From: Negativicutes bacterium
GTDB lineage: Bacteria > Bacillota > Negativicutes > JAGPMH01
NCBI GenBank assembly: GCA_018052945.1
Contig: JAGPMH010000016.1
Coordinates: 1 to 36,750, forward strand
DNA: 36,750 nucleotides
Reading direction: 5' to 3'
In this document: positions 1-36,750 of the stretch, piece by piece
How positions within the stretch are numbered: the first letter of the stretch is position 1
Layout of the letters: each line of letters starts with the position of its first letter
Program-made: the position numbers and the translations under genes
Notes under the pieces: model-generated
The model's database searches: none
What the model saw: the letters and a program-made list of their open reading frames with translations, nothing else
What the model was told of the DNA's origin: nothing

Positions 1-26
1 TATTTTTTAAAAATTATCACTAAATG

Positions 27-86
27 ATAAAAAAAACAGATAAGATCAAGTCAAAATTACCTTTAGGTACTAACTAATCTTATCTG
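27..86 (-). terminator. Rho-independent terminator after phoU
   Basis: A 10-bp perfect inverted repeat (CAGATAAGAT at 37-46 pairing with 77-86) is followed, in the minus-strand direction, by a run of eight or more T. A smaller inner stem (58-62 with 65-69) shortens the loop. It lies just past the phoU stop codon and closes the pstB-phoU unit. Confidence 0.85.
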
Positions 87-93
87 ACGATTT

Positions 94-753
94 TTAATTT
101 TTTCTCATTCTTTGCGCAGTAACTAGATAAATCACCCATTCTGCAATATTAGTAGCATGATCGGCAATTCTTTCGATATATCGTGCTACAAACATCAATT
201 GTGTCGATTGCTTGATTTTCCCTGAATCTTGAGCCATTATTTTTGACAATTCACAAAATATTTTTTTATATAAATCATCAACCTTATCATCTTTAATACA
301 AACAGCCTCTGCCAAGGATATATCTAAATTAATATATGATTTCAACGCATCTTCCAACATTTCTTGCGCAATGGTCGCCATTTGTGGCATATCAACTAAC
401 GGCTTTACTAACTGTTCCTGTGCTAACTCTAACGCAATTTCAGCAATATTAGTAGCATGATCACCAATTCGTTCTAAATCAGTTGATATTTTAAAGCCAG
501 TTCCAATAATTCTTAAATCCTTAGCTAACGGTTGTTGCCTAGCAATTAACACCATACATTTATCTTCAATTGCAATTTCCATAGCATCAATAACATCATC
601 ACCATCAATTACAGCTTGTGCTAAATTCAGATCCTGTTCAATTAATGCCTTCATCGCTTGGTGCATCGCAAGATCTACTGCCTGCCCCATAGAAGATATA
701 TTTTGTCTTAATGCTTCTAATTCATCATTATAACTTTGTCTGGTACTTACCAT
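94..753 (-). CDS. phoU: Phosphate-signalling regulator PhoU
   Basis: PhoU links the PstSCAB phosphate transporter to the PhoR/PhoB-type two-component system and represses the Pho response when phosphate is plentiful. The 219-residue product has the usual family length and two copies of the PhoU helical-bundle repeat, each carrying the signature ERI(G/A)DHATNIAE (about residues 94-105 and 194-205); these acidic/histidine positions bind metal clusters in known structures. It follows pstB by 24 bp and is clearly its operon partner. A strong terminator lies directly downstream. It is cytoplasmic and acts at the membrane through PstB and the sensor kinase, neither kinase nor PstSCA being encoded in this window. 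Confidence 0.96.
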   Translation of the reverse strand: MVSTRQSYNDELEALRQNISSMGQAVDLAMHQAMKALIEQDLNLAQAVIDGDDVIDAMEIAIEDKCMVLIARQQPLAKDLRIIGTGFKISTDLERIGDHATNIAEIALELAQEQLVKPLVDMPQMATIAQEMLEDALKSYINLDISLAEAVCIKDDKVDDLYKKIFCELSKIMAQDSGKIKQSTQLMFVARYIERIADHATNIAEWVIYLVTAQRMRKN

Positions 754-777
754 GTTGTAGCCCCCTTATCTCATTAT

Positions 778-1533
778 TTAGCCAAACCGACCGGTAATAT
801 AATCTTCCGTTCGTTTTTCTTTTGGTCTGGTAAAAATCAAATCAGTCTTATCATATTCGACTAATTCACCATTAAGAAAAAACGCCGTATTATCAGAAAC
901 CCTTGCCGCTTGTTGCATATTGTGAGTAACCATTACAATTGTATAATCCTTTTTCAACTCCGAAACTAGTTCTTCCACCTTCATTGTTGAAATAGGATCA
1001 AGAGCTGAGCATGGTTCATCCATCAATAACACTTCCGGTTCTACCGCTAACAATCTGGCAATACAAAGGCGTTGTTGTTGCCCCCCTGACATTCCCATCG
1101 CCGAAGCTTTTAACCGATCTTTAACTTCACTCCACAATGCAGCACCGGTTAAGCTTCTTTCAACGATTTCATCTAGCACTTTTTTATCGCTAATACCATG
1201 AATTCTCGGGCCATATGCTATATTGTCATAAATTGACATCGGGAAAGGATTAGGCCGTTGAAAAACCATCCCAACTTTTTTCCTCAGCATTACCACATCA
1301 GTATCAGGGTGATAAATATTTACACCATCAATTAAGATTTCACCTTCGATTTTAACATTATCCACCAAGTCATTCATTCGATTAATACTTTTAATAAAAG
1401 TAGATTTACCACACCCCGACGGGCCTATTAATGCCAAAACACTATTTTTTTCTACCTTTAACGAAATTTCTTTTAACGCTAAACTATTGCCATAATATAA
1501 ATTAAGCTTTTGCGCTTCAATTTTGCAAGTCAT
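778..1533 (-). CDS. pstB: Phosphate ABC transporter ATP-binding protein PstB
   Basis: ATPase of the high-affinity phosphate importer PstSCAB. The 251-residue protein shows Walker [10 protein letters not shown] (about residues 38-46), the ABC signature MSGGQQQR, Walker B VLLMDEP and an H-loop in MVTHNM. The segment [21 protein letters not shown] after the Q-loop is typical of PstB rather than other ABC ATPases. The ATG start at 1533 has an AAGGAG site seven bases upstream. A Pho box precedes it, so phosphate control is very likely. The permeases pstC/pstA and the binding protein pstS, normally immediately upstream, are absent here, so PstB must work with subunits encoded elsewhere. Confidence 0.97.
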
Positions 1534-1538
1534 AACAA

Positions 1539-1587
1539 AGAACTCCTTTACTTGTTATATATTTTGACTATAACATTAAGGAGTTCT
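1539..1587 (-). promoter_or_regulatory. Inverted repeat masking the pstB Shine-Dalgarno site
   Basis: AGAACTCCTT (1539-1548) and AAGGAGTTCT (1578-1587) are perfect 10-bp complements. In minus-strand RNA the downstream arm contains the AAGGAG ribosome site of pstB. The upstream arm lies before the expected start point of the Pho-box promoter, so only read-through RNA from the SDR gene would fold this way. The pairing is seen; the regulatory meaning is inferred. Confidence 0.5.
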
Positions 1588-1620
1588 ATTATTGTTAATA
1601 AATTGTAAAGTTTTTGTTAA
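1567..1620 (-). promoter_or_regulatory. Pho box and promoter of pstB-phoU
   Basis: In the minus-strand sense the region reads TTAACA-N5-TTTACA-N5-TTAACA (1620-1615, 1609-1604, 1598-1593), three direct repeats at exact 11-bp spacing. This matches the PhoP/PhoB-type Pho box of Gram-positive bacteria (TTaACA repeats about 5 bp apart). A TATAGT -10 element follows at 1572-1567 and there is no recognisable -35, as expected for an activated Pho promoter. The box touches the SDR stop codon. The likely activator is the response regulator encoded at 2387-3079. Confidence 0.8.
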
Positions 1621-1622
1621 TT

Positions 1623-2378
1623 TTAATAAGAGCTGATCCCACCGTCAACTGACCAAGTCGCACCAACCACAAAACTGGCTTGTTCTGAAGCCAAAAAATA
1701 AATTACATTAGCAACTTCTGTAGCCTTACCAATCCGCCCTAACGGATAAAGTTGTGCTAATTCTTCCAACGCCTTATCTTTATCAGCTACACCGGAAAAT
1801 TGGTTTTGTGTCAATGGAGTATCAATATCGCCGGGACAAACACAGTTAACTCTAATGTGGTATGGCGCTAATTCTAAAGCCAGGGCTTTTGAGAATACTG
1901 TTAAGGCTCCTTTAGAGGCACAATAAGCTGTGCACAAAAAGTTACCGTTAATCCCGGCATCTGACGAGATATTAACAATAGCACCGCTTTGTTGTTTTTT
2001 CATTTGAATTGCAACCTCTTTAGCCATAAAATAAGCCGCTTTAATATTTATATTCATCATTTCATCAAAATCAGCTTCACTCATATCCATAATCGCTTTT
2101 TCATAGTACAATCCAGCATTGTTAATTAGCACATCTACTTTATGATAGTTATCAATGATTTTTTTTACAAGATTTTGACATTCACTGACTTTACTAAGAT
2201 CACATCTTATAAATTCAACACTATCACCAACTGCCCTTAAGGCTATAGTTGCAGCTTCTCCTTTAACCTGATCCCGACCAATAATAATAACTTTAGCGTT
2301 ATTCTCTAAAAATAGTTTGGCACTGGCAAAACCAATTCCTGAAGTTCCGCCAGTAATAATAACAACTTTATCTTTCAT
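1623..2378 (-). CDS. Short-chain dehydrogenase/reductase (SDR), substrate unknown
   Basis: Classical NAD(P)-dependent SDR of about 251 residues. It has the N-terminal Rossmann motif TGGTSGIG, the NNAG motif, the catalytic serine in VNISSDAG, the YCASK motif (catalytic Tyr and Lys) and the PGDIDTP segment after the active site. It looks like FabG or glucose-dehydrogenase-type members, but the substrate cannot be read from sequence. I prefer the ATG at 2378, because AGGAG at 2388-2384 sits five bases before it and an upstream GTG at 2384 overlaps that site. It begins 8 bp after the response-regulator stop and is co-transcribed with it, an unusual partner where a PhoR-type kinase would be expected. 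Confidence 0.9.
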   Translation of the reverse strand: MKDKVVIITGGTSGIGFASAKLFLENNAKVIIIGRDQVKGEAATIALRAVGDSVEFIRCDLSKVSECQNLVKKIIDNYHKVDVLINNAGLYYEKAIMDMSEADFDEMMNINIKAAYFMAKEVAIQMKKQQSGAIVNISSDAGINGNFLCTAYCASKGALTVFSKALALELAPYHIRVNCVCPGDIDTPLTQNQFSGVADKDKALEELAQLYPLGRIGKATEVANVIYFLASEQASFVVGATWSVDGGISSY

Positions 2379-2386
2379 CTGCACTC

Positions 2387-3079
2387 CTATAACTGGCGTA
2401 AGCGATAACCAATACCGCGAACCGTTTCAATAGCCTCTGCAACCTTCGGCTCACCTTCAAGCTTAACCCTTAAATGCCTAATATGAACGTCAACTGTTCT
2501 GGTATCACCATAATAATCATAACCCCAGATTTTTTCCAATAACTGTTCACGCGAATAAGCCTTGCCAATATTCGTCATAAATAACTTTAATAATTCATAT
2601 TCCTTTGGTGTTAATTCAAGCTTAGTTATCCCTAAAAATATCTCATAATTATTAAAATTAATTTTTAAAGGACCGACTACTAACTCCCCTTCAGCTTGAG
2701 GATCTTTGGCACTTCTGCGCAATACTGCTTTAACTCTAGCCAATAACTCCCTAGGGCTAAAGGGCTTAGTCATATAATCATCAGCACCTAATTCTAAGCC
2801 AATTATTTTATCAATTTCTTCATTACGAGCCGTTAACATAATAATCGGCATTGAGGCTGTTTTATTATTCAATTTAACTTTTCGACAAACTTCCAGTCCA
2901 TCTACACCCGGCAACATCAAGTCTAACAACATTAGGCTATAAGTAAACTGTTCTACTAACTCCAGCGCCATTGTTCCGGTATCAGCCACAACAACTTCAT
3001 AACCTGATTTTTCTAAATTAAATTTTATCAACTCACTAATTGACAGCTCATCTTCAACCACTAAAATCTTAGTTTTCAT
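2387..3079 (-). CDS. OmpR/PhoB-family response regulator
   Basis: Two-component response regulator of 230 residues. The receiver domain (about 1-118) has the acidic pair in VVEDE, the phosphorylated Asp in LMLLDLMLPG, Thr in MLTAR and Lys in MTKPF. The C-terminal winged helix-turn-helix (about 130-228) ends in the OmpR-family TRTVDVHIRHLRVKL and ETVRGIGYRL motifs. The ATG at 3079 is chosen because AAGGAG lies seven bases upstream; an in-frame ATG at 3097 would place the ribosome site inside the gene. Overall it is PhoB/PhoP-like, and the Pho box two genes downstream supports that role. No histidine kinase gene accompanies it in the window. Confidence 0.93.
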   Translation of the reverse strand: MKTKILVVEDELSISELIKFNLEKSGYEVVVADTGTMALELVEQFTYSLMLLDLMLPGVDGLEVCRKVKLNNKTASMPIIMLTARNEEIDKIIGLELGADDYMTKPFSPRELLARVKAVLRRSAKDPQAEGELVVGPLKINFNNYEIFLGITKLELTPKEYELLKLFMTNIGKAYSREQLLEKIWGYDYYGDTRTVDVHIRHLRVKLEGEPKVAEAIETVRGIGYRLRQL

Positions 3080-3118
3080 AAAATCTCCTTGCTCCAATAA
3101 CTTTTACTGTTACTTTCA

Positions 3119-3147
3119 ATATTAAAAGCTGTTTTATTTTAAGTCAA
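3119..3147 (-). promoter_or_regulatory. Sigma-A type promoter of the response-regulator gene
   Basis: In the minus-strand sense TTGACT (3147-3142) and TAATAT (3124-3119) are separated by exactly 17 bp. The -35 hexamer lies inside the distal arm of the hup palindrome, so terminator and promoter overlap. The predicted start is near 3112, leaving a leader of about 32 nt. Confidence 0.6.
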
Positions 3148-3197
3148 TATATAATAAAAGCCAGGTATTAACCTGGCTTTTATTATATATTGACTTA
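3140..3197. terminator. Long palindromic terminator over the hup stop codon
   Basis: Arms 3140-3166 and 3171-3197 are perfect 27-bp complements around a 4-nt ATTA loop. The GC-rich core AAGCCAGGT/ACCTGGCTT flanked by A- and T-tracts is a standard bidirectional terminator. The arms extend about 16 bp beyond it and include the TAA stop of hup (3195-3197) on one side and a TTGACT -35 element on the other. It can end hup transcripts on the minus strand. Confidence 0.88.
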
Positions 3198-3467
3198 GTT
3201 TACAGCTTCTTTTAAACCTTTACCGGCTTTAAAAGCAGGGTTTTTTGATGCAGGAATAGTAATTTCCTCACCATTTTTAGGATTACGACCTTTTCTTTCT
3301 TCGCGAGTTCTAACTTCAAAAGTACCAAAACCGATTAATTGTACTTTATCTCCCGCTACTAAAGCTTCTTCGATGCTAGCGAATAAAGCATTAACTGCTT
3401 TTTCAGCATCTTTTTTTGCTAAGCCTGCTTTTTCAGCAACGCTAGCTACTAATTCTGTTTTGTTCAC
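3195..3467 (-). CDS. hup: HU-family nucleoid DNA-binding protein
   Basis: A 90-residue histone-like protein that binds and bends DNA as a dimer and compacts the nucleoid. It has the full HU fold: N-terminal helices ([16 protein letters not shown]), the [18 protein letters not shown] signature (about residues 46-63) and the DNA-embracing arm ending in [14 protein letters not shown]. The start codon is GTG at 3467, with AGGGGG seven to twelve bases upstream. It is probably a single-gene unit ended by the long palindrome covering its stop codon. An HU gene next to mazG and mfd is a common Firmicute arrangement. Confidence 0.97.
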
Positions 3468-3515
3468 GCAAATAGCCCCCTCAAAAATGATTACGAATAG
3501 CTTTATTCGCTATTT
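3468..3515 (-). promoter_or_regulatory. Leader inverted repeat next to the hup ribosome site
   Basis: In the minus-strand sense CAAATAGC (3515-3508) can pair with GCTATTTG, which follows the GGGGG ribosome-site core directly and ends just before the GTG start. A smaller stem (CGAATA/TATTCG) lies inside. Pairing could limit ribosome access; no function is known. Confidence 0.35.
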
Positions 3516-3568
3516 GTGTTTTTATTCCTCTATTTAATCACAAATTTTCTTGTTTTTTTACAGAAAAT

Positions 3569-5029
3569 CTACATTTTTAAGACTTTTGCCTCATTCCATG
3601 CATCATCTAATTCCTTTAATGTAAATTCATTCCATTTTCTACCACTGTTCTTTACGGCATCTTCTACATGAGAAAAACGCTCCATAAACTTATTATTAGT
3701 AAGATTTAATGCTACTTCTGCATCAACTTTTAAGAAACGGGCTAAATTAACAATTGTGAAAATAACATCGCCTAATTCAGCTTCAATTTCCTGAAAATCA
3801 TTCTCACTCATTGCCATTCTCAATTCGATAATTTCTTCTGCTAATTTGTCCCATACAAATTTTATATCAGTCCAATCAAATCCAACCTTAGCAGCTTTAC
3901 CTTGTAATTTACTAGCACGTGCCAAGCTTGGCAAATCTTTGGGAATGCCATCTAAAATGCGCTCTCTTTGACCTTTTTTTTCAGCTTTTTTTATTTTATC
4001 CCAATTTAAAACAACTTCACCGGCATCTTTGATATTAATTTCACCAAAAACATGCGGATGTCTTCTAATTAACTTTTCTGTGACGCCATCAATTACATCC
4101 TGCATGCTAAATTCACCGGATTCCTCGGCAACTCTGGCATGAAAAACAATTTGCAGTAACAAATCACCTAGTTCCTCACACAATAACGCACTATCTTGTA
4201 AATCAATCGCCTCTAAAACTTCATAAACCTCTTCAATAATATATTTTCTCAAACTTTGATGATTTTGTTCAATATCCCATAAACAGCCTCCCGGCGAACG
4301 CAATGTCGCCATTACATTAGTTAATTCCGCCAATTCAAATACCGCAGTCTTAGCTTCATCCACCGGTGGCACATATAAACTTGTTAAATGGTCGATATTT
4401 TCTTGACGATCTAATTCATATAGCGGAATTTCCATAATCTCTTCATCAGCTAACCCTAAGTTACGCACTAGCGTTACCATAAAATCATCAGGATACCGCT
4501 CCATTAAGCTCAACTTTGCTTCTGAGGCAATTTGACGATTATAGACCTGCGTGACAACTAACGCTTGTTTCAAGTCTGCCGGTAGACTATGAATATCCCC
4601 ACTATCAATAATCATTAGACCATTAATAGGGTCAACCCCTAATTTTACATACAGCACTTCCATAAAACTCATCCCTGGTAATATTGTAAAATCAATATTT
4701 TCTGTTTTTACTAGGTCTTGCAATAGAGTTACCGTTTTTTCTGCCACTAACGGGCTCCCTGGCACTGCATAGACGATATCCTTACCACTTTTCGCTTTTT
4801 TGAGACAATCTTCCACAATAGCTTGATAAACTTCTGCAAAACTGTCTTTAGTTTCATAATATTTATCATAACTCCGAAATTTCAGTCCTTTATCTTTCAG
4901 AACTTCTACCGTCGGATGCTTTGAGGTTCTTAAACACAAATAATCTGCAGTGCTAATTTTCTCCCACGTTTCCATTGTCAGTAAGCCAAAATTTCCTGGC
5001 CCTAACCCTACTACCGTTATGCTACCCAT
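3569..5029 (-). CDS. mazG: MazG-type nucleoside triphosphate pyrophosphohydrolase with methylase-like N-terminus (YabN type)
   Basis: The 486-residue protein joins two modules. Residues about 1-215 form a tetrapyrrole-methylase-like (SAM methyltransferase) domain, starting GSITVVGLGPGNFGLLT and containing AVPGSPLVAEKTV. Residues about 225-486 hold two MazG all-alpha NTP-PPase repeats. The first has the metal-binding pattern EEVYEVLEAID...EELGDLLLQIVFHA; the second is EEIIELRMAM...EAELGDVIFTIVNLARF. MazG enzymes hydrolyse NTPs to NMP and pyrophosphate and remove aberrant nucleotides; the N-terminal domain's role in this fusion is unclear. Start ATG 5029 overlaps the mfd stop by one base (TAATG), with AAGGAG inside the mfd end, so the two genes are translationally coupled. 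Confidence 0.94.
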   Translation of the reverse strand: MGSITVVGLGPGNFGLLTMETWEKISTADYLCLRTSKHPTVEVLKDKGLKFRSYDKYYETKDSFAEVYQAIVEDCLKKAKSGKDIVYAVPGSPLVAEKTVTLLQDLVKTENIDFTILPGMSFMEVLYVKLGVDPINGLMIIDSGDIHSLPADLKQALVVTQVYNRQIASEAKLSLMERYPDDFMVTLVRNLGLADEEIMEIPLYELDRQENIDHLTSLYVPPVDEAKTAVFELAELTNVMATLRSPGGCLWDIEQNHQSLRKYIIEEVYEVLEAIDLQDSALLCEELGDLLLQIVFHARVAEESGEFSMQDVIDGVTEKLIRRHPHVFGEINIKDAGEVVLNWDKIKKAEKKGQRERILDGIPKDLPSLARASKLQGKAAKVGFDWTDIKFVWDKLAEEIIELRMAMSENDFQEIEAELGDVIFTIVNLARFLKVDAEVALNLTNNKFMERFSHVEDAVKNSGRKWNEFTLKELDDAWNEAKVLKM

Positions 5030-8000
5030 TATTTATCTCCTTTTTCTGTCCCTGCTAAAATTCCCAGGATTTTTTTTAGTTGCTGTAAGATATGTTTATT
5101 ATTAAAGTTAATTAAAATTCGCTCCGGTGGACCTTGTAATATTTTCACCTTATGCAACAGTTGTTCTTGGAGCTTAATGATATTTTCCACATTAATATTA
5201 ACATTTTCACCTAAAATGATATCTAATCGATTATGCTGTTCTAAAATACTCTCAATACCAAGCTCTCGCATTATATTTTTTATTCTTGCTACTTCTAATA
5301 AATTCAAAGTAGCAATACTAGGCTCACCAAAACGGTCAATTAACTCTGCAATGATTGCACTAATATGCTCTTCAGTTCTTACTGCTGCTATTTTTTGATA
5401 AAACTCTATTTTATGCATAGCATCATTAATATAATCACCACTTAAATATGCTTCCACTTTTATTTCGATAGTCGGCTCCGGTTGAAGTTTAACCGGTTGA
5501 CCGGTTTTCAGCTCTTGCATTGCTTCTTCTAACAAACGACAATACATTTCAAAACCAACACTGGCAATATGTCCATGTTGCTGCGCTCCCAATAAATTTC
5601 CAGCACCACGGATTTCCAGGTCGCGCATAGCGATTTTAAAACCAGCTCCCAGTTCAGCAAATTCCTTTATCGCCTGTAACCGTTTTTCTGCAACTTCTGT
5701 TAAAACCTTATCTTTACGATAAGTCAAATAAGCAAATGCCATCACATGAGATCGGCCTACCCGGCCTCTCATTTGATAAAGTTGTGATAATCCAAAATGA
5801 TCCGCGTCATAAACAATAATAGTATTGGCATTAGGAACATCCAAACCATTTTCTATAATACTGGTACAAACCAGCACATCATATTTTCCTTCATAAAACT
5901 CTACCATTACCTTTTCTAACAAAGCTTCCGACATTTGACCATGCGCAGTTTGAATTCTGGCATCAGGCAACATTTGAGCTAAATGATGGCTGATTTTATC
6001 AATACTTGCAACTTTATTATAAACTAAATAAACTTGTCCACCGCGCTTTAATTCACGCTTAATAGCATCTTTAATAACCTCATCATTATTTTCAACAACA
6101 TAAGTTTGTACCGGAATGCGTTCTTCAGGCGGTGTTTCAATAATACTCATATCGCGAGCACCCACAAGCGACATATGAAGTGTTCGTGGAATTGGCGTCG
6201 CACTTAATGTTAAACAATCAATACCAGCGCTAAGCTTCTTCATTTTTTCCTTCTGCGCTACCCCAAAGCGTTGTTCCTCATCTACAATTAATAAGCCCAA
6301 ATCCTTAAACTTTACCGTTTTATTAAGAATTCGATGTGTACCAACTAACACATCCACTCTGCCAGTTTCAACTTTTTCCAAGGTTTCTTGTTGTTCTTTA
6401 GCTGTTCTAAAGCGACAAATCAAATCAACCACCGGCCCAAATTTAGCAAAACGACTCTTAAAGGTTTGAAAATGTTGTTGCGCCAACACTGTCGTCGGTA
6501 CTAACACTGCCACTTGTTTACCACTCATCACCGCTTTAAAGGCAGCTCTAACAGCAACCTCTGTCTTGCCAAAGCCGACATCACCACACAACAGACGATC
6601 CATCGGTTCAGCTTTTTCCATGTCCGCTTTTATCTCTTTAATCGCTTGCAATTGATCTGGTGTTTCCTCATAAGCAAAGGCATCCTCAAACTCAGCTTGC
6701 CAATTATTATCTTGCTCAAACGCAAAACCGGTAGCAACCTGTCTAGTCGCGTAAAGTTCAATTAATTCCTTCGCAATATCGGCAACTGCAGCTTTGGCTT
6801 TACTTTTAGTCTTATGCCAATCAGTTCCGCCCATTTTGCTAAGTTTGGGAGTTTGACCCTCGGCTCCAATATATTTTTGCAATAAATTAACTTGATCTGT
6901 CGGTACAAAAATTTTGTCAGTACCCGCATATTTTATATGTAAATAATCCTTTTTTATTCCGGCTAAATCAATCGTTTCAACACCAATATATTTACCTATA
7001 CCATGATTAATATGTACAACATAATCGCCAATATTGATATCACGAAAATAAGCTATTTTTTCACCCTTAGCTACTCGTTGCAATGGCTTTTTCTTTTGAG
7101 TACCTAAAATCTCTTTTTCTGTTACTACAACAACTTTCGCTTCCGGTAACTCAAAGCCATTATTAAACACATTAATGGCGATAGTAATACCTTCCGCAAA
7201 ATCAATCGGCTCCTTTGCTGCAAAGCAAGCTCTTACGTTATAGCGTGCTAATTCTTCTTGCAAAGATAAAGCTTTTTGCTTAGTACTCATAAAAATTACA
7301 ATTTTGTAGTTTTTATGACGCCAGGCTTTAATTTCGTTGGCCAGCAACTCTATTTTCTTATGAAATGGCACCACAGATTTACTAACAATACTTATAACTT
7401 CTTTAGGCTCGCTATACTGTGGTTTTTGTAATAATAAAGTCAAGTATAAAATATTGTAATTTTTCGCAAACTCCACAATTTCTTGCCAAGAAAATAATTG
7501 TTTCTTAACTTCGGGATTTTCTTGTAAAATCTTTTCAATTTGCTCTTTAATTCGCGCCGGTTCATCAAAAATAACAGTACTGTCCTGTGGTAGATAACTC
7601 AAACAATTCGCCATTTTATCATAATCTTCCGGTTGCGCTAATGGTAAAATATCAATTTGCGAAATGCTATCTAGTGACAGTTTACTATTAATGTCATAAG
7701 TCCTTATGGAATCAATTTCATCACCATAAAACTCTATTCTAATCGGTTGAGTTGCATTAACCGGAAATACATCAATAATTCCGCCACGCACACTAAATTC
7801 ACCCATTATTTCTACTTCATCAACTCTGACATAACCTAATTTCACTAATCTTTCTAAAACATTTTCTAATTCAATACTCATTCGTAGCTTTAAATTAATT
7901 CTTGCCTGCTCAAAGTCATGTTTTGAAAGATTTTTTTGAATAACAGCTTCACCGGTCGTCAACACAATAATATTTTCGTTACGCACCAATTTCCCTAAAA

Positions 8001-8313
8001 CATCAAGGCGCTGTGCCACAAGCTCCAAGCTTTTCGCCACTGCAGAAAAACTAACTACATCTAAAGACGGTAATTTTACAATCTGCGTTTGTGGTAACAA
8101 GCTACTCAAATCACTTTCTAGCTGCGCCATACTATCCTTGCTACTAGTGATAATGATAGTTGCTTTTTGCGCCAAATTATATCCCTTGGCAATAATCAGA
8201 CTTTTTTGCGTACCTGCAACACCATAAATAAGACTTTGTTGTTGAGAAAAAGCATAACATTCACTAGCTTTTATAATATTGTCATCATTAAAAATATCAA
8301 AAAAATTCTTCAT
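5029..8313 (-). CDS. mfd: Transcription-repair coupling factor Mfd
   Basis: Mfd removes RNA polymerase stalled at DNA lesions and recruits UvrA to start nucleotide excision repair. The 1094-residue protein shows the UvrB-like N-terminal region with MGEFSVRGGIIDVFP, the CarD-like polymerase-interaction domain (YVVHINHGIGKYIG...LHIKYAGTDKIFVPTDQ), then an SF2 helicase with Walker A GDVGFGKTE, the DEEQ box (IVDEEQRFGV), SATPIPRT and GRVGRS motifs, and the C-terminal TRCF domain. Start ATG 8313 has GAGGGG upstream. It has its own consensus promoter (8371-8399) and a leader hairpin, and is coupled to mazG. Its repair partners UvrA and UvrB are encoded 7 kb upstream on the same strand. Confidence 0.98.
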   Translation of the reverse strand: MKNFFDIFNDDNIIKASECYAFSQQQSLIYGVAGTQKSLIIAKGYNLAQKATIIITSSKDSMAQLESDLSSLLPQTQIVKLPSLDVVSFSAVAKSLELVAQRLDVLGKLVRNENIIVLTTGEAVIQKNLSKHDFEQARINLKLRMSIELENVLERLVKLGYVRVDEVEIMGEFSVRGGIIDVFPVNATQPIRIEFYGDEIDSIRTYDINSKLSLDSISQIDILPLAQPEDYDKMANCLSYLPQDSTVIFDEPARIKEQIEKILQENPEVKKQLFSWQEIVEFAKNYNILYLTLLLQKPQYSEPKEVISIVSKSVVPFHKKIELLANEIKAWRHKNYKIVIFMSTKQKALSLQEELARYNVRACFAAKEPIDFAEGITIAINVFNNGFELPEAKVVVVTEKEILGTQKKKPLQRVAKGEKIAYFRDINIGDYVVHINHGIGKYIGVETIDLAGIKKDYLHIKYAGTDKIFVPTDQVNLLQKYIGAEGQTPKLSKMGGTDWHKTKSKAKAAVADIAKELIELYATRQVATGFAFEQDNNWQAEFEDAFAYEETPDQLQAIKEIKADMEKAEPMDRLLCGDVGFGKTEVAVRAAFKAVMSGKQVAVLVPTTVLAQQHFQTFKSRFAKFGPVVDLICRFRTAKEQQETLEKVETGRVDVLVGTHRILNKTVKFKDLGLLIVDEEQRFGVAQKEKMKKLSAGIDCLTLSATPIPRTLHMSLVGARDMSIIETPPEERIPVQTYVVENNDEVIKDAIKRELKRGGQVYLVYNKVASIDKISHHLAQMLPDARIQTAHGQMSEALLEKVMVEFYEGKYDVLVCTSIIENGLDVPNANTIIVYDADHFGLSQLYQMRGRVGRSHVMAFAYLTYRKDKVLTEVAEKRLQAIKEFAELGAGFKIAMRDLEIRGAGNLLGAQQHGHIASVGFEMYCRLLEEAMQELKTGQPVKLQPEPTIEIKVEAYLSGDYINDAMHKIEFYQKIAAVRTEEHISAIIAELIDRFGEPSIATLNLLEVARIKNIMRELGIESILEQHNRLDIILGENVNINVENIIKLQEQLLHKVKILQGPPERILINFNNKHILQQLKKILGILAGTEKGDK

Positions 8314-8330
8314 TTTCCCCTCACCAATAC

Positions 8331-8368
8331 GAAAACGGGCTTTAGCATATGCTAAAGCCCTTGTTTTC
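8331..8368 (-). terminator. Strong hairpin in the mfd leader, possibly also ending the upstream operon
   Basis: The core 8337-8360 is a perfect 24-nt palindrome (GGGCTTTAGCAT then its complement). GAAAAC/GTTTTC arms (8331-8336 and 8363-8368) extend it to an 18-bp stem with a two-base bulge. It lies downstream of the mfd -10 element and before the mfd ribosome site. No T-run follows the extended stem, so it may act as a weak terminator for the rhodanese operon, as an attenuator, or as a 5' stabiliser. Confidence 0.6.
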
Positions 8369-8370
8369 TC

Positions 8371-8399
8371 ATTATAGCTTCCATCTTTTCTAACGTCAA
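8371..8399 (-). promoter_or_regulatory. Sigma-A promoter of mfd-mazG
   Basis: In the minus-strand sense TTGACG (8399-8394) and TATAAT (8376-8371) are spaced by exactly 17 bp. The -35 box begins five bases past the stop codon of the rhodanese gene. Transcription should start near 8364, at the base of the leader hairpin. Confidence 0.8.
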
Positions 8400-8404
8400 G
8401 AAGG

Positions 8405-8803
8405 TTACTCTCTAACTAGCTTTCCCTTCCAATCATTAATTCCACCAAAATCATATACTTTCTCATAACCACTGTTTACTAAAAGTTCAGCAGCCACAGC
8501 ACTCCTTCTACCACTACGACAATATAATAATATTTTTTTGCTTTTATCAGGAATGACCGCCGATGCTTTTTCTTCAAGTTCACTTAGTGGCAGTAGTTTA
8601 GCATTTTCAATATGACCTTGCTGATATTCTTCAGGCGTTCTAACATCAACAACAATCACATTAGCTGATTCTTTCATCATTTCAGCTGCCACATTAGCAC
8701 TAATTTTATAAGGAGCTTTATCACTGTTTGACCTTAATTGAAAAAAATATCCTGCTCCTACAATCATCACAAAGGCTATTATCAATAAGTATATATTTTT
8801 CAA
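8405..8803 (-). CDS. Membrane-anchored rhodanese-domain protein
   Basis: A 132-residue protein with one N-terminal hydrophobic segment (about residues 4-22, signal anchor or uncleaved signal) and a single rhodanese domain (about 35-130). The catalytic loop CRSGRR carries the active cysteine at about residue 95, preceded by the typical VVDVRTPEEYQQGHI motif. Such domains transfer sulfane sulfur; this one would act outside the inner membrane. The start is TTG at 8803, with GGGGA eight bases upstream. It begins 18 bp after the glycosyltransferase stop and is the last gene of the candidate polysaccharide block. Its relation to that system is unknown and may be incidental. Confidence 0.88.
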   Translation of the reverse strand: MKNIYLLIIAFVMIVGAGYFFQLRSNSDKAPYKISANVAAEMMKESANVIVVDVRTPEEYQQGHIENAKLLPLSELEEKASAVIPDKSKKILLYCRSGRRSAVAAELLVNSGYEKVYDFGGINDWKGKLVRE

Positions 8804-8821
8804 AGAAAACTCCCCTTTATA

Positions 8822-10147
8822 CTAAAACTTATTTTTTCGCAATACCCACCAAGGAGCCATGGATGAATCTTGATGTCCTTTACCAATCCATTCCCAAAAT
8901 ACTGCCAATAAAGTATTGATTTTCGCTGCAAATAAAAACATCGGCATAAATGGTACTAGTCCAAATCTTGATAAATCTTCTTTTTTTCGCTCAGAAACAA
9001 AAATTATCCCAAGCAAATACAGTAAGCAAGTCATCACAAAATAAAAAGAATACACTGCCATTAACAAGGCGATTGCATAATCAGCGGGAAAAACAATAAA
9101 TAGCCAAAAAGTATAGACAAAAACCATCATTGGTAAAACAATATTGGTGAACATGGTCACTAACAATCCATTAAAATTCGCCCAGCCCATCATCGACGGC
9201 GCTATGCTCCGCCAATGTTTACCGATAATGTAAGGATAATCGCCTTCCCATCTTAGCCGTTGTTTGAAAAATTTAGCATAGGTTTCCGGAACATCAGTAA
9301 AACAAATTGCTTCGGGGTCAAACACAATTCTAAATTTTTCTTTTCTATTATTAAAGTAATTTTTAATTCGTAATGTAATATCAAGATCTTCTGCGGTCCC
9401 TGCATCCCAACCTTCGACCAAATTAAGTAGACTACGGCGAAAAATACCAAAGGCGCCGGAAATATTATTGACCATATTAAATTCACTAAGCGCCGTTTTT
9501 GACAGCTGAATTGAATTAAAATATTCAATCGCTTGAAAACCGGCACAAAAAGTATCAGCAGCATTACGTACTCTTAAGCACCCACTCACCGCTACTACTT
9601 CAGGATCAACAAAGTGCCTCGTAACCCGCTCTAACATATTGTTATCAAAAGAACTATCACCATCAACTTTAACAACAATCTCGCCGGTAACAAAATTCAA
9701 ACCTAAATTGCTACTAGACACTACACCACCGCGTTGCCATTTCGGAATAACAGAAATGGTACGGTTGTTATATTGCACCGCCAGTTTTTGCAATTCTTCA
9801 GCAACTTTCAAAGTACTCTTATTGATATACGCACCATCAATCACCAATAAAATTTGTAATTTGCCGGGATATAGCTGTTCCAGTAATGAAAGCACAGTCT
9901 TTTCAATTTCTCGGCCTTCATTATAGCAAGTTACAATACAAGAGACACTAGGAAAAAAGTCAATTCTCGGACCTTCTTGCTTTCTTCTTAGCACATATTT
10001 AAATAATCCTAAAAATATGAACAAATTCCACGGTAATTCAAAAAAAACTACCATTGGTAAAACCAACAGTATCACTGTCATATAACCTTGATTGTAAAAA
10101 GGAAGTACTAAAAAATTATAGAGATGAAATAAAATACCTTCCAACAT
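8822..10147 (-). CDS. Processive family-2 glycosyltransferase, predicted polysaccharide synthase
   Basis: A GT2 membrane enzyme related to PgaC/IcaA, hyaluronan and cellulose synthases. Counting from an upstream in-frame GTG at 10162, it has hydrophobic segments at about 12-55, the nucleotide-sugar site TCYNEG (78-83), the DxD motif VDGDS (165-170), the general-base ED in TAEDLD (256-261) and the processivity motif QRLRW (301-305). Three to four C-terminal membrane segments follow (about 330-420). Together these predict polymerisation from UDP-sugars coupled to export through the inner membrane; the sugar is not known. The start could be ATG 10147 (given here) or GTG 10162; neither has a strong ribosome site. 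It follows the zinc-ribbon gene by 6-21 bp and belongs with the HlyD and TolC-like genes upstream. Confidence 0.9.
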   Translation of the reverse strand: MLEGILFHLYNFLVLPFYNQGYMTVILLVLPMVVFFELPWNLFIFLGLFKYVLRRKQEGPRIDFFPSVSCIVTCYNEGREIEKTVLSLLEQLYPGKLQILLVIDGAYINKSTLKVAEELQKLAVQYNNRTISVIPKWQRGGVVSSSNLGLNFVTGEIVVKVDGDSSFDNNMLERVTRHFVDPEVVAVSGCLRVRNAADTFCAGFQAIEYFNSIQLSKTALSEFNMVNNISGAFGIFRRSLLNLVEGWDAGTAEDLDITLRIKNYFNNRKEKFRIVFDPEAICFTDVPETYAKFFKQRLRWEGDYPYIIGKHWRSIAPSMMGWANFNGLLVTMFTNIVLPMMVFVYTFWLFIVFPADYAIALLMAVYSFYFVMTCLLYLLGIIFVSERKKEDLSRFGLVPFMPMFLFAAKINTLLAVFWEWIGKGHQDSSMAPWWVLRKNKF

Positions 10148-10168
10148 AACTAGTTCTAGCACCTAAAA

Positions 10169-11632
10169 CTAAAACCCAGCTTCATACTCAGTCAACAGTT
10201 TTTCGGCAATTGGAACTTGTTGAGCTTGTTCAGTTGGTATGGAAAAACATTTTACTGCTACTCTGATTTGCGAATTAGTTTCTGTCGACACCATCTGTGC
10301 CAAATTTTCAATTCTAGCGGCCAGAATTTCACCTCCTTCGGTATTAGTTCTTGGTAACATCACCCAAGAGACATTCTTACTGGTATTAGTAGTGATATCG
10401 GTATTACGAACTAATTCTCGTACTCTCGCACTAAGTTCCGCTATAACGTCATTTGCTTTCGGCAAATATGCAACTTCATCCAAATCCTTTGCGCTAATTA
10501 TTTTAATACAAATCAGCGTAAATTCAGCATCTTGATACCGTTGCTTCATTTGAAGCATCCAGTCAATCATTTGATAAAAATATAATGGTAATACATTTCT
10601 TTTATCATCAAATAAAGCTATTTCCAAATTAACATCACCCAGTTGCGCCGCTCTCATTCCTTTAGCAGAAATAGCATAGTTATAAATAGGTCGAGCTATC
10701 AAATCTTCAGCTGAAGATTTTTCCTGACAATTTAAGCAACTAGCTTTTATCTGCGGTTCAATAAATTTACCATGGCAATCATTACATTGATAACTTTCTA
10801 ACGGTCTATCATAATCAACCCCAATATGTCTTAACGTACTTTTACAGCGTTGGCAGACTAATTGATAACCTTTTTGAAACTCTTCTTCCGGTGCTACATT
10901 GGCACAAGTAAAGCAATGAATCATTTTATGTTTGCTAAAGTTTATACTGCCACATAATGGACACATATCAATGAAATTTAAGTTTCCGGTCATACAATAT
11001 GGACAATACCTAACTCTATCGACTAGTTGTTTTTCCACTAGTAGCCCATGATTTAACAAATAATTAAGCCACTGGACAGAGCTTTCTTCTTTATGGTTTG
11101 ATTTATCATTTTCATCACAATTAGAGCGAAATGTTCGATGTACTTCATTGCAAAAGCGACCTAGTAGCGCTGCTGTCATATACTGATAAAGCCACGGAGA
11201 AGAAGGCAATAGTTGCGGTTTTAATAAATATTCTTCACCTCTGGCAAACAGAAAGGTTAATAATCTTAAATCACTGCTTGCTGAATTTTTTTCAATGGAT
11301 AACAAGTTTAGGCGATCTAAAATAACATTACCTTGTGCTAAAATTTCACTTTTACTATTTTCTATCCCATCACTGCAATAATCTAACTCTCCTACTGAGG
11401 TGGTAAAGTACAGTGGACAAGCATACAACAATTTTGATTTACGAAAGTCACACACTAATTTTAAAATTTTAGCTTCATAACAATCTGCAATATTTATACC
11501 ATCTACAACAACAATGACCGGCTCTGTTATATTTTTAGTTAATTCTTCCACGGAATGAAAGGTTTGTGCAAAATCTTCTGTTGCTAATAATGTTTTTGTA
11601 GCATCTAATGTTATCCGATATAACTTATTCAT
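10169..11632 (-). CDS. Multi-zinc-ribbon protein with a degenerate GGDEF-like C-terminal domain
   Basis: A 487-residue soluble protein of unassigned function. Residues 1-200 are helical/alpha-beta without a firm match. Residues 210-302 carry six CxxC pairs (210/213, 224/227, 240/243, 260/263, 283/286, 299/302), enough for about three zinc ribbons and reminiscent of the TackOD1 zinc-ribbon output domain. Residues about 345-470 follow the GGDEF order: FTLICIKI, VIAELSARVRELVRNTD, then WVMLP and a long helix ending in VAVKCF. SKNVSW stands where GG(D/E)EF should be, so cyclase activity is not expected. I infer a sensor or c-di-GMP-like effector subunit controlling the adjacent glycosyltransferase. 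The ATG start has AGGAGGT upstream. Domain names come from pattern reading, not from a search. Confidence 0.7.
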   Translation of the reverse strand: MNKLYRITLDATKTLLATEDFAQTFHSVEELTKNITEPVIVVVDGINIADCYEAKILKLVCDFRKSKLLYACPLYFTTSVGELDYCSDGIENSKSEILAQGNVILDRLNLLSIEKNSASSDLRLLTFLFARGEEYLLKPQLLPSSPWLYQYMTAALLGRFCNEVHRTFRSNCDENDKSNHKEESSVQWLNYLLNHGLLVEKQLVDRVRYCPYCMTGNLNFIDMCPLCGSINFSKHKMIHCFTCANVAPEEEFQKGYQLVCQRCKSTLRHIGVDYDRPLESYQCNDCHGKFIEPQIKASCLNCQEKSSAEDLIARPIYNYAISAKGMRAAQLGDVNLEIALFDDKRNVLPLYFYQMIDWMLQMKQRYQDAEFTLICIKIISAKDLDEVAYLPKANDVIAELSARVRELVRNTDITTNTSKNVSWVMLPRTNTEGGEILAARIENLAQMVSTETNSQIRVAVKCFSIPTEQAQQVPIAEKLLTEYEAGF

Positions 11633-11644
11633 TAATATTACCTC

Positions 11645-12685
11645 CTAATTCCACGCTACTACTACCGGCAGTCCATCCACAATTTCCTCAGGATTTAGTT
11701 TTTCGTCAATTTTCAAAAATACATTGATACCTCTCATACTATTAGGATAAATAGTATTGGATATTCCCATCGGCACTGTAGAGGCACTAATTGGTTGTTC
11801 CACCACCACTGCTGTAACAGTTCTATTACTACCTAAAATTTTAACTTTAGCACCGGTGCCTAAACTAATTTTTTTAAAATCTTCCGGCTCTACATAAACA
11901 CTGACATAAACATTTTCGGTTTTTGCTAAAATTGCCAAAGGCTCTCCGGCACTAAAAGTCTGCCCAACATTAACTAAAATAGTGTTAATTTGACCACCAA
12001 TACCGGTGTTTATTTGAGCATTATTATCCAAAAACTTAGTTAAGCTTTTAATGCTTTCATCTACTTGAATTTTACGAACTTCATTACTAAGCACCGGAGC
12101 TGCGACCGGCGTTACATCAGCCGCTGCCAAAGCCGCCTTTAACTCATTATACTTAGCATTGACTTGCTCGTATTCAGCTCTGGTTGCTGCTCCTTTAGCC
12201 ATTAAGGCGCCTGTATCATTGCGTAATTTTTCATAATAAGCAACACTATTAGAAATCGCTGAAATTTGTTGGTAATTTTTATCAACGGTTGTACCACCAC
12301 CAATATTACCGGTTACTAACGCATTTTTCTCCGCTTCCAATAAAGCTATTTGCTCTAGTCGCCCCGTTGGAATAATCTTCTTATACGTCAACAGCAAGCT
12401 ATTAGGCGCTATCATGTCACCACGTTTTCCGGCAATACTCTCAATAGTTCCGCCTTCATTAGCATTAACAACGACTTTTTCTAAATAAATTGTTCCCGGC
12501 GATCTGACAAATAGCCACTCGCTGATAATTTTTCCGGAAAAATAAACAAACGGTAGGGCAATAATAATTAATACTAACCACCATTTTAATTGTGGGAAAA
12601 TTCGTTTCGCATTACCATAAGGGATTTTTATATTGTTCTTTACTGTGGCATCAGAGTTTTTATTGTTGGAAAATGATATTTTCAT
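11645..12685 (-). CDS. HlyD-family periplasmic adaptor (membrane fusion) protein
   Basis: Inner-membrane-anchored adaptor expected to bridge an inner-membrane exporter or synthase to a TolC-type duct. It has one N-terminal membrane segment (about residues 35-57), a first lipoyl half (VNANEGGTIESIAGKRGDMI), a helical hairpin (about 100-190), a second lipoyl half (IGGQINTILVNVGQTFSAGEPLAIL) and a beta-barrel domain ending near 345. ATG 12685 is preferred: GAGGGG lies nine bases upstream, and an in-frame TTG at 12691 is too close to it. The start lies two bases past the TGA of the TolC-like gene and the next gene follows by 12 bp. No ABC or RND transporter is adjacent, so the glycosyltransferase is the likely inner-membrane partner, as with Alg44-like adaptors in alginate export. 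Confidence 0.88.
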   Translation of the reverse strand: MKISFSNNKNSDATVKNNIKIPYGNAKRIFPQLKWWLVLIIIALPFVYFSGKIISEWLFVRSPGTIYLEKVVVNANEGGTIESIAGKRGDMIAPNSLLLTYKKIIPTGRLEQIALLEAEKNALVTGNIGGGTTVDKNYQQISAISNSVAYYEKLRNDTGALMAKGAATRAEYEQVNAKYNELKAALAAADVTPVAAPVLSNEVRKIQVDESIKSLTKFLDNNAQINTGIGGQINTILVNVGQTFSAGEPLAILAKTENVYVSVYVEPEDFKKISLGTGAKVKILGSNRTVTAVVVEQPISASTVPMGISNTIYPNSMRGINVFLKIDEKLNPEEIVDGLPVVVAWN

Positions 12686-12687
12686 AA

Positions 12688-14928
12688 TCAATCACCCCTC
12701 TTATAATCTTCCCAAGATTGAATATAAATGGCTTTCAGACCAATATGGTTTAACTCCTGCTCAATTTTTTGTACTGCATTGATAAAGTCAGTATGATCTA
12801 AGCTACTATAAGCTTCACCTTGATTAATATTTTGCTCAACACTTTGAGCCAAGGCTATATTAAGACCGTTCGTTTTATCAATAATATTTTTCATAGTAGT
12901 TATCACAGTTTGTGCATTGTTAGAATACAGCATTACAACTATTTCTTTTAAATTAAGCTTTTGTAAGGTCATTCTATCTTTTTCGCTTAAATTTGTTAGA
13001 TATCGCGGATGAATTGAGATTGATAATTCCTTTTTAGTTACGCTCCGCACTTTTTCAATAACATCTAGCAGTAAATTAAAACCATTTTCATTATTAGCTA
13101 ACACTGCATCCGGTTCAATATCAAGATGAATTTCTTTAAATTCAAATTTTTCCATTTCTTTAGTGAGATCTATTAGTTCAGCCTGATGCTCCGGCAATAA
13201 CCATGCTGAGTCACCTAATAATAATCCAACCTCCAGCCCATTAGCTTCCGCTTTTTTCAACAAATCTTTTAATTTTTGTTGGACTGGCGCTGCTTGTAAT
13301 TGCTTTATTTCATCTTTATTAAACGATAATAATATTTTTTTAATCCCATTTTGCTGTAATTTAGCTATTTCAACGCCTTGTGAAATACTATTTAAAAAGG
13401 GAGCTGCTTGCCAAACATAAGTGCCAACTTTTAAGTTATTACTTATATTTTTGTTATTACTACTGACAATATTATTAATCCCCACCTCTGGGAACGTAAG
13501 TTTTGGTAAGTTACTAAAATCTAGCGGATTTTCCGTCACCAATTTAAAGTCATTAATATCAAGCCAAGCAAAATTCAATAAATTTCCTCTATTGACATTG
13601 CTACTATTAAGAATATAACTTTCATCGGCTTCACTACTTAAGCCGTTAGGGTAAACGAAGCTGACAACATCAATAGCAGCCGCTAAGAAGGTTTCTTCAC
13701 GATTTAATAAATCTGTCGCCATCCGATAATATTGCGACTTGCTATTTTGAAATTGCTCAAAAGTATCACCCGGTAAAACTTTATGCCGTAATTTTTTTTC
13801 TCTAATGTCTTCTGCCAAAACAGTCAACCGTGCAATTTTGGAGTTAACATCCATTGCAGCAAATTTAGCAGTTAAAATAGCTTCTCTGACGCGACCATTC
13901 AAAGTCATCTCGATATAGTCTTGTTGCATCTTTGCACTAAGCAGTTGATTTTCTGCAATGATTTTATTTTGATCCTTTTTGCCAATAGTCCCAAAAGGTT
14001 CTGTTACATTTATTGCAATATAAGCTCCGGTACCGCTAGCACCAGGATAATCTTTGCTAACAGTTCCCCCAATAACTAAATTCCCTTCAGTATTGAGCTG
14101 TTTATATTGCCTTAGCATTTTTTGATATTGCTCTACTAATTTTGCTTGCAACTGAAATTCAGGATAATTATCCACAGCAAAAGTCTTGCCCGTTAACAGC
14201 GGTAATTTAGGTTCTTCGAGCGTTTCTGCTACTTGCCACTGACAACCGGTTGCTAAATTAATAATTTGTAACGCTTGACTTTGTTTTAGCTGCATTGCCA
14301 CAAGATCACGCTTAACCTCTTCATAAATTGTCAAAAATTCCAATTTATCGACCGGTAATAACAAACCTTGCTTTTGTCGTTCTTCTAGCAATTTACTGGT
14401 AGCAACTTCAGTACTCAAAAATTGCTTGGCCAATTTTTCTTTTTGTTGTTCAATCCACAACGAAGCATAGGCCTTGCGAACAGCCACCAAATTATTTAAA
14501 TTCACTAATTTGGCAAAATATTGCGAGTTGAACACTGTATTTTCCGACTGCATAATATCAATTTTTTCTTTGTTTTTACTACCTAATAGTGGTAGTACCA
14601 ATCCGCCGGTAAAACTCAATTTATTATAACTATGCATCTGTGTACTAGTATCGGTAAGAGGTTCATTATTAGCGCCATAAGTTATTGTCCCAAATAATTT
14701 AGCGCCACTGCGTTGTTGTGCTAACACTAGCTTAGCCTCATCATTTGATAAATTTGCCATTGCAATAGATAGCGCTAAACCATTATCCAACTTTTCTTCG
14801 ATCTGTTGTAATGATGACAGCTTAACAGTCGCGACCGGTGCTGCGGTCGCAACTGTCATAACCAAATTACCAGACATTGCAAACACTACTGCTACTACGG
14901 TACTTATTACTTTATGCCATTTGACCAC
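12688..14928 (-). CDS. TolC-like outer-membrane protein fused to a TIM-barrel (glycoside-hydrolase-like) domain
   Basis: The 746-residue protein begins with a signal peptide (about 1-29, ending VATAA). Residues about 45-430 resemble outer-membrane efflux (TolC) proteins: long coiled-coil helices (for example 150-225 and 320-410) with two short beta-rich parts (76-115 and 282-312). A linker leads to an alternating beta/alpha region at about 500-746 with strands KILLSF, EVGLLLGD, EIHLDIEP (599-606), LSISIHP, EIVVMLYS, IALAQS and AIYIQSW, which I read as a TIM barrel. The acidic LDIE strand recalls, but does not match, the GH18 DxxDxDxE catalytic strand. A duct fused to a putative polysaccharide hydrolase or binding domain is unusual. 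The GTG start has AGGGGG eight bases upstream; uvrA ends 23 bp before it. Confidence 0.8.
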   Translation of the reverse strand: MVKWHKVISTVVAVVFAMSGNLVMTVATAAPVATVKLSSLQQIEEKLDNGLALSIAMANLSNDEAKLVLAQQRSGAKLFGTITYGANNEPLTDTSTQMHSYNKLSFTGGLVLPLLGSKNKEKIDIMQSENTVFNSQYFAKLVNLNNLVAVRKAYASLWIEQQKEKLAKQFLSTEVATSKLLEERQKQGLLLPVDKLEFLTIYEEVKRDLVAMQLKQSQALQIINLATGCQWQVAETLEEPKLPLLTGKTFAVDNYPEFQLQAKLVEQYQKMLRQYKQLNTEGNLVIGGTVSKDYPGASGTGAYIAINVTEPFGTIGKKDQNKIIAENQLLSAKMQQDYIEMTLNGRVREAILTAKFAAMDVNSKIARLTVLAEDIREKKLRHKVLPGDTFEQFQNSKSQYYRMATDLLNREETFLAAAIDVVSFVYPNGLSSEADESYILNSSNVNRGNLLNFAWLDINDFKLVTENPLDFSNLPKLTFPEVGINNIVSSNNKNISNNLKVGTYVWQAAPFLNSISQGVEIAKLQQNGIKKILLSFNKDEIKQLQAAPVQQKLKDLLKKAEANGLEVGLLLGDSAWLLPEHQAELIDLTKEMEKFEFKEIHLDIEPDAVLANNENGFNLLLDVIEKVRSVTKKELSISIHPRYLTNLSEKDRMTLQKLNLKEIVVMLYSNNAQTVITTMKNIIDKTNGLNIALAQSVEQNINQGEAYSSLDHTDFINAVQKIEQELNHIGLKAIYIQSWEDYKRGD

Positions 14929-14951
14929 TACAATAACCCCCTTATTCTTAT

Positions 14952-17783
14952 TTACATACTCAAGCCTTCTTCTAACAATGGTTTTAAAAATTTGCCAGTA
15001 TAAGAAGCTTCAACTGTGGTAATTTCCTCCGGGGTACCTTTAGCGACAATAGTGCCACCACCTTTACCGCCCTCTGGTCCTAAATCAACAACATAGTCCG
15101 CAGTCTTAATAACATCAAGATTATGCTCAATAACAATCACACTATCGCCACCTTCAACTAACTTTTGTAAAACTTCCAATAGTTTATGAATGTCCGCAGT
15201 ATGTAAGCCCGTCGTTGGCTCATCTAAAATATATAATGTTTTTCCGGTACTGCGTTTTGCTAGCTCTGTTGCTAGTTTCACGCGTTGTGCTTCTCCGCCG
15301 GATAAGGTCGTCGCCGGTTGCCCTAGTTTTATATAACCCAACCCAACCTCTTTCAACACTTCCAGTTTTCGATGAATTTTCGGGATATTTTTGAAAAATT
15401 CCACCCCTTCATCTACTACCATATCCAAAACTTGCGCAATGCTTTTCCCTTTGTATTTAACCTCTAAGGTCTCTCTATTATAACGTGCGCCCTTGCAGAC
15501 CTCACATGGTACATAAACATCTGGTAAAAAATGCATTTCTATCTTGATTATACCATCTCCACGACAGGCTTCACAACGCCCACCTTTAACATTAAAGCTA
15601 AATCGCCCCGGCTTATAGCCTCTAATTTTTGCTTCATTAGTCTGACTATATAATTCTCTAATATTATCAAATAACCCGGTATAAGTTGCCGGATTAGAAC
15701 GTGGTGTCCGCCCAATGGGGGACTGATCGACATCAATAATTTTATCAATATGCTCAAAGCCTTTTATCGCTTTATGAGCACCGGCCCGCTGATGATTGCG
15801 ATAAATTATTTTCGCCAAACCTTTATATAATATTTCATTAACCAAGGTACTTTTTCCCGAGCCCGAGACGCCGGTTACAGCCGTAAATAAACCAATCGGA
15901 AATTTTACACTGATATTTTTTAAATTGTTTTCTTTGGCCCCAATAATCTCTAGCCATTTTCCTTGAGCTTTTCTGCGTTTACTTGGTACCGGAATATATT
16001 TTTTGCGACTTAAATATTGTCCAGTTAGCGAATTGTTATTGTCTTTTATTTCTTCAACCGTTCCTTGCGCCACAATATGACCGCCACCAGCTCCTGCCGT
16101 CGGACCAATATCAATAATGTAATCGGCTGCATACATCGTATCTTCATCATGTTCCACGACAATTAAAGTATTACCTAAATCTCTTAAATGTGCCAGCGTT
16201 GCCAACAGCTTGTTATTATCGCGTTGGTGCAACCCAATGCTAGGCTCATCCAAAATATATAACACGCCAACCAATCCCGAACCAATTTGCGTAGCCAATC
16301 TAATGCGCTGCGCCTCTCCACCTGACAATGTACCGGCAGCTCGATCTAGCGTTAGATATTCTAACCCGACATCCAATAAAAAGCCTAGTCTAGCATTAAT
16401 CTCTTTTAAAATCTGTGTGGCAATAATTTTTTCACGTTCCGTAAAAGAAATACTATTTAAAAAATCACGGCATTCCGCAATGGTAAAACAGGTTACTTCG
16501 TAAATATTTTTCCCTGCTATTTTAACCGCCAATGTTTCAGGTTTTAATCTTGCGCCATTACACGCCTTGCAAACTTTTTGCTTCATATATACTTCATACG
16601 CTTCTTTGGCTTCCATGGAATCAGTCTCAACATAACGGCGCTCTAAGATATTCATAACCCCCTCAAAGGGCGAATTATACTCTTTAGTCTCACCATACAT
16701 ATTTTCATAAGAATAACTAAAACTTTCCTCACTGCTGCCGTATAATAAAATGTTTTGAACAGCTTGAGAAAGCTCAGACCATTTATTGTTTATTGAATAA
16801 CCATACTTCTCAACAACTGCATTAATTTGGCACATCGCATAAGAATTAATATTTTTTGATAACGGTAAAAATAACCCTTCACCAATAGTTTTATCAAGGT
16901 CAGGCATTACCAGTTCAAGATCAAATTCATTATCCATTCCTAAGCCACTACAAACCGGACAAGCACCATAGGGGCTATTAAAGGAAAACATTCTAGGGGC
17001 TATTTCCGGCAAAGACAAGCCACAGTCAATACAAGCAAAGTTTTGACTAAACATTAATTCTAATCCATCCAAAACTTGAATTAAGACCATGCCCTGACTT
17101 AAAGCTAAGGCTGTTTCTAATGAATCAGCTAACCGTCCTTCTATTTTGTCTCTAATAACTAATCTATCAACAACAACCTCAATAGTATGTTTTTTGTTTT
17201 TATCCAAGGTTATCTCATCATTAACATCATGCAAAGTACCATCAATTCTCACTCTGACATAACCATCTTTTTTTATCTCATCCAGTAACTTTTTATGTTC
17301 ACCTTTTTTCCCTCTGATAATCGGCGATAATACCAAAACTTTACTTTGGTCTGGTATTAACATAATTTGATCCACCATTTGCTGAACTGTTTGCTTAGCA
17401 ATTTCTTTACCACAATTTGGACAATGCGGTCTACCAGCTCTAGCAAATAATAATCGCAAATAATCATAAATTTCAGTTACTGTGCCAACCGTCGAACGCG
17501 GATTTTTATTAGTGGTTTTTTGATCTATTGATATTGCCGGCGATAATCCTTCAATATAATCAACATCAGGTTTATCCATTTGTCCCAAAAATTGACGAGC
17601 ATAAGCCGATAATGATTCAACATAGCGCCGTTGACCTTCAGCATAAATTGTATCGAAGGCTAAGGATGACTTCCCGGAGCCACTTAACCCCGTTATAACG
17701 ACTAATTTATCACGCGGTATTTCTACATTTATATTTTTTAAATTATGTTCTCTAGCACCTTTAACAATTAATTTGTCTTTCAT
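14952..17783 (-). CDS. uvrA: Excinuclease ABC subunit A
   Basis: Damage-recognition ATPase of nucleotide excision repair. At 943 residues it is full length and contains two ABC modules. The first has Walker [10 protein letters not shown], the second GVSGSGKST; each has a signature LSGGEAQR and a Walker B ([20 protein letters not shown]). Zinc-binding cysteines are present in [13 protein letters not shown]...CPVC and [10 protein letters not shown]...CEVC. It begins 9 bp after uvrB with TAGGTGA before the ATG, so the pair is one operon. No terminator is visible in the 23 bp between uvrA and the TolC-like gene, so transcription should continue into the polysaccharide block. Confidence 0.98.
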
Positions 17784-17791
17784 AATTTCAC

Positions 17792-19831
17792 CTACTTATT
17801 TTTGGCTTTTTTAGCGGGCAATTCGCCTTTTAATTCAATGATCATATCCCGTAAATTAGCAGCTAATTCAAATTGTAAATTTTTTGCGGCAGCTTGCATC
17901 TCTTGTTGCAACTTATCAATTAAATCCAGCTTATCTTTGGGACTTAATTTTCGTCCTTGTTTATTAGTATATTTAGCCGCTGTTTCAGCAACCTTAGTAG
18001 TTTCTATCATATTTTTAATGGTTTTTTGAATGGTCTGCGGAGTAATATTATGTTCAACATTATATTTTTGTTGAATCTCCCGCCGTCTTTTGGTTTCTTC
18101 AATTGCTCTTTTCATTGAGTCAGTAATATTATCAGCATACATAATAACTTTACCATTAGCATTGCGGGCGGCTCTCCCAATCGTTTGAATTAACGAAGTA
18201 TCTGAACGCAAAAATCCTTCTTTGTCCGCATCTAAAATTGCCACCAAGGAAACCTCCGGCAAATCCAGTCCTTCTCGCAATAAGTTAATTCCAATTAAAA
18301 CATCAAAAACACCCATTCTTAAATCTCTAATAATTTCAGCTCGTTCTAACGTTACAATATCAGAGTGTAAATAGCGTACTTTAATGCCCATTTCTTTTAG
18401 ATAGTCAGTCAGATTTTCTGCCATTTTTTTCGTTAAAGTTGTTACTAATACACGTTCTTTTAACGGCAGTCTTAACTTAATTTCTCCTAATAAATCATCC
18501 ATTTGTCCTTGTAATGGCTTAACCACTATGGCAGGATCAATCAGGCCGGTCGGTCTGATAATCTGCTGCACAACCTGACTGGCTTGCTCCAATTCATATT
18601 TAGCCGGCGTAGCAGAAACATAGATAATCTGATTAATTCTCTCATTAAATTCTTCAAAACGTAACGGTCTATTATCAAACGCAGAAGGCAATCTAAAGCC
18701 GTTATTAACTAATGCTTCTTTGCGCGCTCTATCACCGGCATACATTGCTCTAATTTGTGGCAATGTTACATGTGATTCATCAATAACAATTAAAAAGTCA
18801 TCCGGAAAATAGTCAATCAGAGTAAAGGGTGATTCACCCGGTGCTCGTTTTGTTAAATGTCGCGAGTAATTTTCAACCCCTGAGCAATAACCCATTTCTA
18901 GCATCATTTCCAAATCATAACGAGTTCGTTGTTCTAATCTTTGCGCTTCTAATAATTTTCCTTCAGCTTTAAATTTTGCTAAACACTGTTCCAGTTCAGC
19001 CTCAATATCACCGGCTGCACGCAACATATTTTCTTTAGAGGTAACATAATGCGAAGCCGGATAAATGGAAATATGTTTACGCTCTGCCAATATTTCTCCG
19101 GTTAGTGCATCAGTCTCTAAAATCCTTTCAATCTCATCACCAAATAATTCTATTCTCAAGGCTTTTTCATTATACCCTGCCGGAAAAATTTCAATAACAT
19201 CACCACGAACTCTAAACTTGCCTCTGACAAAATTAATATCATTACGCTCGTATTGAATGCTCACCAATTTGCGTAAAATAGCATCACGCTCATAAAACTG
19301 ACCTTGTCTTAACGATAAGACCAACCCCTGATACTCATCCGGTGAACCTAAGCCATAGATGCAAGAAACACTGGCAACAATAATAACATCACGCCGTTCA
19401 AATAAAGAACACGTAGCAGAGTGACGTAATTTATCAATTTCATCATTAATCGAAGCATCTTTTTCAATATAAGTATCAGTATGTGCGATATAGGCTTCCG
19501 GCTGATAATAATCATAATAACTTACAAAATATTCTACGGCATTATCCGGGAAAAACTCTTTAAACTCACTGGCTAATTGTGCTGCCAATGTTTTATTATG
19601 AGCAATTACCAACGTTGGTTTTTGCACTCTTTCAATCGTCTTAGCAATCGTAAAAGTCTTACCGGTACCGGTCGCCCCCAATAAAACCTGACTAATCTGT
19701 CCATGGTCAAGCCCTTGCACCAAGCTTTCAATCGCCTTCGGCTGATCGCCCGTTGCAACAAACGGAGCTTTAACTTTAAATAAATTTTCGCCGTCCTGAT
19801 AATTTGTCTGTAATTGAGGAACTTTCACCAT
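17792..19831 (-). CDS. uvrB: Excinuclease ABC subunit B
   Basis: Helicase-like subunit that verifies damage after UvrA loading and recruits UvrC. The protein has Walker [11 protein letters not shown], the beta-hairpin [11 protein letters not shown] that inserts between strands, the helicase motifs DESHV, SATP and GRAARN, and a C-terminal UVR motif ([25 protein letters not shown]). I place the start at ATG 19831 because GGAGGT at 19841-19836 is its ribosome site; an in-frame TTG at 19843 overlaps that site. It starts about 22 bp after the ctpA stop and is followed by uvrA. I saw no SOS-type (GAAC-N4-GTTC) operator in the short upstream gaps. Confidence 0.97.
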
Positions 19832-19853
19832 AACGACCTCCAAAAACTGTAAA

Positions 19854-20993
19854 TTAGCTATTCTTATTTTTCACCACTGCCAAAGCTTTAGCCAGTTGTA
19901 CATCCGTTTTAGCATCTTTCGGTAACTCTACAATAATATTCGGCTCTATGCCAACTCCATCAATTGAGACATTGCTAGGAGTATAATATTTAGCAATAGT
20001 TAATTTAATAGCTTCAGCATTACCGATAGGAATAACCCCTTGCACCGACCCTTTACCATAAGATTTTGTTCCGACCAAAGTTCCGGCATTAGTATCTTTA
20101 ATAGCTCCGGCCAAAATTTCGGCGGCACTGGCGCTCCCCCCATTTATCAATACTGCTAACGGGTAATTGATACTAGCTAAATTAGAGGAATAAACTTCCT
20201 TACTACCATCTTTATGCACTACCGATACTACCGGTCCTTGTGGCACAAATAAATTTGCCGCTGCTACGCTAGCCTGCAATAATCCCCCGGGATTACTGCG
20301 TAAATCCAAAACAAAGGCAGTCGCCCCTTTATTAATAAGTTCTTGATAAACCTTATTAAGCTCAGTAGCCGTTTTCTCACTAAACATCGCAATTCTGATA
20401 TAACCAACATTATTATCAAGAATTTCTCCTTTTACGGTTTTAATTTCAATATTAGATCTAATTAAAATATAATCTTTTATTTCTTCCGCACGTTTGATTG
20501 AAAGCACTACCGTACTTCCTTGCGCTCCGCGAATTTTATTCACCGCTTCTTCCAATGAAAGCTCTTTAACATTAATCTGATCAATTGCTACAATAATATC
20601 GCCGGGCTTTATCCCTGCCAAAAATCCCGGAGTATCTTCAATTGGTGCTACTACCGTTAAATCTTTATCCTTAACCCCTAAGACTATCCCCACACCACCA
20701 AAATAGCCTTCCGTTTTCATTAACATTTCCTGATACATTTTCTTATCAAGATAAATCGAGTGTTCATCCCCTAGCGACTCCACCATTCCTTTAATCATAC
20801 CAGCCACTAATTTATCACTTACAACATCATTAACATAACTTTTATTAATTAAGCTGTAAATACCCAATATTTTAATAGTATTTACCACACCAACTTTATT
20901 AAAACCCAACCCAAAATATAAGCCATTTAATACCACGAATACCGTCACCGCAATAATAACTATTATTTTAAAAATGTTCTTTTTAAAACTCAC
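19854..20993 (-). CDS. ctpA: Carboxy-terminal processing protease (S41 family, CtpA)
   Basis: Envelope serine protease with one N-terminal membrane anchor ([20 protein letters not shown]), a PDZ domain ([21 protein letters not shown]...[13 protein letters not shown]) and the S41 catalytic core, with the nucleophile in [10 protein letters not shown] and the lysine in SYGKGSVQ. Such enzymes trim envelope or secreted proteins and often regulate peptidoglycan hydrolases, which suits the EnvC-like gene just upstream. The longest frame opens at 21035, but that ATG lies inside a terminator-like hairpin. A GTG at 20993 with AGAGG upstream directly precedes the anchor, so I prefer it, giving 379 residues. 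Confidence 0.93.
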
Positions 20994-21014
20994 CACTACA
21001 CCTCTTTTGGTTTT

Positions 21015-21060
21015 AAAAAAGCGCATTAAGAACATGCAAATGCAACGTTTCTAATGCGCT
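21015..21060 (-). terminator. Terminator or attenuator between the M23 hydrolase gene and ctpA
   Basis: In the minus-strand sense AGCGCATTAGAA (21060-21049) pairs with TTCTTAATGCGCT (21032-21020) with one bulge, followed by TTTTTT. The ctpA start lies only about 22 bp beyond, so ctpA and downstream genes have little room for a promoter after the hairpin. Partial termination of transcripts from ftsEX is the simplest reading. Confidence 0.7.
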
Positions 21061-21081
21061 CATTAATTTAATTAATATTTT

Positions 21082-22203
21082 CTATAAATATCCACTCGGA
21101 TCAACCGGTTCACCATTTTGTCTAACTTCAAAATGACAATGTGGTCCGGTAGAATACCCGGTAGAACCGGCTAAAGCAATTACTTGACCTTGACGAACTT
21201 GTTGTCCTTCGCTAACTGTCAGCTCTGAATTATGACCATATAAACTGGAAATTCCACCACCATGATCAATAATAACAGCGTAGCCATAGCCACCCATCCA
21301 GCCTGCAAAAATAACGGTTCCACTATCGGCAGCACTAATATTTTCACCATAATCAGCGCCAATATCAATCCCGCTATGATATCTGGCTGTTCCAAAAATC
21401 GGATGAGTTCGCCAACCATATGGTGATGTTATCGGTCCATTCAATGGCCAAATCATCCGGCCGGTCGACTGTACTGCACCACTGGTATGGCCTTGACTGG
21501 CTCTGATCATCTGCTCGATTTGTCGCGAAGTTTGCAATAGTTCTTGATAAGCTTGTTCAGCACTATCACGCTCACTAACCGCATTATCCAATAATTCTTT
21601 ACGTTCTTGTTTTCTCAATTCAACTACCGCTTTTTTCTCTTCAGCTGCTTGCTCTAATACTTGGATAGCTTGTTTGTCATTTTCCAGCTCAGCTTTTTTA
21701 TTTAAAATCAATTCACGCTCAGCTTTGATTTCACTAAATAAATTAACATCATGCTTCATAATCATCGTTAATAAGTCCATGCGACTGATTAAATCATTAA
21801 AATCATTAGCACCTAATAAAACATCAACATAACTAAGCTGCCCATTTTCATAAACATCACACAACCGTTTATTTAACACAACTTTACGCTTATCAAATGA
21901 TTTCTGTGCTTTTGCCAAAATAATTTCATTTTCTTCAATTTTTTGCTCAGTCTCACCCAATTTCACCTTAATAGCTTTATATTCATTAGTCGCTGCATCC
22001 AGCTCCATTTGAATATTCCGCAATTGTTCTGAAATAGAGTCAACTTCTTGTTGCGCTTTGGCTATTTTACTTTTTTGGCTTTGCGCTTGATCTTGAACAG
22101 TGCTAAGTCTGCTCTCTAAAGAGTTCGCTAAGACCGTAAGATTAGTAACAACCGTAAAGCCTAACGATAACGCTAATGCCCAAACTTTTTTGTTTTTTAT
22201 CAT
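21082..22203 (-). CDS. EnvC-like murein hydrolase (coiled coil plus M23 peptidase)
   Basis: A 373-residue exported protein: signal sequence (about 1-26, ending LTVLA), long coiled coil (about 27-245) and a C-terminal M23/LytM peptidase domain. The zinc ligands are intact in YHSGIDIGA (H and D) and GPHCHFEV (HxH), so unlike E. coli EnvC it should cut peptidoglycan itself, as B. subtilis CwlO and pneumococcal PcsB do as FtsEX-controlled hydrolases. It lies 13 bp downstream of ftsX, supporting control by FtsEX during division or elongation. The domain ends with the family-typical GYSTGPHCHFEVRQNGEPVDP. Confidence 0.93.
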   Translation of the reverse strand: MIKNKKVWALALSLGFTVVTNLTVLANSLESRLSTVQDQAQSQKSKIAKAQQEVDSISEQLRNIQMELDAATNEYKAIKVKLGETEQKIEENEIILAKAQKSFDKRKVVLNKRLCDVYENGQLSYVDVLLGANDFNDLISRMDLLTMIMKHDVNLFSEIKAERELILNKKAELENDKQAIQVLEQAAEEKKAVVELRKQERKELLDNAVSERDSAEQAYQELLQTSRQIEQMIRASQGHTSGAVQSTGRMIWPLNGPITSPYGWRTHPIFGTARYHSGIDIGADYGENISAADSGTVIFAGWMGGYGYAVIIDHGGGISSLYGHNSELTVSEGQQVRQGQVIALAGSTGYSTGPHCHFEVRQNGEPVDPSGYL

Positions 22204-22216
22204 TATCTGACACCTA

Positions 22217-23104
22217 CTAAACTTTCATGAATTTTTTAAGAGAAATAGCACTACCTAATGCTCCTATTATCATTCCTAAAACAATCAGCAATATCGTTAA
22301 ATTAGTTAAAAATGGATATTGCGGTATCAATGGTAAAAACATAAATGATTGATATATTTGATTCGTAATGGCACTATAGCTAGTACGTAATACTAAGGTT
22401 GCTATTAACGCGCCCCCAAAGCCTAACGCCATTCCTTCCATAATAAAAGGCCAACGAATAAACCAATCAGTAGCTCCAACATACTTCATAATACCAATTT
22501 CTTTGCGTCTAGCAAACACCGTCAATCTAATGGTATTGGAAATTATAAATAATGTCGCAAATACTAAAAAGAGAATTAATACTACTCCAAATACCCTGAT
22601 CATATGAGTAAGCTTAAATAATTGTTCAATTGCCTCTTGACCAAATTTAGCAGTTTTTACTCCCGGATATTCAGCAATCTCAGCTGCTGCACTTTTAACT
22701 TGTTCCGGCAGAGTCAACTTTACTTCGTAAGAGTATGGCAACGGATTAGCATCATCTAACGCATCCAGTAAATATTTTTGTTCACCTAATCGTTCTCTAA
22801 ATCTTTCAATTGCTTCATCTTTAGTAACAAAGGTAATTTCTTCAACACCTTTGATTTTTTTTATGTTATTACCAATTTCATACCGTTCTGCTTCGGATAA
22901 ATTATCTTCCAAATAAACATTTATTTGTACTTGTGATTCTAAATGAGCTGCCATATTATTTAAGTTCATAACCATTATTAAAAACAGCCCCAAAATCACC
23001 AAGGAAATAGCCACCGTCGTAATTGATGCAAAACTCATTAAGTTGTTTCTTTTCAGCGAAATAGCCGCTTCTTTTACAAAATATTCTAAGGTTCTAATCT
23101 TCAT
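22217..23104 (-). CDS. ftsX: Cell-division ABC-type permease FtsX
   Basis: Membrane component of the FtsEX complex, which transmits ATP hydrolysis by FtsE to extracytoplasmic murein hydrolases. The roughly 295-residue protein has one N-terminal membrane segment (near ASITTVAISLVILGLFLIMV), an extracytoplasmic loop of about 120 residues, and three C-terminal segments typical of the FtsX/MacB fold (VLILFLVFATLFIISNTIRL, ALGFGGALIATLVL and LTILLIVLGMIIGALGSAI). The ATG at 23104 has GAGAGGGG upstream; a longer GTG-initiated frame from 23131 would contain that ribosome site. The gene overlaps the ftsE end by 11 bp. Confidence 0.96.
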   Translation of the reverse strand: MKIRTLEYFVKEAAISLKRNNLMSFASITTVAISLVILGLFLIMVMNLNNMAAHLESQVQINVYLEDNLSEAERYEIGNNIKKIKGVEEITFVTKDEAIERFRERLGEQKYLLDALDDANPLPYSYEVKLTLPEQVKSAAAEIAEYPGVKTAKFGQEAIEQLFKLTHMIRVFGVVLILFLVFATLFIISNTIRLTVFARRKEIGIMKYVGATDWFIRWPFIMEGMALGFGGALIATLVLRTSYSAITNQIYQSFMFLPLIPQYPFLTNLTILLIVLGMIIGALGSAISLKKFMKV

Positions 23105-23780
23105 AACCGTATACCCCTCTCGCTTCGTCACGAATTATACGGCCATTTTCAATCGCAATAACCCTTTTTTTCATAGTGTCAACAATACTTTTATCATGCG
23201 TAGCCATAACAATAGTCGTACCATCTTTGTTAATCCGATCAAAGATTTTCATAATATCCCAAGAGGTCTCTGGATCAAGATTGCCCGTCGGTTCATCCGC
23301 AATAACCACCATCGGGTTATTAACAATCGCCCTAGCGATAGCAACACGTTGTTGCTCACCACCGGATAATTGAGTTGGAAAACTTTTAACCTTATCTTTT
23401 AGCCCCACCAAATCCAGCACAGTATTAACGCGCTTTTGCATTTCGCGTCGTGGCGCTTCTACGACTTGCATCGCAAAAGCTACATTTTCATACACTGTTT
23501 TATCTTGCAGCAACCGATAATCTTGAAAGATTATTCCTAGACCACGTCTTAAGTACGGCACATCTTTTAAGGTCATTTCCGTAACATTGCGTCCATTAAC
23601 CACTAAGCTACCTTCTGATGGTAATTCCTCACGAAAAATCATCTTAATAAAAGTTGATTTCCCCGCTCCGCTTGGCCCTACCACGAACACAAATTCGCCT
23701 TTTTTTATTTCAATGTTAACATTTTCTAAGGCATTAGAGCCATTAGGATAACATTTTGAAACATTTCTCATACTAATCAA
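23094..23780 (-). CDS. ftsE: Cell-division ATP-binding protein FtsE
   Basis: ABC ATPase partner of FtsX. The 228-residue protein has Walker A GPSGAGKST, the FtsE-typical QDYRLLQDKTVYENVAFAM after the Q-loop, signature LSGGEQQRV, Walker B VVIADEPTGNLDPE and the H-loop in MATHD. The start is TTG at 23780, ten bases after AGGAGGT; the next in-frame ATG is three codons on and farther from that site, and many FtsE proteins begin MIxM as here. It heads the ftsE-ftsX-M23 hydrolase unit after the transketolase terminator. I did not find a convincing promoter in the short gap upstream. Confidence 0.96.
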   Translation of the reverse strand: MISMRNVSKCYPNGSNALENVNIEIKKGEFVFVVGPSGAGKSTFIKMIFREELPSEGSLVVNGRNVTEMTLKDVPYLRRGLGIIFQDYRLLQDKTVYENVAFAMQVVEAPRREMQKRVNTVLDLVGLKDKVKSFPTQLSGGEQQRVAIARAIVNNPMVVIADEPTGNLDPETSWDIMKIFDRINKDGTTIVMATHDKSIVDTMKKRVIAIENGRIIRDEARGVYGYED

Positions 23781-23862
23781 AACTAACTGTACCTCCTATT
23801 ATCACTGCTAAATTTATTTATTTTGACATACTATGCTAAAATACCTTTTTATTTTCCAAAAT

Positions 23863-23902
23863 AAAATCGCTTAATAATGATTATATCATATTAAGCGATT
23901 TT
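23863..23902. terminator. Terminator after the transketolase genes
   Basis: A 13-bp perfect inverted repeat, AAAATCGCTTAAT (23863-23875) with its complement at 23890-23902, has an inner ATGAT/ATCAT stem. In the minus-strand direction the stem ends in TTTTATTTT. It separates transketolase from ftsE. Confidence 0.85.
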
Positions 23903-23934
23903 TATTGATATTATTTTTTAATAATTGTTTTTAT

Positions 23935-24870
23935 CTATTTTTTCTTAGCCATAACTTCTTTAACTTTTAAGACAATGTCATTGCTAGTAAGTTTGTACTT
24001 TTTCAACAAATCGTTCGGCTTACCAGATTCACCAAAAGTATCATTCACCCCTAACCGTAACATCGGTACAGGATTATTTTCCACTAATACTTCAGCCACA
24101 GCACTACCTAATCCGCCAATAATGCTATGCTCTTCGCAAGTTACAATACACCCTGTTTCTTGTGCCGCTTTAACAATAGCATTAACATCAATCGGTTTAA
24201 TAGTATGAATATTTAAAACTCTAGCTGAAATCCCCTCTTGAGCCAAAGTTTCTGCCGCTACTTTCGCTTCCGCCACCATAATGCCCGTAGCGATAATAGT
24301 AACATCAGTTCCTTCTTGCACCGTTACAGCTTTGCCTAATTCAAATTTATAATCAGCACTAAATAAATCCGGTACACTAGAGCGGCCTAATCTAATATAA
24401 CATGGTCCTTTATACTCAGCAGCAAATTCAATAACTTTCTCAGTTTCAATCCCATCCGCCGGTACAATTACCGTCATATTCGGCAATGTCCGCATTAACG
24501 AAATATCTTCTATCGATTGATGGCTAGCACCATCTTCACCAACTGTTAACCCAGCATGAGTTGCCGCAATTTTAACATTCAATTTAGGATAACAAATCGA
24601 ATTACGAATTTGCTCAAAAGCACGACCAGTAGCAAATACTGCAAAAGTCGACACAAACGGAATTTTACCGGCAGCGGCTAGACCAGCTGCTGTTCCCATC
24701 ATATTTTGTTCAGCAATCCCGACATTAAAAAATCTTTCCGGATAAGCCTTACCAAAAACCTCTGTTTTAGTTGATTTTGATAAATCCGCATCTAAAACAA
24801 TGACCTTATTATTTTTTCCGCCAACGGCAGCTAACGCTTTACCATAAGCCTCACGTGTTGCTATTCCCAT
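23935..24870 (-). CDS. Transketolase, C-terminal subunit
   Basis: Pyrimidine-binding and C-terminal part of a split transketolase, a thiamine-diphosphate enzyme moving two-carbon units between sugar phosphates in the pentose phosphate pathway. It has the catalytic-glutamate motif NVGIAEQNMMGTAAGLA, the STFAVFATGRAFEQIR segment, HAGLTVGEDGASHQ, and a C-terminal domain with EEHSIIGGLGSAVAE. It pairs with the N-terminal subunit 18 bp upstream; such two-gene transketolases are common in Firmicutes and archaea. I prefer ATG 24870 (MGIATREAYG) with GAGG eleven bases before it. A GTG at 24882 is also in frame but overlaps that site. A strong terminator follows the gene. Confidence 0.94.
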   Translation of the reverse strand: MGIATREAYGKALAAVGGKNNKVIVLDADLSKSTKTEVFGKAYPERFFNVGIAEQNMMGTAAGLAAAGKIPFVSTFAVFATGRAFEQIRNSICYPKLNVKIAATHAGLTVGEDGASHQSIEDISLMRTLPNMTVIVPADGIETEKVIEFAAEYKGPCYIRLGRSSVPDLFSADYKFELGKAVTVQEGTDVTIIATGIMVAEAKVAAETLAQEGISARVLNIHTIKPIDVNAIVKAAQETGCIVTCEEHSIIGGLGSAVAEVLVENNPVPMLRLGVNDTFGESGKPNDLLKKYKLTSNDIVLKVKEVMAKKK

Positions 24871-24888
24871 CTTCTTTAACACCTCATC

Positions 24889-25722
24889 TTATTTATCTAA
24901 ATCATCTAAGAACATTGCACATTCTTCAGCACTTGGCGCTTTGCCATGCCATCCGGCAACATTTTCCATTTTGCCAACACCTTTACCTTTTACCGTATTA
25001 GCAACAATCATCGTCGGTTTGCCTTTGCAAGCTTTCGCTGCCGCTACCGCTTCAGCAATTTGTGTAAAATCATGCCCATCAATCACAAGAACATTCCACC
25101 CAAATGCAGCCCATTTTTCCGGAATTGGTAATGGTGACATAACATCAGAAATTGCTCCATCAATTTGTAAACCATTAAAATCAACAAACGCTGTCACATT
25201 ATCTAATTTATAATGACTGGCAAACATTGCCGCTTCCCATACCATTCCTTCTTCCAATTCACCATCACCTAGTACCGCAAAAATTCTGTTGTCGGTACCA
25301 TCGATTTTACTAGCAAGCGCCATCCCATTAGCTGCACTTAAGCCTTGTCCTAGTGAACCCGTAGACATATCAATCCCCGGTAAATCTTTCATGCTAGGAT
25401 GACCTTGTACTCTACTATTAATTTGTCTTAACGTCATTAGCTCTTCCTTGGGGAAAAAGCCTTTTTCCGCTAAGGTCGCATACAGTACCGGTGCGGCATG
25501 ACCTTTACATAAGACAAAACGATCACGATCAGCTTTTTGCGGATTGCTAGAATCAACATTCATCTCATTAAAATATAAATACACTAAAATATCAGTAGCT
25601 GATAACGATCCGCCGGGATGTCCCGAATTCGCCTCTGTTATCATTTTGACAATATTTTTGCGGATTGTCTTTGCAACGCCTTGCAATTGACAGATTTTTT
25701 CTGTTGTTATTTTTTCACTCAT
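24889..25722 (-). CDS. Transketolase, N-terminal subunit
   Basis: Thiamine-diphosphate-binding half of a split transketolase, 277 residues. The cofactor motif is GDGELEEGMVWEAAMFASHYKLDNVTAFVDFNGLQIDG (starts GDG, ends in N), and the substrate region has NSGHPGGSLSATDILVYLYF and CKGHAAPVLYATLAEKG. It works as a complex with the C-terminal subunit immediately downstream. The ATG at 25722 has GGAGAGG upstream. It lies 19 bp after yitT, so the two may share a transcript. Confidence 0.95.
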   Translation of the reverse strand: MSEKITTEKICQLQGVAKTIRKNIVKMITEANSGHPGGSLSATDILVYLYFNEMNVDSSNPQKADRDRFVLCKGHAAPVLYATLAEKGFFPKEELMTLRQINSRVQGHPSMKDLPGIDMSTGSLGQGLSAANGMALASKIDGTDNRIFAVLGDGELEEGMVWEAAMFASHYKLDNVTAFVDFNGLQIDGAISDVMSPLPIPEKWAAFGWNVLVIDGHDFTQIAEAVAAAKACKGKPTMIVANTVKGKGVGKMENVAGWHGKAPSAEECAMFLDDLDK

Positions 25723-25741
25723 CTGGTTTTAGCCTCTCCTT

Positions 25742-26602
25742 CTATTCTTTCATCAGTCTAGGACGTGGCTTACTGCTGAAACCTTCTCCCAATACTTCTT
25801 GAGCATCCGTTACAATAATAAACGCTTGTGGATCATGCTGATAAATTAATTCTTTTAGTTGAGTGACTTCACTTGTTTCTACCACACACAGCAACAATTC
25901 TCGGTCTTGACCGGTATAGCCACCCTTGCCTTGTAAAAAAGTAACGCCCCTATCAACTTCCTTTAAAATTCCCTCAGCCAAAAGCTCCGGCTCTGCTGCC
26001 ATAATAAAAAACGCTTTACTATTATTCGGGCCTTCTTGCACTAAATCTATTATTTTAGCAGTAACAAAAATTGCGATAATAGCATACAATGCCAATTCCG
26101 GACTTTTGAATACAATCCCCGCAAATGCCACCACAAAAAAATCTAAAATTAATAACGCTTGACCGACTGTAATATTAAAAATCTTGTGTAATATTGCTGC
26201 CGCCAAGGCCGTACCGGCTGTATTACCACGAAAGCGGAAGACCAACCCCATCCCAACACCAACTAACAACCCACCATAAATTGAATTAAGCAAAATATCA
26301 TGAGTCAAAGTTGGCGTATATGGTGCAAATACATCGACCAATACCGCTAAGGCAATCGCTCCATATAAAGTCTTCAGCCCATATTTAGCACCAAGAATCT
26401 TTATTCCTATAATAAACAACGGCACGTTAAAAATCAACATTAAGCTACCAACTGATAACCCGGATAAATAATGCAACACCGTTGCCAAACCTGTGATACC
26501 GCCAGCCGCTATTTTGTTAGGCACAAAAAACATATTAATGCCAATTGCAACTATGGCAATCCCAATTGTCATCCCCAGATACCGTCTTATCTTTTTTTGC
26601 AT
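25742..26602 (-). CDS. YitT-family membrane protein (DUF161 plus DUF2179)
   Basis: A 286-residue protein with five to six hydrophobic segments in the first about 190 residues (for example YLGMTIGIAIVAIGINMFFV and GLLVGVGMGLVFRFRGNTAG). A soluble C-terminal DUF2179 domain (about 200-286) contains GKGGYTGQDRELLLCVVE. This is the usual architecture of the YitT family, which is widespread in Firmicutes; its biochemical role is not established, though transport has been proposed. The ATG start has GAGG upstream. A weak TATAAT-like -10 lies about 20 bases before the start, so independent transcription is possible but unproven. Confidence 0.9.
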   Translation of the reverse strand: MQKKIRRYLGMTIGIAIVAIGINMFFVPNKIAAGGITGLATVLHYLSGLSVGSLMLIFNVPLFIIGIKILGAKYGLKTLYGAIALAVLVDVFAPYTPTLTHDILLNSIYGGLLVGVGMGLVFRFRGNTAGTALAAAILHKIFNITVGQALLILDFFVVAFAGIVFKSPELALYAIIAIFVTAKIIDLVQEGPNNSKAFFIMAAEPELLAEGILKEVDRGVTFLQGKGGYTGQDRELLLCVVETSEVTQLKELIYQHDPQAFIIVTDAQEVLGEGFSSKPRPRLMKE

Positions 26603-26643
26603 ATCAAACCTCTAACCATTATAAAATACTTCATTACAGAAGA

Positions 26644-26674
26644 CGGATTCAGATAGCCTCGCCACCTGAATCCG
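26644..26674. other. Hairpin between csaB and yitT
   Basis: CGGATTCAG (26644-26652) and CTGAATCCG (26666-26674) form a 9-bp stem around a 13-nt loop. No T-run follows on either strand, so it is not a canonical intrinsic terminator; it may be a weak or Rho-assisted stop or an RNA-processing signal. Confidence 0.5.
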
Positions 26675-26695
26675 CAAAATCACCGGTTATATTTT

Positions 26696-27790
26696 TTATT
26701 TCAGCTGCTTATTAATTAAACCAAGTGCTAATTCTGCATTAGAAAATGCCGCTTTCTTAAGCTTTTGTAGCAAAACTTCATCTTTCTTCTCAGTTTGCTT
26801 TTCCTGCCATTTTAACTTGATTTGTTCTATAACTTTATCCGGTTTTAGACTTAGTAAGCACCCTGTACTTTCTTCGCCAATCGATTCTAAAAATCTGTCA
26901 ATCTTCGGATCATAAGATATCCCAATCATTGGAACCCCCATTACTCCGGCAAAAATAAGCGCGTGGAGCCTTATTCCCATCAATAAATCTAAATTACCGA
27001 CAATTGATAACAGCTCACTAGTATTATATTCTTCATTTAAAATAATAACATCTTTTTGCATTTTTTGCGCTATTTTTTCTGCAGCTTTAACATCTTCCGG
27101 ATATTGCATTGGAATAAACACAACCTTAGCTCCCAGTTGAACATTAATTTCATCGGCAACTTTTGCTAAGACCTCTTTATAATGATCCCATTCGTACCAT
27201 TCCCTCACCGAAATACCAATTACCGGTTCATTCAAAATATTATATTTAGCCAAAATCTTTTGACCAACAGTTTTATCAACTTTTTCAATGGCTAAGACCG
27301 CATCCGCTGTACAATAAATCGGCGTTTTCGTAATCCCCAGTTCCGCTAATTCTTCCACCGAGCCTTCATCACGAACCGTTATCAAATCCACTTTATTCCC
27401 CATCAGTTTCATGATTTGTTTGGCTCTTTTACCGGTTATCGGCCCAATCCCTTGGGCATAGAGCATCACCGGTTTTCCTAACATTTTTCCTAACACCATG
27501 ATACTAATATAATAATATAAACTTCTGGCGCTTGTCACATCCTGTAATAAGCTACCGCCACCACTGATTACTAAATCACTATTTTTTATCGCTTTGGCAA
27601 TATCATAATAATTTAACCAATAAACCGCCCTAACCCCATGACGTTTAATTGTATCTTGCGGATCACCGGAAATTACAGTTATGTGCAAAGAGTCATCAAG
27701 TTTACTCAAAACTTCAATCATTGCTGCCAACATTGCTTCATCACCAGCGTTTTTAAACCCATAGTAACCCGAAATAACAATTTTACTCAT
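26696..27790 (-). CDS. csaB: Polysaccharide pyruvyl transferase CsaB
   Basis: CsaB adds ketal-linked pyruvate to cell-wall polysaccharide, creating the ligand for S-layer-homology (SLH) domains. The 364-residue protein begins ISGYYGFKNAGDEAML, the hallmark of this GT-B-like family, and has LVISGGGSLLQDVTSARS, YAQGIGPITG and GIRLHALIFAGVMGVPMIGISYDPK. It starts in a one-base overlap (TAATG) with the upstream DUF5693-like gene, with AGGAG inside that gene, so they are coupled. In diderm Firmicutes the pyruvylated polymer is thought to tether outer-membrane SLH proteins to the wall. The hairpin at 26644-26674 follows. Confidence 0.94.
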   Translation of the reverse strand: MSKIVISGYYGFKNAGDEAMLAAMIEVLSKLDDSLHITVISGDPQDTIKRHGVRAVYWLNYYDIAKAIKNSDLVISGGGSLLQDVTSARSLYYYISIMVLGKMLGKPVMLYAQGIGPITGKRAKQIMKLMGNKVDLITVRDEGSVEELAELGITKTPIYCTADAVLAIEKVDKTVGQKILAKYNILNEPVIGISVREWYEWDHYKEVLAKVADEINVQLGAKVVFIPMQYPEDVKAAEKIAQKMQKDVIILNEEYNTSELLSIVGNLDLLMGIRLHALIFAGVMGVPMIGISYDPKIDRFLESIGEESTGCLLSLKPDKVIEQIKLKWQEKQTEKKDEVLLQKLKKAAFSNAELALGLINKQLK

Positions 27791-29838
27791 TATCGTTGTT
27801 GCTCCTTCCTAATAAAGGAACACGCATTATATAAAACATGAGCACCTAACAAAGCTATTAAACCAATCCCCGCACCTAAAATTATTCCACCTAATCCTCG
27901 CATGAACGACATGAAAATTGGTGTTCTAATATGTGCAAAAGTTTCAACTAACGAACCTTGACCAATGGTTGCAACAATTACTAAGGTATAAAATAATAAA
28001 TTAGGCCATTTTCGATAAAAAGCCATAACTGCCAACATAAAAGCAGGATGACCAATTAACAATTCTTTCGATCTTGGTCTAGCATATAGTAATTGTTCTA
28101 AAAATGCTCTAAATTTAAGTTCTGCTGCCGGTACCGGTACGCCATAAGTATGCCCGGAGCGTCCGACAAAAATCAGACCAGCCAAAGCAACAAAAGCAAA
28201 GGCAACTAAGCTTTTTACATAAATCGGATAATTTAATACTTTTTTTATTTGCGCTATCGCATTGCCTTTATAATCTTCACCATCAAACAAATTAAATCTT
28301 ACTAAATAACTAAAAGTTACTAATATTAATGGTAAAACAAACGTTACTTTTACTCCACGATACATATTTACTTCCAGCAAATATTTGATATCGCCTAATA
28401 ATGCCCCCACATAAAAACCGCCAATAAATGATAATGCACCAGTAATCATAATACCACTTAACGCCAATACCATTATCTTTTTTAGTGAGCTTTGAATTTT
28501 CGATGCTTTCCACTTATCCATTTGATAAGTCATTGCCAAAACCGGAAATAAATTAGCGGCTGCTAACGCTGCCATACTACGCGCAAAATTGCCTTGCCCC
28601 ATAACAATCGGTATTGCTAGGATTGCAGCAACAAAAAACATTATCATATATTGATACTTCGGATCAAATGGTTTTAGTAATGTTAAATATAACACTCCCG
28701 CTGCACTAACACCCAAGCACATTAAAATTAATAATAATTTATTAGGAAAATAATATTGATAAGTGCCGGCTCTATCCACCACAAAACCATTTTCCACTAA
28801 TTTATCATGCACACCTTTAAAGTAAGTTAGATTAGTTTCTAATAAGCTCATTCCAGTTTTTGCTTCTTCAAAGCTTCGCATTAAATTAACCCTAATATTA
28901 CGTTCCTGATCAGTATTTAACCAGCGCTCTAAAGCGTCATCAATACTCATTTTACGTTGCTCATCTTTGGGAATAACATAAACGCGAGCTGCTAAATAGT
29001 CAACTTTTTCCGCTAATTCTAACAAGCCATCTTGTTTTAAAAATTGTAATTGTTGCGGATGCTCAACCATTCCTAGCGTATAATTTGCTGCTTTGAACTT
29101 AAGTGCAGTCTCATTTAACAATTTAGGTTGTCCTAAAACTTCATCCCCGGAAAATATCACTGTCGAAATATTATGTCCGGCCATCTTGCCAAAAACATAT
29201 TCAATATCATCGGCTTGAACCTTACTATAATTACTTGGTCTTGCCACAATATAAAATCCGGCATTTTCAACCTTGTTTAGCTCTTCCGTTGACAAGCCCA
29301 AATTCCATTTAATAGCCTTCTCATAATTTGCCTTAACCGCTAACACTTCTTTACCGTTAATGTTAAGACTATTTACTCGCTCTAAACTCAACCGTCTGAT
29401 CAAATCAGCCTTTACTTCTTGTAAAGTGTTGTAATCTTTCCCGGTTACATAAATTTCTTCAACCTTGACTTGGCCTTGTTCAACTAGAGCTCGCCAACTA
29501 TTATCACTCAAACTACCGGAATTATAACTTTGCAATAAGGCTGCTCCGGAAACAGTACTAACCTTACCGCTTTCATTTAGTTTTTTCAAACTGGTTTCAT
29601 ATACTGCCAACGAAGTTATTCCAGCTGTTTTAAGTTCTGTCAAAACCTTATCCAGTGGTACACCCTCTAATTGCGACAACTCCACCGCATCTTCATAATC
29701 AAGAACCATTTCCACAACACTATTGTTTTCTTCAACTATATGACGTTGCCAGCCTACTACCAATGCCGAAATTAAGCCTATGATAATAAAACCAATCAAC
29801 CAGCGATTATATTTAAATCCACTCAAACTCTTCTCCAC
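27790..29838 (-). CDS. Polytopic membrane protein, DUF5693-like
   Basis: A 682-residue protein with one N-terminal membrane segment (about 13-30), a large extracytoplasmic region (about 31-365) and eight or more membrane segments in the C-terminal half (for example LLLILMCLGVSAAGVLYLTLL, YMIMFFVAAILAIPIVMG, SLVAFAFVALAGLIFVG). Length and layout match a conserved Firmicute family of unknown function that is typically placed beside csaB. The position suggests export or handling of the polysaccharide that CsaB modifies, as proposed for B. anthracis csaA; this is inference from context. The start is uncertain: GTG 29838 lacks a clear ribosome site, while TTG 29826 has GGTGGAG five bases upstream. 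It follows prfB by one base. Confidence 0.82.
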   Translation of the reverse strand: MEKSLSGFKYNRWLIGFIIIGLISALVVGWQRHIVEENNSVVEMVLDYEDAVELSQLEGVPLDKVLTELKTAGITSLAVYETSLKKLNESGKVSTVSGAALLQSYNSGSLSDNSWRALVEQGQVKVEEIYVTGKDYNTLQEVKADLIRRLSLERVNSLNINGKEVLAVKANYEKAIKWNLGLSTEELNKVENAGFYIVARPSNYSKVQADDIEYVFGKMAGHNISTVIFSGDEVLGQPKLLNETALKFKAANYTLGMVEHPQQLQFLKQDGLLELAEKVDYLAARVYVIPKDEQRKMSIDDALERWLNTDQERNIRVNLMRSFEEAKTGMSLLETNLTYFKGVHDKLVENGFVVDRAGTYQYYFPNKLLLILMCLGVSAAGVLYLTLLKPFDPKYQYMIMFFVAAILAIPIVMGQGNFARSMAALAAANLFPVLAMTYQMDKWKASKIQSSLKKIMVLALSGIMITGALSFIGGFYVGALLGDIKYLLEVNMYRGVKVTFVLPLILVTFSYLVRFNLFDGEDYKGNAIAQIKKVLNYPIYVKSLVAFAFVALAGLIFVGRSGHTYGVPVPAAELKFRAFLEQLLYARPRSKELLIGHPAFMLAVMAFYRKWPNLLFYTLVIVATIGQGSLVETFAHIRTPIFMSFMRGLGGIILGAGIGLIALLGAHVLYNACSFIRKEQQR

Positions 29839-29839
29839 C

Positions 29840-30941
29840 TTATTTAAAATTGACTTTTAAGTAAGCCTCTATAAATAAATCAATCTCGCCATCCATAACC
29901 GCTTGTGTGTTACCGGTTTCGGCACTAGTACGATGATCTTTAACCATATTATAAGGGTGAAATACATATGACCGAATTTGACTTCCCCACTCAATAGCCT
30001 GATAATCACCGGCAATATCGGCTTTAGCTTCAGCTTTTCTTTGTCGTTCTAATTCAAAGAGCTTTGCCCGCAACAAGTGCATACATTTTTCTCTATTTTG
30101 GATTTGTGAACGTTCGCTTTGGCACTGTACAACCACGCCAGTCGGTAGATGAGTCATCCTAACTGCCGAGTCAGTCTTATTGATATGCTGTCCCCCAGCA
30201 CCACTAGCCCGATAAGTATCAACTCTGACATCAACCATATTAATTTCAACTTCAACAGTATCATCAATCTCCGGCATAACATCAATCGCCGCAAAGGAAG
30301 TATGCCGTCTAGCATTAGAATCAAACGGCGATATTCTTACTAAGCGATGAACACCTTTTTCCGCTTTTAAATAGCCATAGGCATTTTTACCGGAAATTAA
30401 TAATGTTGCGCTTTTCACGCCGGCATCATCTCCGGCTAAAAAGTCCAAGGTTTCAACTTTATAACCACGGCGCTCTGCATATCGCACATACATCCGCAAT
30501 AACATTTGTACCCAATCTTGCGCTTCCGTACCACCGGCACCGGCATGTAGTGTCAAAATTGCGCTGTTAGCATCGTATTCTCCTGACAACATCAAGTCTA
30601 GCTCCAAGCTCTCAATTAGTTGAGTTAACTCTTTTAAATTATCACTAACTTCAGCATAGACACTTTCATCTTGATCTTCCATGCCCATTTGCCACAAAAT
30701 ATTCATGTCTTCATATTTATCATTAATCATACTATATTTGTTAACACTATCTTTAAAGCCGTTTAACTCCTGCATCACTACTTGGGCTTTGTCAGGCTCA
30801 TCCCAAAAACCAGGTTCACTGATTTTATATTCTAGCTCCGCTATTTTTGCTTCTTGTGTAGCAATGTCAAAGAGAAGCCCTCATTTCATCTAGCTTTTGA
30901 CGCATATTAGCAATTGGCACTCTCAAATCTTCTAAAAGCAT
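29840..30941 (-). CDS. prfB: Peptide chain release factor 2, with programmed +1 frameshift
   Basis: RF2 recognises UGA and UAA stop codons. The gene is in two frames: 30941-30870 encodes 24 residues (MLLEDLRVPIANMRQKLDEM...ASL) followed by an in-frame TGA (30869-30867). Moving +1 after CTT resumes at GAC (30868-30866) and runs to 29840, giving about 366 residues, the normal RF2 length. The site AGGGCTTCT-CTT-TGA-C matches the classic RF2 autoregulatory slip site. The main frame has the SPF anticodon-like motif (ISPFDSNARRHTS) and the catalytic GGQ (ASGAGGQHINKTDSAVR). ATG 30941 is preceded by AGGGAG. secA lies 87 bp upstream. Confidence 0.96.
30866..30882 (-). promoter_or_regulatory. prfB programmed frameshift site
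   Basis: In the minus-strand sense the site contains a Shine-Dalgarno-like AGGG, then the slippery CTT, the in-frame TGA and a following C. RF2 shortage slows termination here and favours a +1 shift, so RF2 controls its own synthesis. Confidence 0.93.
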
Positions 30942-30975
30942 AAATTCACTCCCTGCTATTTTCTAATTATTACCG

Positions 30976-31021
30976 CAAGGGGCTCTTAACCTTTTACGAA
31001 AATAAAAGATTAGAGCCCTTG
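30976..31021. other. Long imperfect hairpin between secA and prfB
   Basis: CAAGGGGCTCTTAACCTTTTA pairs imperfectly with its counterpart near 31003-31021 (about 18 bp with small bulges and a short loop). No T-run follows in the minus-strand direction, so secA transcripts may read through into prfB or be processed here. Confidence 0.5.
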
Positions 31022-31027
31022 TTTAAA

Positions 31028-33544
31028 TTATTTATTTTCTGCCCCACAACATTTTTTAAATTTTTTACCAGAACCACATGGACACAAATCATTACGTCCA
31101 GTAGTTTCGCCATTTACAACCGGCTTTTTGCTATCTTCTTCAGCACTAATATCTGCATGTACTTCCTTCGCATCTTTTAAATGATCCTCCGGTTGAACCA
31201 CAATATTAACTTGGAACACAGTTCTGGCAATTTCTTCTTGAATGTTGGCAATCATTCTCTCAAACATATCAAACGCTTCAATTTTATATTCAATTAATGG
31301 ATCGCGTTGACCATAAGCTCGTAAAGTAATCCCTTCGCGCAACATGTCCATATGATCCAAATGCTCAATCCATTTATTGTCGACAACTTTCAGCATTACA
31401 ACTTTTTCAAGTTCCCTCATACCGTCTGCACCGAACATTGCTTCTCTTAAATCATAAGCTTCTTTAGCTACACTATAAAGTTCGTCTTTAAGCTCATCAC
31501 GACTGAACTTTTCGAGTTCTTCCGGCACTAACCGTCCTTTTGGTGCAAATAAATTAGTACAACTTTCTGCTAAACTATTCACATCCCAATCTTCCGGATA
31601 CAGTTTTTCATTAGCATAAAGATCCATATATTGATCAATCATTTGATTAATCATACTCATAATATTTTCTTTTAAGCCCTCGCCCATTAAGATTTGACGG
31701 CGTTGACCATAAATAACTTCACGTTGCTGATTCATAACATCATCATATTGTAAAACATGTTTACGAATATCAAAGTTACGTCCTTCAACTTTCTTTTGTG
31801 CTTGTTCAATAGATCTGGTAATCAATTGATGTTCAATTGGTTCATTTTCATCCATCCCCAATTTATCCATAATGGAGGCAATATTATCAGAACCGAATAA
31901 TCTCATTAAATCATCTTCTAATGATAAATAGAAGCGTGATGATCCATTATCACCTTGACGACCAGCCCGACCACGTAACTGATTATCAATTCGTCGACTT
32001 TCGTGACGTTCCGTACCAATAATATGTAAACCGCCCAGTTCCGCTACACCTTCACCTAATACTATGTCAGTACCGCGACCAGCCATATTAGTAGCAATAG
32101 TCACCGCACCTTTTTGTCCAGCACCGGAAATAATTTGTGCTTCCATCTCATGATATTTAGCATTTAGCACATTATGCTGAATGCCACTTTTTTTCAAAAC
32201 AATACTTAACTCTTCCGATTGTGCAATAGAAGTTGTCCCTACTAACACCGGTTGACCTTTCGCATTGGCTTCTTTTATGGCCTCAATAACAGCTTTGTAT
32301 TTAGCTTTCTTAGTTTTATAAATAACATCAGGAAAGTCAACCCTAGCAATTTCTTTGTTTGTTGGAATAACAATTACCGGCAACCCATAAATTTTTAAGA
32401 ATTCATCTTCTTCGGTTTTCGCCGTACCAGTCATACCAGCTAATTTACCATACATTCTAAAATAATTTTGGAAGGTAATTGCCGCTAAAGTTTGGCTTTC
32501 ACGCTCAACTTTAACCCCTTCTTTAGCTTCAATCGCTTGATGTAAACCGTCAGAATAACGGCGACCAAACATCAATCGACCAGTGAATTCATCAACAATA
32601 ACAACTTCACCATCGCGAACCACATAATCTCTATCACGATGCATTAACGCCTTGGCTCTTAAGGCTTGGTTAAAATGATGTGACAATTCTATATTTTCAT
32701 GGTCATAAAGATTAGTAACATTTAACGCTTTCTCAATTTTGGCAATACCAAACTCTGTTGGCAATACAGCTTTCGCCTTCTCATCAACGGTATAGTCTTC
32801 GCCTTCTTTTAATTGAATAATAGCTTTGGCAACAACGCCATATAATTCAGTAGATTTATCGCCAGGCCCCGAAATAATAAGTGGCGTTCTCGCTTCATCT
32901 ACTAAAATACTGTCAACCTCATCGACAATCGCATAGTTCAATTCCCGTTGAACCATTTGATCAGCGTAAATAACCATATTGTCACGCAAATAGTCAAACC
33001 CAAATTCATTATTAGTACCATAAGTAATATCTGCACTATAAGCTTCTTTTCGCTCATTGAAGCTTAAGCCATGGACAATTAATCCTACCGATAACCCTAA
33101 GAAACGATAAAGTTTACCCATCCATTCACTATCACGTTTTGCCAAGTAATCATTAACAGTAATAATATGAACACCATTACCAGTTAACGCATTTAAATAA
33201 GTTGGCAACGTTGCTACTAAAGTTTTACCTTCACCGGTACGCATTTCAGCAATTTTTCCTTCATGCAAACAAATACCGCCCAATAATTGCACATCAAAAT
33301 GACGCATCCCTAACACACGACGCGACGCCTCACGTACTACCGCAAACGCTTCTGGTAATATATCTTCTAAACTTTCGCCATTTTCAATTCGTTCTTTGAA
33401 GTAGGCAGTTTTTGCTACTAATGAAGCATCACTAAGTCCTTCTAAGCTAGGCTCTAGTTCATTGATTTTCTCCACATATTCCATCATTCTTTTTATTTCT
33501 TTTTCGTTATTATCGCCAAAAATTTTCTTTAAAAAACCAAACAA
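31028..33544 (-). CDS. secA: Preprotein translocase ATPase SecA
   Basis: Motor of Sec-dependent protein export through SecYEG. The 838-residue protein has Walker [34 protein letters not shown], the helicase motifs [10 protein letters not shown] and GRAGRQGD, and a C-terminal SEC-C zinc motif [13 protein letters not shown] that binds SecB or ribosomes in other species. The start is TTG at 33544 with GAGGAG nine bases upstream; [10 protein letters not shown] is the standard SecA N-terminus. The secA-prfB neighbourhood is conserved in many Firmicutes. Confidence 0.98.
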
Positions 33545-33586
33545 AAAGTCTCACTCCTCAAAATCGGAAATTTAGCCGATTGCATT

Positions 33587-33615
33587 ATTATACCTATTTT
33601 AAAATCTTATCAAAA
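33587..33615 (-). promoter_or_regulatory. Probable secA promoter
   Basis: TATAAT (33592-33587, minus-strand sense) lies about 45 bases before the start codon. A weak TTTTGA is 17 bp upstream; the alternative TTGATA would be 15 bp away. A small AATCGG/CCGATT stem lies between the -10 and the ribosome site. Confidence 0.5.
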
Positions 33616-33661
33616 AACCACCCATAAGTCAAAAACAGTTTTGAGATTCTTGGTTAAAACA

Positions 33662-33804
33662 TTTTTAACACAAAGCTCTCGAAGGTTACACAAAGAACAC
33701 TAAGGGACATTCGGTCTTAGCGACCTTGATGCCAATGTCCTCTAGGGACTTTTCATAAAACCCTTTGTGAACTTCGTGACTTCTTTGTGTTCTTCGTGTT
33801 TAAA
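33662..33804. repeat. Large imperfect inverted-repeat element in the secA-hpf gap
   Basis: The two ends (about 33664-33704 and 33760-33804) are imperfect complements of about 40 nt with ends TTTTAACAC and GTGTTTAAAA. Each arm is built of tandem units like CAC(A/G)AAG at 9-11 nt intervals. The interior has a further GGACATT/AATGTCC stem (33705-33711 with 33734-33740). It codes for nothing. It looks like a MITE- or REP-like intergenic repeat, or a long structured RNA; copy number is unknown. Confidence 0.55.
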
Positions 33805-33830
33805 ATCTTTTCCTCTCACAACCTATCCCA

Positions 33831-33890
33831 CCATCGTTCAGCAATCGTTTAACCATAGTTACCCTATCGTTTTCAACTATTGTTCAAAAA
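33831..33890. repeat. Array of degenerate 11-nt repeats (five units)
   Basis: On the plus strand the units CCATCGTTCAG, CAATCGTTTAA, CCATAGTTACC, then two of 13-14 nt beginning CTATCGTT and CTATTGTT, follow one another directly. The same motif, in the opposite orientation, recurs at 36664-36717. Apart from this array, the inverted-repeat element beside it, the secA promoter and the hpf terminator, I see nothing in the gap 33545-33940. Confidence 0.55.
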
Positions 33891-33903
33891 CCATTTCATA
33901 AGA

Positions 33904-33928
33904 AAAGACCTCGCTAGGCGAGGTCTTT
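33904..33928. terminator. Terminator after hpf
   Basis: AAAGACCTCGC (33904-33914) and GCGAGGTCTTT (33918-33928) form a perfect 11-bp stem with a 3-nt loop, bounded by A- and T-tracts, so it can work on either strand. It lies 12 bp past the hpf stop codon. Confidence 0.9.
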
Positions 33929-33940
33929 GATTTTATTTAC

Positions 33941-34474
33941 TTAAGATTCAGGATCGATCAAGCCATATTTACCATCTTTACGACGATATACTACATTGAC
34001 CGCTTCTGTTTTAGCATCACGGAAAACAAAGAAATCATGATTGATTAAATTCATTTGCATAATAGCTTCTTGAATATCCATTGGTTTTACCGCGAAACGT
34101 TTTGTTTTCACAACTTGGAAATCTTCAACTTCCGGCGCTTCTTTTATTTCTTCAACAACAGCTTCTTTAAAGCTTACTTGACGGAACTTACGAGCTAATT
34201 TTGTTTTATGTTTTTCAATTTGTCTTTCTAATTTTTCAACAACTAAATCAATAGATGTATACATATCCATGGTGGATTCTTCACCACGTAACAAGATACC
34301 ATTTATTGATACTGTAACTTCAACAATATGGCGACCTTTAGTCACTGCCAAAAGTACAGTAATTTCGCTAACAGCGTCAAAGTACTTACTTACCTTTCCA
34401 ACTCTTTTTTCTACATAGTCTTTTAAAGCGGGTGTGATTTCAATGTTTTTTCCTCTAATAGTGAATGTTGTCAT
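33941..34474 (-). CDS. hpf: Ribosome hibernation-promoting factor, long form
   Basis: Long HPF (S30AE family), 177 residues, which dimerises 70S ribosomes into inactive 100S particles in stationary phase or stress. The N-terminal domain (about 1-100) begins FTIRGKNIEITPALKDYVEKRVGKVSKYF. After a charged linker, the C-terminal dimerisation domain (about 120-177) contains KPMDIQEAIMQMNLINHDFFVFRDAKTEAVNVVYRRKDGKYGLI. The ATG start has AAGGGG ten bases upstream. A TATAAT at 34625-34620 implies a long AT-rich leader. Its place next to secA and prfB is standard in Firmicutes. Confidence 0.96.
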   Translation of the reverse strand: MTTFTIRGKNIEITPALKDYVEKRVGKVSKYFDAVSEITVLLAVTKGRHIVEVTVSINGILLRGEESTMDMYTSIDLVVEKLERQIEKHKTKLARKFRQVSFKEAVVEEIKEAPEVEDFQVVKTKRFAVKPMDIQEAIMQMNLINHDFFVFRDAKTEAVNVVYRRKDGKYGLIDPES

Positions 34475-34619
34475 AACCTACATCCCCTTTCTGGTTCTAT
34501 GTTATATATATTCTCCATTTATTCTGAAATTCCTACCAATATTTAGCCAATAAATATATTTTATAAAATATATTATTTTTTATAAAACAAACTAATTATT
34601 AATTTGAAATTTCATTTTC

Positions 34620-34648
34620 ATTATACAATATTTCCCTTGTTTTTGAAA
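34620..34648 (-). promoter_or_regulatory. Possible hpf promoter
   Basis: TATAAT (34625-34620, minus-strand sense) has a weak TTTCAA 17 bp upstream. The resulting leader would be about 140 nt, very AT-rich, with an ATATATTTTATAAAATATAT palindrome. The -35 is poor, so an alternative sigma factor cannot be excluded. Confidence 0.4.
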
Positions 34649-34695
34649 GAGCCTCCATATTAAGCCCAAATATTTTTTATTATTATAACAACAAA

Positions 34696-34724
34696 AAATA
34701 CCCGGCTATAATAGCCGGGTATTT
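34696..34724. terminator. Terminator after cspA
   Basis: AAATACCCGGCTA (34696-34708) and TAGCCGGGTATTT (34712-34724) form a perfect 13-bp stem around a 3-nt loop, with a T-run following in the minus-strand direction. It lies 11 bp past the cspA stop codon. Confidence 0.92.
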
Positions 34725-34735
34725 ACGTTTTATTA

Positions 34736-34936
34736 TTAAGCTGTTTTTGTAACGTTTGCAGCTTGAGGTCCACGAGCACCGTCAACGATTTCAAACTCAA
34801 CGCCTTGTCCTTCAGCTAAAGTCTTAAAACCTTCATCTTGGATTGCTGAAAAATGTACGAATACATCTCCGCCATCTTCTCTTTCGATAAATCCATAACC
34901 TTTTTCTGCGCTAAACCATTTAACTTTACCTATCAT
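34736..34936 (-). CDS. cspA: Cold-shock-domain protein
   Basis: A 66-residue single-domain cold-shock protein that binds single-stranded nucleic acid and acts as an RNA chaperone. RNP1 (KGYGFIERE) and RNP2 (VFVHFSAI) are intact, and the protein ends NVTKTA. It has its own near-consensus promoter, a leader of about 50 nt, an AGGAGGAG ribosome site and a strong terminator, so it is a single-gene unit built for high expression. Whether it is cold-inducible or constitutive cannot be told; the leader is shorter than that of E. coli cspA. Confidence 0.96.
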
Positions 34937-34991
34937 TAGAAACTCCTCCTAGAAATAAACTGGTACGTTATTTACAACGACCATAGTTAAG

Positions 34992-35020
34992 ATTATACTC
35001 TTCATAAATAAATTTGTCAA
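34992..35020 (-). promoter_or_regulatory. Consensus sigma-A promoter of cspA
   Basis: In the minus-strand sense TTGACA (35020-35015) and TATAAT (34997-34992) are both perfect hexamers separated by exactly 17 bp. Transcription should start near 34985. Confidence 0.92.
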
Positions 35021-35131
35021 CATTTTACTTTTTATCCGAAAACTAATCTCTACCATATAAGAACTTACTACTAAAACACTAAAACATCAGTATAATCAGG
35101 CTTAAAGTACATAAACAGTTTGCCTAATTTT

Positions 35132-35851
35132 TTATAACACCTTTGATAAAAATAATTTTGTTCGCTCTTCTTGAGCATTACTGAAAATCTCTGTCGGAGT
35201 TCCAACTTCCACAATTTTACCTTCATCCATAAAAATAACTCTATCGCCAACTTCTCTGGCAAAGCCCATCTCGTGAGTTACTACTACCATAGTCATGCCC
35301 TCTTTAGCCAAGGCATTCATTACTTCCAATACTTCATTAACCATTTCCGGATCAAGCGCAGAAGTAGGTTCATCAAACAACATCAATTTAGGTTTCATTG
35401 CCAAAGCTCGAGCAATCGCTACCCGTTGCTGTTGACCACCTGATAATTGTGCTGGATAAGCTTCTGCTTTATCAGCCAATCCAACTTTTTCTAATAACTT
35501 CAACGCTTCTTGCTTTGCTTGTTCCTTAGTTTCTTTACGAACCTTCATCGGTGCCAACATAATGTTTTCTAATACAGACATATGCCCAAATAAATTAAAG
35601 CGTTGAAACACCATCCCAACTTCTTCACGAACTTTATTAATGTTGGCATCACTATTCAGTGGAATATTATCAACAACCACTTCACCATCAGTTGGTTTTT
35701 CTAAGTAATTAATGCAGCGTAACAATGTACTTTTACCAGAGCCACTTGGCCCAATAATAACAACAACTTCTTTTTCCGCTACGGTTAAATCAATACCCTT
35801 TAGTACTGCTAATTTTCCAAAGTTTTTATGTAAATTATTAATTTTTATCAT
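35132..35851 (-). CDS. glnQ: Polar amino-acid (glutamine-type) ABC transporter ATP-binding protein
   Basis: ATPase of the GlnQ/HisP family, 239 residues, energising amino-acid import. It has Walker [30 protein letters not shown] after the Q-loop, signature [17 protein letters not shown], Walker [15 protein letters not shown] and an H-loop in VVTHEMGFA. These match the polar-amino-acid subclass; the exact substrate is not determined. It overlaps the permease gene by 14 bp. No clear terminator is seen in the roughly 110 bp before the cspA promoter. Confidence 0.93.
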
Positions 35852-36503
35852 CTATTTTATACCTCCGCTCCAAATACGCTACAAAGCGGGAAATAACAAA
35901 GGTCATCGCTAAATAAATAACCGCTACACTCAGCCATATTTCCAAAGAACCATATGTTCTAGCAATAATCAATTGTCCTCGTCTGGTTAATTCCTCAAAG
36001 CCAATTACGGAAACCAATGAAGAATCTTTTAGCATCGCAATAAATTCATTACCCAACGGTGGTATTACTCTTTTAAAAGCTTGCGGGACTATAATATAAT
36101 ACATTGTTTGTCCCCATGTCATTCCCAAAGAACGTCCGGCTTCCATTTGCCCTTTATCAATCGACTCAATACCGGCCCGAAAAATCTCCGCAACATAAGC
36201 ACCGCTATTAATACTACAAGCCGTAATAGCAGCAACCAACGGATCAACTCTAACTCCCGTTATCATTGGCAATGCAAAATAAATTATGAAAATCTGCACC
36301 AACAAAGGAGTTCCTCTAATAAAGTCAACATATAACGAAGCCAACATTTTAACTAGCCATAACTTACTCATTCTCGCAATGCTAGCTACTAACCCAATCA
36401 GTAAACCAAAGCCCACACTTAAAGCTGTGATTTTAATTGTAACTAAAGCGCCCTCTAATAATAGCGGAAAAGAATTTACCACTAAGGCAAAATTAAAATC
36501 CAT
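35838..36503 (-). CDS. glnP: Polar amino-acid (glutamine-type) ABC transporter permease
   Basis: Inner-membrane permease of the HisM/GlnP family, 221 residues, with about five membrane segments and the EAA loop around [34 protein letters not shown] that docks on the ATPase. The N-terminal part ([26 protein letters not shown]) is typical. The ATG start has AGGGTGAG five bases upstream. It heads the operon: a promoter lies about 130 bp upstream and no periplasmic binding-protein gene is found between it and the window edge. That partner must be encoded elsewhere or beyond the edge. Confidence 0.93.
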
Positions 36504-36641
36504 TCAAACTCACCCTACCTATTTTTATTACTTGATTATTTTTATTACAAGAAATTAACGCTTTATCACAACCTACATCATAGTTTTCTTTTCCATTCCT
36601 AAAATAAGCCCTACTAAGCCCATTTTATTAACAATGTAATA

Positions 36642-36670
36642 ATTATAACACAAGAGAATATTAGGAACAA
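36642..36670 (-). promoter_or_regulatory. Promoter of the glnPQ operon
   Basis: In the minus-strand sense TTGTTC (36670-36665) and TATAAT (36647-36642) are separated by 17 bp. The -35 box overlaps the first unit of the 11-nt repeat array. The leader of about 130 nt holds no supported gene. Confidence 0.65.
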
Positions 36671-36717
36671 TAGTGAACCGGTTGTTAAACACTTGTGAAA
36701 CAATAGCGAAACAGTGG
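36664..36717. repeat. Array of degenerate 11-nt repeats (five units) upstream of glnP
   Basis: On the plus strand the units GGAACAATAG, TGAACCGGTTG, TTAAACACTTG, TGAAACAATAG and CGAAACAGTGG lie head to tail, four of them exactly 11 nt. They belong to the same motif family as the array at 33831-33890, read on the other strand. The array starts at the -35 of the glnP promoter and extends upstream. It may continue past the window edge. Confidence 0.55.
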
Positions 36718-36750
36718 AAATAACATTATTTCGTAATAATAATTTTGTTG

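Follow-up and report, generated by a model that had tools for sequence, protein, structure and literature searches.

A TolC-type outer-membrane duct fused to a GH18-like TIM barrel in a putative polysaccharide secretion operon of a Negativicutes bacterium

Known systems and the locus compared

The Pel system (PelD, PelA, PelB) combines a degenerate-GGDEF receptor bearing an I-site with a periplasmic TIM-barrel hydrolase, both of which resemble components discussed here, but it relies on a different synthase family, has no HlyD or TolC protein and keeps its hydrolase unfused to the pore. In the PNAG system (PgaA-D), PgaA is a TPR-barrel pore, PgaC is a GT2 enzyme like the one encoded at the present locus, and PgaB is a separate protein that carries a deacetylase in addition to its C-terminal TIM barrel. 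The BcsZ cellulase belongs to GH8, and the BgsA/BgsB system is under c-di-GMP control, as is proposed here. BgsA and BgsB of Sinorhizobium/Ensifer, a GT2 paired with a membrane-fusion protein as at this locus, make a mixed-linkage beta-glucan, and the passages that describe them present neither a TackOD1 protein nor a dedicated duct-hydrolase (PMC7902896). The cyanobacterial XcsAB-TolC cellulose secretion system also joins a GT2 synthase, an HlyD-like adaptor and a TolC-like outer-membrane duct; the passages of PMC12430437 that deal with it (citing Maeda et al. 2018) treat it as a proposed model that still awaits experimental proof and whose components are dispersed across the genome. As portrayed there, the glucanase XcsC is a separate protein, control involves a PilZ domain and no single operon contains the synthase, the adaptor and TolC together, whereas in the locus described here the duct itself bears a hydrolase-like barrel, all components are linked and control would be exerted by a TackOD1 protein with a degenerate GGDEF domain. 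A periplasmic hydrolase joined to an outer-membrane polysaccharide pore has been reported in Zymomonas (BcsZC; PMC7112194), so that the initial annotation, which regarded a hydrolase-duct fusion as a new architecture, overstated the case; BcsZC unites a BcsC-type pore with the BcsZ cellulase, in contrast to the TolC-type channel and GH18-like barrel found here. Searches of openly available literature found no description of this latter combination, which is weak evidence for its absence.

The window, the whole stretch of 36,750 nucleotides analysed (contig JAGPMH010000016.1, assembly GCA_018052945.1), contains on its minus strand a gene with a GTG start (12688..14928), supported by the list of open reading frames and by homologues, that encodes a 746-residue protein in a single, uninterrupted frame. 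By inspection, residues ~1-30 (14839..14928, minus) form a putative signal peptide, with a basic, Lys-containing start, a hydrophobic stretch and an AxA-type cleavage-like site (ATAA/AP). The start of the next gene, which encodes a 348-residue HlyD-family periplasmic adaptor (11645..12691, minus; Pfam HlyD_3, E 4.6e-8) and adjoins the fusion in every homologous locus, overlaps the fusion stop by 4 bases. It is followed on the same strand by genes for a TackOD1 zinc-ribbon protein with a degenerate GGDEF domain (10169..11632; Pfam TackOD1, E 6.1e-54, and GGDEF, E 0.0035) and for a processive GT2 polysaccharide synthase with hydrophobic segments (8822..10162; Pfam GT2, E 1.6e-24). The polysaccharide setting assumed in the initial annotation is supported by these neighbours. 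On the upstream side, uvrA ends 23 bases ahead of the fusion gene and uvrB also precedes it on the same strand (14952-19843); read-through from uvrBA into the polysaccharide operon may occur.

Searches of Pfam and NCBIfam gave no confident match for the 746-residue protein; a weak match to DUF3391 (Pfam, E 0.023) was taken as chance, and the Pfam OEP model scored below its cut-off (E 0.79). The same OEP model matches five of six homologues at E values up to 1, the best being 2.2e-9. The full-length AlphaFold2 model, built from 3 sequences, reaches only moderate confidence (mean pLDDT 54.6) and displays, over residues ~37-434 (13627..14820, minus), the TolC pattern of an internal repeat of long helices and strands. 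This region superposes on OprM, CusC, MtrE and TolC-type channels with Z scores of 15-17; the initial annotation had likewise placed a signal peptide and a TolC-like region (45-430) in one frame. The fusion protein is modelled as a TolC-type outer-membrane factor that would assemble into a trimeric channel. Residues ~435-497 (13438..13626, minus) are weakly conserved and have a pLDDT of ~35 or less. TolC C-termini are periplasmic, and this low-confidence linker of ~60 residues means that the C-terminal barrel could sit anywhere around the periplasmic half of the duct; the duct entrance, suggested in the initial annotation, would be one candidate position among these.

The GH18-like barrel and its conserved mouth

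The C-terminal region, residues 498-746 (12691..13437, minus), displays alternating beta/alpha elements from residue 503 onwards in the full-length model, where it already resembles TIM-barrel glycosidases, the best being the GH18 chitinase 6k7z (Z 17.0). Modelled alone from 5 sequences, the domain reaches a pLDDT of 86.8 and a pTM of 0.87 and adopts a complete eight-stranded TIM barrel with regular beta/alpha alternation. The best structural match is again GH18 6k7z (Z score of 17.5 and rmsd of 3.5 over 222 aligned residues), followed by Cwp19 (Z 16.8) and the chitinase-like domain 4wiw (Z 16.7), then by GH84, GH20 and PgaB near 16; SleL reaches Z 15.6. Many other barrels lie just 1-2 Z units lower and the Foldseek list mixes many barrel families, so that structure alone cannot fix the family.

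The motif L602-D603-x-E605 follows strand 4 of the barrel, and its putative acid pair, D603 and E605 (13114..13122, minus), is invariant in the six homologues, even in that of Aeromonas, whose overall identity is 22%. The 48 positions at the C-terminal strand ends hold 14 of the 18 invariant polar or Tyr/Trp columns, while the 48 positions of the opposite barrel face hold none of the 18 (hypergeometric p = 2.7e-8). At the C-terminal mouth of the barrel, D603 and E605 are thus accompanied by a further 12 polar or aromatic residues that do not vary. The initial annotation had suggested a glycoside hydrolase-like barrel at residues 500-746 with an acidic LDIE strand, and had asked whether the acidic residues near 603-605 sit at its mouth; the two outcomes named there as speaking against it, a missing barrel and unconserved acids, were looked for and neither was observed.

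Sequence searches with the barrel returned no significant Pfam or PDB match, PF00704 matched none of the six homologues, and a search of PDB with the barrel family gave weak, unrelated matches with a best E of 0.09. Profile comparison was more informative. Against a GH18 profile for which related genomes supplied 23 PF00704 proteins, hhalign gave the barrel family a score of 41.9 (P 5.7e-5) at a moderate probability of 66%, while the reversed profile and 8 shuffles scored 11-15 and three unrelated operon families 14-20. GHL10 (score 32, its alignment stopping before the E605 position), GH114 (19) and the single-sequence C-terminus of E. coli PgaB (GH153; score 18.0, P 0.12, no detectable profile match despite a structural Z of ~16) all fell below the value of 42 for GH18 and are less likely families for the barrel. 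The alignment places D603xE605 on the DxE of GH18 and M666xY668, a Met-x-Tyr on beta 6 that is invariant in the six homologues, on the GH18 MxY feature. W739, located after beta 8, is also invariant and, from its position, may correspond to the Trp on beta 8 of GH18; it lies beyond the hhalign match.

Structure and profile comparison both place the barrel closest to GH18. D603xE605 is all that is kept of the full GH18 signature on beta 4, DxxDxDxE: an invariant His601 stands where the middle Asp would be, and the position of the first Asp, 598, is variable. The domain is for this reason termed GH18-like and is not assigned to GH18 itself. With His601 at this site, activity may be altered or lost; the barrel is described here as a putative hydrolase.

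Spread of the fusion and its partner proteins

Of the 380 genomes of the class, 4 carry the fusion gene, counting that of the window; it is also present in a metagenome-assembled genome labelled Oscillospiraceae and on two Aeromonas caviae plasmids, the homologues in other Bacillota sharing 37-43% identity. An assembly artefact or chance fusion was ruled out by this recurrence (in G016, G068 and G331, the Oscillospiraceae-labelled genome and the Aeromonas plasmids). Of the split or fused homologues that the initial annotation proposed to look for, fused forms were thus found in four other genomes and on the two plasmids, while stand-alone barrels were found in none of the 380 genomes of the class, among which the barrel is confined to this polysaccharide operon. 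IMG/VR scans with two family members and searches of E. coli genomes gave no match.

The genes for HlyD, TackOD1-GGDEF and GT2 are linked to the fusion in all complete loci (L017, L069, L070, L016 and Aeromonas L018), although in L016 the GT2 gene runs off the contig end. Gene order is fusion, HlyD, TackOD1-GGDEF and GT2 in Bacillota, and TackOD1-GGDEF, GT2, fusion and HlyD in Aeromonas. The A. caviae operon on pKAM329_3 (L018:2289-8111) has 68% G+C, compared with 54-61% elsewhere on this small mobilizable plasmid, and has the appearance of cargo that was picked up from a donor of high G+C; the same four genes are found on pKAM345_3 (L010/L015). A core of TackOD1, GT2 and HlyD without the fusion occurs on plasmids of Plesiomonas, Rhodobacteraceae bacterium M382, Alisedimentitalea and Aminobacter and, by reading of open reading frames, in Photobacterium. 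These cores presumably use another TolC, and their occurrence in several Proteobacteria indicates that the system as such does not depend on the barrel. In two Rhodobacterales plasmids galE follows the three genes (L035:11565-12575, L036:11564-12574), a hint of galactose or GalNAc in the polymer.

The GT2 synthase of the window has the motifs DGD, TAEDLD and QRLRW; the DGD/TAED and QRLRW motifs are conserved, the last corresponding to the QxxRW of processive synthases. Its kinship is with PgaC and NodC: the nearest NCBIfam model is PgaC_IcaA (E 4.5e-41, below that model's cut-off), and hyaluronan synthase is among the PDB matches. The C-terminal part of the TackOD1 protein is a degenerate GGDEF domain with SKNVS at the GGDEF position and a retained RNTD I-site. 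Copies from Bacillota, Aeromonas, Plesiomonas and Photobacterium have the RxxD five residues ahead of the lost GGDEF motif, as is the case for the c-di-GMP I-site of PleD and PelD; alignment of the Aminobacter and Rhodobacteraceae copies showed that RxxD is not kept there. The protein is, on these motifs, a candidate c-di-GMP receptor. The window's genome encodes 20 GGDEF domains above the curated cut-off within 1.64 Mb, many for a genome of this size, as well as an Omp85 outer-membrane assembly protein, and c-di-GMP signalling and an outer membrane are therefore likely to be present. The function of TackOD1 has been described as obscure (PMC5847659). In both Proteobacteria and Bacillota, TackOD1 genes are immediate neighbours of GT2 and HlyD genes (window 10169-11632; L033, L035, L036, L037), a neighbourhood that suggests a polysaccharide role for TackOD1 in bacteria.

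Proposed machine and alternative readings

The four genes running from 14928 to 8822 on the minus strand probably encode a c-di-GMP-gated, synthase-dependent tripartite polysaccharide secretion machine whose duct carries a fused periplasmic hydrolase-like domain. In such a machine the GT2 would polymerise a beta-linked polymer and extrude it across the inner membrane. This polymer plausibly contains N-acetylhexosamine, which agrees with the kinship of the GT2 to PgaC/NodC and that of the barrel to N-acetylhexosaminide hydrolases. The TackOD1/degenerate-GGDEF protein would sense c-di-GMP through its I-site and activate the synthase, the HlyD protein would span the periplasm and a TolC-type trimer would form the outer-membrane exit duct, with one GH18-like barrel per subunit facing the periplasm. 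There the barrel may cut, edit or grip the polymer and so determine how long the chains become or remove those that have stalled.

Whether the barrel cuts or grips bears on a different reading, in which it binds the polymer without catalysis, as a pseudo-hydrolase that steers the chain into the duct or gates its entry. Hydrolase-like domains can serve as carbohydrate-binding modules, the replacement of the GH18 middle Asp by His601 with a variable first Asp would fit a loss of catalysis, and the conserved Y504, W506, W576 and W739 could stack on sugars. However, the invariance of D603, E605 and twelve other mouth residues from Bacillota to Aeromonas is more typical of an active enzyme, and a purely binding role appears rather unlikely. 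An action on peptidoglycan, opening the wall locally for passage or assembly of the TolC trimer or adaptor, is distinctly improbable: although Cwp19 and the spore-cortex enzyme SleL, both peptidoglycan-acting, are among the closest structures and GH18 genes are numerous in relatives within the class, ordinary TolC channels do without a domain of this kind, and the restriction of the barrel to this operon in the 380 genomes of the class also speaks against it.

It is also conceivable, but very unlikely, that the operon exports a small molecule or glycolipid that the GT2 merely glycosylates. Efflux and type 1 secretion commonly employ HlyD and TolC partners, yet the gene set holds no ABC, RND or MFS transporter, and the GT2 bears processive-synthase motifs, with PgaC/NodC as its nearest relatives and hyaluronan synthase among its structural-database matches. 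Polysaccharide secretion thus remains the preferred reading.

A bolder proposal, with slightly less than even odds, is that TackOD1-GGDEF/GT2/HlyD/TolC systems constitute a separate class in which a duct bearing three catalytic GH18-like barrels would unite export and trimming in one protein.

The operon bears on the question of whether polysaccharide synthases can pair with HlyD and TolC-type tripartite conduits: a single operon, found in bacteria that are only distantly related and also on a small plasmid, unites a synthase, an adaptor, a duct and a candidate c-di-GMP receptor. TackOD1 gains a concrete genetic context, and the tie between a hydrolase-like domain and the exit duct allows a direct test of what hydrolases do in polymer export. 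The fusion gene is common to a few distantly related two-membrane bacteria, in which the exit channel apparently comes with a module of its own for trimming or gripping the polymer.

Follow-up and report, generated by a model that had tools for sequence, protein, structure and literature searches.

Introduction

The closest known kinds of repeat to the one described here are two families of 7-nt units. TAACTGA repeats are direct, intergenic repeats of marine Beggiatoaceae, cyanobacteria and Bacteroidetes, located mostly just before start codons (PMC4679880). The GGGNATC repeats of Xanthomonas and Nostoc consist of a G-rich 7-mer forming G-quadruplexes and often lie less than 50 bp from stop codons, on the coding strand (PMC4692102).

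We analysed a stretch of 36,750 bases (the window), which is the entire contig C16 of a 1.64 Mb genome assembled in 87 contigs. Two arrays of an 11-nt unit with the consensus GTTRAACRATR were found in it (Table 1). Like the TAACTGA repeats, they are short, direct and intergenic, belong to a family with many loci per genome, have neighbours whose functions show no pattern, and are patchily distributed in distant lineages (PMC4679880). They differ from them by a unit of 11 nt with a symmetric core and variable spacers and by their location between co-directional genes, often at stop codons. With the GGGNATC repeats they share a variable position in the repeat, a varying number of units and a location mainly between aligned ORFs, whereas GTTRAACRATR is devoid of G-tracts (PMC4692102). 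As in both published families, tandem units occur at many intergenic loci above control and are present patchily in distant lineages, and the unit itself differs from either published unit. The 11-nt family is hence new, of the TAACTGA/GGGNATC kind and distinct from both. Literature searches covering titles and abstract openings brought up no report of an 11-nt GTTRAACRATR repeat.

Two arrays of the 11-nt unit in the window

The array of five units that the preliminary description had reported in front of glnP was confirmed by two approaches. Over the five units, a weight matrix whose training set consisted of arrays on the remaining contigs of the same genome gave 48.8 bits, compared with a best value of -15.1 in 3 Mb of simulated sequence. 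The matrix input included the own-genome stretches L163 and L165-L168, five stretches that are absent from our array catalogue. Tandem Repeats Finder delimited the array to 36666-36713 with a period of 11, 4.4 copies, 67% matches and a score of 40. Of the originally proposed span, 36664-36717, the end was correct, while the true start lies one base earlier. The ten highest matrix scores in the window fall at two places only, array 2 and array 1, the latter reaching 42.4 bits over four units (best of 3 Mb simulated, -6.0). Array 1, 2.8 kb away, belongs to the same family and has the opposite purine polarity. Since GTTNAAC and NATN are each self-reverse-complementary, opposite orientation of the arrays amounts to opposite purine polarity of the spacers within the same motif.

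Array 2 matches the core GTTNAACNATN at 29 of 40 positions (hand count). It falls below the threshold of the strict catalogue detector, by which array 1 was detected, and is therefore a worn copy of the family. It ends 33 nt short of the assembly break at 36750. The units abut directly, without the unique spacers of a CRISPR array, and curated Rfam families gave no match in the window at gathering scores.

Table 1. Positions of the repeat arrays and neighbouring features in the window
Feature	Position	Strand	Remarks
Second degenerate repeat family, CACAAAG/CACGAAG type, inverted halves	33655..33810	.	adjoins array 1; by eye
Array 1, four to five units of the 11-nt family	about 33825..33888	- (R polarity)	between hpf and secA
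glnQ-like ATP-binding protein	35132..35851	-	best NCBIfam match GlnQ, under cut-off
glnP-like amino-acid ABC transporter permease	35838..36503	-	best NCBIfam match GlnP, under model cut-off
Candidate glnP promoter TTGTTC-17-TATAAT	-35 36670-36665, -10 36647-36642	-	sequence match only
Array 2, five degenerate 11-nt units	36663..36717	+	R (purine-type) spacers on + strand
Array 2 unit 1, AGGAACAATAG	starts 36663	+	
Array 2 unit 2, TGAACCGGTTG	starts 36674	+	
Array 2 unit 3, TTAAACACTTG	starts 36685	+	
Array 2 unit 4, TGAAACAATAG	starts 36696	+	
Array 2 unit 5, CGAAACAGTGG	36707-36717	+	

The hpf-secA junction holds arrays both here and, as judged by eye, in G472, a genome of another family (L212:2891-4154). 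A stretch related to the CACAAAG/CACGAAG repeat next to array 1 flanks an array on contig C67. The flanks of the own-genome arrays had nothing in common across contigs except one stretch of the CACGAAG type.

The repeat is dispersed in its own genome

A two-unit pattern with at most two mismatches matched the genome 42 + 43 times, compared with 3 + 5 matches of the reversed-pattern control, and another pattern gave 39 + 35 matches (control 8 + 7). A looser pattern allowing three mismatches separated poorly from its control (119 + 140 against 60 + 92) and was dropped. With matches far above the reversed control, at many loci and in several families, the dispersed repeat family that had been offered as an alternative to an operator is borne out.

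Fifteen array regions of this genome were listed by hand, isolated single matches being excluded. In eight of them the distance to a contig end is at most 250 nt, although such sequence makes up 2.7% (P 1.3e-9). This concentration suggests that the arrays break the assembly and that the number found here is a lower bound. The 12 array neighbours that could be identified are CTP synthase, LeuA, phosphomannomutase, phosphoglucose isomerase, DAHP synthase, a GATase_5 protein, GDPD, DUF386, Fe-ADH, SecA, HPF and GlnP, and their functions are mixed.

Array 2 and the regulation of glnP

The preliminary description placed array 2 on the -35 box of glnP, with a position and phasing that would suit an operator bound by a regulator of the nitrogen or amino-acid type. 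TTGTTC-17-TATAAT is indeed present and its candidate -35 overlaps unit 1; a standard promoter scan, however, omitted this promoter, and TTGTTC equals TTGACA at three of six positions.

We compared 110 glnP loci, our own and 109 others, drawn from 30 of one match list and, for the rest, from 80 of 520 relatives; a number of genomes contribute two loci, and the genomes searched include no same-family relative. Among those listed, the named relatives belong for the most part to Sporomusaceae and other families of Negativicutes, a smaller share being Proteobacteria, and our genome is accordingly assigned to the Negativicutes. None of the 109 orthologous upstream regions carries the array, the best score among these regions being -3.6 compared with 41.2 here. 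Moreover, the 247 nt that precede glnP contained no TnrA/GlnR-like or CodY-like site. Because of these two results and the functionally mixed neighbours of the other arrays, the operator reading is unsupported. The DAHP synthase gene also has an array at its 3' end, another array separates hpf from secA, and in phylum relatives arrays occur beside uvrA, mazG and kdpF (genes named by eye), all of which likewise speaks against an operator. In its favour, array 2 abuts a promoter that looks plausible by its sequence, and among the 12 neighbours that were identified, five have a connection to glutamine or amino acids (CTP synthase, LeuA, DAHP synthase, the GATase_5 protein and GlnP), which leaves room for some regulatory link of the arrays. 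Taken together, we consider it highly improbable that array 2 serves as the operator of a nitrogen or amino-acid regulator for glnP; it is probably not a glnP switch. Of the two observations that had been named beforehand as speaking against an operator, orthologous promoters do lack the array, whereas the repeats lie mainly between co-directional and not between convergent genes (see below).

The reading that we prefer, and consider likely, takes array 2 to be a partly decayed member of an 11-bp tandem repeat family dispersed through intergenic regions rather than a nitrogen operator specific to glnP. The operator was a false lead, and a repeat family takes its place. An ORF upstream of glnP is co-stranded in 72 of the 78 loci having one, and in 16 of 25 inspected glnP loci it resembles, by eye, the substrate-binding protein GlnH. 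In our assembly glnP and glnQ are present, while a protein search with the GlnH-like protein of a relative found no glnH orthologue, the best matches being paralogues of 30-34% identity. The gene is missing from the assembly or lost, and we infer that it lies in the gap beyond the contig end. Array 2 would then most likely be situated between glnH and glnP, where it may incidentally supply a weak -35.

Patchy distribution in the class and phylum

A symmetric 29-nt pattern was used to scan 380 genomes of the class, 234 of which have a completeness of 90% or more and no more than 5% contamination. Our own genome alone matched; the other 379 gave none. An earlier pattern, TTKAACRRTDG twice with one mismatch, had one match each in six other genomes and was replaced by the symmetric pattern because it excluded A at unit position 3.

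In the phylum, 12 of 398 genomes matched, spanning eight families. Forward matches numbered 268 in G532, 82 in G472, 59 in G394, 38 in G421, 19 in our own genome and 14 in G511; lower values were obtained for G457 and G739 (6 each), G434 (4), G658 and G722 (2 each) and G573 (1). These matches overlap, each being a three-unit window and not an array. None of the 12 bearers had a match to the reversed control, and three other genomes showed control matches only. A few genomes from eight families share the same constrained 11-mer, whereas the same pattern found it in no other genome among the 379 sampled from the class; its origin, travel and conservation are directly testable.

In G472, 65 of the 82 forward matches lie within 98 kb of the 2.83 Mb chromosome (L208-L213, G472:C1:455001-575000; by eye). 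The clustered arrays of this genome sit inside larger duplicated intergenic repeats. In two other loci from two families, L171 and L178, homologous regions upstream of kdpF (by eye) share 79.6% identity over 658 bp, and the homology ends inside the array.

A constrained core and variable spacers

The consensus GTTRAACRATR contains a two-fold symmetric core, GTTNAACNATN. Units from other contigs gave the consensus TTRAACRATDG, which corresponds to GTTNAACNATN in a shifted frame. Within each unit, eight core positions are held and three spacer positions are variable. Adjacent units differed at 15-26% in the core and at 46-51% in the spacer when 78 arrays delimited by Tandem Repeats Finder were used, and at 10-27% and 44-48%, respectively, in 303 position-blind units outside the search seed. 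The contrast was determined in these two ways against search bias, the loci themselves still being chosen by pattern. As simple slippage plus neutral mutation would not separate core from spacer, the core appears constrained, either because it is recognised or because of the way in which it is copied. In G472, some arrays duplicate others, so that not all units are independent.

REP/BIME elements form hairpins of 20-40 nt and are associated with a transposase. The 11-nt repeats resemble them in being intergenic, palindromic and multicopy, and we considered whether the arrays form an RNA or DNA hairpin, REP/BIME-like or an attenuator, that works by folding. The core is self-complementary, and the array on contig C45 (L158:30-119) reached -34.4 kcal/mol with a z of -8.56. 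Array 1 folded more stably than most of its shuffled versions, 6 of 200 doing equally well (z -2.02), and the real unit order was slightly better than shuffled orders (mean z -0.46, s.e. 0.14, n 77). Furthermore, in a set of 77 arrays with five or more units, the bipartite ones ran from R to Y 18 times and from Y to R three times (P 0.0015 assuming independence, which may not hold for the five from G472). In contrast to REP/BIME elements, however, the spacer letters do not pair: compared with spacer shuffles the arrays gave a z of +0.21 (s.e. 0.18, n 77), and complementary spacer pairs within units were rarer than expected (66 versus 151, of 578). The 21 bipartite arrays showed no exact pairing (z -0.08, s.e. 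0.24), array 2 did not fold more stably than its shuffled versions (z 0.11 and -1.00), and substitutions in the core were compensated in only three of 63 cases. Thus, neither the spacer pairing nor the core compensation test revealed a stem kept by matching changes, and a function by folding is very unlikely. Since pairing is not compensated, recognition of the duplex fits the data better.

The arrays might accordingly be platforms for a putative sequence-specific DNA-binding protein that reads the GTTNAAC core once per helical turn, with a role in chromosome organisation, in transcription generally or in the spread of the repeat itself. A core that is kept while spacers vary and that is common to eight families would agree with this, as would the 98-kb cluster in G472, although the clustering is partly due to the larger duplicated repeats. 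We regard such platforms as a possibility of rather low probability, and one compatible with the dispersed repeat preferred above. More tentative still, and in our view doubtful, is the idea that the arrays represent a horizontally scattered, undescribed duplex-recognition system of Bacillota, in which putative 11-bp sites about one helical turn apart, their symmetric core kept by a dedicated binder or copying enzyme, would be set at gene ends chromosome-wide.

Location of the arrays relative to genes

Merging gave 83 array regions, of which 53 are flanked by tandem, eight by divergent and three by convergent genes; 12 are at a sequence edge and seven far from any ORF. Adjacent ORF pairs at the same loci are mostly co-directional anyway (254, compared with 28 divergent and 23 convergent pairs), so that the co-directional placement of arrays is little above background. 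ORFs were called mechanically at a minimum of 90 aa, which makes the distances to stop and start codons approximate. In 20 of the 53 tandem cases the array starts no more than 15 nt from the stop codon of the upstream gene, in 12 its end comes equally close to the next start, and in 29 it is nearer to the stop than to the start. An association of arrays with stop codons is suggestive only. The unit itself contains TAA or TGA within GTTRAAC, and arrays can consequently end reading frames. Agreement between array polarity and the strand of the upstream gene is weak (35 agree, 18 disagree, one tie, n=54; 8 to 11 in G532 alone).

Integron attC sites have the core GTTRRRY, with which GTTRAAC is compatible. 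This likeness, the 20 arrays that begin at stop codons and the order array, gene, array, gene, array in L220 of G421 might be taken to mean that the arrays are boundaries of mobile cassettes, by analogy with attC sites. However, the period-11 arrays do not have the attC layout, two orthologous arrays keep their place in sister species, and proximity to the stop is accompanied by the proximity to the next start given above. A cassette boundary is therefore barely conceivable. The L220 region (G421:C10, 2736-4574) comprises, with genes assigned by eye, an array, a RhuM-like gene, an array, a four-helix-bundle-like gene, an array and an aminotransferase-like gene.

Array lengths differ by whole units in two orthologous pairs

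G472 and G434, two species of the same genus, provided two orthologous pairs of arrays. In the first, a 2.8-kb region is 95% identical and the arrays differ by one 11-nt unit. In the second, the flank is about 82% identical and the arrays differ by 44 nt, corresponding to four units. Whole-unit differences at orthologous loci, as known from minisatellites (VNTRs), were therefore found in both pairs, which come from sister species of another family than the window genome. In a second genus (G394 and G511) no orthologous array pair was present among the fetched loci. Exact unit-step length differences are common to minisatellites and the 11-nt arrays, whereas the 11-nt units keep one constrained consensus across distant genomes.

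For the dispersed repeat that we favour, these data suggest the following course. Arrays would gain and lose whole units, as seen at the two G472/G434 loci, possibly by slippage or unequal recombination, and they may reach new intergenic sites. That eight of eleven positions are held could mean that the duplex sequence is recognised by something or is needed for copying.

Other repeats and related sequences

Several short-repeat families coexist in the array-bearing loci: counting the rows of three copies or more given by Tandem Repeats Finder, which may overlap, 56, 55 and 46 had periods of 7, 8 and 9, respectively. A real G394 array had no match when compared with phages and plasmids, a kind of query that a low-complexity filter may hide. 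Exact matches occurred in five viral contigs, four of which lie in DNA of 51-64% GC. A plasmid search with array-like sequence retrieved 60 gammaproteobacterial plasmid records, the best 20 of the 60 at 77.4%. One of them, a Pasteurella plasmid typed as IncQ1, contains imperfect 10-11-nt repeats near GGTTTAANGTTG (L252:600-680).
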